A stretch of DNA of 64,000 bases from Clostridium sp. (GTDB lineage Bacteria; Bacillota; Dethiobacteria; Dethiobacterales; Dethiobacteraceae). The notes beneath the pieces were generated by a model. That model did no database searches and was not told the DNA's origin. It worked only from the letters and a program-made list of their open reading frames with translations. Location of the stretch: contig JAGXRV010000071.1 in assembly GCA_018335695.1 (NCBI GenBank), positions 1 to 64,000 on the forward strand, in the 5' to 3' direction. A program made the position numbers and the translations under genes. Position 1 is the first letter of the stretch. Every line of letters starts with the position of its first letter. This document shows, one piece after another, positions 1 to 64,000 of this stretch.

Positions 1-303
1 CCCCCCTCGTGTCTGTTAAGGGCGCCGCTCTAAAGTGGCGTTCATCGAAGGTCCAGCCGAAGACCCTTTACGGCCTGGATCTACACAAACCCTTGAGGCG
101 GGCTGTGGATACCATAAAGTGGCATCGACAGCTTGATAATAAATTAGAAAAACTGAAATTAGACGTAATCATGAGATTAAAGGAGCTTTCCTAACTCCGG
201 AGTGTCCGTTTTATCGGGAAAGCGTCAGTGAGAACTATAGTCTACCCTTTGCGACGGCAGCTTAACCCTCATATAATTAACGGCGCAAAAAAAAGTCAAC
301 TTT
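1..303. other. Non-coding left edge, no gene recognised
   Basis: No reading frame here looks like a known protein. A 61-codon frame from position 9 to 194 exists, but it has no visible ribosome binding site and its composition is unremarkable. The DNA can form a stem at about 184-226 (GCTTTCC pairing with GGAAAGC around an inner CTCCGGAG palindrome). Immediately after it, positions 228-260 read in one frame as ENYSLPFATAA followed by TAA. That resembles the end of a tmRNA proteolysis tag, but the 5' and 3' acceptor halves of a tmRNA are not visible. I assign no function. Confidence 0.4.
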
Positions 304-337
304 CCCCTCTCCCTCCGGGAGAGGGTTAGGGTGAGGG
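304..337. repeat. Interspersed GAGGGTTAGGGTGAGGG palindrome, copy 1
   Basis: A short inverted repeat (CCCTCTCCC, 4-base loop, GGGAGAGGG) followed by GTTAGGGTGAGGG. The same unit occurs in a degenerate form at 27053-27110 and as a long array at 38581-38747, so it is a dispersed intergenic repeat of this genome. It lies beyond the 3' end of the RodZ-like gene. Confidence 0.75.
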
Positions 338-365
338 CAAAGTTTAAAATAAAATTTAAGGCACC

Positions 366-390
366 CTAAAAAGGATTATTCTCAATCCTT
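366..390 (-). terminator. Intrinsic terminator after the RodZ-like gene
   Basis: On the minus strand the stem AAGGATT / AATCCTT with a 6-base loop is followed at once by a T run. It sits 36 bases beyond the stop of the RodZ-like gene, so it probably ends the uppP-ftsK-rodZ transcript. An outer GGCACC/GGTGCC pair can extend the structure. Confidence 0.65.
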
Positions 391-425
391 CCGATGGTGC
401 CCCATCTTTGTGGAGACATGGTCTT

Positions 426-1277
426 CTACTCAAATCCGGCATTACTGATTTCCAATGTGGCCGGATTCCTGTATTGCGGCAGTTCAATCATTTCACCGTT
501 TATTGACATCTTTGTACCCAAAGCATTTCCTGTGCGCACGCGCACACTTTTTGAGGCTGTCAGTGAACGGCTTTCCCCTGCGCCAAAAGTGCCTTCGAAC
601 AGCAGGACACCGTCGGTATGCACCCTTACCCAACTATGCTCGGTAAATGATAAAACCACCTCTATGGCGTCCGCATTTATAACCCTAAGTTGTAGCGGAT
701 CCAATATGTCTCGTTCCACACGCACTTGCGGCAATTCCGGCTGCGGCTCTGGTTCCGGTTCCGGTTCCGGTTCCGGCTCCGCCGGTACAGACGGCAAAAT
801 ATTTTCAACGCCATTCTCATTAACAGGCGGCTGTTCATGTGCCAGAGGCGGTTCGGGAGCAACAAGAGTGCTGATAACTCTGATTCCCCCAACCAACAAG
901 GCAAAAATTATCAAGACCATCGCAAACCGGCGTTTATTCAAGCGCCTGGTACTCCGCACAACTTGGGCAGGCTGAACTCTGGTCTTTGTTGCCGGTCTGT
1001 TCTGCTGTTTTACCGGCTCCTGCTGACTTTTTTCCGCTTTCTCAATCTCACTGACGCCTCCGTAGCGTGAAAGCAGTCCTTCCTGATTCAGTCCCAGCTC
1101 TGCCGCATACTTTCGCAGAGCACCCTTTAAATATACTTCACCAGGAAAAAGATTAAAATCTCCTTCTTCCAGCGCACGTAAATATTTCTTCGCGATCATT
1201 GTTCTGCTTGAAACCTGTTCCAGCGTCATTCCCTTCTCCTCACGAGCCTGACGCAAAACCTGGCCTATTTCCCGCAT
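426..1277 (-). CDS. rodZ: RodZ-like helix-turn-helix membrane protein
   Basis: 283 residues. Residues about 4-65 are a HTH_25-type DNA-binding-like domain. A basic linker leads to one membrane helix at about 118-139, then a Pro-Glu repeat at about 166-181, then a C-terminal domain of the DUF4115 type (about 195-270). This is the RodZ/YmfM architecture: cytoplasmic HTH, single pass, extracytoplasmic beta domain. RodZ links MreB to the elongasome and so helps set cell shape; that role is family knowledge. The ATG has a GGGTGAG ribosome binding site. The Pro-Glu stretch is encoded by a tandem GGTTCC-type hexamer on the plus strand (about 754-780), so its length could vary in frame. Gene order next to ftsK matches the Bacillus ymf region. 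Confidence 0.85.
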   Translation of the reverse strand: MREIGQVLRQAREEKGMTLEQVSSRTMIAKKYLRALEEGDFNLFPGEVYLKGALRKYAAELGLNQEGLLSRYGGVSEIEKAEKSQQEPVKQQNRPATKTRVQPAQVVRSTRRLNKRRFAMVLIIFALLVGGIRVISTLVAPEPPLAHEQPPVNENGVENILPSVPAEPEPEPEPEPEPQPELPQVRVERDILDPLQLRVINADAIEVVLSFTEHSWVRVHTDGVLLFEGTFGAGESRSLTASKSVRVRTGNALGTKMSINGEMIELPQYRNPATLEISNAGFE

Positions 1278-1306
1278 GCTCTCACCCCGTCCTTACTTAG
1301 TTGTTT

Positions 1307-3631
1307 TTAGTGAGCTTCTCCACTGGAAAGAAGATTTCTCGCTTGATCAGGCGTGATTAAAACTTCACGCGCCTTGCTGCCTTCAAACCGGCCGACAAAG
1401 CAACGCCGCTCCATATCGTCAATAAGGCGGGCAGCCCGCGTGTACCCGATACGCAGTCTGCGCTGCAATAAGGAAATCGACGCCGTACCGGCTTCGGCAA
1501 TCAACATAACTGCTTCAAAGAATAACTCGTCTTCTTCATAAAAATCTGCTTCGGCTTCTTCCTCGGGAAACAGCGTCTCTGTAAACTGCTGCCCACCCTG
1601 GTCTTTAATGAATTCAAGCAGTCCGGTTAACTCTCTCTCGTTAATAAAAGCTCCTTGTATTCTAAAAGGCTTGGCTGCACCGATAGGGTGAAACAGCGCA
1701 TCGCCTCGTCCCAACAGTTTTTCCGCGCCACCCACATCAAGGATGGTACGAGAATCAACTTGTGCCGAGACAGCAAAAGCAATGCGGGAAGTAATATTTG
1801 CTTTAATTACACCGGTTATCACATCCACCGATGGACGCTGTGTTGCTATTACAAGGTGGATACCGGCGGCGCGTGACATTTGCGCCAGTCGGGCGATGGA
1901 GTCTTCCACATCGACGGCCGCCACCATCATCAAATCTGCCAACTCATCAATTATCACAACAATATAAGGTAATTTTGCCTGTTCCTGGTTCTGTAAACGC
2001 TTGCGTTCATTGTAACTGTTTATATCCCGCACATTCTCTTTAGCAAACAACTCGTAGCGTATCCCCATTTCCTTAAGCATACTCCTTAAGGCCAACGATG
2101 CCTTTTTAGGCTCTGTCACCACCGGCATTAACAAATGCGGGATGCCGTTGAAAACATTTAACTCCACCACTTTGGGATCAATCATCACAAACTTTACATC
2201 TTCGGGACGTGCCTTAAAGAGAATACTGGCGATAAGTACATTAATGCAGACACTTTTTCCGGAACCGGTGGACCCGGCAATTAAAAGGTGCGGCATTTTC
2301 ATCAAGTCAGCAAGAATAGGTGTTCCGGTTATATCTTTACCTAGAGCGATAGTAAGCGGAGAGTTGGCTCGTGTGAACTGCTCGTCCTCCAACACTTCCA
2401 GCAAATAGACAGGAGCAATCACTTTGTTTGGCACTTCAATACCTACTGCCGCTTTGCCTGGAATTGGCGCTTCAATTCTCACGCCGGATGCGGCTAAATT
2501 TAAGGCCAAGTCGTCTGCCAGTGACACAATCTTAGCTACTTTTACGCCTATTTCCGGCTGGATTTCAAAACGGGTGACGGTAGGACCGGTCTGAACTGCG
2601 GTAACCCGAACTTTCACACCGAAACTTTCTAAGGTACGTTCTAATATTTTTGTCCGCTCGGCAATATTTTTCGCTTGCTGACTATCCTTGTGCTTAGGAA
2701 CTTTTGCAAGAAGCGTCAGCGGCGGCAAACAATAATCACTCTCTGCCGGCTGCTTGGCAATAGCAGCCGTTTCCTTTTCCTTAACATCAACCACCAAAGG
2801 GTTGTCCGAATTTTCAGGTAAGCCGGAAAAGGTGCTTCCGGCACTGACCGTTTCCTGTTCCCGCTGCGGAAAGCGGATGACAGACGCCAATTGGGGAGTA
2901 TGTTTTTCCTCGATCTGCTTATCATTTTCGACCAGAAACTCCTGTTTAGCCTTTTTCTTGCCTTTTCCCGGCACTAGGGCCTCCGCAGCAGCTTCCTCAT
3001 CCTCTGCTTCTTCCTCCGTTTGCTCAGAGGAAAAAACATGGCGAAAAAATAGTCCGATTGCTTTGCAACCACGATAGACTAACCCCGCACAGAAACTGAC
3101 TATCTTATAAGCCGTTTGCAAAAGTTGAGTAAGAGAAATATTAGTCACCAACAGAAAAGCAATAATCAAAGCAGCACCCAGGATTATTTTGCTGCCTAAA
3201 TCACGAAACAAAAAATATAGCAACACCGACAAGAGCGCACCGATGACACCGCCGCCCTGCTGGGCAAGTCCAACCTGCAAGCTGGCCCTGAAAATGCCGT
3301 TATCCAAGACTAACTCAACCTTTTGCGCCATGCTCGCCAGGTGAGCGTAGACTAATAGAATCAAGAAAAAAAGCAGAATGCCTCCAATTCTTTGCTTTAG
3401 TTTCGGTATTTTCCAAGGCAAAATTGACTGGATACCGTTTGCGACCAGCAGCACGGGAACAACAAGTGCCATCTCTCCTGTAAGCATCCGCAAGACATTA
3501 TTAAAAAAACTGCCAACCTCACCCGTTTGCCGGGGGAACAATAATGCGGCAAACCCCAGCACAGCCAGGGCTAGAATAAAAACAGCTTTAATTTGCTGCC
3601 TCATCTCATCTCTCATCTCATGCACAGGCAT
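1307..3631 (-). CDS. ftsK: DNA translocase FtsK/SpoIIIE
   Basis: A septal DNA pump that moves the chromosome across the division or sporulation septum. The N-terminus has four to five membrane helices (within about residues 10-180). An acidic/charged linker follows, then the FtsK motor with Walker A GSTGSGKS at about 452-459 and Walker [11 protein letters not shown]. The C-terminal winged-helix gamma domain (about 705-774) reads KOPS/SRS-type DNA. I chose the ATG at 3631 (774 residues): it follows GGGGTG, whereas the longer frame would overlap uppP and has no good ribosome site. It lies 26 bases downstream of uppP. As the only paralogue in the window, next to sporulation genes, it may serve as SpoIIIE; division versus sporulation use cannot be separated from sequence. 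Confidence 0.95.
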
Positions 3632-3657
3632 AAAACACCCCGGATCTTCTTTCATTC

Positions 3658-4446
3658 CTAATAACCGGCAAGTTTGAAAATAATGGTGGCAGTACCTGCA
3701 AACCAGCAATAATATGCGAAAAATTTAAACCGGCCGGCTCTTAACAATCTGACAAATAACTTAATCGAAAAGATACCGGTTATGAAGGCAGCAATAGTTC
3801 CGTAGATAATTCCGCTGGAAAAACCGGAAAAACCAGCTGCGCTCAATTCACTCAGCTCTAATAGAGTAGCACCGAGAATCACCGGAATTGTTACTAAGAA
3901 AGAAAAGCGCACGGCTGTTTCCCGATCCATGCCGCGCCACAGAGCGGCTGTGATCGTAAATCCGGAACGGGATAAACCGGGGATAATGGCCAACCCCTGC
4001 GCTACGCTGACGATCAACGCATCGTATATGCTAATCGTTTGTTCGTTTTTTACACCGGGTTTAAGGAGGGGAATAGCATACAGGATGCACCCGGTTATCA
4101 ACAACATAAAACCTGTTTTAAGTGCAGATTCGTAGAAACCAATAAATAGATCCCTAAAAAAGAAACCAATCAAGCCGGTAGGAATTATCCCTAATAATAA
4201 CATGAAAGCAAAATGACGTTCCTGTTTTTCTCTCGTAAAGCGGGTAGCAATGCGGATGATATCTGAACCGAACACCCACAGTACCGATAATAGTGTTCCA
4301 AAATGGACCATCACTTCAAACAATATTCCGTACTGTTTAACATTGAGCAAATCCTGTGCTATCACAAGGTGTCCCGAACTTGACACCGGCAAAAATTCTG
4401 TAAAACCTTGCAAGATCCCGAGTAAAATCCCTTCTAAGTTGCCCAT
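3658..4446 (-). CDS. uppP: Undecaprenyl-diphosphatase UppP/BacA
   Basis: An integral membrane phosphatase that recycles undecaprenyl pyrophosphate to the monophosphate for peptidoglycan and other wall polymers. The family signatures are intact: [14 protein letters not shown] near the N-terminus (about residues 15-28) and PGLSRSG in the middle (about 155-161). About seven hydrophobic helices span the 262 residues, the normal family length. The ATG at 4446 is preceded by GCGGAGG at good spacing; a TTG one codon upstream is less likely. It is co-directional with ftsK downstream and the phosphate-transporter-like gene upstream. Confidence 0.95.
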
Positions 4447-4462
4447 CAATGCCTCCGCAAAT

Positions 4463-5446
4463 TTATTTAAACCATTTTTTTATGATTTCGCCGAACTTGA
4501 CTAATATCCTCCTTTTCACAGTACTTTCCGGCATTATCAACCTTTCAATCAACAACTGAAACGGCGAAAGAAAAATGATCAACAAAACGGCGCCACCTAA
4601 ATTATAGATAGTATGCGCATTAGCCAACTGTCGAGGCACTGTGTCAGCGCTTGCGACCGCTACACTGATAAATAATTGAAAAATCGGCAGAACCATTGCC
4701 ACACTAAATAAGTTAAAAATAAGATGTGCCGCAGCCGCTCTGCGGGCGTTAACTCCGGCTCCTAATCCGGCCAACAATGAAGTTACACAAGTGCCAACAT
4801 CTGCTCCTACTAAAATCCCAAGTCCGGCAGCAAGCGAGAGAACACCTTCCTCGGCTAAGGCTATAGTTAACGCCATCACCGCACTGGAACTTTGCACAAT
4901 TGCTGTGACTGCCGCTCCGGTTAATATGGCAATACTCGGGTTAGTTGCCGCCATCTCCAAAAATTCCCTAGCCCAAGCCTTCTCAGCCTGCGGCGCAAGA
5001 ATGCTGCTCATCATGTTTAGCCCGGACAACAAAACACCCAATCCGAACAATACACGTCCGACTATTTTTTCTTTTCCTTTTTGCGGAATTAGAAAAAGTA
5101 TTGCACCAGCCGCAAGCAGCAGTGGCGCATAGTCATAGAGGCGAAAAGATACCAGTTGACCAGTAAATGTTGTGCCAACATTTGCCCCCAAAATCACTGC
5201 AATAGCAGCTCTTAGGTTAATGATCCGGGCATCAACCATGCCGACCACTATCACCGTTGCCAAGGAGCTGCTCTGTGTGAAAGCTGTAAACAAGACACCT
5301 ACCAGAAAAGCTGCGCTGCGATGAGCAGTCAAGTGACGCACTGCCAGCACAAATGGGGAACCGCCCAATTGTGTGAGACCTGCCGACATAACTTTTAGAC
5401 CGCCAAGGAAGAGCATTAAACCCAGAAACAGGCAAATAATAAACAT
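4463..5446 (-). CDS. Na/Pi-cotransporter II family protein
   Basis: A 327-residue membrane protein with the two inverted Na_Pi_cotrans repeats. Each contains a QSSS signature (TAFTQSSSLATV and TAIVQSSSAVMAL), the Na+/phosphate-binding hallmark of the NptA/PhoU-associated family. There is no C-terminal PhoU domain, so this is the short form. Phosphate uptake is the family assignment; the substrate is not proven by sequence. I start at the ATG at 5446 because CAGGTGAT precedes it with ideal spacing; 12 extra residues upstream lack support. It is divergent from the hydrogenase operon, leaving a 115-base shared promoter region. Confidence 0.85.
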   Translation of the reverse strand: MFIICLFLGLMLFLGGLKVMSAGLTQLGGSPFVLAVRHLTAHRSAAFLVGVLFTAFTQSSSLATVIVVGMVDARIINLRAAIAVILGANVGTTFTGQLVSFRLYDYAPLLLAAGAILFLIPQKGKEKIVGRVLFGLGVLLSGLNMMSSILAPQAEKAWAREFLEMAATNPSIAILTGAAVTAIVQSSSAVMALTIALAEEGVLSLAAGLGILVGADVGTCVTSLLAGLGAGVNARRAAAAHLIFNLFSVAMVLPIFQLFISVAVASADTVPRQLANAHTIYNLGGAVLLIIFLSPFQLLIERLIMPESTVKRRILVKFGEIIKKWFK

Positions 5447-5561
5447 TAAATCACCTGTTTCAATATTTATGCAGCAAACCAATTATAAATATCAGAGAAA
5501 TAGAAAAACTAATCCAGAAGCGGGAGGTATCCTCTCCTATTCTCTGCAGGAGGAACAGTCA

Positions 5562-6827
5562 TTGCTCACACGGCGTAGGTTTTTACAGTTTTGCTTCCAT
5601 TCTGCCGCCTCTGTCAGCCTAGCCCAATTGCTTCTGCCGGATATTGCGGAAGCGCTGCGTCTGCTTCCCGGCGGCAAACCGCCGGTTCTTTGGCTTGAAG
5701 GAACTTCTTGCACCGGTGATACCATTTCTTTAGATAATAGTGCAGATCCCTCTCTGCGCATTGTACTGGAAGAAATCATCGATCTCCGTTACAGCCCGCT
5801 TTTAATGTGGGCTCAGCATCAAGAAGCGCTGAATATCCTTTTTACTACAATGGAAAAATACCGTGACCAATTCATTCTCGTAGTGGAGGGTGGCATTCCC
5901 GTGGGCATGCCTGAAGCTGTGATTATCGGAGAACGAAACGGAAAACAGCTAGATGCCGGAAAACTGATAATCGATGTGGCTGAAGCAGCCCGAGTCGTGC
6001 TGGCAGTAGGAAATTGCGCCGCATTTGGCGGACCATCAAAGGCTAACCCCAACCCTACAGGCACAAAAGGAGTCTGGGAAATTGTCAAACAAAAACCGGT
6101 TATCAATGTACCCGGATGCCCGTCTCACCCTGACTGGATCGTCGGCACACTGGTGCATACCATTTTATACGGCTTGCCTCGAGTCGACCATTATCATCGG
6201 CCCACCATGTTTTTTGGGCAGCTAATACATGATATCTGCCCACGCCGCTTTCATTTTTATAACGGTGACTTTGCCGATTCCCCTGGCATGTCCGGCTGTT
6301 TATTAAAGGTTGGTTGCAAAGGACCTATTACTCATGCTGATTGCTCTACAAGGAAATTCAATGATGCTGTAAATTGGTGCATCAATGCCAACAATCCTTG
6401 CATTGGCTGCGCCGCACCCGATTTCCCAGACGGCGGCACATCCCCATTCTTCTCACCTTCTCCTGATATCGATATCCCTCCTGGGATAAAAACTACTGCC
6501 ATGAGTGTGGCTAAAGGAGTAGGCGCTGTCACAGCACTTGGTATTGGTAGCCATTTTGCCGCCGGCTTGCTCTCCGGCCGATTAGCTGAAAAGCTGACTG
6601 CCTCTACTGAATTGTCTGCTTCACCTCAGACCATAAAAAATGAATTAGAAGCAATCAAAGAGGAACAGTTAGCGGAAAGCAAAGTGATAGCACGCCTCGA
6701 AAAAGGACAAGATAAGCTGCTGCGGGATGTCGAGCAGTTACGGCAAACCAATCGACCGCTAAAACGCAGGAAAATACTGGCACTATTCAACCCGTTCAGG
6801 TTTCTGCGCAGAAAAAATAAACTCTAA
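5562..6827 (+). CDS. [NiFe] hydrogenase small subunit, Tat-exported, atypical cluster ligands
   Basis: The electron-transfer subunit of a periplasm-facing uptake hydrogenase. I choose a TTG start because GCAGGAGGA lies 8 bases upstream and it places the twin-arginine motif TRRRFLQ at residues 3-9 (421 residues). Proximal-cluster positions are C50, D53, C152 and C186; D53 stands where the second Cys of CxxC normally is (SCTGD). Distal ligands are H223, C226, C246 and C252. The medial region has C261, C273, C280 and C283; C273 replaces the usual Pro, which predicts a [4Fe-4S] rather than [3Fe-4S] cluster. A hydrophobic helix (about 314-340) probably anchors it. It is followed by an unusual coiled-coil, basic tail of about 75 residues. 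Operon order: small, large, cytochrome b, protease. Confidence 0.93.
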   Translation: MLTRRRFLQFCFHSAASVSLAQLLLPDIAEALRLLPGGKPPVLWLEGTSCTGDTISLDNSADPSLRIVLEEIIDLRYSPLLMWAQHQEALNILFTTMEKYRDQFILVVEGGIPVGMPEAVIIGERNGKQLDAGKLIIDVAEAARVVLAVGNCAAFGGPSKANPNPTGTKGVWEIVKQKPVINVPGCPSHPDWIVGTLVHTILYGLPRVDHYHRPTMFFGQLIHDICPRRFHFYNGDFADSPGMSGCLLKVGCKGPITHADCSTRKFNDAVNWCINANNPCIGCAAPDFPDGGTSPFFSPSPDIDIPPGIKTTAMSVAKGVGAVTALGIGSHFAAGLLSGRLAEKLTASTELSASPQTIKNELEAIKEEQLAESKVIARLEKGQDKLLRDVEQLRQTNRPLKRRKILALFNPFRFLRRKNKL

Positions 6828-6845
6828 AGATACAGGGAGTCTCTG

Positions 6846-8258
6846 ATGCCAAGAATTCGCATGAACCCCCTCACTCGAGTGCATGGCTACATGTCGGTAG
6901 AGGTAGAAATTAATCATGGCACTGTTACTGATGCTTGGAGCAGCGGCCTTCTTTACCGCGGCTTTGAAAACATCTTAAAAGGACGCTCACCGCATGATGC
7001 CGTCTACCTTACTCAAAGAATCTGCGGTATTTGCTCGTCTGCGCATGCGGTCGCGGCCGCACTTACACTGGAAAAAACCTTTAAGATTAAAGTGCCACAC
7101 AACGGTAAAATTTTAAGAAACCTTATCCTTGGTGCAGATCTGATTCAAAACCATATTCGACACATCTACCTGCTTGCTATTCCTGACTATATCAGCGCAC
7201 CAAAAAATGCACCCGGTAACAAACGTAGTGAGCTTGACTTACGGCTGCCGCCTGAGACTGAAGCGCGAATTCAGGAGAATTATCTGACGGCTCTGGAAAC
7301 AAGTTCCTTGGCTCATAAGGCGGTAGCCACCTTTGGCGGCAAAGCGCCCCATTTGCAAAGCATTGTAGCCGGAGGCGTAACAGAAGCTGTGCTCACTGAC
7401 AGAATAATCCGTTTTCAGGCTCTAATCGGTGAATTATCTCGGTTTATCAACGATAAACTGCTGCCCGATATTGAAGATATCGCCCGCTACTATCCGGACT
7501 ATTACATGATCGGAAAAGGTTATGGGAATCTTCTTTCATTTGGCATGTTCCCGTTTGCGAACAATGATCATCAAAAACATTTTACGGCAGGCCTTCTTCT
7601 CGAGAAAGAAACTCAAAAAGGTTATGACGCGGAAAAAATTAGCCTGGATATCCGCCACGCCTGGTATCAAGACAAGGAAGATGTGCAAAAACCGCTGGCG
7701 CAAACAAGCAAACCGGCACCAGCCAAGGAAGAAGCTTATTCCTGGATTAAAGCGCCGCGCTATGAAAACAGAGCTTTTGAAGGCGGCCCCTTAGCTCGGA
7801 TGTGGTTGAACGGAATCTACAAAAACGGCATTTCAGTGATGGACAGGCTGATAGCGCGTGCCATAGAAGCGCGAGAGATGACTGTACTGCTAAACGACTG
7901 GCTGCGGGAACTGATTCCGGATCAACCTACAATCAACTGGCTGGATCCACTTCCACTTAGCGGCGAGGGAGTAGGTATGACTGATGCTATGCGAGGACCC
8001 TTGGCCCACTGGTTGCGGGTAGAAAATCGCCGTATCGAGGCATACCGGATTGTTACCCCTTCGGCATGGAATCTCTCACCCAGAGATAGTGCCGGCCGGC
8101 GGGGGCCGCTTGAGGAAGCCCTGATAGGAACACCGGTTGCAAACCCAGAAAATCCGGTGGAAGTCGGCCGGGTTGTCCGCTCTTTTGACCCATGCATCTC
8201 CTGTGCAGTACATCTGTTGGAAAAGAAAAAAAAATCCCGGCTCTGGCGCCTGCTTTGA
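6846..8258 (+). CDS. [NiFe] hydrogenase large subunit
   Basis: The catalytic subunit carrying the Ni-Fe(CN)2CO site; it oxidises H2. The N-terminal RICGICSSAH motif supplies C60 and C63, and the C-terminal DPCISCAVH motif supplies C450 and C453. Cleavage after H456 by a maturation protease would remove the last 14 residues, a basic KKKK-rich peptide. GGKAPHLQS and RGFENILKG are further large-subunit signatures. At 470 residues it is on the short side for group 1 enzymes, which are usually well over 500. The ATG follows GGGAG, 18 bases after the small subunit stop. No hyp accessory genes are in the window, so they must be elsewhere. Confidence 0.95.
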   Translation: MPRIRMNPLTRVHGYMSVEVEINHGTVTDAWSSGLLYRGFENILKGRSPHDAVYLTQRICGICSSAHAVAAALTLEKTFKIKVPHNGKILRNLILGADLIQNHIRHIYLLAIPDYISAPKNAPGNKRSELDLRLPPETEARIQENYLTALETSSLAHKAVATFGGKAPHLQSIVAGGVTEAVLTDRIIRFQALIGELSRFINDKLLPDIEDIARYYPDYYMIGKGYGNLLSFGMFPFANNDHQKHFTAGLLLEKETQKGYDAEKISLDIRHAWYQDKEDVQKPLAQTSKPAPAKEEAYSWIKAPRYENRAFEGGPLARMWLNGIYKNGISVMDRLIARAIEAREMTVLLNDWLRELIPDQPTINWLDPLPLSGEGVGMTDAMRGPLAHWLRVENRRIEAYRIVTPSAWNLSPRDSAGRRGPLEEALIGTPVANPENPVEVGRVVRSFDPCISCAVHLLEKKKKSRLWRLL

Positions 8259-8267
8259 GGTGAGAGG

Positions 8268-8930
8268 ATGCGACAACCATCAATTCGCCCCTGGGAAATT
8301 CGATTCTTTCATTGGTTTTTCTTTATTGTGGTTGCTTTAAAACTCTGGAGCGGCTTTTATATCAGTGCTCCCCACCCACTTTGGGGCTTCCCCGGTATGT
8401 ATCACGCCCGCATCCTACACGCCATTCTTACCCCGGTGATGACCGGCTTGCTCACTTTTCGGCTCTATTATAGCCTGCGAAGCGGTGACTGGCGAAATCT
8501 GTTTGTCTGGCGCCGCAGGCACCTGTCTCAGCTTCCTCCTTGGCTGCGCTATACATTTTTCTTTGATAAAAAACCGCCACTCTCGAATGAAACGTACGAT
8601 ATAGGACCACGGCTGCTCTTTACAAGTATTTTTCTCACTATGCCTCTCTTTTTTGCCACCGGGCTGGTCATGCTGAATCTGCCGTCTTTTCGCTGGCTCA
8701 CTATTTTTTGCGGCGGGATGGGATCTGCCAGAAATCTCCATTTCCTTGCATCCGTCTTTTTAGCATCTTTTGTGGCTATGCATATTTATCTCGCTCTGAC
8801 AACAAATCCAAAACGACTGAAAATTATGCTTGGTTGGCGGGTAAAGCTAAATGATGCTGACGGAGAGAGGAATGATACAGATAAAAGCGATACAAGTAAT
8901 AGCACTGGGAAACAAGATTATGTCGGATGA
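8268..8930 (+). CDS. Hydrogenase b-type cytochrome subunit
   Basis: Membrane diheme cytochrome b that passes electrons from the hydrogenase small subunit to the quinone pool. 220 residues with four hydrophobic helices, as in HyaC/HupC and the cytochrome b561 family. Candidate heme-ligand histidines are H15, H46 or H51, H158 and H172. The last 35 residues are a hydrophilic Asp/Ser/Thr-rich tail. The ATG has a strong GAGGTGAGAGG site, nine bases after the large subunit stop. Its 3' end overlaps the protease gene by 59 bases, which supports one operon. Confidence 0.9.
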   Translation: MRQPSIRPWEIRFFHWFFFIVVALKLWSGFYISAPHPLWGFPGMYHARILHAILTPVMTGLLTFRLYYSLRSGDWRNLFVWRRRHLSQLPPWLRYTFFFDKKPPLSNETYDIGPRLLFTSIFLTMPLFFATGLVMLNLPSFRWLTIFCGGMGSARNLHFLASVFLASFVAMHIYLALTTNPKRLKIMLGWRVKLNDADGERNDTDKSDTSNSTGKQDYVG

Positions 8931-9441
8931 TGGTGCCGGTCCGTTCCTATTGAAAAACTTAAAAAAAATGAACTGGCCATGTCATGTAACATTTCATGAC
9001 GCAGGCATAAGCAGTTTCGAGTGTGTGCAGCTTCTAAAAAGTGACGAGCCAATCTTCATTCTGGACACTCTGAGCACAGGACGCCCGCCGGGTACCGTCA
9101 TAAAAATTAATGCCGCACTGCTAGAACTTACATTAAACAGTTTCTCTTTGCACGACCTTCACTTGCTGCATCTTGCCCGGAATTTCTGTCCGCATCGTTT
9201 GGAGCAGATTTTTATTTACGGTATCGAGCCATTATCGCTGCAGCCTGGAATAAAATTATCACACCCCGTGAGGCAGGGTCTGATATTACTTAGACGAATT
9301 GTTATCCTTGATATCTTACGTTATTGTAACGCCGGCTTGACCAAAATTTCCCTCTCCCAAAAGGCACCCTACCCCAATAAGTTTATCTCCCAAAATTCCC
9401 CTCCCTCCAAAATTCCCCTCCCTTGGAGGGGTGCCCGCTAG
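8872..9441 (+). CDS. Hydrogenase maturation protease (HycI/HyaD family)
   Basis: The endopeptidase that trims the large-subunit C-terminus after Ni insertion. The N-terminal GNKIMSDDGAG matches the GNxLxxDDGxG signature. An LDTLS aspartate and a His-rich HDLHLLHL segment sit where the other Ni-probing residues are expected. I start at the ATG at 8872, preceded by GGAGAGAGG, rather than 21 bases upstream. It has 189 residues. The final ~20-25 residues lie in palindromic repeat DNA, which also supplies the TAG stop (9439-9441). The natural C-terminus was therefore probably rewritten by the repeat, but the catalytic core is intact. Confidence 0.85.
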   Translation: MIQIKAIQVIALGNKIMSDDGAGPFLLKNLKKMNWPCHVTFHDAGISSFECVQLLKSDEPIFILDTLSTGRPPGTVIKINAALLELTLNSFSLHDLHLLHLARNFCPHRLEQIFIYGIEPLSLQPGIKLSHPVRQGLILLRRIVILDILRYCNAGLTKISLSQKAPYPNKFISQNSPPSKIPLPWRGAR

Positions 9442-9542
9442 GGCGGGGTGGTCGCCTACCACTACTATAAATTAGAGCAATAATTTTAGCGGAAGTAACC
9501 ACCCCGGCGCTTCGCGCCACCCCTCCACCGGAGGGGAATTTT
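9409..9542. repeat. 134-bp palindromic element with 44-bp inverted arms
   Basis: The left arm (9409-9452) starts AAAATTCCCCTCCC and ends GGGGTGGT. The right arm (9498-9542) is its inverted copy, ending GGAGGGGAATTTT. The arms flank about 45 bases of AT-rich spacer. A partial duplication of the end sequence lies at 9391-9405. Single right-arm copies occur at 26885-26929, 26976-26999 and 27177-27221, so this is a dispersed non-coding repeat, MITE- or REP-like. It marks the junction between the hydrogenase operon and the AT-rich island. Confidence 0.85.
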
Positions 9543-9574
9543 ATATATCCTCTTCCGAGAAGACACAATTTTAA

Positions 9575-9604
9575 AAGCCCGCCTGAAAGTTTTCAGACTG
9601 GCTT
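9575..9604 (+). terminator. Hairpin, possible terminator of the hydrogenase operon
   Basis: AAGCC..CTGAAA pairs with TTTCAG..GGCTT around a 2-base turn and is followed by TATTCTT. It is the only stem with a T-rich tail between the hydrogenase operon and the next gene. The stretch from 9605 to 9799 has no gene; it is very AT-rich and shows only scattered A/T runs. Confidence 0.45.
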
Positions 9605-9799
9605 ATTCTTGCTGTATTCACATCAACTCATCTTTTTTAAGTTAGGCAATAACACAATCTACCAAGAAAGCAATATAGAGTTCTTTTACTTTAGGGTCTG
9701 TTTCTAAGGTATAAGTTTATTTTACAAATCTATACTAAATTTTTTAGATTTTCTTCGTCCCATATATCCACCTATTATTATATTCTACTTTTTATAGCG

Positions 9800-9842
9800 A
9801 ATACTATTGTCTGTAGATTAATAGTATTAACTTGGATATATT
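9800..9842 (+). promoter_or_regulatory. C-box-like operator and promoter of the controller gene
   Basis: AATACTATT (9800-9808) and AATAGTATT (9820-9828) form a perfect inverted pair with 20-base centre spacing, two helical turns. A -10-like TATATT lies at 9837-9842, ten bases before the ATG at 9852. The corresponding -35 window (9814-9819) falls between the operator halves. The geometry suggests a leaderless transcript autoregulated by the encoded HTH protein, as for known type II R-M controller proteins. The family parallel is established; binding here is inference. Confidence 0.6.
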
Positions 9843-9851
9843 TGGGTTACT

Positions 9852-10073
9852 ATGAACATTGATAAAAAATTTGGGGTTGTATTAAAAAAATTGAGAACAG
9901 ACAAAGGGGTTAGCCAAGAGGACTTTGCCCTAAACATTGGCTTGCATAGGACTTATATTAGCCAATTGGAAAGGGGGTTAAAAAGTCCGTCTTTGCGTAC
10001 AATTGAAAAAATATGTAGTGAGTTGGAAATCAGTCCTAGTCTTTTAATGCAAATGATAGAATCGTTAGGCTAG
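9852..10073 (+). CDS. XRE-family controller (C) protein of an R-M-type locus
   Basis: 73 residues, almost entirely one Cro/C1-type helix-turn-helix (SQEDFALNIGLHRTYISQLERG is the recognition region, about residues 20-41). The size and layout are those of controller proteins that time the restriction enzyme after the methyltransferase. There is no convincing ribosome site before the ATG, and the -10-like box is ten bases away, fitting leaderless translation. Palindromic sites related to AATACTATAGTATT lie both upstream and downstream, before the 485-residue gene. The DNA is clearly more AT-rich than the core genes, suggesting acquisition. Confidence 0.8.
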   Translation: MNIDKKFGVVLKKLRTDKGVSQEDFALNIGLHRTYISQLERGLKSPSLRTIEKICSELEISPSLLMQMIESLG

Positions 10074-10121
10074 ATACCGTAGTATTCACCTATATCGTAG
10101 CAATAAGAATACTATAGTATT
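10074..10121 (+). promoter_or_regulatory. Second pair of C-box-like palindromes, before the 485-residue gene
   Basis: A perfect 14-base palindrome AATACTATAGTATT lies at 10108-10121. A degenerate partner, ATAC-4-GTAT, lies at 10074-10085. Their centres are 35 bases apart. They share the ACTAT/ATAGT core of the site upstream of the controller gene, so the same protein probably controls the downstream gene. No clean -35/-10 pair is obvious between here and 10169. Confidence 0.55.
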
Positions 10122-10168
10122 TATCTTCTTGTCAATACACTTCTGAACTACTTTGAAAGGAGTTTTAT

Positions 10169-11626
10169 ATGGGCTTTAAGGAGAACTGGAGTTTTTTAGA
10201 TAAACTATCAATGGGAGCTGTTGGAACAACCAAGGTTCGAGAAGTTCTAAATCGTAACGGTCATAACTTAATTGAACTAGAGCGGCACTCATTAAACAAT
10301 AAAATCTGGCCTACTAAAATCAAACGACTTCGTGTTCCTGATTTGGTATGCCTAAACTGTGGAAAGCGAATTGAATCGAGAGCCAAATCAAACCTTGGAA
10401 TTATCATGTCGGATTCCCCCTGTGTCAAGGAAAGAAAATGGGATTATGGTTTAAGAAACGATGATTTAGTTGCTTTCATATTCTGTTCTAAAGATGGAAG
10501 TGGCTCATGGGTAGCCTCTGATGAAGTGAATCTCTTTACTGTACAAGATTTAAGAAACAGCGAAGAAAACACAAAATTAGGCGCACCCAAATCTGCAAAC
10601 GAAGGTGCTGAGCGAGATAGGAGTTGGAGTTCTTATACCCCAGGTTTTAATGGCTCAGTTTATTCTATCACTGATACACATATAAAATTTATCAAAGAAG
10701 ATGGGGGTTCCTATAATAAGAAAATTGCTGAAGACCATTATGTCCACGTTCAAGTAGGAGAACATTTGGTCTCCAATTCAAAAATTGTACACTCAATTGT
10801 TGAGAATAAAGAGCATGGCCGCTGTGAATCGATTAATTATAACTTTCTAAATGATTTAAACGGACACGATTTAGAAACACAGTATTGCGCTGTAAAAGCA
10901 TTAGGATATTCATCTGAAAATAGACATCTAACAGTTACGGCTTTACGCCAACTTTCAGAACGTTCTAGCGATATGAGAATTAAACTTGAAATCTTATCAT
11001 CTCTTGCCAAGTTAGGCGAAGATGTTTGGAGTCAATTAACTGGTGTACTATCGACTGCTGAAATCAAATTAAAAATGGAATTGGTTTTTATCTTAGGAGA
11101 ACTTATCGATCTTACTCCAGCTCAGGAAATGTTAAAAGGAATTGTAAATAACGAAGCATTAAATAACGAAATTCGTGCTGCTGCAATATGGGTTATGGGA
11201 AATCAAGAATTGCTATTTGACTTTATTCTTAGTAAAACGAGTGACTTAGATACCCTGGTAGCTACCCATGCGTACACAGCAATTGAAAGAGTCATCAAGC
11301 CAAAACATACTGCTTTGCTCTTACAACTATTAGATGGGAACACAAGAAACAGAGATTCAGCCATAAGACTTATCTCAACTAGCTGTAATCTTGACGATAA
11401 CCTTATTGTACATAGATTAATTAGTGAACCAGACAAGGCAAAAAAAAAATCGTTATTATATGCAATTGGAACATCGGATAGAAATCGTTTCCAATACAAA
11501 ATTCAAACAATAGACCCTGACGCTGAAAACACTTTAAGTCTTCTATCAGTCTTTTGGCAGAATAGTAATAGCTGGATAACAAAAGAGATTGAAAATGAAA
11601 TAGAATTTCTAAAAAAACAGAAATAG
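10169..11626 (+). CDS. Candidate restriction endonuclease with HEAT-like repeats (unknown family)
   Basis: 485 residues, not a family I can name. The first ~130 residues contain P57-D58, then E69-S-R71-A-K73, with acidic helix residues E36/E38 before them. This resembles a PD-(D/E)xK nuclease core, though the E..K spacing is not canonical. A C61-x2-C64 pair sits between the two halves, and C85/C106 could complete a metal site. Residues about 225-400 are repeated amphipathic helix pairs of HEAT type, a fold that can wrap DNA (AlkD). Its position between a controller protein with operator-like sites and a DNA methyltransferase makes a restriction enzyme the best inference. The ATG has a strong AAAGGAG site. 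An alternative is a scaffold or defence effector without nuclease activity. Confidence 0.6.
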   Translation: MGFKENWSFLDKLSMGAVGTTKVREVLNRNGHNLIELERHSLNNKIWPTKIKRLRVPDLVCLNCGKRIESRAKSNLGIIMSDSPCVKERKWDYGLRNDDLVAFIFCSKDGSGSWVASDEVNLFTVQDLRNSEENTKLGAPKSANEGAERDRSWSSYTPGFNGSVYSITDTHIKFIKEDGGSYNKKIAEDHYVHVQVGEHLVSNSKIVHSIVENKEHGRCESINYNFLNDLNGHDLETQYCAVKALGYSSENRHLTVTALRQLSERSSDMRIKLEILSSLAKLGEDVWSQLTGVLSTAEIKLKMELVFILGELIDLTPAQEMLKGIVNNEALNNEIRAAAIWVMGNQELLFDFILSKTSDLDTLVATHAYTAIERVIKPKHTALLLQLLDGNTRNRDSAIRLISTSCNLDDNLIVHRLISEPDKAKKKSLLYAIGTSDRNRFQYKIQTIDPDAENTLSLLSVFWQNSNSWITKEIENEIEFLKKQK

Positions 11627-11640
11627 GTCACGGGAGGTGA

Positions 11641-12591
11641 TTATTTCTGTATAAATCCGATTTTTTCTCCATTTATAATTTTTACATACATTTCCTTTAC
11701 ATCATTTTTATCTTGCACAAAACGGCTTATTGAAGCTGCGATATATTCCAAATTTTCTTCAAAAGCAATCCATTGTCTTTTAAGTTCTTCAGCAACTGCT
11801 CCAGTTGTGTTAGAACCAGCAAAAAAATCTAGTACTACATCACCAGGGTCTGTTAGCATCTTAATAAAGAACTCTGGCAACTTAGATGGGAATCGTGCTG
11901 GATGTGCTTTAACGCCTAACAATTTACACAATGCTAAGTAGCGAGAATTACTTTCAGAATTTGCAATCTGTAGGAGATTAGTGGGTATTGCACCTCCATT
12001 GTCTTTACCGAACCCGACCGAAATATCATGACCGGAGGGTCTTTCTTTAGGTGTGTAATATTTTTCTGAATTTTCAATTAATTTTACCATTCTATCTGAA
12101 TATGGCACTAAAACATTTCGCACATCAGCCTTTGGGTTTGGCGTTTTTGAAAACCACCAAACTGTATTAACAGAGTCCTTGACTCTGATTTTTCTTTTAT
12201 TAACCCATTCTATAGGGGAAGGCAGTTTTGATGGATTATGCCAAAAAAATTCTTCTGCTAAATAATATCCTAACTCCTCACAGAATCTAACTAATATCTT
12301 ATAATTATATAAAGACCTGACGGGTATTCCCTTTTGGTATGCTCCACCAAGGTCAAGAACAAAACTTCCAGTATTTTTTAATTTTGGTAGTAATATTTTT
12401 GCAAATCTACTGAGCCAATCTATGTATTCGTCTTGAGGCTTATTACCATATTCTTTTTGACGTTGTAGTGCAAATGGTGGAGATGTTATTGCTAAGTCAA
12501 TGGAATCATCTTCTAGCGCTGGGATAAGTTCAATAGAGTCACCACAGAAACATTTCCCAAGATTTGAATGGTATATTGGCTCATTAATCAT
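11641..12591 (-). CDS. DNA methyltransferase, beta class, N4-cytosine type likely
   Basis: An S-adenosylmethionine-dependent DNA methylase of 316 residues in beta-class order. The catalytic motif IV is TSPPF at about residues 36-40. The SAM-binding motif I is DPGDVVLDFFAGSNTTG at about 249-265, preceded by a HPARFPSKLPEFFIKMLT segment. SPP(F/Y) favours N4-methylcytosine, although some N6-adenine enzymes have it. The central ~120 residues should hold target recognition. I start at the ATG at 12591, after GAGGTG; the GTG three codons upstream lies inside that site. It converges with the candidate nuclease, leaving only 14 bases between stops, so it probably protects the cognate site. Confidence 0.9.
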   Translation of the reverse strand: MINEPIYHSNLGKCFCGDSIELIPALEDDSIDLAITSPPFALQRQKEYGNKPQDEYIDWLSRFAKILLPKLKNTGSFVLDLGGAYQKGIPVRSLYNYKILVRFCEELGYYLAEEFFWHNPSKLPSPIEWVNKRKIRVKDSVNTVWWFSKTPNPKADVRNVLVPYSDRMVKLIENSEKYYTPKERPSGHDISVGFGKDNGGAIPTNLLQIANSESNSRYLALCKLLGVKAHPARFPSKLPEFFIKMLTDPGDVVLDFFAGSNTTGAVAEELKRQWIAFEENLEYIAASISRFVQDKNDVKEMYVKIINGEKIGFIQK

Positions 12592-12723
12592 AAACTGCAC
12601 CTCAAAGAGTTCTTTGTTATTGAGTTCGACAAAAATATTTTTATCCCTGCTATGGTGAGAACATTTGTTCTATTTTCAATAAACTCTACCACCATAAGTA
12701 CGATAGCTTCATTGTTTTGCCCT

Positions 12724-12760
12724 AAAAAAATAGCTGAGCAGCCACCTATGCTCAGCTATT
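12724..12760 (-). terminator. Intrinsic terminator after the 32-residue microprotein gene
   Basis: AATAGCTGAGCA and TGCTCAGCTATT form a perfect 12-base stem with an 8-base loop. On the minus strand a run of seven T follows. It lies ten bases beyond the stop of the small ORF at 12770-12868 and insulates the methyltransferase from upstream transcription. Confidence 0.85.
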
Positions 12761-12769
12761 TGACTTAAT

Positions 12770-12868
12770 TTACTTCTTTAACCAAATTCTAAAAGCCTTT
12801 TTGCCATAGTCACGCGCATAAATACGCCGACCGCAGGGCAGTGTGATATAGACTGTGAATTTCCACAC
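12770..12868 (-). CDS. 32-residue basic microprotein
   Basis: GTG start, 32 codons, ending in WLKK and TAA. The product is basic and aromatic, with a YITLPCGRRIYARDYGKKAF core. AGGGTGA lies five bases before the GTG, and a perfect intrinsic terminator lies ten bases after the stop, so the unit has the layout of a free-standing gene. I recall similarly short YARDYG-type proteins annotated as hypothetical in mobile regions, but cannot verify this here. The function is unknown; placement between the methyltransferase and the small RNA candidate suggests accessory or defence cargo. An overlapping 20-codon ATG frame is possible but reads less like protein. Confidence 0.5.
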   Translation of the reverse strand: MWKFTVYITLPCGRRIYARDYGKKAFRIWLKK

Positions 12869-12902
12869 GCATATCACCCTTTCAGCGAACCAACATCTGA
12901 CC

Positions 12903-12931
12903 TTGCATGGCAGTCTATATTTTGTTATAAT
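12903..12931 (+). promoter_or_regulatory. Extended -10 promoter for a small RNA candidate
   Basis: TTGCAT (12903-12908), a 17-base spacer, then TATAAT (12926-12931) preceded by TGT, giving an extended -10 element. The predicted start is at about 12938-12940. A 10-base inverted repeat, ATATAGACTG (about 12847-12856) and CAGTCTATAT (12911-12920), places one arm within the spacer and could be an operator. Confidence 0.65.
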
Positions 12932-12937
12932 TGGTTA

Positions 12938-13048
12938 CAACGTTTTTTCGGTGGCTAAATTATTTACTGACCACCCCGACTGGTTCGCTCGTAGTCGGGA
13001 AGCAAGACCTATATGTTAAGCCGGTCTACCAACCGGCGAATTTTTTTA
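12938..13048 (+). ncRNA. Candidate ~110-nt structured small RNA
   Basis: The segment runs from a consensus promoter to a perfect intrinsic terminator and has no credible reading frame. Three successive stems are visible: GGTGG/CCACC, CCCGACT/AGTCGGG (11-base loop) and GCCGGT/ACCGGC (6-base loop). The last is followed by a T7 tract at 13041-13047. The RNA ends at the stop of the convergent 238-residue gene, so its last few bases are antisense to that message. It does not match tmRNA, RNase P, 6S, SRP RNA or a riboswitch that I know. A role as a regulator of the neighbouring genes is inference. Confidence 0.5.
13020..13047 (+). terminator. Intrinsic terminator of the small RNA candidate
   Basis: A perfect GCCGGT/ACCGGC stem at 13020-13037, three bases, then seven T. 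Oriented on the plus strand, it ends transcription from the promoter at 12903-12931. The T tract touches the stop codon of the convergent gene. Confidence 0.8.
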
Positions 13049-13762
13049 TTGCCGAGGAATCACGGCAATATCTAAAAACATTTTTAATCGTTCTATGTCT
13101 GTCTTTGCTATATCAGTTGGTATTTTTAAATAAGCAAAGCCACCCTCAGTCATTGCTAATTTTAGCTCCTGATATTTTATATCGCTTGCTACTTCTATTT
13201 TTTCTTCCATATTTGTTACAGGATTTTTGATTCCCACCTGCTCTGATTCGGTGCAAGAATTATCTTTATATGTTACTAATACACCTTCAACTACCGCACC
13301 AGCAAACTCTCCTGATTTTATAAAAGTTTCAGCGGCTTTGTCTTTAACAGTTTTTAAAATATCAAAGTCATTGGTCAAGATATTTCCGAGTATATTAACC
13401 TCTGGCAGGCTTTTTCCAGCAAATCTGTCAACTAACTTTTGGTATAGTGCAGGACTAATAAAACTATCATAGTATAATTTTTTATTATCTTCCTTACTGG
13501 TAGGGTAAAGTATTTTTTTTGCCAAAGGCGTGATAAAGAACTGTTTGTCTTTCTCTTCTAAAAGTCCGAACTGTTTTGAACTGCTAACTTTACTGGTATA
13601 TGAGCGTGTTAAACGATTTGCTATGTTAAGAGCATCAAGTATATTCTGTTCTGAAACGGATTTACCACCTAGGCTATCAACTAGCCTTGTAAAGTTAATG
13701 CACTCTTCAAGGTCATAGTAGGGGTATGGACTACTTTTTTCTTTTTTTTGCATTTTTTCCAT
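13046..13762 (-). CDS. Unknown 238-residue protein, winged-helix-like
   Basis: I do not recognise a named function. Residues about 20-80 look like a winged helix (INFTRLVDSLGG, then ALNIANRLTRSY), ending in FFITPLAKKIL. A second helical part at about 90-150 contains ISPALYQKLVDRF. The C-terminus ends with an LKIPTDIAKTDIERLKMFL segment. That last motif is common at the end of mobile-element and phage regulatory proteins; the layout recalls DUF5343-type proteins, an unverified recollection. The ATG follows AAGGAGGG at ideal spacing. It is AT-rich like the rest of the island. A DNA-binding accessory of the R-M island is possible but not shown. Confidence 0.75.
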   Translation of the reverse strand: MEKMQKKEKSSPYPYYDLEECINFTRLVDSLGGKSVSEQNILDALNIANRLTRSYTSKVSSSKQFGLLEEKDKQFFITPLAKKILYPTSKEDNKKLYYDSFISPALYQKLVDRFAGKSLPEVNILGNILTNDFDILKTVKDKAAETFIKSGEFAGAVVEGVLVTYKDNSCTESEQVGIKNPVTNMEEKIEVASDIKYQELKLAMTEGGFAYLKIPTDIAKTDIERLKMFLDIAVIPRQ

Positions 13763-13986
13763 GGCTACTCCCTCCTTTATATCACAATTTTAGCATTAAA
13801 TGTGCCTATGGTCAATAGGCGAGCTTAATAATATGCCAATACCAATGCTATGCTATGCGCAGCCTTGTATTTATATTTATTTTGACCCTATATTTATTGA
13901 TTTTATCATACCTTTGAATAATCTGCATTCTTTTTTTATAAGCATTAGTAAGCGCATAGCTTAATGCGACCAGGCATCGTCGCTGA

Positions 13987-14027
13987 AAAAATAACAGCCT
14001 GCTCTTATTAAAACTGAGCAGGCTGTT
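13987..14027 (-). terminator. Intrinsic terminator at the end of ylzJ
   Basis: AACAGCCTGCTC and GAGCAGGCTGTT form a near-perfect stem whose 5' side includes the last codons of ylzJ. On the minus strand the tail is ATTTTTT. It ends the rnj-tepA-ylzJ transcript before the island. The 230 bases from 13763 to 13992 contain no gene; a 9-base inverted pair, GCTATGCGC (13852-13860) and GCGCATAGC (13952-13960), is the only structure seen. Confidence 0.85.
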
Positions 14028-14244
14028 TTAGTTTATTGTTCATCAGAATGATGTTTCCTGGCTGAATAGCTGGGTTTAAGTAATCAATTGGGTTGGATGA
14101 TATTACCCTAATGATTTTTGCGCTATTCTTACCTAACTCTTCTACTACTAGTCTGGTATTATTTCTAATTATTTCTGTGTAAGCTGGCTGGAAAGATTCA
14201 CTTCCTTCGAGAACAACTTCCAGGGGCACAATAGTCCAAAGCAT
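14008..14244 (-). CDS. ylzJ: YlzJ-like protein
   Basis: 78 residues matching the small YlzJ family by content ([14 protein letters not shown] start, later SSNPIDYLNPAIQPG) and by position directly after tepA, as in Bacillus. The function is unknown in the family. The ATG overlaps the tepA stop as ATGA, indicating translational coupling. Its 3' end forms half of the transcription terminator. Confidence 0.85.
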   Translation of the reverse strand: MLWTIVPLEVVLEGSESFQPAYTEIIRNNTRLVVEELGKNSAKIIRVISSNPIDYLNPAIQPGNIILMNNKLKQPAQF

Positions 14245-15005
14245 CAGTGCACCACCTTGCCGGCTTCCTGCTCATCAACCAGCTCCTGCAGTTTGCGCAA
14301 AGCTTCACCGAGGCCGCCGACTTCGCAGATTAGGCCGTCATCTACCGCGTCTTTTCCCACCATCACAGTGCCGATATCACGAGCCAGCTGGTCTGTACAA
14401 AACATCAGCTGACGGAATTTTTCTTCGGTTACGCGGGAATATTTTGTAACAAACTTAATAACGCGATCTTGCATTTTATCCAGATACTCGTAAGTCTGGG
14501 GCACACCGATAACAAGACCAGTCAGACGAATGGGATGAATTGTCATCGTGGCCGTTTCAGTTATAAATGAATAATCCGCGCTCACCGCTATCGGCACACC
14601 GATACTATGGCCGCCGCCCAGCACTAATGAAACAGTTGGTTTTGAAAGTGTGGCAATCATTTCAGCGATGGCAAGACCTGCTTCCACATCACCGCCGACA
14701 GTATTGAGCAGAACAAGCAAACCTTTAATTTTTGGATTCTGTTCAATTGCCACTAACTGAGGAATCACATGCTCATATTTTGTTGTTTTGTTCTGTGGCG
14801 GAAGGACTAAATGACCTTCCACTTGTCCAATTATTGAAATACTGTGAATACTTGTTTCTGGCTGCTGCGGGACGATGTTTTGCCCCAATTCCTGGATATT
14901 CTGCAACACGCTCTCTTCTTTTTGCGGCGGCGCATCCATTTTTTCATTCACAGGCTGTATCTTTTTGGGCTGTAAACGCTGCCTGCGGCGAGAAAGTTGT
15001 ATCAA
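14244..15005 (-). CDS. tepA: Translocation-enhancing protein TepA, ClpP-class protease
   Basis: A cytoplasmic ClpP/crotonase-fold serine protease, YmfB/TepA in Bacillus, linked there to protein secretion and spore biology. The catalytic serine lies in GGGHSIGVP and a histidine in TMTIHPIRL, with aspartate later in the domain. The first ~55 residues are a Gln/Pro-rich extension. The start is TTG with a modest GAGGAC site; 253 residues is a normal length. It sits between rnj and ylzJ with a 1-base overlap to ylzJ. Confidence 0.9.
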
Positions 15006-15068
15006 GGTATCACGTCCTCAATTATTATCTTTCTCTATTATCCCGTCTGGGCAGTCGGTTATACTTTA

Positions 15069-16775
15069 TCACACCTCCAAAATAATCGGCAGTATCATTG
15101 GACGACGGTGCATTTTCTCCCAGATAAAGCGTGAAAGCGAATCTTTAACATAACTTTTAACCATTGACCAATCAGTGCTTCTGCCATTTATTTTTTTCTC
15201 TAATGAACGGATAACATGCTCGCGCGCCTCGTCCAAAAGTGATTCCGACTCGCGAACATAAACGAATCCCCGAGAATAGATCTCCGGACCGGCTACTACC
15301 TCGGACGTAGCTTTATCTATCGTCAGAGAGACAATCAGAATTCCTTCCTGAGAAAGCATTTTTCTGTCGCGTAATACTATGCTGCCGACATCACCCACAC
15401 CGAGGCCGTCTATTAGAACCCGCCCGGCAGGGACCGAACCCGCAACTCTGCCCGAATTAGGAGTAAATTCCAGAACTTGACCATTTTCAGAGATAAAAAT
15501 ATTCTCTTCCTTAATTCCCACTCTTGTAGCCAGCTTGGCGTGATGAACAAGCATCCTGTACTCACCATGAATGGGAATCAGATATTTAGGCTTAAGCAAA
15601 TTCAGCATCATCTTAAGTTCTTCCTGCGAAGCATGCCCGGAAACATGGACACCGGAAACACGTTCATAAATAACGTTAGCGCCGCGGGCAAACAAATTGT
15701 CGATCGTCCGAGAAACTAATTTCTCATTACCTGGAATCGGAGTAGCCGCAATAATCACCGTATCTCCGCGAATAATCTCTACTTTTCTGTGTTCAGAGAC
15801 AGAAATTCTGGTTAACGCAGACATTGGCTCACCTTGGCTGCCAGTAGTCAAAATGACGGCCCTGTTTTGAGGCAATGTTTTTAATTCATCAATATCTACC
15901 AGTGTTCCACTGCAAACATTCAAATACCCCATATCTTGGGCTATTTGCACTACGTTAACCATGCTCCTGCCGACTACCGCCACTTTGCGCTTATAAAAGC
16001 AAGCAGCATCGATAACTTGCTGAATCCTGTGAATGTTGGAAGCGAATGTGGCTAGGATAATTCGCTGTTTAGCTGTGCGAAAAATTTCGTTAATAGCCGA
16101 ACCAACCTCTTTTTCGGAAAGAGTATATCCGGGGCGCTCCGCATTTGTACTATCCGAGAGCGCAACCAAAACTCCCTTTTCACCTAGTTTAGCAAGCCGG
16201 TAATAATCTGTCGGTTTGCCGTTAACCGGTGTTTGGTCAAACTTAAAATCACCGGTATGAACTACTGTTCCCACAGGCGTAATTACCGCAATGCCAATTG
16301 AATCGGGAATACTATGGTTGGTTCGAAAAAATTCCAAGTTAAAGTTACCAAGCTGCAGCTTGTCCTCCGGCCGAATAACGTGAAGCAGGCAATTCGCCAG
16401 CATATGGTGTTCCCTTAATTTTCCTTCCACTAAACCCAGTGTCAGCTTTGTGCCGTAAACAGGCACATTTAGTTGAGCTAAAACATATGGCAAAGCACCA
16501 ATATGATCTTCATGGCCGTGTGTCAGCACAATTCCCTTAATCTTTTCCCTATTTTCCAGAAGATAGGCGACATCGGGAATAACCACATCGATACCAAACA
16601 TTTCGTCGCTCGGAAATGACAAGCCGGAATCGATAACAATGATTTCATCTTCATACCTGATGACATACATATTTTTACCGATTTCCCCTATCCCGCCCAA
16701 AGGAATAATTTGCAGTTTTCCATTTACTGACGCCTGTTTGACACGTATTCTTCTTTTTGCGTAGCCATTCGACAA
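15069..16775 (-). CDS. rnj: Ribonuclease J
   Basis: A metallo-beta-lactamase/beta-CASP RNase with 5'-3' exo- and endonuclease activity, central to mRNA decay and rRNA processing. The zinc motif HGHEDHIGA is at about residues 84-92. The beta-CASP region holds TGSQGEP, and later HVSGHAS is the conserved C-terminal zinc/active-site histidine segment. I prefer the TTG at 16775 (568 residues), placed after GGGGGTGAG; the GTG nine bases upstream would sit inside that site. Downstream of dapA, as rnjB is in Bacillus. Confidence 0.93.
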   Translation of the reverse strand: MSNGYAKRRIRVKQASVNGKLQIIPLGGIGEIGKNMYVIRYEDEIIVIDSGLSFPSDEMFGIDVVIPDVAYLLENREKIKGIVLTHGHEDHIGALPYVLAQLNVPVYGTKLTLGLVEGKLREHHMLANCLLHVIRPEDKLQLGNFNLEFFRTNHSIPDSIGIAVITPVGTVVHTGDFKFDQTPVNGKPTDYYRLAKLGEKGVLVALSDSTNAERPGYTLSEKEVGSAINEIFRTAKQRIILATFASNIHRIQQVIDAACFYKRKVAVVGRSMVNVVQIAQDMGYLNVCSGTLVDIDELKTLPQNRAVILTTGSQGEPMSALTRISVSEHRKVEIIRGDTVIIAATPIPGNEKLVSRTIDNLFARGANVIYERVSGVHVSGHASQEELKMMLNLLKPKYLIPIHGEYRMLVHHAKLATRVGIKEENIFISENGQVLEFTPNSGRVAGSVPAGRVLIDGLGVGDVGSIVLRDRKMLSQEGILIVSLTIDKATSEVVAGPEIYSRGFVYVRESESLLDEAREHVIRSLEKKINGRSTDWSMVKSYVKDSLSRFIWEKMHRRPMILPIILEV

Positions 16776-16883
16776 ACAGCTCACCCCCTTTATATAAGTT
16801 TACGTCCAAATCTCACTAGCAATCATTATACTTAAATCGTTGCCTTGATGCAAGTTTACAGAAATAGCGCTATCGCCCTTTTA

Positions 16884-16921
16884 GACTGCCCAAAAATAAA
16901 AACCGCGCATCGCACGGTTTT
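16884..16921 (-). terminator. Intrinsic terminator after dapA
   Basis: On the minus strand AAAACCG..CGGTTTTT forms a stem with a GC-rich top, followed by ATTTTTGGG. It begins just after the dapA stop, separating dapA from rnj. The remaining ~100 bases up to rnj show no gene. Confidence 0.7.
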
Positions 16922-16926
16922 GGAAA

Positions 16927-17811
16927 TTAAAGATATCCAAGCCCCGTTAAAACATCTGCTATTTCCTTATGTTGATCTTCAGTCAGTCCCACCAGAGGCA
17001 GCCGCATAGGACCTAAATTATGCCCCAGCATATTCATGGCGCCTTTCAAAGGCGTGGGGCTGGTAGTAATAAACATTGCCTTGAAAAGCGGCAACAGCTT
17101 TAAATGAAGCCTCATGGCAATCTCCGTATCTCCGTTTTTAAAGGCGGTGATCATCTGCTTGATTTCCCTGCCGGCAATATGCGAAGCAACGGAAACCACG
17201 CCGATGCCGCCCACAGCCAGTACCGGCAATGTCATACTGTCGTCACCGCTATAAACTGCAAAATTATCGGGCGCACCGGCACTGATTCTGGCAATCTGCT
17301 CCAGATCACCACTGGCTTCTTTAACTGCCACAATATTTGAGATTTGAGCAAGCCGCAGCGTGGTTTCCGCCGTCATATTAACTACTGTTCGGCCTGGCAC
17401 ATTATAAAGCATTACCGGCAAAGCTGTTTTTGCAGCAACAGCGGAAAAGTGACGGTACAACCCTTCTTGAGGCGGTTTATTATAATAGGGCACAACTAAC
17501 ATAATTCCGTCCACACCGCAATTTTCTGCAATTTTAGTCAGACGGATCGCCTGAACAGTATTGTTAGAACCGGTACCTGCCAATACCTTTGCTTTCCCTT
17601 TAACTGCGTTTGCCACAACAGAAAAAAGCTCTATTTTTTCCTCCTCCGCAAGAGTCGGAGATTCTCCGGTAGTGCCGCAGACGATGATACCGTCAGTGCC
17701 GTCATTCACCAGAAAAGTAGCCAGTTCCGCAGCCTTTTCATAATTAATTTCCCCATTTTCATAGAAAGGGGTTGCCATTGCTGTAATCATTTCACCAAAT
17801 GGTGCAATCAA
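16927..17811 (-). CDS. dapA: 4-hydroxy-tetrahydrodipicolinate synthase
   Basis: Condenses pyruvate with aspartate semialdehyde; its product feeds lysine/diaminopimelate and, through DpaAB, spore dipicolinate. 294 residues, the usual length. The Schiff-base lysine is in VAVKEASG (about residue 161), the catalytic tyrosine in YNVPGRT, and the pyruvate-binding GTTGESPTL is near residue 45. A TTG start is supported by GGAGGTGA six bases upstream. It lies directly after dpaA-dpaB; asd and dapG, which intervene in Bacillus, are absent. Confidence 0.96.
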   Translation of the reverse strand: MIAPFGEMITAMATPFYENGEINYEKAAELATFLVNDGTDGIIVCGTTGESPTLAEEEKIELFSVVANAVKGKAKVLAGTGSNNTVQAIRLTKIAENCGVDGIMLVVPYYNKPPQEGLYRHFSAVAAKTALPVMLYNVPGRTVVNMTAETTLRLAQISNIVAVKEASGDLEQIARISAGAPDNFAVYSGDDSMTLPVLAVGGIGVVSVASHIAGREIKQMITAFKNGDTEIAMRLHLKLLPLFKAMFITTSPTPLKGAMNMLGHNLGPMRLPLVGLTEDQHKEIADVLTGLGYL

Positions 17812-17917
17812 AAGTAAATCACCTCCAGTTTGCTCCCTGAGCCTTAAAACATTATATCAAAAGAATACCGTATTTTCAAACAAAGTTTGGCATTTCTGCC
17901 ACTCGTCTGCCTGCCTG

Positions 17918-18529
17918 CTAACGCCTATACTCAAATTCTTCGTGAGACAGATTTATCAGCATAGGCTGAAGCTGCCTCCCTTCAAGAGCTGCTATTAATG
18001 TGGGCAGCAAAAGCTCAATTTTCGCTATTAACGAGTTGGGCTTGGAAAACGGGCTATCCTGTCCGAACGGAACAAGATAGATATATTTTGTACATAATAG
18101 AGTGCCAATATTTTTAGCGTTAAGACCAAGACCGTCATTTGTGGAAATCGCTAATATTACCGGCTTTTGATTTCGCAACTGTGCTTTTGCGCCCATCAAA
18201 ACAGCAGTATCTGTAATTCCGTTTGCCAGCTTAGCAAGTGTGTTGCCGGTGCACGGTGCTATGATATAAGCATCCAACATCATTTTTGGCCCTAAGGGTT
18301 CGGCTGCCAAGATACTCGTAATAATCTTTTGTCCTGTTCTTTTGACTAATTGTGTCTTCCACTCCGTTGCCTCACCAAAACGGCTGTTTGTCTGATCTAC
18401 CGAAGAAGAAATTAGCGGATAAACTTCTGCTCCTTCCTCAAGCAACTTTTCCAGTTCCGGAAAAACTTTTTCAAGTGTGCAATGAGATCCTGTCAGTGCA
18501 AAGCCAATTTTTTTCCCCTTTAACCTCAC
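17918..18529 (-). CDS. dpaB: Dipicolinate synthase subunit B
   Basis: The flavoprotein-like subunit (SpoVFB) that, with DpaA, makes dipicolinic acid in the mother cell for spore core dehydration and heat resistance. 203 residues. The N-terminal KGKKIGFALTGSHCTLEK and the IIAPCTGNTLAKLANGITD segment are typical of the flavoprotein fold. It overlaps dpaA by four bases, so the two subunits are translationally coupled. Expression is probably driven by the sigma-K-like promoter before dpaA. Confidence 0.95.
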   Translation of the reverse strand: MRLKGKKIGFALTGSHCTLEKVFPELEKLLEEGAEVYPLISSSVDQTNSRFGEATEWKTQLVKRTGQKIITSILAAEPLGPKMMLDAYIIAPCTGNTLAKLANGITDTAVLMGAKAQLRNQKPVILAISTNDGLGLNAKNIGTLLCTKYIYLVPFGQDSPFSKPNSLIAKIELLLPTLIAALEGRQLQPMLINLSHEEFEYRR

Positions 18530-19422
18530 GCCTTCTCTTCCTCCTTCCTCCTTGACTCTACAAAAATATTCTGGTAGATTTTTGCCAAAATTTTACCTGC
18601 GGTTGCAGGTGCCACTTTGCCCGGCAACCCCGGCAGAAGAAAATTTTTTAGTCCCAATTGTTGAGCGGCAAAGAAATCACTTCCACCCGGTGAAGAAGCG
18701 ATATCAATGAGCACGGCTGTTTTTTTTGCTTTAGAGAGCACCTCTGCCGTTAGGACAGGTGCCGGAACAGTATTAAAGAGAAAGTCAAACTCTGCCGCAA
18801 CATCGGGCAAACTCTCAAATGTCACAGTATTAAAGCCCAATACATTAGCCAAAGCTATGGCATCACGCTTGCGTGCCGCCACGGTTACATGGGCATTCAT
18901 GGCAGCAAGCAGCCTAGCCAAAGGCAGACCGCAACGACCAAACCCGGTGACAAGAGCCTGAGAACCGGATATAGTAATCACACTCTCGCGCATAGCCACT
19001 TCCACAGCCCCCTCGGCGGTAGGCACTGCATTATATAAGGATAATTCATCGATTTCCGTAGTTAAAATCAAACTGATACCATGTTCTTCCAGCATCGGCA
19101 GCCAATTTTTTGGCATACTGCCGCTAAGCAGCAGCAACCCCGGCCTAAATAAAGGCTTTAACGTCTCAAGATGAATTCTCTCTATTGCGTAAGGAGCAAA
19201 AATATACCCCTCCAGATTCACTCCCGAAAGCGGCAGAATAAGTAGATCAGTTTTAGGCGGCAGGCAGTCTGATATTTGCGGCTGTTCGCTCTTCATTGCT
19301 TTTGCAAAGCCGAATAAGCAAACATCTAACCCTTGCCCCTGTAAAATCTCCGCCAAAACTACTTCTCGGGCATCTCCGCCCGCTATGACGACATCCCAGC
19401 CCTTTAAACCAATTTTCTGCAT
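18526..19422 (-). CDS. dpaA: Dipicolinate synthase subunit A
   Basis: The NAD(P)-binding dehydrogenase-like subunit (SpoVFA) of dipicolinate synthase. 298 residues. An N-terminal domain is followed by a Rossmann domain with VTGFGRCGLPLARLL at about residues 155-170 and LIDIASSPGGSDF near 240-252. The ATG has a strong AAGGAGG site. It is the first gene of dpaA-dpaB-dapA and marks the organism as an endospore former. Confidence 0.95.
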   Translation of the reverse strand: MQKIGLKGWDVVIAGGDAREVVLAEILQGQGLDVCLFGFAKAMKSEQPQISDCLPPKTDLLILPLSGVNLEGYIFAPYAIERIHLETLKPLFRPGLLLLSGSMPKNWLPMLEEHGISLILTTEIDELSLYNAVPTAEGAVEVAMRESVITISGSQALVTGFGRCGLPLARLLAAMNAHVTVAARKRDAIALANVLGFNTVTFESLPDVAAEFDFLFNTVPAPVLTAEVLSKAKKTAVLIDIASSPGGSDFFAAQQLGLKNFLLPGLPGKVAPATAGKILAKIYQNIFVESRRKEEEKA

Positions 19423-19451
19423 ACTGCTGACCTCCTTGCCGGCTAGTAATT

Positions 19452-19481
19452 TAATATATGTTTTAAGCTGCTCAAAGCGTG
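19452..19481 (-). promoter_or_regulatory. Sigma-K/sigma-E-like mother-cell promoter of dpaA
   Basis: On the minus strand, CATATATTA (19460-19452) fits the CATAnnnTA -10 consensus of sigma-K. CACG lies 17 bases upstream (19481-19478) as a -35 of the AC type. Transcription would start about 25 bases before the dpaA ATG. Bacillus spoVF is a sigma-K gene, so the match is biologically consistent. Confidence 0.55.
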
Positions 19482-19539
19482 ATAAAACAGCTCAGAAAAC
19501 ATTTCGTATGTTTTTGAAAACACGTCCTTTTTTTCGCAT

Positions 19540-19562
19540 AAAAAAACCGGCTGTTTAGCCGG
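19540..19562 (-). terminator. Intrinsic terminator after the YflT-type gene
   Basis: CCGGCT and AGCCGG pair around a 4-base loop, and on the minus strand seven T follow. It sits 15 bases after the stress-protein stop and separates it from the dpa promoter. Confidence 0.85.
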
Positions 19563-19576
19563 GAGATGCTTGTATA

Positions 19577-20062
19577 CTAATCATGTTTTTTTGTCTTGTG
19601 AGCACCGTTTTCACGGAAGATAGCTGCTACTTCTTCCGCCAGTCCATCGTCATCAGTTTCCACTGCCACCAGAACGCTGCCTTTGTGTATTTCCTGTTCA
19701 TAGTGTTCACCTTCTTCTTCGGGAATACCATAATCAATCAAGCCACCGGCAATCCCGCCTGTTACCATTCCGGTCAAAGCTCCGGCTAAAGGCCCAGCCG
19801 CTATGATGGGGCCGATGCCTGGAATTAACAACGCTCCTACTCCGGCGAGGAGACCGGCCAAGCCGCCGATTGTACCTCCTGCAGCAGCGCCGTCCGTTAA
19901 GTTCTGCCGTTCGTAACCGGCGCTTCTATCGTCGCCACCTTCCCTATTACCTCTGGCTACTAACGATATATCCTGATAGTCGTAATCCCGCGCTCTTAAT
20001 TCACGAATTGCCTCCTCAGCCTGCTCTTTGAAACCGAACAAACCTACAACCGTCTGTGACAT
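19577..20062 (-). CDS. YflT/general-stress-type protein with glycine-zipper segment
   Basis: 161 residues. The N-terminal ~45 residues (VVGLFGFKEQAEEAIRELRARDYDYQDISLVAR) and the C-terminal ~30 residues (GSVLVAVETDDDGLAEEVAAIFRENGA) form a split ferredoxin-like YflT domain. They flank a long Gly/Ala-rich hydrophobic stretch (about 60-110) that could insert into or across the membrane. Such proteins are stress-induced in Bacillus; the molecular role is unknown. The ATG has an AAAGGGAGGG site. It has its own terminator, and the upstream region carries strong hairpins, so it is probably a single-gene unit. Confidence 0.75.
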   Translation of the reverse strand: MSQTVVGLFGFKEQAEEAIRELRARDYDYQDISLVARGNREGGDDRSAGYERQNLTDGAAAGGTIGGLAGLLAGVGALLIPGIGPIIAAGPLAGALTGMVTGGIAGGLIDYGIPEEEGEHYEQEIHKGSVLVAVETDDDGLAEEVAAIFRENGAHKTKKHD

Positions 20063-20126
20063 CTATTGCCCTCCCTTTTGTCGACAGCTAATTTCTTTTC
20101 ATATTGTCTCCGTCAGGGAGAGTATT

Positions 20127-20205
20127 ATTCAAATCGACTTGTTCGATTTGAATCTGCCATGTGCGATTCGCCTTTCAGGCGAATACTCGCACGGCACTCA
20201 AATCG
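20127..20205. promoter_or_regulatory. Hairpin array with alternative pairings
   Basis: ATTCAAATCG (20127-20136) pairs perfectly with CGATTTGAAT (20144-20153). A long stem spans 20155-20196 (TGCC..GGCA outside, TTCGCC/GGCGAA inside). A second AAATCG at 20200-20205 could compete for the same CGATTT. The region lies upstream of the YflT-type gene and downstream of the YmxH-like gene. There is no T tract, so it is not a plain terminator; an attenuator or operator is possible. Confidence 0.4.
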
Positions 20206-20235
20206 TTAAAAGTACCGGTTTTGGGTTGCGGCAAT

Positions 20236-20493
20236 TCAAAAAGATTTACGACTGGCATTTCTCTCGGGTGACAAATCTACAATTAATACTTCTTCACCGA
20301 TTTTTTTAATGGCTGCCCAAGGGATAGACAGTTCACGTATGCCTCTTAGCTTTGCGCCTCTGGGAACAATAATGATGGACTGAATCTCACCGGTGGTTTC
20401 ATCTATTACTAAGTCAGAATCAGCCACATAACCCAACCTGGAACCGTCGTAAAGATTTATGATTTCTTTTTTTGATAGCTGCGAAAGTTCCAT
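20236..20493 (-). CDS. ymxH: PRC-barrel protein of the YlmC/YmxH sporulation family
   Basis: 85 residues, the normal length, forming one PRC barrel (LYDGSRLGYVADSDLVIDETTGEIQSIIIVP). The family includes YlmC and YmxH; YmxH lies just before spoVF in Bacillus, as it roughly does here. The role is unknown and it is often sporulation-associated. I start at the ATG at 20493 after AAGGGGGT, one base past the stop of the upstream membrane gene. Confidence 0.85.
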   Translation of the reverse strand: MELSQLSKKEIINLYDGSRLGYVADSDLVIDETTGEIQSIIIVPRGAKLRGIRELSIPWAAIKKIGEEVLIVDLSPERNASRKSF

Positions 20494-20494
20494 C

Positions 20495-20818
20495 CTAGCG
20501 ACCCCCTTTGAACAGCCGATAAAAACGCAGTGCAAGCGGCTGAAGCAGAGCCAAAGAAAGCGCGATGAAGGCCAGCGGATCTATCTTAACTTCATAGAGC
20601 TGCCATTTATCCGCAAGATCAATCTGTAAGAAAGTAACCAATAAAACTAAAGAAAGATAAATTCCGCCCGCTGTGGCAATCAATTCCTGTAATGCCTCTG
20701 AAAAAAGTGAAGGTTTGCTATGCTCAGGCAATTTATGTGATTCAGCTCTTATTTTGTTTTGCATACGCAAAATAACGGAAAGTACTACTAAGGTAACAAC
20801 CGTCAGTAAATCTACCAA
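20495..20818 (-). CDS. Small membrane protein of unknown function
   Basis: 107 residues with three predicted hydrophobic helices (about 2-20, 45-67 and 77-97) and a basic C-terminus, FYRLFKGGR. No family recognised. A TTG start is supported by AAGGAGGT nine bases upstream. It is packed between dut and the PRC-barrel gene with almost no spacing, so it is probably co-transcribed. Confidence 0.65.
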   Translation of the reverse strand: MVDLLTVVTLVVLSVILRMQNKIRAESHKLPEHSKPSLFSEALQELIATAGGIYLSLVLLVTFLQIDLADKWQLYEVKIDPLAFIALSLALLQPLALRFYRLFKGGR

Positions 20819-20833
20819 ATCAGCTTTACCTCC

Positions 20834-21286
20834 TTAGCCGTTAAGTCCTGTATGTCCAAATCCTCCTTCTCCCCGTATTGTTTCCGGCAAAGTTTCGCAT
20901 TCACAGCAACCGGCTCTGGCCAATTTAGCCAACACCAGCTGCGCAATTCTATCACCTTTGACGATCACAAAGGGCAATTTTCCAAAGTTGGCTAAAATAA
21001 TCATTATTTCACCTCTGTAGTCTGCATCAATTGTCCCGGGACTGTTTAGCACAAAAATGCCGTGTTTTAATGCCAAACCGCTGCGAGGACGAATCTGAGC
21101 CTCAAAGCCTGGGGGAACTGCAATTTGCAATCCTGTCGGAATAAGAATCCGCTGTGAAGGTAATAACACCAGCGGGTTTTTGTTGGCCGCCGGCAGGTCT
21201 AAACCGGCAGCATCTTCCGTCAAATAGCGTGGTAATGGCAAATCTGCTGCCTGGGGAAGTTTGCGGATAAAAAGAGTTGCTTCCAT
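20834..21286 (-). CDS. dut: dUTP diphosphatase
   Basis: Hydrolyses dUTP to dUMP, keeping uracil out of DNA and feeding thymidylate synthesis. All five trimeric dUTPase motifs can be read: [31 protein letters not shown] and [11 protein letters not shown] choose the ATG at 21286 (150 residues), spaced eight bases from AAGGAG; the GTG just upstream abuts that site. Confidence 0.95.
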
Positions 21287-21408
21287 TTGCCCCACTCCTT
21301 CACTGATTTTTCTTCCCCACTCTAACGCCTTTAATCCCAGATGTCAAGCTATCCCGCAAATTCCCCAAAACTTCTGCGCAGCTTGCAAATGAACCGTTGG
21401 CATAATCT

Positions 21409-22248
21409 CTACTGACTCCATAGCTGTACCCATACATGACCTCCGCCTGCCCCGGAGCGTATCTGAATATACTTGTCAGTAGAATTGCGAAACTTAAAGT
21501 CTATATAATCTGTCACAGTTGCGTCCCTTCCGGGAGGCACATAGCCAACTCTGATACTGTGTCGATGTCGTTCGATGATTTCCAGCCCTGCTGCCAATGC
21601 CGCATTATAGATTGTCGTTACCACTTGGCAAACGCCGCCGCCTATTCCCATCCCTCCCACCACAGGAGCCATACTATAACCACGCTCTAAAGTGCGCGGC
21701 CCCGTTTCCTTATTAAAAGAAAATACGTCTCCGGGCGCCAGAATAATCCCGTTCATATATTTTGCCGCAAGATACAGATTATCTGTCCGACCTGCACTAC
21801 CGCCTCCGCTCGTACTATACGAAGCAATTTTCTTATTAATTGATTTGAATAGTTCAGCCGTGATTTCCGGATCGAGAGTTATTATGGCAAGCTCGACAGT
21901 TTCGCCTTCATTGGCAGTCATGACTGCATCAACTGTGGTAAGCACATCTACTTTTCTGCCGGGCAGCTCAGGGATTATCACCTTATTCGTCCGGTCAAAA
22001 CGAGCATTGCGCGGTTTCCTATCTAAGGAGTCCGCCATCCGTTCAACCGTCTGGCGGACTTCATTCCCTAACATCCTCTCCATTGCAATACCCTGCAACA
22101 TAACCCCCGGTTTGACACCATAAAAATGCCGGGTAACCCTGATGCCCAGATTAAGAGAGAAATATGCAACCAGCCCCGCCAGTAAAATCAAAAGAATTGT
22201 ACTGAGCTTCAGAAACAAAAAATTAGCGGAGTTACCCTTTCTTATCAA
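21409..22248 (-). CDS. VanW family membrane-anchored protein
   Basis: One N-terminal membrane helix (about residues 12-35) and an extracytoplasmic part. The VanW signature covers about 170-270: FSFNKETGPRT, GMGIGGGVCQVVTTIYNAAL, then ERHRHSIRVGYVPPGRDATV. VanW domains often accompany peptidoglycan-binding domains; despite the name, resistance is not implied. The TTG at 22248 overlaps the deacetylase stop as TTGA and is the start I favour (279 residues); the longer frame lacks a ribosome site. Envelope remodelling during growth or sporulation is plausible. Confidence 0.8.
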   Translation of the reverse strand: MIRKGNSANFLFLKLSTILLILLAGLVAYFSLNLGIRVTRHFYGVKPGVMLQGIAMERMLGNEVRQTVERMADSLDRKPRNARFDRTNKVIIPELPGRKVDVLTTVDAVMTANEGETVELAIITLDPEITAELFKSINKKIASYSTSGGGSAGRTDNLYLAAKYMNGIILAPGDVFSFNKETGPRTLERGYSMAPVVGGMGIGGGVCQVVTTIYNAALAAGLEIIERHRHSIRVGYVPPGRDATVTDYIDFKFRNSTDKYIQIRSGAGGGHVWVQLWSQ

Positions 22249-23267
22249 GGAATCTTCACGTCCAGTCTGGTTCTTGAAGGACAAAGCAACTCTGATAGTG
22301 AGACAGGCTCAAGTCCTGCAGTCCGCAGCGCCGGAATCACCTGTCGCAGCAATTCAGCCGTTTGTGCTGTTGGATGCATCAAAATAAGACTGCCGCCGGC
22401 AGCATTAGCAAAGATTTTTTCAGACATCACTTCGACGCCCGGCAACTTCCAGTCCACGGTATCAACTGTCCATAACACAGTGCGGTTTTTTTCCTGCGCG
22501 GCTGCTTTTAAAACATGCTCATTAAATTCTCCCTTATGGGGACTAAAATAGCTGGGACGGACGCCGCATATTTCAAAAATAATCTCGTTTGCCTGTCTGA
22601 TATCATTTTGAGCCTGAGAAAAGCTTGCCTTACTCATGCTAAGAAGGTCGGAATAACCGTGATTAGCCAATTCAAATCCGGAGTTACCAAGCATACGAGC
22701 CATCTCCTGATTTTCCCGTACCCACCTGCCCACCAAAAAGAAAGTTGCTCCCGCATCTGCTGCTTGCAGAACTTCCAGTATTTCTTGCAAATATTCATTG
22801 CCCCATGCCACATTAATCAGAAAAGCTACCTGCGGCTTCTGAGAATTGCCTTGAAACACTGGATGCAAAGGAAATGATGCTAAACTAACTTCTGCCGGCA
22901 AATCAATCATGACCGGCTTTACTTTTGTATTTGCCTCAGCCTGCATTAGTAAGCTCAAAGTTGCCTCTACATCAAGTTCGCTTCCGCTTAAATCCGGAAT
23001 TACCCCTTTTGTCACCGGATCTATCGCCGCATTCACCGGTTCGACACGCAATTCCATTGCCAAGCTATTTAACACTGCGCCTGCTTCCTCTTTAGTGAGC
23101 CCGCCTAAATTATTGCCGTTTAACAATACATTCGCCTTAACCAGATGCTGATTTTGAAGGCTCATCCGCCCACAACCCTGAAATGCCACCGGCAAGAAAA
23201 ACAACAGCAGCAAGATAATCATAAGCCGTCTGCCGCTTAATACGCTAAAATGCCTGTAACGCATCAT
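22245..23267 (-). CDS. Polysaccharide-deacetylase-fold protein with degenerate active site
   Basis: 340 residues with an N-terminal hydrophobic signal (about 14-31; a cysteine after FQG may be lipidated), a spacer domain and a C-terminal NodB fold (about 145-335). Compared with the neighbouring deacetylase, the metal-binding aspartate motif TFDVVW is replaced by LINVAW. HGYSH is HGYSD, so one of the two metal histidines is missing; SPHKGEF stands for RPPYGE. It is therefore probably not a normal deacetylase and may bind glycan instead. The general layout is that of YlxY. ATG after a GTAGAGAAG site, next to the active paralogue. Confidence 0.8.
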   Translation of the reverse strand: MMRYRHFSVLSGRRLMIILLLLFFLPVAFQGCGRMSLQNQHLVKANVLLNGNNLGGLTKEEAGAVLNSLAMELRVEPVNAAIDPVTKGVIPDLSGSELDVEATLSLLMQAEANTKVKPVMIDLPAEVSLASFPLHPVFQGNSQKPQVAFLINVAWGNEYLQEILEVLQAADAGATFFLVGRWVRENQEMARMLGNSGFELANHGYSDLLSMSKASFSQAQNDIRQANEIIFEICGVRPSYFSPHKGEFNEHVLKAAAQEKNRTVLWTVDTVDWKLPGVEVMSEKIFANAAGGSLILMHPTAQTAELLRQVIPALRTAGLEPVSLSELLCPSRTRLDVKIP

Positions 23268-23273
23268 TCTTCT

Positions 23274-24002
23274 CTACCCCTTTCCGGTTGTCAACAATTT
23301 TGTGAACGGCATGATTTGATAACCTTTCATTTTCAAACTTTGGATAATAACCGGCAACGCATCCACCGCCTGCGTAGCATTAGTATGAAACAAAATAATC
23401 GCCCCATTATGCGCTTTTTTTAACACACGGCTAATAATTTTATCTACACCCGGGTTTAGCCAATCATGAGGGTCAATACTCCATAGTACTGTGGTAAACC
23501 CTTGCTCTGATGCAAAATTAAACAATCGCTGATCCACTTCTCCATATGGCGGCCGAAACAAAACCGTCCTAATTTGCAGTTCTTCCCGTAAAGTCTCTTC
23601 CATCAGTGCAAATTCTTCTGTTAGAGCTTTCTCTTCCAGTTCTGTCAGACGCTTATGAGAATATCCGTGATGCCCTATTTCGTGGCCGCGCAAGACAATT
23701 TCCCGGGCTAAATCCGGGTTATTGCGAACCCATGTGCCTGTCAGAAAAAACGTAGCCTGTATCTTATAACGATCAAGAATATCAAGAATCCGTCCTGTTT
23801 CCCCTGGCTCCCAAACTACATCAAAAGTAAATGCCACTGCCTTTTCTTCTGTCTCAATCTGATAATATACTCCCTTAGTAGTAGGAGAGAAAACTCCCTG
23901 AACAATTTGTCTGTGTAAAATTAAAAGCAGCAGCAAAATGGTAACGGCTAAAAAAATCAAAAATCGCTGCTTTCTTTTCTTTATCCGTCTGTCTCGATGC
24001 AT
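23274..24002 (-). CDS. Polysaccharide deacetylase, PdaB/YlxY-like
   Basis: A membrane-anchored carbohydrate esterase acting on cell-wall N-acetyl groups. It has a basic N-terminus, a membrane helix (about residues 13-32) and a complete NodB domain: TFDVVWEPG, GHHGYSHKRL with both metal histidines, and RPPYGEVD. Family members near pnp (YlxY) and in sporulation (PdaB) suggest a role in spore or septal peptidoglycan. I favour the ATG at 24002 (242 residues), seven codons inside the longest frame, since AGGT lies five bases upstream; the alternative start at 24023 has no clear site. Confidence 0.88.
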   Translation of the reverse strand: MHRDRRIKKRKQRFLIFLAVTILLLLLILHRQIVQGVFSPTTKGVYYQIETEEKAVAFTFDVVWEPGETGRILDILDRYKIQATFFLTGTWVRNNPDLAREIVLRGHEIGHHGYSHKRLTELEEKALTEEFALMEETLREELQIRTVLFRPPYGEVDQRLFNFASEQGFTTVLWSIDPHDWLNPGVDKIISRVLKKAHNGAIILFHTNATQAVDALPVIIQSLKMKGYQIMPFTKLLTTGKG

Positions 24003-24062
24003 AGACGACCTACTTTCCCGCATAAGCTGATTTTCTCTAAAATTTTATGCGCTTACAAAACA

Positions 24063-24100
24063 AATAAGAACAGACCGACTTAAAGCAGACTGTTCTTATT
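24063..24100 (-). terminator. Intrinsic terminator of the ABC importer operon
   Basis: A perfect 11-base inverted repeat, AATAAGAACAG / CTGTTCTTATT, with a 16-base loop. On the minus strand a T-rich TTTGTTTTG tail follows. It lies 38 bases beyond the permease stop. Confidence 0.75.
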
Positions 24101-24137
24101 AACAGGAAATTACTCACTAACTTATCCTAGAAATAGC

Positions 24138-24953
24138 TCAACGCCATTTAAGCGCCATCTTTTCAATAACTACTACCGCCTGATACATTATAGCAGCAGC
24201 CACCGCGAGAATTATCACACTGGTCATCACTAAATCCAGTCTAAATACCTGGCCGCCGTAAACAATCAGATAACCAAGCCCCGCTCTGGAGACTAGAAAT
24301 TCACCCACGATTACACCGACCCAAGAAAGCCCAACATTAATTTTCAACGCTGCGATAATCGTGGGCACGCTTGCCGGAAGAATTACTTTGCCAAGAATCT
24401 GCCACTTGCCAGCGCCAAACGTTTTAAGCAATTTTATCTTGTCAGGATCGACCTGAGAAAATCCTGCGTATACTCCTAAAATAGTTACCACGACTGAAAT
24501 TAACAATGCCATAACCAAAATTGCGGTAACACCGGAGCCTGCCCATACAATAATAATCGGACCAAGTGCGATTTTAGGCAGACTGTTTAACACCACAAGA
24601 AACGGATCTAAAACTGCAGAGAGGAATTTTGACCACCAAAGAACTATGGCAACAATCGTCCCGCAAATAGTGCCCAAGGTAAAACCCGCGATTGTAGTAA
24701 AGACAGTTACGCCCACATGTTTATAAAGGGAACCTTCGTTATGCAGGTTTATTAATGTTCTGACAATCCTAGACGGCTGACTGGTTATAAATGGATCTAT
24801 CCAACGCAAATTCGCACCGATTTCCCAGAATACCACCAACCCAACCAAGAGTAATATCTGCATCAGAAAAACCCTGTTGCGATAACTTTTTTGCTTTTGC
24901 AAATAAGCATCATGGTCGGAGGAAAAAATAGTATTGGCAGTCAGCTTAGACAT
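24138..24953 (-). CDS. ABC transporter permease, NitT/TauT type
   Basis: A membrane subunit of a binding-protein-dependent importer, about six helices in 271 residues. The ATPase-coupling loop is DKIKLLKTFGAGKWQILGKVILPASVPTI in two parts around residues 170-195. It belongs to the SsuC/TauC/ThiX-like branch. The start ATG at 24953 is preceded by GGAAGGAAC and overlaps the ATPase gene by eight bases. The substrate is not determined by sequence. Confidence 0.9.
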   Translation of the reverse strand: MSKLTANTIFSSDHDAYLQKQKSYRNRVFLMQILLLVGLVVFWEIGANLRWIDPFITSQPSRIVRTLINLHNEGSLYKHVGVTVFTTIAGFTLGTICGTIVAIVLWWSKFLSAVLDPFLVVLNSLPKIALGPIIIVWAGSGVTAILVMALLISVVVTILGVYAGFSQVDPDKIKLLKTFGAGKWQILGKVILPASVPTIIAALKINVGLSWVGVIVGEFLVSRAGLGYLIVYGGQVFRLDLVMTSVIILAVAAAIMYQAVVVIEKMALKWR

Positions 24954-25719
24954 GTATCTCAAGTTCCTTCCAAATTACTTGAAAATAATCTTTAAACTCC
25001 ACTGCTTCCCGTCTTTTAAGCGGTGTATTGCCTTGGCTGCTAAGGGTGATAATGTGGATATTTTTGACTGATCCCGGTCTCTTGCTGAAAACGACAACAC
25101 GGTCAGCCATACTAATTGCCTCAGAGATGTCGTGTGTAACCAGGATAGCCGTCTTGTTTTCACTGACAATAATCTGCTTTACTTCATCTGCTACCAGCAG
25201 TCTGGTTTGATAATCCAAAGCTGAAAAAGCTTCGTCCAGCAGCAGGATTTCTGGATCAATGGCCAGCGTGCGAATCAGTGCCGCACGCTGGCGCATCCCC
25301 CCGGACAACTGGCTGGGATAGGCATTTTTGAAATCAGCTAATCCATAGCGTTCCAGCAGCCTTGCTGCCGTTTCCTGCGTTTTTGCATTTACTTTCTTTT
25401 GCACTTCCAAGCCTAGGAGCACGTTCTGCCAGATAGTACGCCATTCAAACAACTGGTCACTTTGTGGCATATAGCCTACAAGGAAAGTGGGAGCATTAAC
25501 TTTTTGGTTTTTAATCATGACTGAGCCGGATGTAGGTTTCAGCAAGCCGGCAAGTATATTTAATAAAGTTGATTTACCGCAGCCGCTCGGACCAACCATA
25601 CTGATAAACTCCCCATCTAAAATCTCTAGGGAAAAATCCTTCAGAGCGACCGTCTCTCCTTTGGGACTATGAAATGTCATGGCAATATTTTGGATTTTGA
25701 CGAGCGCTTCCGGCAGCAC
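24946..25719 (-). CDS. ABC transporter ATP-binding protein, NitT/TauT type
   Basis: The cytoplasmic ATPase of the importer, 257 residues. Walker A GPSGCGKS is at about 43-50, the Q-loop in YMPQSDQLF, the signature LSGGMRQR at about 143-150, Walker B ILLLDEAFSALD, and H-loop LVTHD. A GTG start is spaced six bases from GGGGGGA. It lies in an operon with the lipoprotein gene upstream and the permease downstream. Confidence 0.92.
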   Translation of the reverse strand: MLPEALVKIQNIAMTFHSPKGETVALKDFSLEILDGEFISMVGPSGCGKSTLLNILAGLLKPTSGSVMIKNQKVNAPTFLVGYMPQSDQLFEWRTIWQNVLLGLEVQKKVNAKTQETAARLLERYGLADFKNAYPSQLSGGMRQRAALIRTLAIDPEILLLDEAFSALDYQTRLLVADEVKQIIVSENKTAILVTHDISEAISMADRVVVFSKRPGSVKNIHIITLSSQGNTPLKRREAVEFKDYFQVIWKELEIHV

Positions 25720-25743
25720 GTTGCTTCCCCCCTTTTTTTCAAG

Positions 25744-26751
25744 TTAGGGCAGCAATTCTGTTGCCCTAAGCGCAAACTCGTTTGTCACCAAATCTGCGTA
25801 AGGCGCGCGCTTATCCAGCTCCCCGGCTGTCTCCATAATGTTTTGCAGCCTATTGAATGCTTCTTCAGTAAAGATTGGTGTCGCGGCCCAGGCATCAATT
25901 TCTTTGTAGCGCCGAATAGCATTGGCCAGCATCTGCGCATCAGCGTCAGGGAATGAGGGACTAATGACGCGTGCTATTTCCTCGGGCTCATTTTCCTTCA
26001 CCCAAACTTGACCACGGTAAATAGCGTTGGTGAACTTTTGAATTAGTTCTGGATGACTTTCCAGCAAACTTTTACGCGCTGAAAAAACGGTATAGGGAAT
26101 TTCGCCGCTATCCTTACCTACTGAAGCAACAACGTAGCCGCCACCCTCCAACTCTACTTTAGTTGCCACCGGCTCAAAAAGTGTAACATAGTCTCCTTCT
26201 CCACCGGTGAAAGCGCCGGCCATCAACGGAAACTGAATATGCGTAAGTACTTCTACGTCTTCATTTGGTATAATGCCGTGATTCTTTAACACGTACTCCA
26301 GAGTCATCAGAGGCATGCCGCCTCTTCTGCCACCAATAATACTCGTTCCACGCACATCTTCCCAGCTAAAATCGGGATTTGGCTTCCTCGCCACCAGAAA
26401 AGACCCGTCACGCTTAGTTAGTTGTGCAAAATTTACCACAAAATCTTCCTGTCCCTGGTTATAGACATAAATTGTTGCTTCCGGACCCATAAAACCGATA
26501 TCTGCCTGCCCTGACAGCAAAGCTGTCATCACCTTATCAGCCCCCTGTCCGGTAGTAAGCTCCAGCTCAAGTCCTTCCTCGGCAAAATAGCCTAGATTAA
26601 TAGAGGCATATAACGGTGCAAAAAATACGGAGCGTGTTACCTCATTTAGCCTTACTTTAGTCAACCCCTCCTTTGGAGCACATCCCGCCAACGCACTAAG
26701 ACTTAATAAGGCTGCCAACCCAAACGACAAAAACTTTGCCCATTTTTTCAC
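25744..26751 (-). CDS. ABC transporter substrate-binding lipoprotein, NitT/TauT type
   Basis: An extracytoplasmic solute receptor. The signal peptide ends in the lipobox LSALAGC, giving a lipid anchor. The mature part begins with the NMT1/SsuA-like VFFAPLYASINLGYFAEEGLELEL and contains SGQADIGFMGPEA. Such proteins bind sulfonates, nitrate, taurine or thiamine pyrimidines; the ligand cannot be chosen here. I start at the GTG at 26751, after GGGAGGGAAAAGG; the TTG at 26769 lies inside that site. No riboswitch is visible upstream, only repeats. Confidence 0.88.
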   Translation of the reverse strand: MKKWAKFLSFGLAALLSLSALAGCAPKEGLTKVRLNEVTRSVFFAPLYASINLGYFAEEGLELELTTGQGADKVMTALLSGQADIGFMGPEATIYVYNQGQEDFVVNFAQLTKRDGSFLVARKPNPDFSWEDVRGTSIIGGRRGGMPLMTLEYVLKNHGIIPNEDVEVLTHIQFPLMAGAFTGGEGDYVTLFEPVATKVELEGGGYVVASVGKDSGEIPYTVFSARKSLLESHPELIQKFTNAIYRGQVWVKENEPEEIARVISPSFPDADAQMLANAIRRYKEIDAWAATPIFTEEAFNRLQNIMETAGELDKRAPYADLVTNEFALRATELLP

Positions 26752-26820
26752 TAACCTTTTCCCTCCCAATAAAAAATTATTTGATTTATATTATTAAATC
26801 CTACGAATTCTGTGCATTAG

Positions 26821-26931
26821 GACGACCGCAGGGACGGTTCTCGTGGATTACTTTTGGAAGGAGAGAGGCCTGAACGTGTTAAGAACCACCCCGGTGCTGC
26901 GCACCACCCCTCCAAGGGAGGGGAATTTTGA
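26821..26931. repeat. REP-type composite repeat, copy A
   Basis: Starts GACGACCGCAGGGACGGTTC, continues through about 40 bases that contain GGAAGGAGAGAGG, and ends with an arm of the 9409-9542 palindrome (ACCACCCC..GGAGGGGAATTTT). Copy B at 27113-27224 is nearly identical over about 111 bases, a recent duplication in direct orientation. The whole gap 26752-27274 contains no gene. Confidence 0.85.
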
Positions 26932-26975
26932 TCATAATGATATCTTGTACAACCTATCAAGCACCGCCCTGTCGT

Positions 26976-27020
26976 CCGCCTCCAAGGGAGGGGAATTTTA
27001 ATCGCAGTGACAACCGCTGG
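26976..27020. repeat. Partial palindromic-arm copy
   Basis: CCTCCAAGGGAGGGGAATTTT followed by ATCGCAGTGACAACCGC. The same two pieces occur together at 27199-27238, so the arm and its flank were copied as a unit. Confidence 0.7.
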
Positions 27021-27052
27021 AAGTGTAACGAAAGGTTGCGTCATCCAAAAGA

Positions 27053-27110
27053 AAAACTCCCTCCCCCCTCACCCTAGCCCTCTCCCCCCAAAGGGTGGAG
27101 AGGGTTTTGT
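27053..27110. repeat. GAGGG/CCCTC palindromic repeat, copy 2
   Basis: CTCCCTCCCCCCTCACCCTAGCCC followed, after a short loop, by GGGTGGAGAGGG. A degenerate, inverted form of the unit at 304-337 and of the array at 38581-38747. Non-coding. Confidence 0.7.
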
Positions 27111-27112
27111 GT

Positions 27113-27224
27113 GACGACCGCAGGGACGGTTCTCGTGGATTACTTTTGGAAGGAGAGAGGCGTGAGCGGGTTAAGAACCACCCCGGTGCTGCGCACCACC
27201 CTCCAAGGGAGGGGAATTTTGATC
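27113..27224. repeat. REP-type composite repeat, copy B
   Basis: Near-identical direct repeat of 26821-26931, differing by a few substitutions and one deleted C in the CACCACCC run. It carries the GACCGCAGGGACGGTTCTC head typical of REP-like units. It lies just beyond the pnp terminator. Confidence 0.85.
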
Positions 27225-27249
27225 GCAGTGACAACCGCAGGATTCGCAC

Positions 27250-27283
27250 AAAAAAAAAGAACATAAATTTTAGTTTATGTTCT
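27250..27283 (-). terminator. Intrinsic terminator overlapping the pnp stop
   Basis: AGAACATAAA (including the TAA stop) pairs with TTTATGTTCT, and nine T follow on the minus strand. This ends the pnp transcript and protects it from running into the repeat cluster. Confidence 0.88.
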
Positions 27284-29452
27284 CCTCGGAGGACGTCTGT
27301 CTCGGTCGTTGTTTGGGCGACGGTCTCGTCTTTCATCACGGCGTTGAGCCGGTTCCTCTTCCACCATCTCACCATTTTCATTTGGAATGGCGGCTCTGCG
27401 CGACAAATCTATCCGCCCGCGATCATCAATACCGATTACTTTTACAGTAATTTCATCTCCAAGATTGACAACATCCTCCGTCTTCTCCACCCGCTCATGC
27501 GCTAAACGGGAAATATGGACAAGTCCGTCTTTACCCGGCAAAATTTCAACAAAAGCTCCGTATTTTTCAACCCTGGTGACTTTGCCAAGATAAACTTCGC
27601 CCGTCACTACTTCTTTTGTCAGTCCTTCAATTATCTGCTGCGCCCTTTGACCGCTTGCTGTATTTATAGCAGCAATATAAACGGTGCCATCCGGCTCAAT
27701 ATCAATTTCTGCTCCTGTTTCAGCAACTATTTTATTAATCATCTTACCGCCCGGTCCAATCACTTCCCTAATTTTGTCCGGATGAATCTGCATGGTGATA
27801 ATCCGGGGAGCATAGGGAGACATTTCAGCTCTGGGCTCGGGAAGCACGTCAAGCATTTTCTGCATAATATGCATATAACCAACTTTGGCCTGTGCTAATG
27901 CCTGAGCCAAAATTTCCCTTGACAACCCCTTAATCTTAATATCCATTTGCAGCGCGGTAATTCCGTCTTTAGTTCCAGCCACTTTAAAATCCATATCACC
28001 CAGAAAATCTTCCATACCCTGTATATCACTGAGAATTGCCACACGGTCACCCTCTTTAATCAGACCCATCGCAACACCCGAGACAGCTTTTTTAATCGGT
28101 ACACCCGCATCCATCAGTGAAAGGGTGGAGCCGCAGACACTACCCATAGATGTCGAACCGTTTGATTCGACCACTTCCGATACAAGGCGAATTGTATACG
28201 GAAAATCCTCTTCAGCTGGGAGCACCGGCAAAAGTGCCCGCTCAGCCAAAGCGCCGTGCCCAATGTCACGCCGGCTGGCGCCGCGCATAAAACCTGCTTC
28301 GCCAACGCTATAAGGCGGAAAATTGTAATGATGCATATAACGTTTGGATTCTTCCAGTCCGAGTCCGTCAAGACGCTGAGCTTCACTGGGTGTCCCTAAA
28401 GTGCAGACATTTAAGACTTGTGTTTGACCGCGCGTAAAAAGACCTGAACCGTGTGTCCTTGGCAAAATACCTGTTTCACAGGTGATTTGCCGTATTTCAT
28501 CAGCCTTGCGTCCGTCAGGGCGCAAGTTTTCTTCAATAATCATGGTACGCATCGTTTCTTTAACCAAGTTATCAAAACAAGCGCGAACATCTCTGTCCTT
28601 CTCCGGAAATCTTTCTGCAAAGTGTGCCGCGGCTTCGGCTTTTGCGGCATCAATAGCAGCCTCCCGAGCCTGTTTCTCCACAGTTCGCACTGATTCTTTC
28701 AGCCTTTCTCCGCAAAAAGCACGAACTTCTGCTGCAATGCCTGCGTCAGGTTCAAATGTATTTACCTGCATCTTCTCTCTGCCAAGTTCAATCACCATCT
28801 GTTCTTGCAGAGCAACAATCTCCCTGTTTGCGTCATGCCCTGTCATGATTGCCTCAAGAATTTCTTCTTCCGTCAATTCATGCGCACCGGCTTCCACCAT
28901 CATAATCGCATCGCGAGTACTGGCAACTACCAGATGCAAGCGCGATTCTTCAGCCTGCTGTTTCGTCGGATTAATAACCGGCTTGCCGTCCACCCAGCCG
29001 ACTAAAACTGCTGCAATCGGGCCGGCAAAAGGGATGTTTGAGAGCGACAATGCTGCAGACGCACCACAAATCGACAGCACCTCAAGAGGGGTTTCCTGGT
29101 CTACAGATAAAACTGTGGTAACAAGATGCACGGAATTACGAAAACCTTTGGGAAACAGCGGTCGGCACGGGCGATCTGTAAGTCGGGAAGCCAAGATAGC
29201 TTTTTCAGTAGGTCGTCCTTCCCGCTTAATAAAACCTCCGGGGATTTTACCTACAGCATAAAGGCGTTCTTCATAGTCAACCGTCATCGGGAAAAAGTCA
29301 ATCCCTTCCCGTGGTTCGGCTGAAGCAGTGGCGGTTGAAAGCATAACTGTATCACCGTAACGTAACATAACAGCACCATTTGCCTGTTTTGCGATACGTC
29401 CGGTCTCAATTGACAACTCCCTACCGGCCAACTCCATTTTAAAAACTTTCAT
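27275..29452 (-). CDS. pnp: Polynucleotide phosphorylase
   Basis: A phosphorolytic 3'-5' exoribonuclease in RNA decay. 725 residues in the standard order: two RNase PH cores (the second with [19 protein letters not shown]), a KH domain ([12 protein letters not shown] near 565-577) and an S1 domain ([20 protein letters not shown]). It ends in an Arg/Asp/Asn-rich tail of about 30 residues. It lies downstream of rpsO as in most bacteria; the terminator between them suggests partial uncoupling. The ATG has a GAGAGGAT site. Confidence 0.97.
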
Positions 29453-29476
29453 TCGCTACATCCTCTCTGACTCTGT

Positions 29477-29504
29477 AAAAAAGCGGGGTTTCCCCCGCTT
29501 TTTT
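29477..29504 (-). terminator. Intrinsic terminator between rpsO and pnp
   Basis: A stem AAAAAAGCGGGG / CCCCGCTTTTTT with a short loop, self-complementary so that it can act in both directions. It lies 56 bases after the rpsO stop, before pnp. Confidence 0.9.
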
Positions 29505-29559
29505 CTGAGTAGGAAATTTCATCAAGCTTTTCTGCCTGCCGCTTGCACTTTACCGGGAA

Positions 29560-29829
29560 CTATTTGCGCAGTTGCAGCTTAACTAAAATAGTGCGGTATC
29601 TCTCCACATCAATTTCCTTTAAGTAGTTGAGAAGTGCGCGCCGCTGGCCAACCATCTTCAACAGACCGCGCCGTGAATGATGATCCTTCTTGTGCGCCTT
29701 CAAATGCTCTGTAAGATAATTGATTCTTTCTGTCAGCAGAGCAATTTGCACTTCAGGAGAACCGGTATCGTTATCATGCAGTCGATACTCGCTGATAAGA
29801 CCTTGTTTGCGTGTCGGATCCATACTCAT
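29560..29829 (-). CDS. rpsO: 30S ribosomal protein S15
   Basis: 89 residues, the invariant family length. The conserved [22 protein letters not shown] and [25 protein letters not shown] are present. It binds 16S rRNA helix 22 and nucleates the 30S platform. The start is fixed by TAGGAGGTGAAAGT immediately before the ATG; the longer frame upstream is not translated sequence. Confidence 0.98.
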
Positions 29830-29842
29830 ACTTTCACCTCCT

Positions 29843-29895
29843 ATTAATTTTCGATCCCCACTAGGCCAAGACAAACGTTGGAGTTTCGCAAAGCT
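29843..29895 (-). promoter_or_regulatory. rpsO leader hairpin, possible S15 autoregulation site
   Basis: On the minus strand TAGGC and GCCTA pair over about 35 bases that include CTCCAACG, with GGGGATCG just before the ribosome site. Many bacteria control rpsO through a structured leader that S15 binds. The fold here fits that idea but has no unambiguous consensus. Confidence 0.4.
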
Positions 29896-29917
29896 GAGCC
29901 TAAGGTTAACAAAGTTG

Positions 29918-29946
29918 ATTTTACCATATAGACATACACTTAGCAA
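29918..29946 (-). promoter_or_regulatory. Sigma-A promoter of rpsO
   Basis: On the minus strand: TTGCTA (29946-29941), a 17-base spacer, then TAAAAT (29923-29918). It yields a leader of about 80 bases before the rpsO ATG. Confidence 0.7.
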
Positions 29947-29999
29947 GTTAACAAGCATCATTGGGCAAAAAGATGTGCTGCTCAAGCGAACAATCTCTG

Positions 30000-30929
30000 C
30001 TAACTTACAATCAGGCTTCTGGCCAATGCCACATCATTTTGGATTTGACAAGCCAAAGCTACCGGACTGCTGAATGCTTTTTCATCTCTAATTTTCTGTA
30101 GAAATGAAACGATTAATTCCTGCCCATAAAGATTTTTTTCTTGGTCCAAAAGATAAACTTCAAGCGACGGTTCACCTTTGCAGAAGGTTGGTCGATTGCC
30201 TACGCTCGCCAGCGCCCAAAATACTTGTTCGCCGCAAGCAGCCTTGCTTAAGTAAACGCCGTTGCCTGGTCGAATCAGTTCACAATTCACCTCTAAATTT
30301 GCAGTTGGAAAACCTAATTTTCTGCCCCTGCCGTCTCCGTGAACCACTTTTCCCCGCAGATAAAACGGATACCCCAGCATGGCGGCTGCCGCCTCTACGC
30401 GTCCTGCCGCAAGATATTGTCGGATTGCTGTGCTGCCAACCGGGATTCCGTCTACCGTAACAGGGTCTACTACACGAACAAAAAAATTAAACTTTGTGCC
30501 CATTTTTACAAGATCTGACGCTTTGCCTGCTCCCCGACAACCAAAAGAATAGTCAAAACCTACAACTACCCCAACAACACCCAGCTTCTCGTAAAGAATT
30601 TCATTCACAAATCTCTCCGGCTCAATCGCCGCAAAACTGCGGCAAAAAGGGTGGACTATCACATAATCAATCCCTGCGTTACCCAATGAACAAATTCTAT
30701 CTTGCAGACTAAGCAGCAAAGCAGGCGCTTTGTCCGGCGTTAATACTGCAAGGGGGTGCGGCATAAATATCAGACAGGCACTTTTTGCTGAAATTTCTCC
30801 GGCTGCGGCAGTAGTCGCACGCAAAATTTGCCGGTGCCCCTTATGCACACCGTCAAAGTTACCCAGTGCCAAAACAATCGGCCCAGAACAGTTATTACGA
30901 AAAGTTTCTATTCCTTGGAACATTTCCAT
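30000..30929 (-). CDS. ribF: Bifunctional riboflavin kinase / FAD synthetase
   Basis: Makes FMN and FAD from riboflavin. The N-terminal adenylyltransferase domain shows [14 protein letters not shown] (about residues 20-33) and the C-terminal flavokinase domain shows [13 protein letters not shown] (about 199-211). 309 residues, the usual length. The ATG follows AGGTGAT. It is placed after truB, as in the conserved infB-rbfA-truB-ribF-rpsO order. Confidence 0.95.
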
Positions 30930-30948
30930 GCCATCACCTGACTTTAAA

Positions 30949-31824
30949 TCACTTAAAAACTTTCAAAGGTTTAATCCGCTCCCCGTCAGCAGTCGCAATT
31001 GCCAGGAAAGTCTGTGAAGAGTCATAAACACGAAGAAGTTCGCCGTCAGCAGTTTTTAAACCCAGCGTAACAGCCGACCCATTTTTTAGACGGGTCGCTT
31101 GATTTTCATTCACTGTTACCGCTTGCATATTTGCCAGCGCCGTATCCGGAGGCAATAATGCTTTCGTGATACAACCGACTTCAGCAAACTGCACAAGTTC
31201 TTCAAAGGTTACGGCGCTCTCTAATGAAAATGGACCTACAGCCGTCCGTAAAAGAAAAGACATGTGACCAGCCGAGCCTAATTTCTCTGCGACATTCCGG
31301 CATAACGTCCGTACATAGGTGCCGCGGGAACAGTTAAGATCAAAGAGGATTAGGTTTTCTCGAATTTCCAGCAACTTGATATTGTAAATCTGAATTTCAC
31401 GTGGCTCCCGCTCCACTATTTCACCGCGCCTAGCCAATTCATACAGTCTTTTCCCATTCACACGCACCGCAGAATACATTGGTGGAATTTGACTTCCCTT
31501 ACCCAAAAAACCCATTAACACCTGTCTGACCCCTTGAGTTGAAAGAACAGGAACAGGCTTTATCAGGACAGGTTGTCCGGCGGCATCCTCCGTATCTGTA
31601 GCTTGACCAAGCGATAGTTCAGCCCGATAAGATTTATCCATGCCAAGCACATATTCACTGACACTAGTCGCTTTGCCGATACAAATTGGCAATACTCCGG
31701 CAGCGCCCGGGTCTAAGGTGCCGGTATGTCCAACACGTCTTATCCCGGTGAGACGACGCACCAGATTGACCGCGTCGTGAGACGTCATCCCGGGTGGCTT
31801 CAGAAAATTAATGATTCCGTCCAT
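30949..31824 (-). CDS. truB: tRNA pseudouridine(55) synthase
   Basis: Isomerises U55 in the T-loop of tRNAs. The first residues, DGIINFLKPPGMTSHDAV, and the catalytic GTLDPGAAGVLPI (about residues 36-48) are typical. 291 residues, with a C-terminal PUA-like part. It overlaps the end of nrnA by 17 bases. Confidence 0.96.
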   Translation of the reverse strand: MDGIINFLKPPGMTSHDAVNLVRRLTGIRRVGHTGTLDPGAAGVLPICIGKATSVSEYVLGMDKSYRAELSLGQATDTEDAAGQPVLIKPVPVLSTQGVRQVLMGFLGKGSQIPPMYSAVRVNGKRLYELARRGEIVEREPREIQIYNIKLLEIRENLILFDLNCSRGTYVRTLCRNVAEKLGSAGHMSFLLRTAVGPFSLESAVTFEELVQFAEVGCITKALLPPDTALANMQAVTVNENQATRLKNGSAVTLGLKTADGELLRVYDSSQTFLAIATADGERIKPLKVFK

Positions 31825-32779
31825 TTTCTACTTCCGTTAATACAAGGTTTAAAACTTTTTCCACCGCCGCCTGCAAGCTCATTTCGAGAAAACAGCCGGC
31901 GGCACGTACATGACCGCCGCCGCCAAAGTTTTCAGCCAGCTTGCTAACGTCAATGCTATGCGCACGAAGACCGACTTTAACTACGCCATCACTTTTCTCT
32001 CGAAAAATAAGCCCGACTTCCACCCCTTCAATATTTTTCGCATAATTTACGACGCCATCTAAATCCTCATCCCGTGCGCCACAAGAGACCATCTCTTTTT
32101 CTGTCAGCGCAATCCAAGCCACTTTACCGTCCTCGGAAAAACGGAGGGTATTTAGTGCTTCGCCAAGAATACAAATGGCGCTGCGGCTCCGCAGGTCAAA
32201 GACACGGGGAGTAATCTCACTTAGCTTTATCCCTGCCTCTAAAAGCCTGGCGGCAACTCTATGCACCGCAGGTGTAGTATTTTGATACTTAAATGAGCCT
32301 GTGTCGGTGCTGATTGCCACATAAAGTGCGGCCGCAACGCTTTTATCCAAAGGAATTGCCATTTCCTCAAGAAGGCGGCAGACAATTTCCCCCGTTGCTG
32401 AAGCCGTCTGGTCTACATAGTTCAGCTTGCCAAAACTGCGGTTAGTAGGATGGTGATCTATATTAATGATCAACAACTCTTTTACCTGCTCCCAAATCGG
32501 TTTTATCCGCTCATGGTCACTGCAGTCCAGTACAACGACACAGTCATAATCTGCTTCCGGCAACAACTTCTCCACAATCTTCTCAGAACCGTCAAGAAAG
32601 CAGTAACGCTCCGGCACGCCATCGACAGAAAACATTGTCACAGCGTAACCGGCCTGCTGCAGTGCCAGCCCAAACCCCAAAAGTGAACCAATACTATCTC
32701 CATCCGGCATGATATGTGATGTCACTAATATATTGCCGGAACTCTTTAAACGTTCAGCAATCTCTGCTAATTTATTCAT
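31808..32779 (-). CDS. nrnA: DHH-family bifunctional oligoribonuclease/PAP phosphatase
   Basis: A nanoRNase that degrades 2-5 nt RNAs and dephosphorylates pAp. DHH motifs in order: SHIMPDGDSIGS, VVLDCSDHERI and INIDHHPTNRSFG; the C-terminal DHHA1 domain ends with FGGGGHVRAAG. 323 residues. The ATG overlaps the rbfA stop by eight bases. The position between rbfA and truB is the usual one (YtqI-like). Confidence 0.93.
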   Translation of the reverse strand: MNKLAEIAERLKSSGNILVTSHIMPDGDSIGSLLGFGLALQQAGYAVTMFSVDGVPERYCFLDGSEKIVEKLLPEADYDCVVVLDCSDHERIKPIWEQVKELLIINIDHHPTNRSFGKLNYVDQTASATGEIVCRLLEEMAIPLDKSVAAALYVAISTDTGSFKYQNTTPAVHRVAARLLEAGIKLSEITPRVFDLRSRSAICILGEALNTLRFSEDGKVAWIALTEKEMVSCGARDEDLDGVVNYAKNIEGVEVGLIFREKSDGVVKVGLRAHSIDVSKLAENFGGGGHVRAAGCFLEMSLQAAVEKVLNLVLTEVENGRNH

Positions 32780-33140
32780 TAGCTTCGCCGCCTTCGGATG
32801 GATTTAGTTCACGCAGGACACGGTTTATATGTGCACCGTAAGCAATCGACTTATCTAAGAGAAAGGAAATCTGCGGAGTGTGACGCAAACGAATCCGCCG
32901 TCCCACCTCTGTACGGACAAATCCGACAGCCCTTGACAGTACAGACAGTGTTTCCTGCTGTTCATCGTCGCTGCCGAACACACTGATAAAAACCTTTGCA
33001 TGTCGCAAATCGCGCGTCAAATGTACATCTGTAACGCTGATCATGCCAACGGTACGCGGATCTTTTAATTCATTGCGCAAAATATCGCTAATTTCCCGTT
33101 TCATTTCTTCAGCGACACGTTGAGCCCTTTGTTCTGTCAT
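32772..33140 (-). CDS. rbfA: 30S ribosome-binding factor RbfA
   Basis: A late-stage 30S maturation and cold-adaptation factor. 122 residues forming one KH-like domain: MKREISDILRNELKDPR at the start and VGRRIRLRHTPQISFLLDKSI towards the end. Located after ylxP, within the nusA-infB operon. Confidence 0.95.
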   Translation of the reverse strand: MTEQRAQRVAEEMKREISDILRNELKDPRTVGMISVTDVHLTRDLRHAKVFISVFGSDDEQQETLSVLSRAVGFVRTEVGRRIRLRHTPQISFLLDKSIAYGAHINRVLRELNPSEGGEANE

Positions 33141-33163
33141 CTGGATTCCCTCCTAGTCGTATC

Positions 33164-33445
33164 TCAGAGGATTTCAAGGTTTGTAGCGGTAATCATAGTT
33201 TTGCCGTTCTGCTCCACAAATGACAGCACCTCTTCAAGCAGACGGTGAGCCAGAGCCGCATTTGCGGATACGCAAACAATAATCAACTCTGAGGCTTGCC
33301 ACTTGTCCTGCTTACCGGCTTCTGCCACGGAAACATTAAATTTCTGGCGAATTCCAGTGATAAGCGGTCTGAGGACTGAACGTTTTTCTTTAAGCGAGCG
33401 GATGCCCGGCAGGCGCAGCTCCATTGTCAGAGCACCGATTACCAT
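33164..33445 (-). CDS. ylxP: DUF503 family protein YlxP
   Basis: 93 residues of the YlxP/DUF503 family: MELRLPGIRSLKEKRSVLRPLI, then FNVSVAEAGKQDKWQ. A small protein always found beside infB and rbfA. Its function is not established, although a link to ribosome assembly is assumed. It starts three bases after the infB stop. Confidence 0.9.
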   Translation of the reverse strand: MVIGALTMELRLPGIRSLKEKRSVLRPLITGIRQKFNVSVAEAGKQDKWQASELIIVCVSANAALAHRLLEEVLSFVEQNGKTMITATNLEIL

Positions 33446-33448
33446 AGC

Positions 33449-36049
33449 TTAAGACAACTCCACCTTTTGCATGGTAAACGCTTCGAGTATATCGCCCTCT
33501 CTATAATCATGAAATTTTTCCATCAAAATACCGCAGTCATAACCGGTTGCAACCTCACGCACATCATCTTTAAAGCGTTTCAGTGTATCAATTTTTCCTT
33601 CATGAATCACAATGCCGTCTCGAATAATCCTGATATCAGCATTCCTGGTGATTTTGCCCTCAGTTACATAGCATCCGGCAATTGTGCCTAGCCTTGATAC
33701 TTTAAACAGATTCCGGACTTGTGCCTGACCTAGGACTACTTCTTTAAACCTCGGAGCCAACATACCGGTCATCGCCGCTTTCACTTCATCTAAAGCTTCA
33801 TAAATTACCCGATACAATCTGATCTCCACATTTTCCCGCTCGGCCATTTTACGGGCACTTGGTTCCGGCCGAATATTAAAGCCGATAATAATCGCATTGG
33901 AAGCTGAAGCCAGCATCACATCCGATTCGGTAACTGCTCCCACACCGCTATGAATCACCTGCAGTCGTACTTCACTATTTTCCAGCTTTAGCAATGATTC
34001 GCGCAGTGCTTCCGCAGAACCTTGCACATCAGCCTTAATAATGATATTTAAATCTTTCAATTCGCCTTCCTGAATTTTACTAAATAAGTCGTCAAGCGAG
34101 ACTTTGACCAACTTCTTCAGCTCTACCTCGCGTCGTTTCTCAGCCCGTTTATCGGCAACTTGGCGGGCGACACGCTCGTCTGACACAACTTGCAGCATGT
34201 CGCCAGCTTCCGGAACTTCATTTAGTCCAAGCACTTCCACAGGAGTGGAGGGACCGGCTTTTTTTAGCCTCTTCCCCTTATCATCAACCATTGCTCGTAC
34301 TTTTCCGTAAATTGTACCGCAGATTATGGCGTCTCCTACTGTAATCGTTCCGTCTTGTATCAACACTGTGGCTACCGGACCGCGTCCTTTGTCTAATTTA
34401 GCTTCCACTACAGTACCGATGGCCGGTTTATCTGGGTTTGCTTTCAGTTCAGCCAGTTCGGCAACAATCAAAATCATTTCCATTAGCGTATCCAGACCAA
34501 GGCGTTGCAGCGCCGATACTTCCACTATGACAGTATCACCGCCCCACTCTTCCGAAACAAGATTGTATTCGGTTAGTTGCTGCTTAACCCGCTCCGGATT
34601 AGCATTTGGCTTATCGATTTTGTTCAACGCCACAATAATGGGTACACCTGCTGCTTTAACATGGTTAATCGCTTCTACTGTCTGCGGCATTACACCGTCG
34701 TCGGCAGCCACTACCACAATAGCAATATCTGTAACTTGTGCTCCACGTGCACGCATAGCCGTAAAAGCTTCGTGGCCTGGCGTATCGAGGAAAACCACTT
34801 TTTTCCCCTGATACTCAGCTTGGTAAGCGCCGATATGCTGCGTAATTCCACCTGCTTCCAGGGAGGTCACATTAGCTTTACGAATGGCGTCCAAAAGCGA
34901 AGTTTTACCGTGATCCACATGGCCGAGAATGGTAACAACCGGCGGACGCAAACGCAAATCTTCCTCCCGGTCGGCAACCGTTTCTACAAGACCGGCTTCC
35001 AGTTCATCAACCTTAACTTCCACATCAAAACCATATTCTTCAGCCAGCAGCTGCCCAACCTCAATATTTACAGCTTGGTTAATAGTCGCCATCACACCAA
35101 GCGACATCAGTCTGCCGATGATTTCGCCGGAATTAACCCCCAGTTTGTCAGCCAGCTCACCAACAGTAATCCTACCTTCCAGAATTACTGTACGCTCCTG
35201 TTTTTGCAATTCATCTAAAACACGAGCCTCGCGCATTGCCCGACGCTCCCGTTTATCTACCCGAGGTTTTTTCTCGCGAACAGGCGGTTTCTGACCGTGT
35301 GCACCTTGCGGACGAGTGCCATGTGAGCGCTGCTGTTTATCGTATTGCGGACGGGCACCTTGAGTTTGAGCGGCTTGCGGCCTAGTGCCTTGCGGACGAG
35401 CTGCTCCCTGCCCAGCACCTTGCTGCGGCCGGACAACTTGTTCTCTGTTGCCTTGCGGTCTTGTGCCTTGCGGACGAGCTGCTCCCTGCCCTGCGCCTTG
35501 CTGCGGCCGGGCAACTTGTTCTCTGTTGCCTTGCGGTCTTGTGCCTTGCGGTCTTGTGCCTTGCGGACGAGCTGCTCCCTGCCCTGCGCCTTGCTGCGGC
35601 CGGGCAACTTGTTCTCTGTTGCCTTGCGGTCTTGTGCCTTGCGGACGAGCAACTCCCTGCCCTGCGCCTTGCTGCGGCCGGACAGCTTGTTCTTGAATGC
35701 CTTGCGGACGAGCTGCTACTTGTTGCCGATTCTGGGTATTCTGCGGTCTTTCGCTAAACTGCTTAGAACTATGAGGAGCTGCCTCTGCGCTTTTTAACTG
35801 TCTCTCCTTAACAGCTACTTGCTGTGCATTCTGCGGCTGCTCCTGTTTTATTTCCTGTTTGACAGAGATGGTGCCGGACGGTGGTTCTCCCTTGCCGGTT
35901 ATTTGATAAGTAATTCTCTTAACAGCCTCATCCTCCACCACACTCATATGATTTTTAACTTCGAAACCAATATCTGCTAAAATATCAATAATCCTTTTGC
36001 TTGGCACAGCCAACTCTTTTGCTAATTCATACACTCTAGTCTTCGTCAT
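33449..36049 (-). CDS. infB: Translation initiation factor IF-2
   Basis: A GTPase that delivers initiator tRNA. The N-terminal IF2_N helix domain ([24 protein letters not shown]) is followed by a long disordered linker (about 70-270) made of near-identical Arg-Pro-Gln-Gly repeats. A second IF2_N is at about 285-335. The G domain has [12 protein letters not shown] (about 372-383), DTPGHEAF and NKID, followed by domains II-IV. 866 residues, long because of the linker. The ATG has GGAGGTG. Confidence 0.97.
35376..35700 (-). repeat. Tandem repeat inside infB (about 78-bp units)
   Basis: Four copies of a unit of about 78 bases, one carrying an extra 15 bases. They encode Arg-Pro-Gln-Gly/Gln-Gly-Ala-Gly-Gln repeats in the IF-2 linker. 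The units are almost identical in DNA, so copy number can change in frame by slippage or recombination. All long opposite-strand frames here are shadows of the repeat. Confidence 0.9.
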
Positions 36050-36099
36050 GGATTACACCTCCATTAGTTTGGCCTCCTTAATACAGTAACTTGAAACAG

Positions 36100-36399
36100 T
36101 CATGTGATCAGTTCCGCCAATTTTTTTGCAAATCCTTCATCTAAAACGACAACGGCTGTCCTAGGTGATGAACCAAGGGCAGCTCCTAAATTTTCCCTGC
36201 TTACCCCCCGAGCTACAGGCACTTGGTAATAGTCACATTTATCAAGATATTTCTTAGCCGTTGACTCGCCGGCATCCTCGGCAAGAACGAGCAACTTTGC
36301 CCGGCCGGCACGAATAGCAAGCAGATTGGCTTCTTCATGATAGGAGAGCTTACCGGCCTTTTTAGCCAGACCAAGCAGCGACAGTCGCTTACTCATCAT
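36100..36399 (-). CDS. ylxQ: Ribosomal L7Ae-like protein YlxQ
   Basis: 99 residues of the L7Ae/L30e fold (SLLGLAKKAGKLSYHEEANLLAIRAGRAKLLVLAEDAG), an RNA-binding K-turn-type protein of the Bacillus YlxQ group. It overlaps the ylxR gene by 11 bases. Standard member of the nusA-infB operon; the precise RNA target is not known. Confidence 0.9.
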   Translation of the reverse strand: MMSKRLSLLGLAKKAGKLSYHEEANLLAIRAGRAKLLVLAEDAGESTAKKYLDKCDYYQVPVARGVSRENLGAALGSSPRTAVVVLDEGFAKKLAELIT

Positions 36400-36670
36400 C
36401 CTGTTTATCCTCAGGCAATTGTGATGCGAGCTCCAGCACTACCGCAGGAGAAACCGCGTGTTTTAAGCTTCGCTCAAAACGTTTAGCTTTGGCAGCCAGA
36501 TCAAGACAGCTACGCTTCTTGCACAGATATGTGCCCCGCCCTGCTTTTTTCCCGGTGGCATCAAGTTCCACATTTCCTTCCGGTGTACGTACGATGCGAA
36601 TCAATTCTCGTTTATTTTTTTGCTCCTGGCAACCAATGCAAGTACGCAACGGTACCTTACGGAGTTTCAT
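36389..36670 (-). CDS. ylxR: YlxR family RNA-binding protein (RnpM)
   Basis: 93 residues. The RTCIGCQEQKNKRELIRIV start and GRGTYLCKKRSCLDLA are the YlxR signatures. The family has been reported to modulate RNase P in Bacillus (RnpM). I start at the ATG at 36670 after AAGGGGGT, so it overlaps the nusA end by 14 bases. Confidence 0.9.
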   Translation of the reverse strand: MKLRKVPLRTCIGCQEQKNKRELIRIVRTPEGNVELDATGKKAGRGTYLCKKRSCLDLAAKAKRFERSLKHAVSPAVVLELASQLPEDKQDDE

Positions 36671-37847
36671 CGTCAGCAACCCCCTTTACAAGGGAGAAAC
36701 GAGCAAACGCCGCCCCGTTGCCGGAAACACCGGAAACTTCCGATTCCTCTTCCTCAAATTCCTGTTCCCGAAGCGGCATCCTCTCACCTGCCTCAAGTGG
36801 CGAGGATGCTCGGTTGGCAGCTTGGCTTTCGCTCGCAATATCTATTTTCCAATTTGTCAACTTTGCAGCCAGTCTGGCATTCTGTCCCTCTTTACCGATG
36901 GCCAAGGACAACTGATAATCAGGAACAATAACATTTGCCACCTTTTGAGCGCTCTGTAGCGAGACCAAGACAACTTTAGCAGGAGAAAGAGCATTAGCAA
37001 CAAAAATTTCCGGATTTTCATCCCACTTGACAATATCAATCTTTTCACCGCGCAGTTCGTCAACGATCGCCTGTACACGAGCTCCTTTCGGACCGACACA
37101 AGCGCCGACAGGATCCACGTCTCTATTTTTTGAGTAAACCGCTAATTTTGAGCGATAGCCTGCCTCTCTGGCAACCGCTTTGATTTCAACAGTTCCATCA
37201 AAGATTTCAGGAACTTCTAATTCAAACAGGCGCTTAAGAAGTCCGGGGTGGGTGCGAGAGATAAAAATTTGCGGCCCTTTTGTTGTCTTCCTCACTTCAT
37301 TGATATATGCTTTTACCCGTTCTCCCTGCTTATATTCATCGCTTGGCATTTGCTCTGTCGGGGACAAAACAGCTTCCGCCTTGCCAAGATCTACGATTAC
37401 ATTTTTTTGTTCTATACGCTGGACAATCCCGGTGATAATATCTTCTTCCCGGTCAACATACTCATCGAAAACCATGTCCCGCTCTGCCTCGCGAATGCGC
37501 TGAATAACTACTTGTTTAGCCGTTTGCGCAGCAATTCGACCAAAATTTTTCGGCGTTATTTCCTTCTCCACAATATCGCCCAACTGATAATTTAAGTCAA
37601 TTTCTCGTGCCTCAGAGAGTGAAATTTCCAACTGCGCCTGAGACACTTCCGTAACTACCGCTAAGCGGGTGAAAACTTTAATCTCACCTGATTCACGGTT
37701 TAGCTGAACACGCACATTGGCTGCAGTATTAAAATTGCGCTTGTATGCCGAAACTAACGCTGCCTCAATGGCATCAAACAAAATCTCCTTTTTTACACCT
37801 TTCTCTTTTTCAATCGCTGTCATTGCGGCTAAAAAATCTTCATTCAT
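36657..37847 (-). CDS. nusA: Transcription termination/antitermination protein NusA
   Basis: Binds RNA polymerase and nascent RNA and controls pausing and termination. 396 residues: an N-terminal RNAP-binding domain, S1 (GIVQRIEQKNVIVDLGKAEAVL), then KH1/KH2 (DPVGACVGPKGARVQAIVDEL and LSLAIGKEGQNARLAAKLT). A short acidic tail follows. It is the standard Firmicutes length. It begins directly after rimP with a one-base gap. Confidence 0.97.
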   Translation of the reverse strand: MNEDFLAAMTAIEKEKGVKKEILFDAIEAALVSAYKRNFNTAANVRVQLNRESGEIKVFTRLAVVTEVSQAQLEISLSEAREIDLNYQLGDIVEKEITPKNFGRIAAQTAKQVVIQRIREAERDMVFDEYVDREEDIITGIVQRIEQKNVIVDLGKAEAVLSPTEQMPSDEYKQGERVKAYINEVRKTTKGPQIFISRTHPGLLKRLFELEVPEIFDGTVEIKAVAREAGYRSKLAVYSKNRDVDPVGACVGPKGARVQAIVDELRGEKIDIVKWDENPEIFVANALSPAKVVLVSLQSAQKVANVIVPDYQLSLAIGKEGQNARLAAKLTNWKIDIASESQAANRASSPLEAGERMPLREQEFEEEESEVSGVSGNGAAFARFSLVKGVADDETP

Positions 37848-37848
37848 G

Positions 37849-38325
37849 CTAATTACCTCCTTTCTGTTTGTCTATAAAGATCAGGTTGGCTTTTGCCACC
37901 TGGGAAACTGGAATCCGAACCAAAGTCTGCTTCTCCATTTCCAGCAAAATATTTTCTTCCTCCAAACCGCGCAGAGTGCCGATAAATTTTTTTTGCCCGT
38001 TTAAAGGGCTAAAAAGCCTTACTTTTGCCTCTCTGCCTGTAAACCGCTCATAATCTTGAGCTTTTTTAAGCGGCCGTTCTACGCCTGGAGAAGAAACTTC
38101 AAGCAGATAATGTTCTTCAATCGGATCCAGGCTGTCTAAAGCCTCTTCTAAAGCATAGCTCATTGTTTCACAGTGCTCCAACATAATTCCGCCTTCGCGA
38201 TCTATATAAACACGCAGGATCATGCGGCCGCCGTCCTTAACAAATTCCACATCCACCAGTTCCAATCCAAGCGCTGCTGCCAAAGGAGCAGCTATTTCTG
38301 AAACAATTTTATCGATCTTTGACAT
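37849..38325 (-). CDS. rimP: Ribosome maturation factor RimP
   Basis: A 30S assembly factor. 158 residues: LGLELVDVEFVKDGGRMILRVYID in the N-terminal alpha/beta domain, YLLEVSSPGVERPLKK in the middle, and a C-terminal Sm-like barrel. Of two adjacent ATGs I take the second (38325), seven bases from GGAGG. It is the first gene of the nusA-infB operon. Confidence 0.95.
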   Translation of the reverse strand: MSKIDKIVSEIAAPLAAALGLELVDVEFVKDGGRMILRVYIDREGGIMLEHCETMSYALEEALDSLDPIEEHYLLEVSSPGVERPLKKAQDYERFTGREAKVRLFSPLNGQKKFIGTLRGLEEENILLEMEKQTLVRIPVSQVAKANLIFIDKQKGGN

Positions 38326-38440
38326 CATTTTCCCTCCGTCCGCCACCAACAATTTTTTGGCATTCCTATCTATACTTCACTAGTTTGTCTTATAGCAAGA
38401 AAATTAGCATTACTCATTTACCAGTGTACCTGATAAAACT

Positions 38441-38464
38441 GAAGAGTGGGCAGGCCCACTCTTC
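38441..38464 (-). terminator. Intrinsic terminator between ispG and rimP
   Basis: GAAGAGTGGG and CCCACTCTTC pair perfectly around a 4-base loop, followed on the minus strand by AGTTTTATC. It separates the ispG transcript from rimP. The gap 38326-38727 holds otherwise only the promoter region of rimP and the GAGGGTTAGGG array. Confidence 0.7.
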
Positions 38465-38580
38465 TCAGCGAAAAGCTATGAATTCATCTTCCATCCTACC
38501 ATATCTGGCAGCCTTTCGCAACCGGCTGATTTCTACCCAGAAGATAGCCGCCACAATCCCTTCTGTTTGCCAGCAAATCC

Positions 38581-38747
38581 CTCTCCCTCAATAACTTCTC
38601 CCCTCTCCCTCAACAACTTCACCCCTCTCCCTCTGGGAGAGGGTTAGGGTGAGGGAGAGGGTTAGGGTTAGGGTGAGGGAGAGGGTTAGGGTTAGGGTGA
38701 GGGAGAGGGTGAGGGTTAGGGTGAGGGTTAGGGTGAGGGAGAGGGCA
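38581..38747. repeat. GAGGGTTAGGGTGAGGG array
   Basis: About 165 bases of tandem and inverted G-rich hexamer/heptamer units (GAGGGTTAGGGT, GGGAGAGGG), with CCCTCTCCC on the left arm that can pair back. It is the expanded form of the dispersed repeat at 304-337. The strand is extremely G-rich and could form G-quadruplexes. It overlaps the last codons of ispG. Confidence 0.9.
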
Positions 38748-39816
38748 AATCAGCCTTGTTGTTAAGGTACTCATAGAGGAAAGACATAAATTGGTCAACC
38801 AGCTGACTCTGAGGAACTTTGCGCACTACTTCGCCGCCACAAAAAATCAGTCCTTGGTTCTTGCCGCCGGCTATCCCCAGGTCTGCCTCCCTAGCCTCCC
38901 CGGGACCGTTTACAACACAGCCCATCACTGCCAAAGTCAGCGGTTCTGTGATCTTTGCAGTCCTCTGCTCCAACTCTTTGACTAAATCTATAAGGTCAAT
39001 CTGACAACGCCCACAAGTTGGGCAGGAAATAATCCTCGGTCCGAAGCGCCGAATTTCCGCCGCCGAAAGAATTTCCTTAGCCACCCGAATTTCTTCAACA
39101 GGCGGAGCCGTCAAAGAAACCCGTATTGTGTCACCCAGACCAGCTAATAGCAATGCTCCTATCCCAGCGGCAGAGAAAACAGTACCGCTAAAGGACGAGC
39201 CCGCCTCTGTCACTCCCAAATGCAGCGGATAGCGCGACTCTTTAGCAAACAATATATTAGCGGCAAAAGTTAGCGGAACTGAAGATGCCTTTAAAGAGAT
39301 TACCAAATCATAAAAGCCAAGCTTTTCTGCCAACCGGATGTGAGCCATTGCCGATTCCAGCATTGCCTCTGGAGTCGCTCTGCCGTACTTGTCTAAAAGT
39401 TTTCGCTCTAACGAGCCGGCATTGACACCAATGCGGATGGGAACCTGTTTCTCTCCCGCCAGGCTCACCACTTCCGCCAAGCGCTCTTCCCCCCCTATGT
39501 TACCTGGGTTAATGCGCAATTTTACTACTCCGGCACGAATGGCGCTCAGTGCAAAGCGGTGATTAAAGTGAATGTCTGCTACCAAAGGAAGCGCTGATTG
39601 TCTAACCAAGTCAGGCAAGGCGTCAACCGCACGCTGATGCGGTACGGCTACGCGCACAAGCTCACAGCCGGCCTGCTTTAATTCTTCGATTTGTGCCAGT
39701 GTAGCAGCCAGATCTGCGGTGTCGGTATTAGTCATAGATTCGATAATAACAGGCGCACCGCCGCCGATAATCAGCGAGCCGGCTTTTACCGGTCTGGTTT
39801 GTTCACGCCGAAACAT
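38728..39816 (-). CDS. ispG: (E)-4-hydroxy-3-methylbut-2-enyl-diphosphate synthase
   Basis: A [4Fe-4S] enzyme of the MEP isoprenoid pathway. The TIM barrel N-terminus has ESMTNTDTADLAATLAQI; the cluster ligands are in ISCPTCGRCQIDL and later VMGCVVNGPGEA. 362 residues. I start at the ATG at 39816 with GGGAGG. The last five residues (PSPSP) and the TAA stop are encoded by the GAGGGTTAGGG repeat, so the C-terminus was altered by the array. It lies with dxr, rseP and uppS in one envelope/isoprenoid operon. Confidence 0.96.
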   Translation of the reverse strand: MFRREQTRPVKAGSLIIGGGAPVIIESMTNTDTADLAATLAQIEELKQAGCELVRVAVPHQRAVDALPDLVRQSALPLVADIHFNHRFALSAIRAGVVKLRINPGNIGGEERLAEVVSLAGEKQVPIRIGVNAGSLERKLLDKYGRATPEAMLESAMAHIRLAEKLGFYDLVISLKASSVPLTFAANILFAKESRYPLHLGVTEAGSSFSGTVFSAAGIGALLLAGLGDTIRVSLTAPPVEEIRVAKEILSAAEIRRFGPRIISCPTCGRCQIDLIDLVKELEQRTAKITEPLTLAVMGCVVNGPGEAREADLGIAGGKNQGLIFCGGEVVRKVPQSQLVDQFMSFLYEYLNNKADLPSPSP

Positions 39817-39829
39817 CACATGCCTCCCG

Positions 39830-40855
39830 CTAAAAGAAAAGGTCCAGACGAGTAAGATCGCGATAAGCTATAACGATCATCAGTAAAATCAACACAGTAA
39901 ATCCGACAAAATGGACAAATGATTCTTTTTGCGGATCCACAGGTCGGCCGCGCATACCTTCAACTATTAAAAAAGCCAACCTGCTGCCATCTAAGGCAGG
40001 AATCGGAAGCAGATTTAAGATGCCAAGATTCAGACTGATAATAGCTGCCAGAGACATTAAGTTCACTACGCCTGTTCTGGCCACTTCCCCCACAATCTGA
40101 ATAATCCCCACAGGACCCACCACATCGGGAGCAGCATTGCCCGTCACCATTTGAACTATGCTGGAGACAAACAGCCGGATAAACCAGAAAGTATGCTGCA
40201 GACCGGCACTAATCGAGAGCAACGGCGAAAACATGCGCGTCTGAACCTGAATGCCAATCCTGCCTTCTCCTGTTTGCGGATCACGCACGGGGACCAGTGT
40301 AACGAAACCGGTTTGCCCCTGTCGCTCATACTCGACAACAATTTCCTGTTCGGGATGAACATGAATAAGCGAGACCAATTCCCCCCAGTCTTCGACACGC
40401 TCCCCGGCAATAGAGATAATCCGATCTCCTTGCTGCAACCCTGCTTCACTCGCTCGTCCGCCCGGTTGTACAACTCCGATTTCAGTAGACTGTAAAAGCG
40501 GCACGCCAAGGAAAGCAAAATATATAAGAGAAAACAGCAATACAGCCAGCAAAAAGTTCATGGCCGAGCCTGCGGCAATAACCAAAAAACGCGCCCAAAC
40601 AGGCTTATTTTGAAAGCTGTCTTCACCTTTGCTTTCCTCAGGGGTATCGCCCGCTAAGCGCACAAAACCGCCAAGCGGAAATGCCCGCAAAGAATAAGTA
40701 GTCTCACCAGACTGGCGTGCAAGCAAACGCGGACCAAAGCCAACGGCAAATTCTGTCACGCCTACCCCCAACCGTTTTGCCACTAGGAAATGACCAAGTT
40801 CATGAAAGAAAATCAGCAAGCCGAAAATAACAACCGCAGCAACAAGCGTCAGCAT
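39830..40855 (-). CDS. rseP: RIP metalloprotease RseP
   Basis: A membrane zinc protease for regulated intramembrane proteolysis. The HELGH active site is at about residues 18-22 in the first helix; a PDZ domain is at about 120-190; and the NLLPIPALDGSRL (NxxPxPxLDG) motif is near 280. 341 residues. It starts five bases after the dxr stop. Clients such as anti-sigma factors are not in this window. Confidence 0.95.
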   Translation of the reverse strand: MLTLVAAVVIFGLLIFFHELGHFLVAKRLGVGVTEFAVGFGPRLLARQSGETTYSLRAFPLGGFVRLAGDTPEESKGEDSFQNKPVWARFLVIAAGSAMNFLLAVLLFSLIYFAFLGVPLLQSTEIGVVQPGGRASEAGLQQGDRIISIAGERVEDWGELVSLIHVHPEQEIVVEYERQGQTGFVTLVPVRDPQTGEGRIGIQVQTRMFSPLLSISAGLQHTFWFIRLFVSSIVQMVTGNAAPDVVGPVGIIQIVGEVARTGVVNLMSLAAIISLNLGILNLLPIPALDGSRLAFLIVEGMRGRPVDPQKESFVHFVGFTVLILLMIVIAYRDLTRLDLFF

Positions 40856-40859
40856 CGTT

Positions 40860-42017
40860 TCACCCTTTCATCCCTGCGTACTCCTGCGCCAACAGGCGCG
40901 CTTCCTTGTCAACATCGCGCAAAATGTCAAAGTCAGGCTCTGAAACTACTTTATGTTTATTCATGACCCTTTCAATTATACGAGGGATCTCTAAAAAGCT
41001 TGCTTTCCCCCCCAAAAAGAGACGCACAGCCTCTTCATTAGCCGCGTTTAGAACACAGGGCATGCTCCCCCCAATCGCTCCCGCATAATAAGCCAAGGAA
41101 AGACAAGGAAAACTGATTTTATCCGGAGGGGCAAAATTCAGGGTACGAAGATTGTTCCAGCAAATTCGAGGCGCATGACCAGGCAACCGTTCCGGATAAG
41201 TCAGGGCATATTGAATGGGGAGACGCATATCAGGTGTGCCTAACTGGGCTAAAACTGCACCATCATGATATGCTACAAGAGAATGGATGATGCTTTCTTT
41301 ATGAATCACGACCTCAATCTTTTCATAGGGAATGTCAAACAACCAGCGTGCCTCTATAACCTCTAAGCCTTTATTCATCATGGTCGCTGAATCAACAGTG
41401 ATTTTAGCGCCCATCTCCCAGTTTGGATGTTTAAGCGCATCTTGGGGAGTAACAGTTTGCAAATATGCCAAATCACGCCCAAAAAATGGTCCGCCTGAAG
41501 CTGTCAGTATTAATTTTTCCACCGCGTCCGGCTGTTGTCCGAGGAGACATTGAAAAATAGCCGAATGCTCACTGTCAACAGGGAGAATATTCACGCCTGC
41601 CTTAAGCGCCAGACGCATAGCCAGATGTCCTCCGGCGACAAGCGATTCTTTATTAGCTAAAGCCAGTGTATTTCCGGTTGAAAGCGCAGCAAGTGTTGCA
41701 GCCAAGCCGGCAAAACCAACCAGTGAATTAAGAACGATATCAGTCTCTTTGTCTGCGGCAAGTTCTCGCAAACTGTCCGGACCAGCCAAAATTTTGATGC
41801 CTGAACCGAAAAGTTCAGCCTTAAGTTCATTGTAACAGGATTCATCACTAATTGCCACTACGGCGGGAAGAAATAGACGAGCTTGTTGCGCCAGTTTCGC
41901 AACCTGCCGGTGAGCGGACAAGGAATGTATCCGAAAACGCTCCGGGAAAGAGGCAGCCACCTGCAGTGCCTGCGTGCCGACAGAGCCGGTAGAGCCAAGT
42001 AATGTAATCCGTTTCAT
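40860..42017 (-). CDS. dxr: 1-deoxy-D-xylulose-5-phosphate reductoisomerase
   Basis: The second step of the MEP pathway. The NADPH-binding LLGSTGSVGTQAL at the N-terminus and LALANKESLVAGG, then VDSEHSAIFQCL (metal-binding), are diagnostic. 385 residues. It is placed between cdsA and rseP as in Bacillus and most Firmicutes. Confidence 0.97.
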   Translation of the reverse strand: MKRITLLGSTGSVGTQALQVAASFPERFRIHSLSAHRQVAKLAQQARLFLPAVVAISDESCYNELKAELFGSGIKILAGPDSLRELAADKETDIVLNSLVGFAGLAATLAALSTGNTLALANKESLVAGGHLAMRLALKAGVNILPVDSEHSAIFQCLLGQQPDAVEKLILTASGGPFFGRDLAYLQTVTPQDALKHPNWEMGAKITVDSATMMNKGLEVIEARWLFDIPYEKIEVVIHKESIIHSLVAYHDGAVLAQLGTPDMRLPIQYALTYPERLPGHAPRICWNNLRTLNFAPPDKISFPCLSLAYYAGAIGGSMPCVLNAANEEAVRLFLGGKASFLEIPRIIERVMNKHKVVSEPDFDILRDVDKEARLLAQEYAGMKG

Positions 42018-42029
42018 GCCGGAAACCCC

Positions 42030-42821
42030 TTAGGAAAGAATGACAAACAAAAAGTATGCGACCGGGATGACAAACAAGATACTATCAATCCTATCTAGCA
42101 CACCGCCGTGTCCGGGAAGAAAACTGCCGGAATCTTTCACATTTCCCCAGCGTTTCAGTGCAGATTCGGTAAGATCACCCAATTGCCCCGTCACCGACAA
42201 CACAACGCCCAAAGCGGCAGCCTGCCATAAGCCGTATCCAACGGATGTTGCCATAAGCACCAAAGCTACTGCGGCAAATAACAGACCTCCCGCAGCTCCT
42301 TCAAATGATTTTGCGGGACTAACAGCCGGCATCAACTTTCGCCTGCCCATACTCATTCCTACTAAGTAAGCACCGGTATCTGAAGCCCAGACTGTAATCA
42401 ACGAAGCGGAAACAAGCAAAAATCCATTAGGGGCTTGCCGCAACAAGAGAATACAAGAGAGCATCACTGAAACATAAAATACTCCCCACAGCAAAACAGC
42501 TAAACTTTTAAAATCGGCGGGATAAAATATCAGCCAATATATACTTAAAGAAAGGAAAATTAGAATCAGACCGGGGAAATAACTATCCGTACCGAAAGCA
42601 GAAACAGAAAAAAACATAAATAAATGAGCTCCGTAGCCAAAAAGCCTTTCGCTTCTGCGGGAAAGACGAGCTATATTGTATAATTCACGCAAAGCCAAGA
42701 TTCCGATCAATAATGCCATAAAAAAGAATGGCAAACCGCCAATCCAAGTTACTGCCAGTACTACAGGGATACCCACAAACGTACTGGCCAATCGATGCCA
42801 AAACAAAAGCATCACTCCCAT
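42030..42821 (-). CDS. cdsA: Phosphatidate cytidylyltransferase
   Basis: Makes CDP-diacylglycerol for phospholipids. A polytopic membrane protein of up to 263 residues with the C-terminal signature LGDLTESALKRWGNVKDSGSFLPGHGGVLDRIDS in two parts. The start is uncertain: the ATGs at 42821 and 42812 lack a well-spaced ribosome site, while a TTG at 42806 is eight bases from GGGAG. The body of the gene is not in doubt. Confidence 0.95.
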   Translation of the reverse strand: MGVMLLFWHRLASTFVGIPVVLAVTWIGGLPFFFMALLIGILALRELYNIARLSRRSERLFGYGAHLFMFFSVSAFGTDSYFPGLILIFLSLSIYWLIFYPADFKSLAVLLWGVFYVSVMLSCILLLRQAPNGFLLVSASLITVWASDTGAYLVGMSMGRRKLMPAVSPAKSFEGAAGGLLFAAVALVLMATSVGYGLWQAAALGVVLSVTGQLGDLTESALKRWGNVKDSGSFLPGHGGVLDRIDSILFVIPVAYFLFVILS

Positions 42822-42899
42822 TGTCAGAAATCAAAGGTCAGATGTCGGACTCTTTTAAATCGGTTAAACAGCCGACTCACAGAGACTATCTCACTCTCC

Positions 42900-43667
42900 C
42901 TAGAGTTTTATCCCGCCAAAACGCCTGTCCCGGTTACGGAAGGCGTTAATCGCTTCTTCAAGATGTTCCCTGTCAAAATCAGGCCAATTTACGTCAGTAA
43001 ACCAAAGCTCAGTATATGCAAGCTGCCAAAGCAAAAAGTTGCTCAGCCTGATTTCGCCGCTGGGACGGATTAAAAGGTCAGGGTCTGGAAAAGCTGCGGT
43101 AAAAAGGTGGCTTGCCATAGTTTCTTCGCTAATTTGAGCAGGATTTATTTCTCCGCCTGCTGCTTTTTGCGCAATGGCTCGCACAGCCGCAATAATTTCA
43201 TCTCTGCTGCCGTAGTTAAGCGCAAAATTAAGTACCATGCCGGTATTTTTAGCCGTAACTGCTACGGCTTCTGATACGGCATTTCTGGTATGCACGGGCA
43301 GCCCTTCCATAAAACCGATCATTGTAATTTTAACATTCTTTTTGTGCAAGTCTTCAAGGTCTGATTTCAAAAATTCATTTGGCAAACGCAGCAAAAAATC
43401 AACTTCCGGTTTAGGACGTTTCCAGTTCTCTGTAGAAAAGGCATATACGGTTAAAATGCCGATGCCCATTTCACTGGCATGTTTAATTGTGCGCCTCAAC
43501 GCAACTATCCCCGCCTGATGTCCCGCTGTGCGGGGAAGTTTTCGCTGAGCAGCCCAGCGGCCGTTGCCATCCATGATGATTGCCACATGAGACGGGACAT
43601 TACGCATCTCCTTTTTTGTCTGGGCAACTCCTTGTTTACTAAACAAACGACGCAAAAAGCGGGGCAT
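42900..43667 (-). CDS. uppS: Undecaprenyl diphosphate synthase (isoprenyl transferase)
   Basis: A cis-prenyltransferase making the C55 carrier used in wall synthesis. The IIMDGNGRWAAQRKLPRTAGHQAG region (about residues 30-53) holds the catalytic aspartate, and RPSGEIRLSNFLLWQLAYTE is the second signature. 255 residues. The ATG follows TGAGGTG. Together with uppP at 3658 it covers synthesis and recycling of the same carrier. Confidence 0.96.
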   Translation of the reverse strand: MPRFLRRLFSKQGVAQTKKEMRNVPSHVAIIMDGNGRWAAQRKLPRTAGHQAGIVALRRTIKHASEMGIGILTVYAFSTENWKRPKPEVDFLLRLPNEFLKSDLEDLHKKNVKITMIGFMEGLPVHTRNAVSEAVAVTAKNTGMVLNFALNYGSRDEIIAAVRAIAQKAAGGEINPAQISEETMASHLFTAAFPDPDLLIRPSGEIRLSNFLLWQLAYTELWFTDVNWPDFDREHLEEAINAFRNRDRRFGGIKL

Positions 43668-43690
43668 CTATTCACCTCATTTTTGCTGCT

Positions 43691-43718
43691 AAAAACCAGC
43701 CCCCTCACAGGAGGGGGC
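43691..43718 (-). terminator. Terminator-like hairpin within the frr-uppS interval
   Basis: GCCCCCTC and GAGGGGGC pair around four bases; on the minus strand TGGTTTTTAG follows. It lies just after the 69-residue gene and before uppS, so it may attenuate read-through from the ribosomal part of the operon into the lipid part. Confidence 0.6.
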
Positions 43719-43720
43719 GC

Positions 43721-43930
43721 CTATGCCCAATTTTCAGCCGCCACTGTCAGTTCCAACATTTGCCCGTCATCTACTAAACGTTGCCTGACAACCCTTAGAG
43801 GACCGGGGCCGGCCCCTCTTGGTGGAGTTGTGGTCACAACTTGTATGCCAATCCCAAATTCCGTCGCCAGGCGAACAGCATTATCCAGATGGTTTGCCAA
43901 TAGATCAGGGAAGTCTTCCCCCCGGTTCAT
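43721..43930 (-). CDS. Small protein of unknown function between frr and uppS
   Basis: 69 residues, no family recognised. It begins MNRGEDFPDLLANHLDNAVRLA and ends LELTVAAENWA, with a Pro/Gly-rich turn in the middle. An excellent GGAGGT site lies six bases before the ATG, overlapping the frr end, and a terminator-like hairpin follows at once, so translation is likely. Shape suggests a two-strand/one-helix fold; nothing more can be said. Confidence 0.6.
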   Translation of the reverse strand: MNRGEDFPDLLANHLDNAVRLATEFGIGIQVVTTTPPRGAGPGPLRVVRQRLVDDGQMLELTVAAENWA

Positions 43931-43932
43931 TT

Positions 43933-44490
43933 TCAGACCTCCATAATCTCTTTTTCTTTTGCCGACAATACTTTATCCATTTCCTCAATAAATTTATCTG
44001 TAAGCTTCTGCATCTCATCCTGCGCTTTATGTAATTCATCTTCAGTTATCTCGCCGGACTTCTCTTTTTGTTTAAGCAGATCATTTGCATCACGACGAAT
44101 ATTACGGATGGCAACCCGGCCTTCTTCCGCCTTCTTTTTGCTGATTTTCACCAAATCTTTGCGTCTTTCCTCCGTCAACTGAGGAATTGTCAAACGTATC
44201 ACCGAACCATCACTATTTGGTGTCAGAGCTAAATCTGATTTCAGAATAGCACGCTCGATTTCTGCCACAATCTTTTTATCCCAGGGCTGTATGAGCAAAA
44301 GGCGAGGTTCCGGTACAGAAATATTGGCAAGTTGGTTGATTGCCGTGGTGGAACCATAATAATCCACGGTTATCTTGTCCAAAAGAGCAGGTGTGGCACG
44401 GCCTGCGCGGAGAGTTGACAAATCCCGCTTTAGTGCCGCCACTGCCTTTTCCATCCGCTCAAGAGCTTCCTTAGACACTTCCTTCGCCAT
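43933..44490 (-). CDS. frr: Ribosome recycling factor
   Basis: Splits post-termination ribosomes with EF-G. 185 residues, the fixed family length. [21 protein letters not shown] at the start and [28 protein letters not shown] in two parts are typical. The ATG has AAAGGGGG. It follows pyrH in the conserved rpsB-tsf-pyrH-frr order. Confidence 0.97.
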
Positions 44491-44503
44491 TGTTTTTCCC
44501 CCT

Positions 44504-45220
44504 TTAAATCACATATGTGCCTATTTTCTCGCCAAGCACAACACGCTTTATATTTCCCGACTTATTCAAACCAAAAACAATCAAAGGAATTCTATTATCC
44601 ATACAAAGGGATGCGGCAGTCGAATCCATCACGCCAAGTCCCTTATTAATCAAATCAATGTAGGTTAGCTCTGTAAACTTTTTTGCTTCCGGGTTAAGCA
44701 AAGGATCTGCGTCGTAGACCGCATCCACTTTTCCTTTTGCTAACAAAATGACTTCTGCTTCGATTTCTGCCGCGCGCAATGAGGCAGTCGTGTCGGTAGA
44801 AAAATAGGGATTTCCAGTGCCGCCGGCAAAAATTACAACCCGACCCTTCTCTAAATGCCTGATGGCGCGACGCCTGATATAAGGCTCTGCAACCTGCTGC
44901 ATCGCGATCGCTGTTTGCACACGAGTGTCAACACCTCTTGTTTCCAAAGCATCCTGCAATGCCATGGCATTTAACACAGTAGCCAACATCCCCATATAAT
45001 CAGCTGTAGCCCGATCCATGCCGCGCTCTCCCGCCGGCGCTCCGCGCCAGATATTGCCACCGCCGACCACAATCGCTACTTCTACACCCAACCGACGCAC
45101 ATCTTCGACTTGTGCTGCGATATCACGCAATACATCGGAGTCAATGCCAAAACCTTTATCTCCGGCCAATGCTTCCCCGCTTATTTTTAAAATTATGCGT
45201 TTATAGATTGCTTTTTCCAT
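44504..45220 (-). CDS. pyrH: UMP kinase
   Basis: Phosphorylates UMP to UDP. An amino-acid-kinase fold: [13 protein letters not shown] at the N-terminus, [10 protein letters not shown], then [18 protein letters not shown]. 238 residues. The ATG has no strong ribosome site; GGAGG is 14 bases away. A terminator lies between tsf and pyrH. Confidence 0.97.
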
Positions 45221-45276
45221 GAGGGGGACAAAAACCTCCAGTCAGATTATTCTGCGTCTCTACAGAAATCTCCTGT

Positions 45277-45307
45277 AAAAAAAGAACACCAGAGTGCTCT
45301 TTTTTTA
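45277..45307 (-). terminator. Intrinsic terminator between tsf and pyrH
   Basis: A7-GA-CAC pairs with GTG-TC-T7 around a CAGA loop; it is symmetric and could act on both strands. It lies 20 bases after the tsf stop and allows separate levels of pyrH. Confidence 0.9.
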
Positions 45308-45326
45308 TAGTAATCTCTAAAAATGC

Positions 45327-45977
45327 TTATACCGATTTGGTCATCCCAGCCACTTCAGCCGCTAGGTCGCACACTTTCTTCTCAAGCCCTTCGCCCATTT
45401 CATAACGGGTAAAGCGGCGAATAGAGATATTTTCCCCGATTTTTGCAATTTTCTCTTTCAGCAAATCACTGATCGTCACGTCGGTGTCCCGTACAAATGA
45501 TTGCTCCAGCAGGCAATTCTCCGCATAATATTTTTCTATCCGACCGGCGACAATCTTCTCCACCACTTTTTCAGGTTTACCTTCGTTTAGAGCCTGAGCA
45601 GTCAGAATTTCTTTCTCTTTGTCCAAAACTGCCTGCGGGACTTCATCGCGGGAAAGAAACTGGGGATTTGTGGCGGCAATTTGCATTGCCACGTCCCTGA
45701 CGAAAGAACGGAACTCATCTGTACGAGCGACAAAGTCTGTTTCACAGTTAACTTCGAGCAAAACCCCGATCTTTCCGCCCAGATGAATATATGATTCTAC
45801 TATTCCCTCGGCAGCAATCCTGCCTGATTTTTTCGCCGCGGCAGCCAGACCTTTTTCACGAAGGTATTCGCAGGCCTTAGTAAGGTCGCCGCCTGTTTCA
45901 TTCAGCGCTTTTTTGCAATCCATCATTCCTGCTCCTGTCTTTTCACGGAGCTCTTTAACAACCGATGCGGGAATCAT
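45327..45977 (-). CDS. tsf: Elongation factor Ts
   Basis: The nucleotide exchange factor for EF-Tu. 216 residues, a short form. [22 protein letters not shown] at the start and [15 protein letters not shown] in the core are diagnostic. The ATG follows GGAGGG. Confidence 0.97.
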
Positions 45978-46030
45978 CCTTAACCCTCCATTTGTTCAAA
46001 TGTCCAAGTGTTCAAATGTTCAAGCTTTGT

Positions 46031-46062
46031 AAAAAAGGCCGGGCATTCCGCCCGGGCCTTTT
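46031..46062 (-). terminator. Intrinsic terminator between rpsB and tsf
   Basis: AAAAGGCC-GGGC pairs with GCCC-GGGCCTTTT, followed by T on the minus strand. It lies just after the rpsB stop, probably a partial terminator that sets the S2 to EF-Ts ratio. Confidence 0.85.
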
Positions 46063-46072
46063 CTCTTGGCCT

Positions 46073-46816
46073 TTAAGACTCTACTATTACCGGGGCGACT
46101 CTTTCAACATCATCAAGAACAACGTGATCCTGGTGACCTTCAAGACCTTCCAGCACGGCATCTGCCAAACGACCTGAAATCAATTTTACAGCCCGGATTG
46201 CGTCGTCATTACCCGGAATCAGGTAATCAATTTCGTCCGGATCACAATTGGTGTCAACAATAGCAACGATAGGAATCCCCAGCTTACGGGCTTCAGCCAC
46301 AGCAATCCGCTCCTTGCGAGGATCCACGATGAACAGCGCATCAGGAAGACTGCGCATATTGCGGACGCCTGAAAGGAACTTGTTTAGCTTCTCACGCTCA
46401 TGACGAAGCTTAATCACTTCCTTCTTCGGCAGGACCTCAAATGTGCCTTCCTCTTCCATTTTTTCCAGCTCAATCAAACGGTTTACACGGTTTCTGATGG
46501 TCTTAAAATTAGTCAACATTCCACCGAGCCAACGCTGGTTCACGTAATACATGCCGCAACGTTCTGCCTCGGATTGAACCGATTCTTGCGCCTGTTTCTT
46601 TGTGCCGACAAACATTATCTTCCCGCCATCGGCAGCAAGCTGTTTGACATGATGATAAGCATCATCAATCATTTTCACAGTTTTCTGCAAATCAATAATA
46701 TAGATTCCGTTTCTCTCTGTAAAAATATAAGGCTTCATTTTTGGATTCCAACGGCGCGTCTGATGCCCAAAATGGACACCGGCTTCAAGCAATTGTTTCA
46801 TGGAAACTACCGGCAA
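46073..46816 (-). CDS. rpsB: 30S ribosomal protein S2
   Basis: The [23 protein letters not shown] start and [29 protein letters not shown] late segment are family hallmarks. I use the TTG at 46816 (247 residues), spaced seven bases from GAGGAGG; the GTG nine bases upstream overlaps that site. It is the first gene of the rpsB-tsf-pyrH-frr block, with a clear promoter and a structured leader. Confidence 0.97.
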
Positions 46817-46860
46817 ATCCTGCACCTCCTCTCTGTTTTTCCTCCGCCCCCATCATCTTC

Positions 46861-46891
46861 TTGCGGCACCGGAAACCCGGCACACCCGCAA
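46861..46891 (-). promoter_or_regulatory. rpsB leader hairpin
   Basis: On the minus strand TTGCGG and CCGCAA enclose CCGGGTTTCCGG, a GC-rich stem about 45 bases before the rpsB start. Such leaders often mediate feedback by S2; here that is inference from position. Confidence 0.45.
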
Positions 46892-46926
46892 CAATCAGGC
46901 TGGCGTGTGATTTTAACCTAAATCGT

Positions 46927-46955
46927 AGTATAACACAGCTTGTCAAAATTGGCAA
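46927..46955 (-). promoter_or_regulatory. Sigma-A promoter of rpsB
   Basis: On the minus strand: TTGCCA (46955-46950), exactly 17 bases, TATACT (46932-46927). It produces a leader of about 100 bases containing the hairpin at 46861-46891. Confidence 0.75.
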
Positions 46956-46995
46956 CGCAGATTAATTTCTTAGAAAAGCAAACTTCTTTGCTCCC

Positions 46996-47529
46996 TTACC
47001 TGACTTCCACGTTAACACGGACAGGAATTCTATTGAAAACCATAACACGGAAAGTTTGACCCGCCAATTCGTCCTGGAGGGCTTCCTGTACCAAGAGATA
47101 AGCTTCCGCTCCGAATTTTTCTGCCAACCGATCCGTATCGATCCCATCCATAATTTCACCGGCGGCATTTTCTACATTCTTGCGCATTTTGTTGTTGAGC
47201 TGCTCAATAAACTCTGCCGGCATGCGAAAGACAAAGCCGGCAATTTCCATTCTATCGGAAACAATCCTTGTCCGCATCTCCTTTTCCACAATGCCGGGGA
47301 TTTCCGCTTTTGCCCCCTCAATTACCTTCGGTATTTCTGTCTTCGCTTGAGCAACAATCCTCTCACGGACGATGACAGCTAACTGTTTACTGTCCAGACT
47401 AACGGTAGCCCCCCTAACGGCTGCTACTCCCACAAAGGTAGCCACAAGAGCAAAAACGAATAGGCTTCCCGCCAGTAGACCGGCAACAAAAGACCTTTTG
47501 TCTAGAGAAAATTTCCTTTTCGTCTGCAC
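46996..47529 (-). CDS. Membrane-anchored protein of unknown function
   Basis: 177 residues from the GTG at 47529, five bases after an AAAGGGAG site. A short basic N-terminus, then one membrane helix (about 14-36), then an extracytoplasmic, mostly helical domain rich in Glu, Lys and Ile/Val (IVRERIVAQAKTEIPKVIEGA). No family recognised. It sits between codY and rpsB, where Bacillus and many Clostridia have the long flagellar/chemotaxis operon. The upstream alternative start adds 13 residues. Confidence 0.7.
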   Translation of the reverse strand: MQTKRKFSLDKRSFVAGLLAGSLFVFALVATFVGVAAVRGATVSLDSKQLAVIVRERIVAQAKTEIPKVIEGAKAEIPGIVEKEMRTRIVSDRMEIAGFVFRMPAEFIEQLNNKMRKNVENAAGEIMDGIDTDRLAEKFGAEAYLLVQEALQDELAGQTFRVMVFNRIPVRVNVEVR

Positions 47530-47647
47530 CACGTCTCCCTTTGCGTCAGAACTTGCATGCAAACACACTACCCGTTAATGCTATATTATAACTCCTTTAC
47601 ATATTAATTATGCTTAATTACAAAATCTTCTTCCAAAGCTGCACAAC

Positions 47648-48445
47648 CTACGTACGCACACCTTTGCGTCTCGCCAACTGTTCCAGCAAATAAATATTCT
47701 TTACTTTGATATATGTGCCTTTCATCCCAAGTGAACGGGACTCGATTACGCCGGCACTCTCAAATTTGCGGAGTGCATTTACGATGACAGAACGGGTAAT
47801 CCCCAACTGATCAGCAATTTTACTGGCTACCAATAAACCTTCATCACCATTTAACTCCTCAAAGATGTGTTCAACCGCTTCCATTTCAGAATAGGAAAGA
47901 GTGCCGATAGCAAGCTGAACAATTGCCTTGTTGCGGGCTTCCTCCTCGATTTTTTCCGCTTTGGAACGCAAAATTTCCATTCCTACCACCGTTGCTCCAT
48001 ATTCGGCCAGAATTAAATCTTCCGGCTCAAACTCTTCAGTAAAGCGAGCCAATAGCAGCGTGCCGAGCCGTTTGGCGCCACCGACAATAGGAACAATGGT
48101 CGTTATTTTATTAGTAAATAGACAGTCAGTTTCCTCCAGGAAAACACAGTCATTACACTTCTGCCGCAAATTTACACGGGGATCATCCACATTTAGCAGC
48201 AGCTCGTTGTAATCATCGGGAAATGCACCGTCGCGAAGCACTTCTTTCACCATCAATTCACATTCAAACTCATCCACCAAAGAGAATCCAAGAATTTTTC
48301 CGCTGCGCTCCGCAATATAAATATTTGCATGGATAACATTTTTCAACACATCTGCCACTTCTTTAAAATCTACAGGCTGTCCGGCAGTCTTTTGTAAAAT
48401 TTTATTAATCCTTCGTGATTTTTCTAATAAAGAAGTCATAGCCAT
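47648..48445 (-). CDS. codY: GTP-sensing transcriptional pleiotropic repressor CodY
   Basis: Senses GTP and branched-chain amino acids and represses stationary-phase genes. 265 residues: an N-terminal GAF domain ([22 protein letters not shown]) and a C-terminal winged helix, [34 protein letters not shown] (about 208-241). It lies downstream of hslU, as in Bacillus. In a spore former it probably helps control entry into sporulation. Confidence 0.97.
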
Positions 48446-48501
48446 GAATTAATCATCCTCTCTTTTGGAAGTTAGACTCTGACAGCCAACCGATTAGTAT
48501 T

Positions 48502-49908
48502 CTATAAAATATACCTGCTAAGGTCTTTATTCCGGACAATGTTATTAAGTTTAGCTTGCACATACTCAGCCGTGATTGGCACAAGCTGAGGCGGCAGCTC
48601 AGGAGCGTTAAATGACAATTCCTCCAAAAGTTTCTCCAGAATTGTATGTAAACGTCTCGCACCGATGTTCTCCATTTCATTGTTTAGGGTACATGCCAGC
48701 TTGGCAATTTCACAAATGGCATCATCCCCAAACTCCACCGTCACCCCTTCAGTCTTTAGCAGTGCGGTATACTGCTTAGTTAACGCATTGGCAGGTTCGG
48801 TCAGAATTTGTTTAAAATCTGTTTCAGTAAGGCTGTTTAATTCTACACGGATAGGGAAACGACCTTGGAGCTCAGGAATCAAGTCGGTCGGCTTTGCTAC
48901 ATGGAAGGCTCCGGCGGCAATAAAAAGAATATAGTCGGTTTTTACAGCTCCATACTTGGTCGTCACCGTCGACCCTTCCACAATAGGCAAAATATCGCGC
49001 TGAACTCCTTCACGAGAGACATCAGGCCCGCCACGATAATCCTTACCGGCAATTTTGTCGATTTCATCAAGAAAGATAATGCCTGACTGTTCAGCCCTTG
49101 ACACCGCTTCTGTGATAACCTCATCCATATCAATCAGTTTCTGCGCTTCTTCCTGCAGAAGAAGCTTTCTCGCCTGACGTACCGGCAGCCTACGCATCTT
49201 TTTGCGTTTCGGAAAAAACTGACCCATAAGATCTTGGAAATTAATACCCATGTCTTCCATTCCTGAACCGGAAAACATTTCAATCAGCGGAGCTCGATCA
49301 TCGACTTCCATTTCAACCAACTCATCCTCCAACAAGCCCCTCGCCAGTTGGTCTTTTAGCCGTTCCCTGGTAATGCGGTAATCCTTAATCTTTTCAATAA
49401 ACTCCGGTTCATCTTCTTCTGATGTTTCATTTGCAGAAGATGAAAAGAGAAGGCTTAGGGGATTATTGCCGCTTCTCTGCTGCTCCGGCTTGGGAGCTAA
49501 AAGTTCAAGCAATCTTTCTGCCGCAGGTGCCTGAGCCTTCTCACCCACAGTTTCCATTTTTTCTGTCTGCACAATACGGATAGATGTCTCAACCAAGTCG
49601 CGAATCATTGTTTCCACATCACGACCCACATAACCTACTTCGGTAAACTTGGTAGCTTCAACTTTAACAAATGGCGCATTTACCAGTTTAGCCAACCTTC
49701 TGGCGATTTCCGTTTTTCCCACACCGGTAGGACCAATCATAATAATATTTTTCGGATAAACTTCGTCCTTGATACCGTCGGGAAGGAGTTTGCGCCGGTA
49801 TCGATTGCGCAGTGCCACCGCCACACATTTTTTTGCGTCATTCTGTCCCACAATATATTTATCAAGTTCGGCAACTATCTGCCGAGGTGTCAATTCTTCT
49901 CTGTTCAT
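48502..49908 (-). CDS. hslU: ATP-dependent protease ATPase subunit HslU (ClpY)
   Basis: An AAA+ unfoldase partner of HslV. Walker A GPTGVGKT is at residues 59-66, Walker [14 protein letters not shown] in the middle, and the arginine-finger/sensor part is [15 protein letters not shown]. 468 residues, with the family's inserted I-domain. The ATG follows AAGGAGG, 17 bases after hslV. Confidence 0.97.
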
Positions 49909-49925
49909 AATTCCTCCTTGGAGAA

Positions 49926-50456
49926 CTACAATATTTCCAGAACAATCTTATCATTGGTATAAACACAAATTTCAGCAGCAAGCTGGATAGCACTGCGCGC
50001 GATTTCCCCTGCTTCCATAGCGGTAAAACGATGAAGAGCGCGAGCCGCTGCCAATGCATACGGTCCACCTGAACCGATTGCGGTAACTCCGTCGTCAGGC
50101 TCAATTAGCTCCCCATTGCCGGAGATAACGAGTAAACTAGACGTATCTCCCACCACAAGCAATGCTTCAAGACGTCTTAACACTCGATCGGTGCGCCAAT
50201 CTTTAGCCAATTCCACCGCAGCCCGGCGTAGATTTCCCTGATATTTTTCCAATTGTTCCTCGTATTTTTCAAACAAGGTAACGGAGTCGGCAACCGAGCC
50301 GGCAAAACCGGCTAAAACTCTGCCCTGGTAGATTCGCCTTACTTTTACCGCGTGATGCTTCATAATTGTATTGCCGCCGAGTGTAACTTGACCGTCACCT
50401 GCAAGCGCACAACGACCGTCTTTTAAAACTGCGACAATAGTCGTTCCGTGAAACAT
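49926..50456 (-). CDS. hslV: ATP-dependent protease subunit HslV (ClpQ)
   Basis: The proteasome-like peptidase of HslUV. The start ATG at 50456 follows [16 protein letters not shown] puts the catalytic threonine (or serine in Bacillus-type enzymes) right behind a short propeptide. GDGQVTLG and [20 protein letters not shown] are conserved. 176 residues. Confidence 0.96.
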
Positions 50457-50466
50457 ATTCTTCTCC

Positions 50467-51366
50467 TTAAGCCCGGGGATGAGCCGCACAATATGTTTCT
50501 TTAAGCTGATCCCTTGTGATATGAGTATAAATTTGCGTTGTGGATATATTCACATGCCCTAAAAACTCTTGAACCGCACGCAAATCTGCTCCCGCATTAA
50601 GCAAATGAGTGGCAAAACTGTGGCGGATGCTATGCGGACTAATCCCTTTAGTCAGACTCACTTGGCGAATATATTTTTCTGTCAAGCGGCGCACCCCCCG
50701 GTCTGACAATCTTGTCCCATATTTGTTTAACCAGAGCGCTTTTTCTCCGCTGCCATCCTTATTCCGACGCAATAGCTCCGGCCGGCCACCAACAAGATAA
50801 GCCTGCACTGAGCGGCGTGCAAAACTTCCCAAAGGCACCACCCGCTCGCGGGAACCTTTACCCATAACTATAAACTCGCCACGGTTCAGATCCATAGCAT
50901 GAAGATCTAACGATACCAATTCACTCACCCTAATACCAGACGCATAAAGCGCTTCCAAGATAGCCACATCCCGCAGACCTGCAGGCGTCGCAATATCTGG
51001 CGCGCTTAAAAGTCTAAAGACTTCTTCGACAAAAAGGAATCGTGGCAATTTTTTGCCTTGGCGGGGGGTGGACACTATACTCCATGACGTATCTTTCAAG
51101 TGACCTTCCCTGTTTAAGTGGCGCAGAAAAGAACGGATGGCAGAAAGTTTGCGGGCAATAGTGCGACGCTCGTAATTTTGCTGCTGCAGCATCGCCAAGT
51201 AATGTCTGATTGCCAAATAATCCAGCTCAAACGGGAAAGGGATACCTTCAGCTTCCAGGAAGCTGAAAAACTGGGCAAGATCTTCGGCATAATTTCTGAC
51301 AGTATGTGGCGACGCATTTTTTTCAAGTTGCAGATAAGCAATAAAACTGCCCAGAAAATCAACCAT
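50467..51366 (-). CDS. xerC: Tyrosine recombinase XerC/CodV
   Basis: Resolves chromosome dimers at dif. An N-terminal SAM-like DNA-binding domain, then the catalytic domain with [13 protein letters not shown] (Arg), [14 protein letters not shown] (His-x-x-Arg) and TTQIYTHI (Tyr). About 299 residues from the ATG at 51366; a GTG one codon upstream is nine bases from AGGAG and may be used instead. The position between trmFO and hslV equals codV of Bacillus, so it is a core enzyme and not a mobile integrase. Confidence 0.93.
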
Positions 51367-51422
51367 CACAAACGTTTTCTCCTTTTCAAAAATAGTATCA
51401 CAAGAATGTTTACTTTTGCAAG

Positions 51423-52739
51423 TTAATTTTGCCAAAGTTTGCGCCATTCCGCAATTTTCTCAAGCGCACGCCGCGCCATCATCATTTTTCTTTCTCTCTT
51501 CGACACATTAGCTTGCAGCGGCGGAAAAATACCGAAGGTAACATTCATAGGCTGAAAGTTTGCCGGATCTGCAGTGGTAATATAACGTAACAACGCGCCG
51601 TGGGCCGTTTCATGAGGCCATATTAATTGCTTGGCTCCCGCCAACAAGCGGGCTGCGTTGATTCCGGCCACAAGACCCATAGCCGCAGATTCCACATATC
51701 CTTCCACACCTGTAATCTGACCTGCAAAATACAGTTTATTATTTTGGCTGAATTGCAAAGTTGGCAATAACACTCTGGGTGAATTAATATATGTATTACG
51801 GTGCACCACTCCAAAACGGGCAAACTCAGCTTGTTCAAGGCCGGGAATCAAGCGAAAGACGCGGCGTTGCTCAGACCAGCGCAGACGCGTCTGAAAACCT
51901 ACTATATTGTAGAGAGTAGCCGCCGCATCATCCTGTCGCAATTGAACTACAGCGTAAGGCTGACGTCCAGTCCGGGGATCAGTTAAACCAACCGGCTTCA
52001 TTGGTCCAAACAATAATGTCTCAAAACCGCGCGAAGCCATCACTTCCACCGGCATACAACCCTCAAAATACTTCGGCTGTTCTTCTGTGGAATGTCCCAG
52101 ATGAACTTCGGCAGAAGTAAGCGCTCGGTAAAACTCCCTGTATTCCTCCTCATTCAGCGGACAATTGAGATAATCGGCTGTCCCCTTTCCGTAGCGGGAG
52201 GCGCGAAACGTCTTTGCTTCATCAATCGACTCTGCCATAACAATCGGCGCGGCAGCATCATAAAAATATAGCGAATCTTCACCTGTCAGCCTGCCGATTT
52301 CTGCGGCAAGCGCTGCTGAAGTAAGCGGTCCGGTAGCCAAAATCACAGGTCCATTAATCGTATCAGGAAGCTCTCTAACTTCACACTCCACGCAAGTCAC
52401 ATTAGGCAAACTATTTATTACTGCAGTTACACTGCGGGCAAAACCTTCCCGGTCGACTGCTAATGCACCGCCAGCCGGCAGAGCATGTTTATCAGCCTGC
52501 GCCATAATCAGTGAATCAAATTGCCGCATTTCTTCTTTGAGTAAACCCACGGCGTTTTCCAAAGAAGCCGCCCGCAGCGAGTTGCTGCAAACAAGTTCTG
52601 CCAGGTAGGGACTCTGATGCGCCGGGGTCGTTTGCGACGGACGCATTTCATACAGCTTCACACTGGCTCCTGACTTAGCTGCTTGCCAAACAGCTTCTGC
52701 GCCTGCTAACCCTCCCCCAACAACAGTAATTTCAGCCAA
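51423..52739 (-). CDS. trmFO: Methylenetetrahydrofolate-tRNA-(uracil(54)-C5)-methyltransferase TrmFO
   Basis: A folate- and FAD-dependent enzyme making ribothymidine at tRNA position 54. The FAD-binding [20 protein letters not shown] is near the N-terminus, and [20 protein letters not shown] towards the C-terminus. 438 residues. The start is TTG, after AGGAGG, and overlaps the topA end by eight bases. Confidence 0.96.
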
Positions 52740-54870
52740 TTTTTCCCCTCCTGTCCGTCTCTTTTTTTGTCTTTTTGCTGCTTGTTCTTTTTTCTTCCTT
52801 TTGAGGAGGTGCTTCTTTCAAGATTTTTGCGCACTCTTTATTTGCACAAAGCAGTGTTTTGCCTTTAAGTACGGTAAGATAGTTACACTTTGGACATTTA
52901 GTTTTCTGCGGGACATCCCAAGTTGTAAAATCACACTCCGGATAGCGGCTGCAACCATAAAAATTACGCCGCCGTTTAGTTTTGCGCTCCACTAAAGGTT
53001 TGCCGCAGGCAGGACAGTCAATATCCAGCTCTTTTACAATTGGCTTTGCATAGCGGCATTCAGGAAAACCGGGACAGGCGAGAAATTTACCGTAGCGACC
53101 CATTTTATATACGAGAAAACGGCCGCAATTTGGACATTGCTGATCACTTTCTTCCGGTGCTATCACTACTTTTCCCATATGTTCTTCTGCCTGTTGCAGA
53201 CTCTTAATGAAACTATCATAAAAGTTGCGGATGACTTCCACCCACTCCAGGTCGCCTTCTGCTATTTGATCAAATTTTTCTTCCATCTGGGCGGTAAAGT
53301 CAACTTCCAGAATATCGGGAAAAAATTCCAAAAGTTGCTCGAGCACCACATGACCAAGCTCAGTTGCATAAAAAAGCTTATTTTCACGGGTCACATAACC
53401 CCTGGTTTGCAACGTTTCAATAATAGGCGCATAAGTGCTTGGCCGTCCGATTCCTTTCTCCTCCAGCGTTTTAACCAGCATTGCCTCACTAAAACGGGAA
53501 GGCGGCTGAGTAAAATGCTGCTTAGGATCTAATTGCAACAAAGAAAGCAGCTCGCCGGCCGCCAACTCCGGGAGAAGACCACCTTCTTCCTTTTCTTCCT
53601 CATCTTTGCCCTCGGTGTAGAGCTTCATAAATCCTTCAAACTTAAGCTGCGAGCCTGTTGCCCTAAATTCATAATCGTCTGCCATAATTTTTGCGGTTAC
53701 AGTATCATAGACGGCTGCGCTCATCTGGCTCGCTACCAAGCGCTCCCAGATTAGCTTATATAATCTGTATTGATCTCTCGATAGAAACGATTTGACGCGC
53801 TCCGGCGAGCGTAACACCGCTGTGGGTCTGATTGCCTCATGGGCTTCCTGCGCCCCTTTTTTTGTCGCATATTGCGGCGGTTTGTCCGGCACAAACAAAC
53901 TGCCGAATTCTGCGGCAAGATATGTACGCACCTCAGCCTGTGCCGTTTGTGAGATGCGAGTGGAATCTGTGCGGATATAAGTAATCAGACCAATAACGCC
54001 TTCTTGACCTAAATCTAACCCCTCGTAAAGCTGCTGCGCGACAACCATAGTTTTACGGGCTGTAAAACCGAGCTTGCGGGAAGCCTCCTGTTGCAGACTG
54101 CTGGTAGTAAATGGCGGTGCCGGTCGACGCCGTCTTTCTTGCTTTTTTACATCTGCCACTTTAAAAGATTTATTTTTTAGAGAATTTAAAAGATCATCAG
54201 CTTCCTGACGATTCACCGGCACATGCTTCTTCCCTTTTTTTCCATAATACTTTGCTAAAAAAGCAGCACCTCTGGAGGCCAACTTGGCATCCAAAGTCCA
54301 ATACTCCTGCGGCTCAAACTTTTCAATTTCATTTTCGCGCTCCACGATCAGGCGGAGAGCCACAGACTGTACACGTCCGGCGGAAAGACCTTTTTTCACC
54401 TTTTTCCATAAGAGAGGCGAAATTTTATAGCCAACCAATCTGTCAAGTACTCTCCGAGCCTGCTGCGCATTAACTCTGTGCAGATCAATCTGACGGGGAT
54501 TTTTGAAAGCCTCTTCTACAGCCTTTTCAGTAATTTCATTAAACTCAACTCGACAAGGCGTATTCTCAGGAATACCTAGCGCACGTGCAAGGTGCCAGGA
54601 GATCGCTTCACCTTCACGATCCGGGTCGGCAGCCAGAAAAACCTTTTTTGCCTCTTTTGCGGTATTCTTTAACTCTTTTAGCACCTCGCCTTTGCCACGA
54701 ATCGTAATATATTTAGGTTCAAAATTATGTTGCACATCAATCCCTAGCTGACTTTTCGGCAAATCGATCACATGCCCAAAAGAAGCTACAACTTTATACC
54801 TTCGCCCCAAATACTTTTTAATTGTTTTTGCCTTTGTCGGTGATTCTACCACAACAAGATAATCTGACAT
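52732..54870 (-). CDS. topA: DNA topoisomerase I
   Basis: Type IA topoisomerase that relaxes negative supercoils. 712 residues from the ATG at 54870 (GGGGGTG upstream). A Toprim domain ([17 protein letters not shown], then [15 protein letters not shown]), the active-site tyrosine in [11 protein letters not shown] at about residue 297, and three C-terminal four-cysteine zinc ribbons (first [10 protein letters not shown]). It ends in a Lys-rich tail. Part of dprA-topA-trmFO. Confidence 0.97.
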
Positions 54871-54932
54871 ACGGCACCCCCAGCTGCAGCACAGCATTTC
54901 TAATTATACTACATTTACTAATTCACTATAGA

Positions 54933-56006
54933 CTATACACGTATGTAATGGTTTCCCGGCACTTTCTTAACAGCGCACATCAATTCCAGCTCAACTAGGC
55001 AAACTGCTAAATCCTCAACAGTCAAATCGCAACAGGCAATCAATTCATCAAAATGGATAGGTTCATACTCCATAACCTTTAAAACTTTTTGCTGATTCTG
55101 CGTAAAATTTTGTTGAGCATCCTTTATGCCTTCAAAGGGTGACAACCCCAAAACAGCCAAAACATCTGCGGCACTTTCCACCAGAGCCGCCCCTTCTTTA
55201 ATTAAGCGATGGCAGCCGCGACTCGCAGGACTGTTAATGCTCCCAGGCACGGCAAACACTTCCCTCCCCTGTTCCAGGGCACAATCGGCTGTGATCAATG
55301 CACCGCTGCGCTCAGCCGCCTCCACAATAATTACCGCCAGGGAGAGACCGCTGATTATCCTGTTGCGCATCGGGAAATGCGGCGGTTTTGGCTGAGTGCC
55401 CAAAGGGAATTCACTAAGGATTACACCTTGGCGTTCAATTTCATCACGCAACTTTCTATTTTCAGGCGGGTAACAAATATCCAGACCACAACCCAATACT
55501 GCCGCCGTCCGCCCGCCTGCTCTCAGCACGCCTAGATGGGCAGCCGTATCTATCCCCCTGGCCATCCCGCTTACGACTGTTATGCCAAAAGCAGCCAGAT
55601 CAGCGCTTAACCTGTCAGCAACTGCTTTACCGTACGCAGTTGCTTTCCTTGAGCCAACCAAAGAGACACAAGTATGGTCAAGCACTGTAAAATCGCCACG
55701 GTAAAACAATACCGCCGGCGGGTCGGAGATTTCTTTAAGAATCTTTGGATAGCGTTCCTCATTCACAAGCACTGCATCAAAACCAAGCGAAATCAAACGC
55801 TGAAGCTCTCTGTGGGGATCAACAGCTTTACGTTCTGCCACCATTGCGGCAGCAGCATGCGCCGGCAAACCCGCGGCGATCAGCGCGTCCACGTCTGCGG
55901 TGAATACTTTTTCCGCTGAACCGATTACATCCACCAGGCGCGGGATTCGCCTTGCCCCTAGTACTGAAATTCTGCTAAGCGCCAACCAATATGGCAATTC
56001 GCGCAT
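54933..56006 (-). CDS. dprA: DNA-processing protein DprA
   Basis: Loads RecA on incoming single-stranded DNA during natural transformation. 357 residues: an N-terminal SAM-like part, the Rossmann-like core with VSLVGSRKATAYGKAVADRL, VVSGMARGIDTAAHLGVL and RNRIISGLSLAVIIVEA, and a C-terminal winged helix. The ATG follows GGAGGTGA. It heads the operon from a sigma-A promoter at 56075-56103. Confidence 0.95.
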   Translation of the reverse strand: MRELPYWLALSRISVLGARRIPRLVDVIGSAEKVFTADVDALIAAGLPAHAAAAMVAERKAVDPHRELQRLISLGFDAVLVNEERYPKILKEISDPPAVLFYRGDFTVLDHTCVSLVGSRKATAYGKAVADRLSADLAAFGITVVSGMARGIDTAAHLGVLRAGGRTAAVLGCGLDICYPPENRKLRDEIERQGVILSEFPLGTQPKPPHFPMRNRIISGLSLAVIIVEAAERSGALITADCALEQGREVFAVPGSINSPASRGCHRLIKEGAALVESAADVLAVLGLSPFEGIKDAQQNFTQNQQKVLKVMEYEPIHFDELIACCDLTVEDLAVCLVELELMCAVKKVPGNHYIRV

Positions 56007-56074
56007 TACATCTCACCTCCGCCGCAGCAGTTATATTTTTCAGTCTGGTCATCTTCTATGGTCGATTTCAATTT

Positions 56075-56103
56075 AGTATACCATAGGCTCTCTAAATCTT
56101 CAA
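56075..56103 (-). promoter_or_regulatory. Sigma-A promoter of the dprA-topA operon
   Basis: On the minus strand: TTGAAG (56103-56098), exactly 17 bases, TATACT (56080-56075), about 65 bases before the dprA ATG. Confidence 0.75.
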
Positions 56104-56145
56104 AATAACATGGAAGATGTTGCCAGAATTTTAGTCTTCTGTGCA

Positions 56146-56165
56146 AAAAAAAAGCTCGCGAGAGC
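56146..56165 (-). terminator. Intrinsic terminator after the GerMN gene
   Basis: GCTC and GAGC around TCGC, followed on the minus strand by nine T. The stem is short but the T tract is strong. It lies about 40 bases past the GerMN stop and before the dprA promoter. Confidence 0.75.
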
Positions 56166-56205
56166 CTTCACTGCCAGCTTGAAATGTCAAAATATTTTCT
56201 GTCGA

Positions 56206-56760
56206 TTAGAAATCTCTTAAATCTTGCTGTCCCAGCGGTTTTTCCCAAACAGAATGTCCGTCGTCCCAGGGTTCCCCTTCTACTAATACCTTTACCTGCT
56301 CCACCTCCGGAAACTGGGTGGCGGTAAAGACTATCGATTGAACAAAGACAGACCCCCATAAAGTGCCGCCGGGGGAATCGGTAAGAACCTCCCGGGAAAA
56401 ATCAATTGTCAAAGTAGACCCTTCTCTATTTACCGCAATTATTTCCGCAGCAGCGGGGACTGTGGCATAATATTCACCCTCTTCAGCACGAGGACCATTA
56501 AGCAGAGCTTCAAATGTTCGAAATACTTTATCTTCACCTTCATTTACGGTAATCTTACGGGTTATCGGCAAAACATAACCAAACTGGCCGAATTCCCCCG
56601 ATTCTATAAGCGTAGGGTTAGCAAAAAAAAGGAGTACTTCCACTTCGTTTGTCGGTGGCAAATTCTCAACAGGTGCTTCTTCCTCCGGACTAGGACCTGT
56701 TGTCGACAGAAACACCAAAACTAACAAAATTGCCAGGCAAAAGAAAAAAAGTTTAGACAT
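56206..56760 (-). CDS. GerMN domain lipoprotein-like/secreted protein
   Basis: 184 residues. A signal/anchor helix (about 3-22) is followed by an acidic Pro-rich linker and one GerMN domain (about 45-170): VLLFFANPTLIESGEFGQFGYVLPITRKI, then RTFEALLNGPRAEEGEYYATVP and LTIDFSREVL. GerMN domains occur in the germination/sporulation protein GerM and in LpqB; a role at the spore or envelope surface is likely. No lipobox cysteine is visible, so it may stay as a membrane anchor. The ATG follows GGGGTGA. Confidence 0.85.
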   Translation of the reverse strand: MSKLFFFCLAILLVLVFLSTTGPSPEEEAPVENLPPTNEVEVLLFFANPTLIESGEFGQFGYVLPITRKITVNEGEDKVFRTFEALLNGPRAEEGEYYATVPAAAEIIAVNREGSTLTIDFSREVLTDSPGGTLWGSVFVQSIVFTATQFPEVEQVKVLVEGEPWDDGHSVWEKPLGQQDLRDF

Positions 56761-56810
56761 GACTCTCACCCCTCAAAAATAAGTATAACTGCTTCCGCAC
56801 AAAAACTCAA

Positions 56811-56840
56811 CCCCACCAGGGGGACGGCTCTCCTGGTTGA
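56811..56840. repeat. REP-like palindrome
   Basis: CACCAGGGGGACGGCTCTCC followed by TGGTTG. The ACCAG/CTGGT ends are complementary and the GACGGCTCT core resembles the GACGGTTCT head of the repeats at 26821 and 27113. It lies 45 bases upstream of a transposase remnant of the family that mobilises such units. Confidence 0.6.
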
Positions 56841-56884
56841 CAATTTCTTCCATCTCTAATATAAAGATCTCAGGGGTGGTTATC

Positions 56885-56984
56885 TTGCCAAGAAAAGCGA
56901 GAAAAAAATCTGAGAGCGGAATATATCATATAATTTTACGCGGACAAAACAGACAGACAATATTTAACAATCTTAAGCAAGAAC
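56885..56984 (+). pseudogene. N-terminal remnant of a REP-associated tyrosine transposase (Y1_Tnp/RAYT)
   Basis: Starting from a TTG, the frame reads LPRKARKKSESGIYHIILRG followed by QNRQTIF, the conserved first ~28 residues of IS200-like RAYT proteins. The rest of the ~200-residue enzyme, including the catalytic tyrosine, is missing. From about 56973 the DNA turns into GAACCGTCCACT, a REP-like sequence, and then the 3' end of the oppF-like gene. It is a clear truncated copy and not an active gene. Confidence 0.75.
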
Positions 56985-56990
56985 CGTCCA

Positions 56991-57917
56991 CTAGGTTGAG
57001 GTTGAGTGGCAAGCGACAAAGTGTCCTTCAGTTTTCTGTGCCAGTGTGGGCGCGATGCGTCGGCAGCGGAGAGCAGCTTTAGGACAGCGTTGATAAAAGC
57101 TGCACCCGGAAACTGTCGATAGCAGATGTTCAGACTCTGCAAGCTGGAAGGGCGGCATTTTTTTTTGTGGGTCAGGATGAGGATGTGCGTCAAGCAGCAA
57201 GCGTGTATACGGATGCGCCGGAAAATTAAAAACTGTTTCCACCCTGCCGGATTCCACGATTTTACCCAGATGCATCACGGCAACACGCTCGCAGATTTGC
57301 AGCACAACGGCTAAATTATGAGAAATGAACAAATACGAAAGGCCGTAAGTCTCTTTCAGACGTGCCAGCAATATAAGCAATCGCGCGCTTGCCGTCACGT
57401 CTAAAGCCGAGACCGGTTCGTCCAAAACTATTACACTCGGCAGTACAACAAGAGTGCGAGCCAGAGCAACCCGCTGCCTTTGTCCGCCGCTCAGTTGGTG
57501 CGGATAACGCTTCAGCATCTTTTTGTCTAAACCGACATCATCTAGAATTTCCGAAACACGCTGTTCTCTTTCTATCCGATTTCCAGTTTTTTGAATCACC
57601 AATCCTTCCTCCACCAAATCAGCCACACTCAGCCTTGGGTTTAACGCTGCGGCACTGTCCTGAAAGACCATTTGCACTTCACGGCGGATACCAGGTTCTA
57701 TCCGTTTCCCTTTTAAATATAGAGAACCGCGGCAAGGCCGTTCAAGACCGGCGACTATTTTTCCCAGGGTTGTCTTACCCGAACCCGACTCACCCACCAG
57801 TCCAAAAGTTTCCCCGCAAAAAATAGTAAGACTAACCCCATCAACCGCCTTGATAAATCGTTTGGCTCCGTTTTGATAGACTGCCGCTATCCCTTTAAGA
57901 GTTAAGAAAGCCTCCAT
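56991..57917 (-). CDS. Oligopeptide/dipeptide ABC transporter ATPase (OppF/DppF type)
   Basis: The second ATPase of a peptide/nickel-type importer. 308 residues from the ATG at 57917, after GGCGGTGA. Walker A GESGSGKT is at about 40-47, signature LSGGQRQR, Walker B VIVLDEPVSALD. The C-terminal oligo_HPY region contains CSFYQRCP with further Cys for a possible cluster. It starts four bases after the partner ATPase. Its stop abuts the RAYT remnant. Confidence 0.9.
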   Translation of the reverse strand: MEAFLTLKGIAAVYQNGAKRFIKAVDGVSLTIFCGETFGLVGESGSGKTTLGKIVAGLERPCRGSLYLKGKRIEPGIRREVQMVFQDSAAALNPRLSVADLVEEGLVIQKTGNRIEREQRVSEILDDVGLDKKMLKRYPHQLSGGQRQRVALARTLVVLPSVIVLDEPVSALDVTASARLLILLARLKETYGLSYLFISHNLAVVLQICERVAVMHLGKIVESGRVETVFNFPAHPYTRLLLDAHPHPDPQKKMPPFQLAESEHLLSTVSGCSFYQRCPKAALRCRRIAPTLAQKTEGHFVACHSTST

Positions 57918-57921
57918 CTTT

Positions 57922-58860
57922 TCACCGCCTGTTATGACATCGCACTTTCCGCCCATCGCTTTGCCGCACTAACGGCGGATTATACACACATTTGCCAACC
58001 CTTTCCGGACAGCGGGATGCAAATACGCAACCATTTGCCGGTTCATCATTTTCCTCTATTATAGGTACTTTTAAAACTGACGGAAGATCCAAGCGGGGCA
58101 CAGAAGCAAGCAGAAAATCGGTGTAGGGATGAGCAGGGCTGGAGAATAATTTGCCTACGGCAGCCTCTTCCACCAACTGCCCGCCGCAAAGCACGAGCAC
58201 TCGATCTGCCAACTGGGCAATCACCCCCAGGTCATGCGAAATAAGCAACAGTGACATCTTTGCATCTGAGGTCTGTTCTTTAAGCAAGCAGAGAATTTGT
58301 GCCTGTATAGAAACATCGAGCGCAGTGGTGGGTTCATCGGCAATTAAAAGCTTAGGGCGACAGCAAATAGCTGCTGCCAGCATTACTCTTTGTTTCATTC
58401 CACCGCTCAACTGATGGGGAAACTGCCGCATCCGCAGCTTAGCAGGAGTTAACCCCAGCGAGCTAAATAAACTTTCCGTCTTCTTTTCTGCTTCCAATTT
58501 AGAGATTTGCAGATGGAAGCGAAGCACCTCGCTTACTTGACTGCCGGCAGAAAGCAACGGGTTAAGACCGGTTGACGGGTCCTGAAACAAAAATCCGAGC
58601 TCACCACCTCGGATTGCCCGCCAGTCACTCTCGCTGCTAACACCTATCACAAAACGCCGACCCCAAAAGCGAATCTCGCCTGAAGCCTTTGCTGCAGACG
58701 GCAAAAGTCCGGCAATTGCTAAAGCAGTCATGCTTTTGCCGCTGCCGCTTTCGCCCACAATACCTACGGTTTCGCCCGGTGCAATAAAAAATGATACGTC
58801 TGTCAGCGCTTGAAAGTTCTCGGTCGGGAAGCTCACAGACAAATCAGTGATAGTAAGCAC
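57922..58860 (-). CDS. Oligopeptide/dipeptide ABC transporter ATPase (OppD/DppD type)
   Basis: The first ATPase of the importer. 312 residues, with Walker A GESGSGKS at about 36-43, signature LSGGMKQR, Walker B LLIADEPTTALD, and the C-terminal oligo_HPY segment GCVFASRCPERVGKC. A GTG start with GGGGG upstream; it overlaps the permease gene by 17 bases. Confidence 0.92.
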   Translation of the reverse strand: MLTITDLSVSFPTENFQALTDVSFFIAPGETVGIVGESGSGKSMTALAIAGLLPSAAKASGEIRFWGRRFVIGVSSESDWRAIRGGELGFLFQDPSTGLNPLLSAGSQVSEVLRFHLQISKLEAEKKTESLFSSLGLTPAKLRMRQFPHQLSGGMKQRVMLAAAICCRPKLLIADEPTTALDVSIQAQILCLLKEQTSDAKMSLLLISHDLGVIAQLADRVLVLCGGQLVEEAAVGKLFSSPAHPYTDFLLASVPRLDLPSVLKVPIIEENDEPANGCVFASRCPERVGKCVYNPPLVRQSDGRKVRCHNRR

Positions 58861-59686
58861 GCTTCCCCCTCCCCGATTGACTTTTTGGGTAAAGACGCTG
58901 ACGAAAGCCTTCCCCCATCAAGTGGAAAGCAAAAACTGTAATAAAAATAGCCGCCCCGGGAAAAGTCGCATACCACCAGGCGTGGCGAAGATAATTTTGC
59001 GCTTCACGCAACATATTCCCCCAGGTAGGAACGGGAGGCTGAATGCCAAGCCCGAAATAGCCCAGCCCCGCCTCCGTCAGAATCGCAGCCGGCACTGCAA
59101 CAGTCGCGGCTACTAAAATGGGTCCCAAAGCGTTTGGCAGCAAATGAACCATGAGAACCCGCCAGTGAGAAGCACCCAGCATCCTGGATGCCGCGGCAAA
59201 TTCCAAATTTTTCAGCCGCAATATCTCCCCCCGCACCAACCTAGCGACTGCCGGCCAGCCGGTTCCTCCGATAACAATTACCACGAGCCAGATAGCAGGC
59301 TCAAAGATTGCCGCAAGCGTTAGCACCAAAAGCATAGATGGATATACTAACACAATATCAGTCAACCGCATAATCAATTGATCGGTAAGCCCACCAAAGT
59401 AACCGGCCAATGCTCCTAAAGCTGTGCCCACCGTAATTGAAAGCAGCATCGCTAAAAGACCTACAGCAAGTGAAACGCGGGCACCGTATACTACTCGGCT
59501 GTAAATATCTCTGCCCAAGCGGTCTGTCCCAAAAAAATGTTCTTTTCCGGGAGACTGGAGCCAACGCTTTGCATCTGTTTGGTGCGGGTCATAATTAGCA
59601 AAAAGCGGTGAAAAAATCGCAAGTAAAGTCAAGATTATGACTAAAAGCATACCGAGATATAGCTCGACCCCCTGTTGCTTCAGCAT
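58844..59686 (-). CDS. Oligopeptide/dipeptide ABC transporter permease (OppC/DppC type)
   Basis: A 280-residue membrane subunit with an N-terminal OppC_N helix, FGTDRLGRDIYSRVVYGARVSL (two typical blocks), and the coupling loop AAASRMLGASHWRVLMVHLLPN. The ATG follows AAGGAGTG. About six helices. Confidence 0.92.
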   Translation of the reverse strand: MLKQQGVELYLGMLLVIILTLLAIFSPLFANYDPHQTDAKRWLQSPGKEHFFGTDRLGRDIYSRVVYGARVSLAVGLLAMLLSITVGTALGALAGYFGGLTDQLIMRLTDIVLVYPSMLLVLTLAAIFEPAIWLVVIVIGGTGWPAVARLVRGEILRLKNLEFAAASRMLGASHWRVLMVHLLPNALGPILVAATVAVPAAILTEAGLGYFGLGIQPPVPTWGNMLREAQNYLRHAWWYATFPGAAIFITVFAFHLMGEGFRQRLYPKSQSGRGKRAYYH

Positions 59687-59703
59687 ATCTTCACTCCTTT
59701 TTG

Positions 59704-60654
59704 CTATGCCTTGAAACGGAGCCGGGGATCAATTAACAGATATAGCAGATCAGCCAATAAATTAGAAAAGGCAACCAAAGCAGCCGCTGAAAGATTGACC
59801 GCCATAATCACCGGATAATCCCTGGCAAGTGTTGAAGTGACTATCCAGCGACCTATTCCCGGCCAAGAAAAAACATATTCCGCAATTAACGCGCCGGTAA
59901 AAAGCTGTGGCAGTGAGAGAGTTGCCAATGTCACAATCGGCAGAGAAGCGTTGGGGAGGACATGGCGAAAGACAATATATAATTCGCTAAACCCTCTTGC
60001 TCTGGCAGTCCTGATAAAATCCTCCGACAATACGGCTAGCACTGCATAACGCACATAACGAACATAGTAGGAAAAGCTCCCCACGACCAACATGGTAACC
60101 GGCAAAATAAGGTGTGTCAGCATATCAGACACCGAACTGTTTTCCGCCGTACGCATTCCTGAGGCCGGCAACCATGGGTAGCCATAGGAAAACAACATCA
60201 TTAAAATAATCCCCAGCCAAAAACTTGGCAGTGACAAACCGGCCAAAGTGACAAGCCCGAGTAATCTGTCGGCAACTCCTCCTTGACGCAAAGCGGCCCA
60301 GGTTCCGCAGCTGATTGCGAGTCCAAGTGCCAGCAAAAAAGCCGGAACCGTTAATAGCAGCGTTGCCGGCAAACGCTCCATAGCAAGTTCCACAAGCGGC
60401 CTGTTATATATCAGGGACGTCCCAAAATCACCGCGAAACACCCGGCTCAACCAACTGAGATATTGCGCCGGCAGCGGCTCATCCAACTCCTGCAGCTCCA
60501 GCCATCTCTCCACTGCCGTGGGATCAAGGCGCAATTCTGGGTTTGCCTGTAATGGATGCCCCGGCGCACTGTGCATTATAAAAAAAGTTATTACCGAAAC
60601 GCCAAAGAGAACAATTAACGTCTGTCCCAACCTATTTAACAAGTGACGAGTCAT
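59704..60654 (-). CDS. Oligopeptide/dipeptide ABC transporter permease (OppB/DppB type)
   Basis: A 316-residue partner permease. The first helix is followed by the DppB-type HSAPGHPLQ segment; the coupling loop FIRTARARGFSELYIVFRHVLPNASLPIV is in two parts near 205-235. I start at the ATG at 60654, which overlaps the receptor stop as ATGA; the long frame upstream is inside the receptor gene and not real. Confidence 0.92.
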   Translation of the reverse strand: MTRHLLNRLGQTLIVLFGVSVITFFIMHSAPGHPLQANPELRLDPTAVERWLELQELDEPLPAQYLSWLSRVFRGDFGTSLIYNRPLVELAMERLPATLLLTVPAFLLALGLAISCGTWAALRQGGVADRLLGLVTLAGLSLPSFWLGIILMMLFSYGYPWLPASGMRTAENSSVSDMLTHLILPVTMLVVGSFSYYVRYVRYAVLAVLSEDFIRTARARGFSELYIVFRHVLPNASLPIVTLATLSLPQLFTGALIAEYVFSWPGIGRWIVTSTLARDYPVIMAVNLSAAALVAFSNLLADLLYLLIDPRLRFKA

Positions 60655-62264
60655 AGCCTTTCTTCCCGCCCCACCAAACTCCACAGATGAACATTGTAGA
60701 AAAGTGACTCTGGATGGACAGTAAATCCATGCAAGTCTGCGCTGAAAGCATGAATTGCCTGTCTTGAATAAAGCCAAATAATCGGTGCATCTGCCACAAT
60801 TAACGCTTGGATTTGCCTGTATAACTCAGTTCTCTCCTCTTTATCCAAAACGGCTGCTCCTTTTTCCAGCAGAAGATCTACCTGTTCATTGGCGTAGCCA
60901 ATTCTGTTACCTGCTCCTTGCGAATGCCAGTGAAATGAGAGATCGGGATCTACATCGGCGCTACGCCCAAGTATAGCCAAGTCATAGTCACCGTTTGTCA
61001 TCGCAGCCAGAAATGCCTCCCATTCCAGCGCATGAATCTGTACATCGATGCCGACCTGGGCAGCTTGTTCTTTAAACAACAGCGCCACATTTTCACGAAT
61101 AATATTGCCCGAATTAAAAATCAGCTTAAGCTGAAATTGAGGGTGACCGGCCTGCAGAAGCAACTTTCGAGCCGCAGGCAGGCTACCTTTTTCCTGCGAA
61201 AACTCTCGCTCAAAAGCAAAGTGCAGCGGCAGCAGCGGACCGTGCAACACTTCTGCTTTACCTAAGAGCAAGTTAGCCACTAATTCATCTTTATCAAGCA
61301 ACATTGCTAACGCTTGCCGTACTCGCTTATCTTTTAGCGGTGTGCTTTCCTTTTTCTGATTAATAGCGATATAATCATAAACCAGTCGATTGTTTTTATG
61401 GATGCGAATCTGCCGGTCTGCCGCCAGCATCTCCACATCTTCCACTTTAACGGCCGTCGGTAGTAAATCAAGCTTACCTGCCAATAGTTCAATCACTTGC
61501 GCTTCAATATTGGGAATAAAACGATAATATATTTCCGCTATTTTAGGCTTCCCCAAGTAATAATCTGGATTTGCCCTGACATGTAAATATTCATCCGGCC
61601 GCCAGGCAGTCAGCAAATATGGCCCCGCACCCACAGGCACATTTCTCAGTGAAGGATGTCCCTCCATTTCCGCCACTTTCACATTCTGCAGTTTATGTGC
61701 CGGTAGCGGCGGAAAAGTGAGATAGGACAAAAATGGCGCGTGAAACTGTTTTAAGCGAATTGTTATGGTATGCTCATCAAGAACTCGAATCCCAGAAATC
61801 TCACCTTGCGCATATGGCGACAAACTATTTTTTCTATATTCTTCCGCGCCATCCACATGGCGCAAAAGTGGATAAAGCCAGCCTGTATAGTCAGCATGAC
61901 AGATTAATAGCAGCGTAAAAGCTACATCTTCAGCCGTTAGGGGTGTGCCGTCCGACCAAAACAAGCCTTCCCGCAGCCTAAACAGATATGTCAAATTGTC
62001 TGACTGCAGCTCAAAAGAGGCAAATAATCGAGGCTCAACTTCAAGTGTATAGGGGTTTGTCCCTAATAACTGCGGATGCAAAAGAGCAGCTGCCTCCAGC
62101 GAGCCGGCATCCCGCGCAAACAATGGATTTAGTGTGATTGGGCTGGCTGGAGCAGCGACGTGCAAAACTTGTAAGTTTGTCTCCTCTCGACGCTTTTGAC
62201 AGCCGTTCAGCAATAGAAAACTAAAACTGATTATCATTAAAACGAAAACCATGCTGCGACGCAA
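60651..62264 (-). CDS. Peptide/nickel-type ABC transporter substrate-binding lipoprotein
   Basis: An SBP_bac_5 family receptor, 537 residues. A signal peptide with lipobox LLLNGC gives a lipid anchor; LRLREG-like YLFRLREGLFWSDGTPLTAEDVAF (two blocks) is the family signature. A TTG start is supported by GGGGGTGA. The ligand may be peptides or, given the Ni-dependent hydrogenase in this genome, nickel; the sequence does not decide. First gene of the five-gene operon. Confidence 0.9.
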   Translation of the reverse strand: MRRSMVFVLMIISFSFLLLNGCQKRREETNLQVLHVAAPASPITLNPLFARDAGSLEAAALLHPQLLGTNPYTLEVEPRLFASFELQSDNLTYLFRLREGLFWSDGTPLTAEDVAFTLLLICHADYTGWLYPLLRHVDGAEEYRKNSLSPYAQGEISGIRVLDEHTITIRLKQFHAPFLSYLTFPPLPAHKLQNVKVAEMEGHPSLRNVPVGAGPYLLTAWRPDEYLHVRANPDYYLGKPKIAEIYYRFIPNIEAQVIELLAGKLDLLPTAVKVEDVEMLAADRQIRIHKNNRLVYDYIAINQKKESTPLKDKRVRQALAMLLDKDELVANLLLGKAEVLHGPLLPLHFAFEREFSQEKGSLPAARKLLLQAGHPQFQLKLIFNSGNIIRENVALLFKEQAAQVGIDVQIHALEWEAFLAAMTNGDYDLAILGRSADVDPDLSFHWHSQGAGNRIGYANEQVDLLLEKGAAVLDKEERTELYRQIQALIVADAPIIWLYSRQAIHAFSADLHGFTVHPESLFYNVHLWSLVGREERL

Positions 62265-62352
62265 TATCTCACCCCCTGTTCAATATGAATACGCCGGCAT
62301 CAACTGAAAAATGACGGTTAATCTAAAAGATACTTAGCGCAGAAGATTTTCC

Positions 62353-62988
62353 TTAAATGAACAGGTGAACAACACCCAAAAAAATTAAAACAAGCCCTGC
62401 AAAGACGGCTGCCCGTTCGCCGGAAACATTTCTGGCATAACGCTTCCCCAATTGAAATCCGGCTGTAATCAAGAGCATCTTGATCACACCTACCCCTACT
62501 GCTGTGGTAATAGGTGCAAATCCCAGCATTGCCGCTCCAAAACCTGCAGCAAAAGCATCCATTGCAAGCGCAATGCCTAACACTATTGCTTCTCTGCCTG
62601 TTATCACTCCTGATTTATCAAAATCAGCACGATGGGGCTCGCGCAACATGCCGGAAAAATATGAAAGCCCTTTTTCATTTATTTCTTCGTTCCTACTGTC
62701 CGGCAGAGCTGTAGCATTTACACTTCGAAGCGACTGCCAAACAAGGAAAACGCCCACACCAATCAGTAACACACTGCCAATAACACTCCCGACCAGAGGA
62801 CTAAAAAACTGAACTACCGTACTTCCTGCCAGCAAGGAAACAAATACAGAAAACGCGGATGATACACAAATAATTAACAGTGACGCGGGAGGTATATGTA
62901 AGCGCCGCAGGCCGTAGGCAAAACCCACTCCAAATCCATCAAAAGAAACGGCTATTGCAAACATCAAAACTGCGATATAAGACATCAT
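62353..62988 (-). CDS. ytaF: Sporulation membrane protein YtaF (MntP-like)
   Basis: 211 residues, six hydrophobic helices in two halves of the MntP/YtaF family. Each half starts with a conserved aspartate in a helix: AIAVSFDGFGVGFAYGLR and GIALAMDAFAAGFGAAML. A charged loop (about 95-130) separates them. Position next to mutM matches ytaF in Bacillus. MntP homologues export Mn2+; for YtaF a sporulation role is annotated but poorly defined. The ATG has GGTGGTGG upstream. Confidence 0.88.
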   Translation of the reverse strand: MMSYIAVLMFAIAVSFDGFGVGFAYGLRRLHIPPASLLIICVSSAFSVFVSLLAGSTVVQFFSPLVGSVIGSVLLIGVGVFLVWQSLRSVNATALPDSRNEEINEKGLSYFSGMLREPHRADFDKSGVITGREAIVLGIALAMDAFAAGFGAAMLGFAPITTAVGVGVIKMLLITAGFQLGKRYARNVSGERAAVFAGLVLIFLGVVHLFI

Positions 62989-63043
62989 GCCACCACCTTT
63001 TGCACAAGTACTACATCATATGGCAGCAGTCAAAGATGGTGCA

Positions 63044-63072
63044 GGGCCCCTGGTAAATTCACCAAGGGCCCC
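63044..63072. terminator. GC-rich hairpin between mutM and ytaF
   Basis: GGGCCCCTGGT and ACCAAGGGCCC pair around a 6-base loop. No T tract follows on either strand, so termination would be inefficient. The rest of 62989-63189 shows no gene; a 28-codon frame before 63105 (minus strand) was considered and set aside. Confidence 0.4.
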
Positions 63073-63189
63073 GAGTAAGTCTGAACTAAAATATAAGTCT
63101 TAACTAAAATATTTGTTTAACCAGCCGAGAGCAACCTTATTCTTTGCATCTACACTCCGGACTCCTTCGCCGCTAAAAACAACCAGCTA

Positions 63190-64000
63190 TCAGTGTTGGC
63201 AGACGGGGCAAAAGTGGGTACCCCGGCCTGATACCACCTTTCGCTCTATTAACTCGCCGCAACGGCTGCAGGGCTGGTTGCGACGCCCATAAACTTGCAG
63301 CCTTTCCTGAAAAGAGCCGGCAGCGCCGCTTGCGTCCCGATAATCACTAAAGGTAGTGCCTCGCCGAGCGATTGCTTCTTCCAGCACACTCCTAATGGCT
63401 GCAAATAATGCCAGACGTTCGCTTCGCGCTAAAGAGCGTGCGGAACGCTGCGGCGAAATGCAAGCTCGGTGCAGAATTTCATCAGCGTAAATATTGCCAA
63501 GACCGGCCAAGAATTGCTGTTTCAATAACAGTGCTTTCACACTTATAGTTCGCTTTTCCACTTCTCTGTCCAGATAAGGAAAGTGAAAATCTGCGGAAAG
63601 CGGCTCCGGCCCCAAGGAAGATAAGCCTTTAAGCTCCGGCAATTCCTCCTTGGCTAACCACCAGATTGTGCCGAACTTGCGAATATCAGAAAATGCCAAA
63701 GAAGATCCGTCCGCAAAAGAAAAGATCAGATGCAGATGCTTATGAACAGACGCCGCTTGATTACTAAAAACAAGCTGACCGGTCATCCGTAAGTGGATAA
63801 CCAAAATAGTATCATCATGCAAATGCAACAACAGATATTTGCCTCGGCGCTCTATACCTGTTACACGCCGACCTGGCAACTTTTGCTGCAATTCTTCCGG
63901 CGTTGGACGCTTTAGCGAACCATGGTAGCAAACTTCCACAGCGGCAAATTCACGACCCAATAAAAGCTGCTCCAGTCCGCGCCGAATTGTTTCCACCTCC
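63190..64000 (-). CDS. mutM: Formamidopyrimidine-DNA glycosylase (partial, runs off the right edge)
   Basis: A base-excision repair enzyme removing 8-oxoguanine. The visible frame begins VETIRRGLEQLL; the true N-terminus, with the catalytic proline of MPELPE, lies beyond position 64000. The helix-2-turn-helix LLKQQFLAGLGNIYADEILHRA and the C-terminal zinc finger CSRCG..FCPVC are intact. Neighbour of ytaF, as in Bacillus. Confidence 0.95.
   Translation of the reverse strand, partial: EVETIRRGLEQLLLGREFAAVEVCYHGSLKRPTPEELQQKLPGRRVTGIERRGKYLLLHLHDDTILVIHLRMTGQLVFSNQAASVHKHLHLIFSFADGSSLAFSDIRKFGTIWWLAKEELPELKGLSSLGPEPLSADFHFPYLDREVEKRTISVKALLLKQQFLAGLGNIYADEILHRACISPQRSARSLARSERLALFAAIRSVLEEAIARRGTTFSDYRDASGAAGSFQERLQVYGRRNQPCSRCGELIERKVVSGRGTHFCPVCQH

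What the first reader, a model, noticed from the sequence alone, without database searches (positions are those of the whole stretch)
5562..6827. Hydrogenase small subunit with Asp at the proximal and Cys at the medial cluster
The proximal CxxC motif reads SCTGD, so D53 replaces the second Cys. The medial-cluster Pro that gives [3Fe-4S] in standard enzymes is C273, predicting [4Fe-4S]. A 3Cys-1Asp proximal cluster and three [4Fe-4S] clusters have been reported for actinobacterial-type (group 1h) O2-insensitive enzymes. Seeing both features in a Tat/cytochrome-b uptake hydrogenase from a Firmicutes-like anaerobe would be notable for electron transfer potential and oxygen response.
Basis: partly seen in the sequence, partly recalled or inferred. 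Interest (0 to 1): 0.7.

Follow-up and report, generated by a model that had tools for sequence, protein, structure and literature searches.

The report
Uptake hydrogenase lacking one cluster cysteine
A hydrogen-consuming enzyme from a Dethiobacter-like bacterium really does have an aspartate where one cysteine normally holds its innermost iron-sulfur cluster, but this loss is shared by a large, uncharacterised family of related bacterial enzymes and does not make it an oxygen-resistant type; what is unusual is the added cysteine at the middle cluster.

Summary
The Tat-exported small subunit (5562-6827) has C50-x-x-D53 at the proximal cluster and C273 at the medial Pro position. The mature protein has no spare cysteine, so nothing can stand in for D53. 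The operon is small subunit, large subunit, four-His cytochrome b and HycI-type protease: an outward-facing uptake hydrogenase in a Dethiobacteria genome. The Asp sits in the same alignment column as the Asp of the actinobacterial-type (1h) enzyme of Cupriavidus. However, the protein is not 1h: 225 bits to NiFeSe enzymes against 105 to 1h, with Tat signal and cytochrome b. In a tree of 146 small subunits all 75 members of one clade lack that cysteine (41 Asp, 30 Asn, 2 Glu, 2 His). Natural Asp and Asn at this position, and active C81D/N mutants, were published in 2014. So Asp alone is routine here. Medial Cys is routine in the sister clade and in NiFeSe enzymes. The combination is restricted to six Dethiobacteria loci, three Asp and three Asn. 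Known enzymes show the cluster can be [4Fe-4S] with Asp (1h) or [3Fe-4S] with Asn (Huc), so sequence cannot settle the cluster type. No evidence supports O2 tolerance. New variant of a known kind; moderate interest.

The parts
5562..6827 (+). [NiFe] hydrogenase small subunit, 421 aa, Tat signal RRRFLQF, C-terminal hydrophobic helix (residues ~313-337) and a charged tail
   Evidence: TIGR00391 258 bits over cut-off 179.5; PF14720, PF01058; PDB matches; hydropathy
5709..5720 (+). proximal-cluster motif C50-T-G-D53 in place of CxxC
   Evidence: alignment with 1h HofK CDGD, Hyd-2 CTGC, NiFeSe CTGC
6015..6017 (+). proximal ligand C152
6117..6119 (+). proximal ligand C186
6228..6317 (+). distal-cluster ligands H223, C226, C246, C252
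6342..6410 (+). medial-cluster ligands C261, C273 (usual Pro position), C280, C283
6846..8258 (+). [NiFe] hydrogenase large subunit with RICGIC and DPCISC-AVH; no selenocysteine
   Evidence: PF00374 375 bits; NF033181 520 bits, below its cut-off of 600
8268..8930 (+). cytochrome b561-type subunit, four heme His (15, 51, 158, 172) conserved with HoxZ and HyaC
   Evidence: PF01292; alignment; the only PF01292 gene found in the genome
8851..9441 (+). HycI/HyaD-type maturation protease (listed ORF start overlaps cytochrome b; true start probably downstream)
   Evidence: TIGR00072 over cut-off, PF01750

Best explanation
This is an outward-facing, Tat-exported, cytochrome-b-linked [NiFe] uptake hydrogenase of an anaerobic Dethiobacteria bacterium. 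It belongs to a broad Bacillota clade that has lost the second proximal-cluster cysteine. H2 is oxidised outside the membrane. Electrons pass from the NiFe site through a proximal cluster held by C50, C152, C186 and most likely the carboxylate of D53 (a [4Fe-4S] with one oxygen-ligated iron). They then pass through an all-cysteine medial [4Fe-4S] and a 3Cys-1His distal [4Fe-4S] into the two hemes of the cytochrome b. The replaced medial Pro should lower the medial potential by a few hundred mV, as P238C does in D. fructosivorans, giving a flatter relay closer to the H2 couple. Shown by sequence: ligand pattern, lack of spare Cys, operon, clade. Inferred: cluster type, Asp ligation, potentials and direction. 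The membrane acceptor is unresolved.
For: All other 11 ligand columns are filled and the mature protein has no spare Cys. Asp is in the same column as the Asp of 1h HofK, and group 1h is described as having an Asp-coordinated proximal [4Fe4S] (PMC7174314). C81D and C81N of the Alteromonas enzyme are active (PMC4070099). The clade is monophyletic with the trait columns removed: 75 rows, SH-aLRT 99; 68 rows, 100, with both subunits joined. Operon with cytochrome b conserved in the five close relatives and in the sampled clade members. Four heme His conserved. TatC and HypD are present in the genome. Medial Pro-to-Cys effect: +65 to -250 mV in D. fructosivorans (PMC4463661).
Against: Asp and Asn interchange often (about 14 changes within the clade on the joined tree), even between 65-85% identical homologues, so an anionic ligand cannot be essential. 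Huc, with Asn here, has a proximal [3Fe-4S]. I found no solved structure of any member. The AlphaFold model was too poor to use (mean pLDDT 44). MqnA-like and MenD family searches found nothing, and a MenA-like prenyltransferase scored below its cut-offs, so quinone reduction is not established.
Confidence: 0.58

Rival explanations
1. The proximal cluster is [3Fe-4S] (or loses its fourth iron easily). The residue at position 53 is not a firm ligand but a space-filling or hydrogen-bonding group, as Pro is at the usual medial site. The relay would then be high-potential proximal, low-potential medial, low-potential distal.
For: Huc has CSGN at this column and its structure and EPR give [3Fe-4S] at all three sites, the fourth coordinating residue being part of that assignment (PMC10017518). 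Three of six close relatives have Asn; Asn, Glu and His all occur in the clade.
Against: 1h enzymes with Asp at the same column are reported as [4Fe-4S]. Asp is kept in all three members of the window's own genus that carry the gene. A small subunit with unusual ligands was reported to carry intact 4Fe4S clusters (as cited in PMC4070099).
Confidence: 0.34
2. A member or close mimic of group 1h: an O2-insensitive, possibly high-affinity hydrogenase with three [4Fe-4S] clusters and an Asp-tuned proximal cluster.
For: Same Asp column and a medial Cys. RICGIC in the large subunit, as in the 1h large subunit.
Against: Scores 225 bits to NiFeSe and 105 bits to 5AA5. Tat signal and cytochrome b present, whereas HofK has neither an RR signal nor a cytochrome b neighbour. 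The clade's Asp arose among 1a/NiFeSe-like Bacillota enzymes, and the named relatives are Dethiobacter-type anaerobes.
Confidence: 0.03
3. A decaying, inactive hydrogenase in which a ligand has been lost by drift.
For: Loss of a ligand conserved in most hydrogenases.
Against: Every other ligand, the NiFe ligands, the heme His and the operon are kept over 65-86% identity, and the loss is fixed in 75 of 75 clade members across many families.
Confidence: 0.02

Closest known systems
[NiFeSe] and group 1a-like [NiFe] hydrogenases (Desulfovibrio vulgaris 2WPN, Desulfomicrobium baculatum 1CC1)
   Same: best PDB matches (225 and 213 bits); medial position is Cys; distal 3Cys-1His
   Different: those have Cys at proximal position 2; no selenocysteine in the window's large subunit; family scores below NiFeSe cut-offs
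Group 1h actinobacterial-type hydrogenase of Cupriavidus necator (HofK, 5AA5)
   Same: CxGD with the Asp in the same column, and a medial Cys
   Different: only 105 bits; no Tat signal, no cytochrome b, different operon; the Asp appears to have a separate origin
Group 2a Huc of Mycobacterium smegmatis (7UTD)
   Same: non-Cys (Asn) at the same proximal column, CSGN, as in three close relatives of the window
   Different: 119 bits; all three clusters [3Fe-4S]; aerobic enzyme that reduces menaquinone directly
Geobacter metalloreducens (Asp) and Nostoc punctiforme HupS (Asn) small subunits listed by Yonemoto et al. 2014
   Same: natural substitutions at proximal position 2
   Different: relationship of the Geobacter protein to this clade could not be tested here; Nostoc has Lys at the medial Pro position

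Membership tests
Group 1 Tat/cytochrome-b uptake [NiFe] hydrogenase | small subunit with Tat signal and three-cluster ligand set | tested here: met
   RRRFLQF; 11 of 12 usual ligand columns filled as in relatives, the twelfth Asp
Group 1 Tat/cytochrome-b uptake [NiFe] hydrogenase | large subunit with RxCGxC and DPCxxC, matured by a protease | tested here: met
   RICGIC, DPCISCAVH, HycI-type protease
Group 1 Tat/cytochrome-b uptake [NiFe] hydrogenase | di-heme cytochrome b encoded next to it | tested here: met
   PF01292 and four conserved His
Group 1h (actinobacterial type) | proximal CxxD with Asp | tested here: met
   same column as HofK
Group 1h (actinobacterial type) | sequence kinship with 1h and its operon, no Tat signal | tested here: not met
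   225 bits to NiFeSe against 105 to 5AA5; Tat plus cytochrome b
Group 1h (actinobacterial type) | O2-insensitive catalysis | not testable with these tools
   needs purified enzyme
[NiFeSe] hydrogenase | selenocysteine in the large-subunit C-terminal motif | tested here: not met
   DPCISC with Cys; no in-frame stop
[NiFeSe] hydrogenase | medial Cys giving [4Fe-4S] | tested here: met
   C273 present; the cluster type itself was not tested
HydDB group 1a | placement by the HydDB classifier | not tested
   HydDB not available; nearest structures and the sister enzymes are 1a/NiFeSe-like
Group 1d O2-tolerant | six-Cys proximal [4Fe-3S] site | tested here: not met
   three Cys, no extra Cys

The most novel reading that the evidence does not exclude
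A large, undescribed Bacillota clade of uptake hydrogenases has given up the second proximal cysteine, and the Asp/Asn state in the window's family works as a natural switch between an Asp-ligated [4Fe-4S] and a Huc-like [3Fe-4S] proximal cluster in otherwise similar anaerobic enzymes, paired in this family with a low-potential medial [4Fe-4S].
Probability: 0.22. Interest if true: 0.7.

Novelty: new variant of a known kind. Interest (0 to 1): 0.42.

Why it matters
The proximal cluster next to the NiFe site is thought to set O2 tolerance and catalytic bias. A whole clade of anaerobe enzymes without its second cysteine suggests that the Asp of group 1h is not by itself a mark of O2 insensitivity. 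The six Dethiobacteria homologues, with Asp in three and Asn in three in an otherwise conserved motif, allow a direct test of what that residue does to cluster type and potential.

Tried and rejected
Another Cys taking the proximal place: rejected, none is free; no clade-wide extra Cys in either subunit. Sequencing error: rejected. Group 1h membership: rejected. Selenoprotein: rejected. Medial Cys as ancestral or regained: the small-subunit tree puts the six loci at the base (support 89), the joined tree nests them among medial-Pro enzymes, and the AU test cannot choose (p 0.255); left open. The 9 rows scored Ser/Asn at both CxxC positions are probably an alignment shift: they read [D/C]SGDNN, one of them (L154) CSGD, so they were recounted as Asp at position 2; notebook entry 2 predates this correction. 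AlphaFold with six homologues gave pLDDT 44 and was not used. Quinone route by MqnA or MenD: not found. The 2013 AH paper was not held.

Full report
What is there. The ORF at 5562-6827 encodes a [NiFe] hydrogenase small subunit with a Tat signal (MLTRRRFLQF). It begins at a TTG codon behind a good Shine-Dalgarno sequence. It is followed by the large subunit (6846-8258), a cytochrome b (8268-8930) and a HycI-type protease (8851-9441). The closest solved structures are the NiFeSe enzymes of Desulfovibrio and Desulfomicrobium. The nearest named genomes are Dethiobacter MAGs, two of them isolates labelled CROMO. [quoted passage not shown] The same four-gene operon follows a divergently oriented FtsK/UppP/Na-Pi-like gene set in the relatives (judged by gene order and lengths), so it looks vertically kept.

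Ligands. Aligning 146 small subunits, with the 1h enzyme HofK, Hyd-1, Hyd-2, MBH, RH and a NiFeSe enzyme as landmarks, puts D53 in the column of the second proximal cysteine and C273 in the column of the medial proline. HofK reads CDGD with Asp in the same column and also has a Cys at the medial column. The window protein has 11 cysteines: one in the signal peptide and ten at ligand positions. No cysteine is left to replace D53. In two same-genus relatives the residue is Asp, in three same-family relatives it is Asn, and all six have the medial Cys.

How common. A maximum-likelihood tree made without the three trait columns puts the window protein in a clade of 75 small subunits (SH-aLRT 99), none of which has the cysteine. 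With the large subunit joined in, the clade has support 100; the large-subunit tree alone leaves the clade in an unresolved fork with some Cys-bearing long branches. Over the 75 rows the residue is Asp in 41, Asn in 30, Glu in 2 and His in 2, after moving nine rows with a probable one-residue register shift into Asp. The sampled clade members carry the same kind of cytochrome-b operon. Sixty-five of the other 69 have medial Pro. The relatives that keep the proximal Cys nearly all have medial Cys (63 of 65). The window's family is thus the only part of this Bacillota sample that combines a non-Cys proximal ligand with a medial Cys. Whether the medial Cys was kept or regained is unresolved (AU p 0.255). 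The sample covers Bacillota only; most genomes in it are unnamed and HydDB could not be run.

What is known. Yonemoto et al. (PMC4070099) listed natural Asp (Geobacter) and Asn (Nostoc) at this position in 2014 and showed that C81D and C81N of the Alteromonas enzyme are active. Group 1h is described as having an Asp at the proximal [4Fe-4S] (PMC7174314). Huc, whose solved sequence reads CSGN here, has three [3Fe-4S] clusters (PMC10017518). The medial Pro-to-Cys change turns [3Fe-4S] into [4Fe-4S] and lowers the potential from +65 to -250 mV in D. fructosivorans (PMC4463661). Each feature is therefore precedented; I found no description of the clade or of the combination in the papers I could search.

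Mechanism. The most likely reading is H2 oxidation outside the cell with electrons leaving through the proximal cluster (3 Cys plus Asp), an all-Cys medial [4Fe-4S] and a His-ligated distal cluster into a cytochrome b with four conserved heme histidines. TatC and HypD genes are present. Asp as the ligand is supported by the 1h precedent. The frequent exchange with Asn (14 changes within the clade on the joined tree, against 18-27 for shuffled labels) argues that the fourth ligand is weak, and a Huc-like [3Fe-4S] is a serious rival. The acceptor is open: a MenA-like prenyltransferase was found, but MqnA-like and MenD families were not, in a genome estimated as 99% complete. Nothing supports O2 tolerance: no six-Cys site, no kinship with 1h, anaerobic relatives.

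Second-sphere leads. The clade differs from its Cys-bearing relatives at several large-subunit columns, notably Arg105 where others mostly have Leu and Ile62 (inside RICGIC) where others mostly have Val. Their position relative to the cluster was not modelled here.

Verdict. Observation confirmed; interpretation partly supported; a new variant within a known kind of enzyme.

Noticed in passing
window 9852-13762: A block with a restriction-control-like HTH protein, a HEAT-repeat-like 485-aa protein, a type II DNA methyltransferase (PADLOC MTase_II, 534 bits) and a 238-aa unknown lies between the hydrogenase operon and the 78-aa/253-aa genes. In relatives L008-L010 genes of those sizes follow the operon directly, so it looks like an inserted restriction-modification island.
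   Followed up: partly
L146, L152, L154, L155, L156, L157, L165, L168, L174 (small subunits): Nine relatives read [D/C]SGDNN at the proximal motif; eight of them seem to have Asp at both CxxC positions, leaving two cysteines for the proximal cluster. Alignment here is uncertain by one residue.
   Followed up: partly
G000 contig C7 (L002, L006, L007, L191): The genome also has a group 3b-like sulfhydrogenase (HydD, HydA and HydG-like subunits) with a HypA-like gene beside it and HypD on the same contig.
   Followed up: partly
G000 (whole genome): MqnA-like and MenD families were not found although a MenA-like prenyltransferase and a hydrogenase-type cytochrome b are present; the quinone, if any, is unclear.
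   Followed up: partly
window 6846-8258 and clade large subunits: Arg105 (NHxRH in place of SHxLH) and Ile62 mark the non-Cys clade in the large subunit; possible second-sphere or gas-channel covariation.
   Followed up: no
window 6500-6827: The small subunit carries a long charged, coiled-coil-like tail after its membrane helix; the tail is shorter or absent in L011 and L012.
   Followed up: no

Follow-up and report, generated by a model that had tools for sequence, protein, structure and literature searches.

Recurrent pairing of a short, probably regulatory RNA with a microprotein gene on mobile elements of numerous bacteria, and signs that the protein is switched off by the RNA

Among the described systems closest to the locus analysed here are those of type I toxin-antitoxin, a class defined in PMC8309996. 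The RNA-plus-microprotein module reported below resembles these systems in that a small protein gene is joined, on mobile elements, by a short and strongly promoted RNA of the opposite strand, in that its protein is of toxin size (30-54 aa) and under selection, and in that the RNA is sometimes left without an intact protein gene. The examples hok/sok, txpA/RatA, bsrG/SR4 and aapA1/IsoA1 represent a class in which a hydrophobic membrane toxin is typical, though not universal. The protein of the module, in contrast, is a basic one, rich in beta structure, in which no membrane segment is evident, while its RNA, encoded in the gap that follows an unrelated gene upstream, mirrors its own promoter. 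As the microprotein is basic and soluble-looking, the pair is likened to type I systems rather than filed among them, and a toxin/antitoxin action would be compatible with its features. A second parallel is offered by pT181 and pIP501, in which an antisense RNA is encoded opposite a replication leader whose pairings are mutually exclusive. The module would likewise have an antisense RNA opposite a leader and two mutually exclusive arm pairings, the latter supported across loci and not in the window alone (the window being the whole stretch of 64,000 nucleotides that was analysed), but it has no replication protein, and the proposed effect would be on translation of the microprotein, by a putative switch. 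CreTA crRNA-like antitoxins and TldR guide RNAs, finally, carry sequence that matches the promoter of their own locus; the RNA of the module has such a match and is often found near defence genes, but it is without a repeat-like scaffold and no Cas or TnpB partner was found in the neighbours scanned.

Comparison of the window with two congeners established that the segment 9620-14170 (4.5 kb) is a clean island insertion between a hydrogenase cluster and a ClpP-like gene; the segment is absent from both congeners, in which about 125-180 bp lie between flanks of 82-87% identity. The island carries restriction-modification-like genes, the gene designated X, the RNA and the microprotein, the restriction-modification-like set (9852-12600) comprising a control-protein-like HTH protein, a 485-aa HEAT-repeat protein and a type II N6/N4 methyltransferase (PADLOC E=3.5e-161). 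The features of the module and its surroundings are the following.

12724-12761, minus strand: terminator 3′ of the microprotein gene (inverted repeat 12728-12761; minus-strand U-tract read directly)
12773-12868, minus strand: microprotein of 32 aa, VWKFTVYITLPCGRRIYARDYGKKAFRIWLKK (homologues, selection, AlphaFold pLDDT 94)
12884-12892, plus strand: left copy of the mirror repeat, AGCGAACCA, adjoining the ribosome-binding site of the microprotein strand (proposed 3′ arm of the leader hairpin)
12903-12931, plus strand: promoter of the RNA, with -35 TTGCAT, a 17-bp spacer and extended -10 TGTTATAAT (read directly; spacing kept in homologous loci)
12938-13047, plus strand: predicted small RNA of about 108 nt (sequence, fold, homologous RNAs in at least 53 loci)
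12974-13000, plus strand: hairpin 2 of the RNA, stem CCCGACT/AGTCGGG, loop containing GGTTCGCT (fold)
12981-12989, plus strand: right copy of the mirror repeat, TGGTTCGCT, inside the RNA (9-bp helix, p=0.006 as compared to shuffled RNA)
13020-13047, plus strand: intrinsic terminator of the RNA (direct reading and terminator scan)
13046-13762, minus strand: gene X, 238 aa, upstream gene of the proposed X-microprotein operon (no match in Pfam, NCBIfam or PADLOC)
13787-13815, minus strand: candidate promoter of gene X, TTGACC-17-TAAAAT with TG (promoter scan)

On the plus strand, the -35 hexamer TTGCAT was read directly at 12903-12908 and the -10 of the sequence TGT-TATAAT at 12926-12931, and the start of the RNA is predicted at about 12938, 7 nt past the -10. 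This promoter was not listed by a simple promoter scan of the window because its -35 is a weak match, while its recurrence in 53 homologous loci argues that it is more than a chance occurrence. The terminator consists of the stem GCCGGT/ACCGGC (13020-13037, loop CTACCA) and a T7 tract at 13041-13047. The U-tract shares bases with the stop codon of the 238-aa gene, which is on the minus strand, and the RNA ends there. Besides the terminator, the predicted fold contains the stems GGTGG/CCACC and CCCGACT/AGTCGGG. Direct reading, scan and fold thereby confirmed what the preliminary description had claimed for this stretch, namely an extended -10 promoter, a terminator with T7, three stems and no credible ORF within the RNA. 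The overall fold of the window RNA is no better than that of its shuffles (z=-1.24; 23/200 shuffles as good). The accompanying claim that this is an undescribed structured RNA also stood, as Rfam gave no match at or above gathering threshold in the window and none at the RNA of 16 related loci. A DNA similarity search of the RNA against 150 relatives, phages and plasmids returned no other copy. A perfect 10-bp inverted repeat, which may be due to chance, is shared by the early codons of the microprotein gene (12846-12855) and the spacer of the RNA promoter (12911-12920).

The microprotein gene starts with GTG (12868-12866) and has the Shine-Dalgarno sequence GAAAGGG at 12877-12883. Searches with the window microprotein as a single sequence returned matches in other genomes with E down to 1.4e-8, and the family profile, in which the window sequence is itself included, matches the window at E=6e-16. 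About 60 homologues were found in Firmicutes, Proteobacteria and phages; they are some 30-54 aa in size, typically about 35, and have the core IYA[KR]DYG, a core that is conserved in the window copy together with the fold. A degenerate pattern of the core retrieved 49 stretches from one genome per species and 13 from viral contigs, nearly all of them true homologues, and distant members occur in a Bordetella phage, a Microcystis phage and a Zymomonas plasmid. The family is sporadic, being present in about 2% of the phylum's sampled genomes. The core codons have a dN/dS of about 0.28 and, judged on its homologues and codons, the microprotein is a real gene under purifying selection. AlphaFold predicts a confident, small, beta-rich mini-domain (pLDDT 94). 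Sequence and fold searches found no relatives among solved structures, while Foldseek (BFVD) matched the fold to the siphovirus proteins A0A8S5TZM6 and A0A8S5NKV4 (TM 0.92-0.95, identity 57 and 32%), which are small, are annotated as uncharacterised and were compared at the protein level. Counted from its sequence, the net charge of the microprotein is about +8, a strongly basic one; no hydrophobic segment is present, and the protein looks soluble. Neither the microprotein nor the RNA-protein pair was found in the RNA, protein and literature libraries searched, and a text search for the peptide motif gave no match; the literature was covered by a search of open-access text, and a description elsewhere is possible.

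The RNA is probably a short regulatory one, and its pairing with the protein is seen repeatedly on the mobile elements of many bacteria; both the module and its conservation were established by computation. At least 53 loci with a microprotein homologue possess a divergent promoter of the form TTGNNN-17-TANNNT that is followed by a short RNA, and in most of them an intrinsic terminator is clear. Across 53 such loci the -35 begins with TT in every case and with TTG in 52, the spacer measures 17 bp in 46, and the -10 begins with TA in 53/53. The promoter score on the RNA strand was 12.1 as compared to 10.2 +/- 1.0 in random windows, the promoter anchors being the best-scoring sites, some of them picked by hand. 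For 37 RNAs the mean fold z was -3.7 on the RNA strand as compared to -2.2 on the opposite strand. Covariation, which had been named beforehand as a check, was found in the closest-knit group of homologues, where in 21 close Lachnospiraceae-type RNAs the hairpin and the terminator covary (double-change cells 16 as compared to 4.4 shuffled; 97.8% paired) and G-U pairs within the hairpin of the RNA itself are retained on the RNA strand. The hairpin at 12974-13000 in the window is the likely counterpart of this covarying hairpin.

A covariance model (R1) built from the Lachnospiraceae-type RNAs was searched blind against 299 genomes of one Lachnospiraceae-type family, in which it matched 8 genomes and the microprotein profile 9, with 6 genomes in common and the two elements always adjacent (p=2e-9, or 6e-8 once the seed genome is excluded, these and the other p values being optimistic because many loci are related). 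An RNA-type element was present at 9/9 of the microprotein loci. Of the two partners for which co-occurrence with the RNA had been suggested, the microprotein was upheld and the 238-residue protein was not. Among the eight RNA loci, two have no recognisable microprotein and one has a copy frameshifted by one base; these loci (L130, L133 and L132/L141) represent two genomes of the former kind and one of the latter. A guard RNA that outlives its toxin would give such a pattern, which is not proof of one. R1 matches its own group and not the window RNA, being too specific for other loci, and the kinship of the window RNA rests on layout and microprotein, from which the membership of the window copy in the module is clear.

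On the minus strand of the window, the stop codon of X, the complement of the RNA, the microprotein and its terminator follow each other in unbroken succession. The computed layout of the homologous loci is likewise codirectional: the gene past the RNA end has the orientation of the microprotein in 46/52 loci, as compared to 27/48 for the gene on the other side, and the nearest gene on the X side is opposite in 5 loci, with a sixth (L084) representing a spurious ORF. The distance from the end of gene X to the microprotein core has a median of 222 nt, and a terminator-like site on the microprotein strand occurs in just 3 of 46 such gaps (43 without). No promoter above background was detected on the microprotein strand (10.6 as compared to 10.2 random). 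The X position holds a gene of defence or phage-repressor type, and in most loci this is one for an ImmA peptidase or for defence; 25 of the X-position genes align as ImmA/IrrE-type peptidases with the HExxH motif, while other domains include subtilase plus AAA, CAP12/Pycsar TIR, Fic, ResIII with T5orf172, HARE-HTH, MerR and AbiEii-like AAA. A specific tie of the RNA to the 238-residue gene, which its position had suggested, was consequently abandoned: with ImmA, TIR, Fic, subtilase, MerR and others at the same place, the X-position gene is exchangeable and the 238-aa protein is not a specific partner. As a candidate partner it was also rejected on its three distant outside relatives, whose 1.5-kb flanks do not contain the module. 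At two loci (L041:3582-6877 and L077:2417-5732) the module lies directly 3′ of a subtilase plus AAA ATPase pair.

Each RNA repeats, inverted and in a version specific to its locus, the region of its own promoter, the otherwise free spacer included. In 53 loci the mirror similarity was 35.9 for own RNA-leader pairs as compared to 25.9 for swapped pairs. Each of the two subsets, the Lachnospiraceae-type loci and the remaining 30, gave permutation p<0.0002 by itself. In an aligned subset the mirror helices covary (double-change cells 41 as compared to 13.7 shuffled), with a covariation score of 0.273 as compared to 0.132 shuffled and at most 0.142 in slid controls, so that the computed covariation extends to a second set of helices besides those of the RNA itself. 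The share of microprotein-strand wobbles among the mirror mismatches was 0.705 as compared to 0.537 +/- 0.049 in swapped pairs, with no enrichment of wobbles of the opposite type; on account of this computed one-strand bias, the mirror seems to be under selection for a hairpin and its pairing to be used in a microprotein-strand RNA that spans the gap. The computed blocking of ribosome-binding sites was evident from the pairing of the ribosome-binding region with the 3′ arm (0.53 as compared to 0.38 shuffled; 38/50 loci; p=4e-6). Of the two strands, that of the microprotein gave the better leader fold (p=0.002). Since the 3′ arm pairs both with this region and with the 5′ arm, the same bases can cover the start site or pair upstream. 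The gap-spanning region as a whole has no clear fold advantage on the microprotein strand (22/37), and no match of the RNA elsewhere in the locus, gene X included, goes clearly beyond that to the leader. The RNA-leader mirror was also seen in an alphaproteobacterial locus (L043:2040-2201), a Bordetella phage (L099:4950-5090) and the locus of a distant W-type microprotein (L111).

In the window the mirror helix measures 9 bp (p=0.006), or 11 bp with wobble (p=0.06), while the leader has z=0.1, pairing at the ribosome site is not above control and the full-arm mirror score is below the mean of swapped pairs. The window alone lends weak support to a switch, and regulation of the window copy is inferred from the other loci.

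The mechanism that we favour, with belief and doubt about evenly balanced, is that a cis-antisense RNA controls the two-state leader of a microprotein cotranscribed with an upstream gene, in the manner of type I toxin-antitoxin systems. One minus-strand transcript would comprise gene X, which in the window is the 238-aa gene, together with the microprotein, and the RNA, fired in the opposite direction from a strong promoter in the gap, would stop where X ends. The part of the long transcript that faces the RNA would serve as a 5′ arm able to pair with the 3′ arm just before the microprotein start, and the same 3′ arm could alternatively cover the ribosome-binding site. When the RNA is abundant the 5′ arm would be occupied, the 3′ arm would close the ribosome-binding site and the microprotein would be off, and when transcription through X exceeds the RNA the leader hairpin would form and the microprotein would be made. 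It is the cotranscription, the binding of the RNA to the 5′ arm, the direction of the switch and the toxicity that we infer. Closure of the start site by the RNA is suggested because, if the message reads through, its 5′ arm and the RNA are exactly complementary, and there are signs that the RNA switches the tiny protein off. The RNA is fully complementary to the microprotein message only if that message starts upstream of the gap, and no antisense pairing to a message starting inside the gap was found (z=-0.2). The most likely role of the microprotein would be that of a toxin or growth-control effector on mobile elements.

More tentatively, and as something we consider possible but doubtful, the loci may represent an unnamed widespread class of RNA-controlled microprotein effectors attached 3′ of defence and lysogeny genes. 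Each would serve the defence gene that it follows, whichever that is, as an arm for addiction or abortive infection, in which transcription of the upstream gene would be converted into a tiny effector with the antisense RNA as brake. If true, defence and lysogeny genes that are unrelated to each other have, in many cases and in different phyla, acquired one and the same RNA-plus-microprotein cassette, which would provide mobile elements with a general route for coupling defence-gene transcription to a second, RNA-guarded effector, and would account for the free-standing RNA within a defence island. The pair, of about 250 bp, is readily tested and would add one new family each of RNAs and microproteins.

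Of the rival explanations, the one that survives best, though we judge it unlikely, is that the RNA mimics the microprotein's own leader as a decoy, both starting in the gap and competing for something that binds either of them, such as the basic microprotein. The strongly basic, small beta domain fold of the microprotein is in keeping with this, as is the locus-specific same-sense sequence that RNA and leader have in common (in an earlier locus set, 20.0 for own pairs as compared to 14.5), and the conserved mirror of the -10 could be a promoter for the microprotein instead, in which case the RNA would not overlap the message; a message starting inside the gap would have no antisense match and would make such a decoy more likely. 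However, near-identical microproteins are accompanied by quite different shared sequences, unlike a protein-binding motif, the wobble bias points to pairing on one strand, and the microprotein strand has no promoter above background. We hold it to be rather improbable that the mirror acts at the DNA level, as a quasi-palindrome kept by template-switch copying or as a repressor operator, with the RNA sequence following passively. The mirror has its centre at the start of the RNA and takes in the -10, and phage operators are often locus-specific, but both mechanisms are strand-neutral and neither would prefer one strand, whereas the mismatches favour wobble on one strand and the RNA's own hairpin covaries separately on the other. 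There is a low probability that the act of antisense transcription alone matters, the opposing promoter and terminator blocking read-through from X while the RNA is inert; this would suit the strong conserved promoter and the terminator at the end of X, but the body of the RNA has its better fold on the RNA strand, and its hairpin shows covariation. It is very improbable that the RNA, with its match of about 20 nt to its own promoter region, is guide-like and targets that promoter through a host effector as do CreA or TldR guide RNAs, as no cas- or TnpB-like gene was present among the neighbours scanned, no scaffold is conserved across groups, and the wobble bias fits RNA-RNA pairing on the microprotein strand. 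A single-strand DNA promoter of the Frpo or ssoA type was dropped by reasoning, since the -10 adjoins the loop. Within the RNA promoter, the fourth base of the -35 was observed to be C (TTGC) in 38/53 loci, where the consensus is TTGA, possibly because those bases also serve leader pairing.
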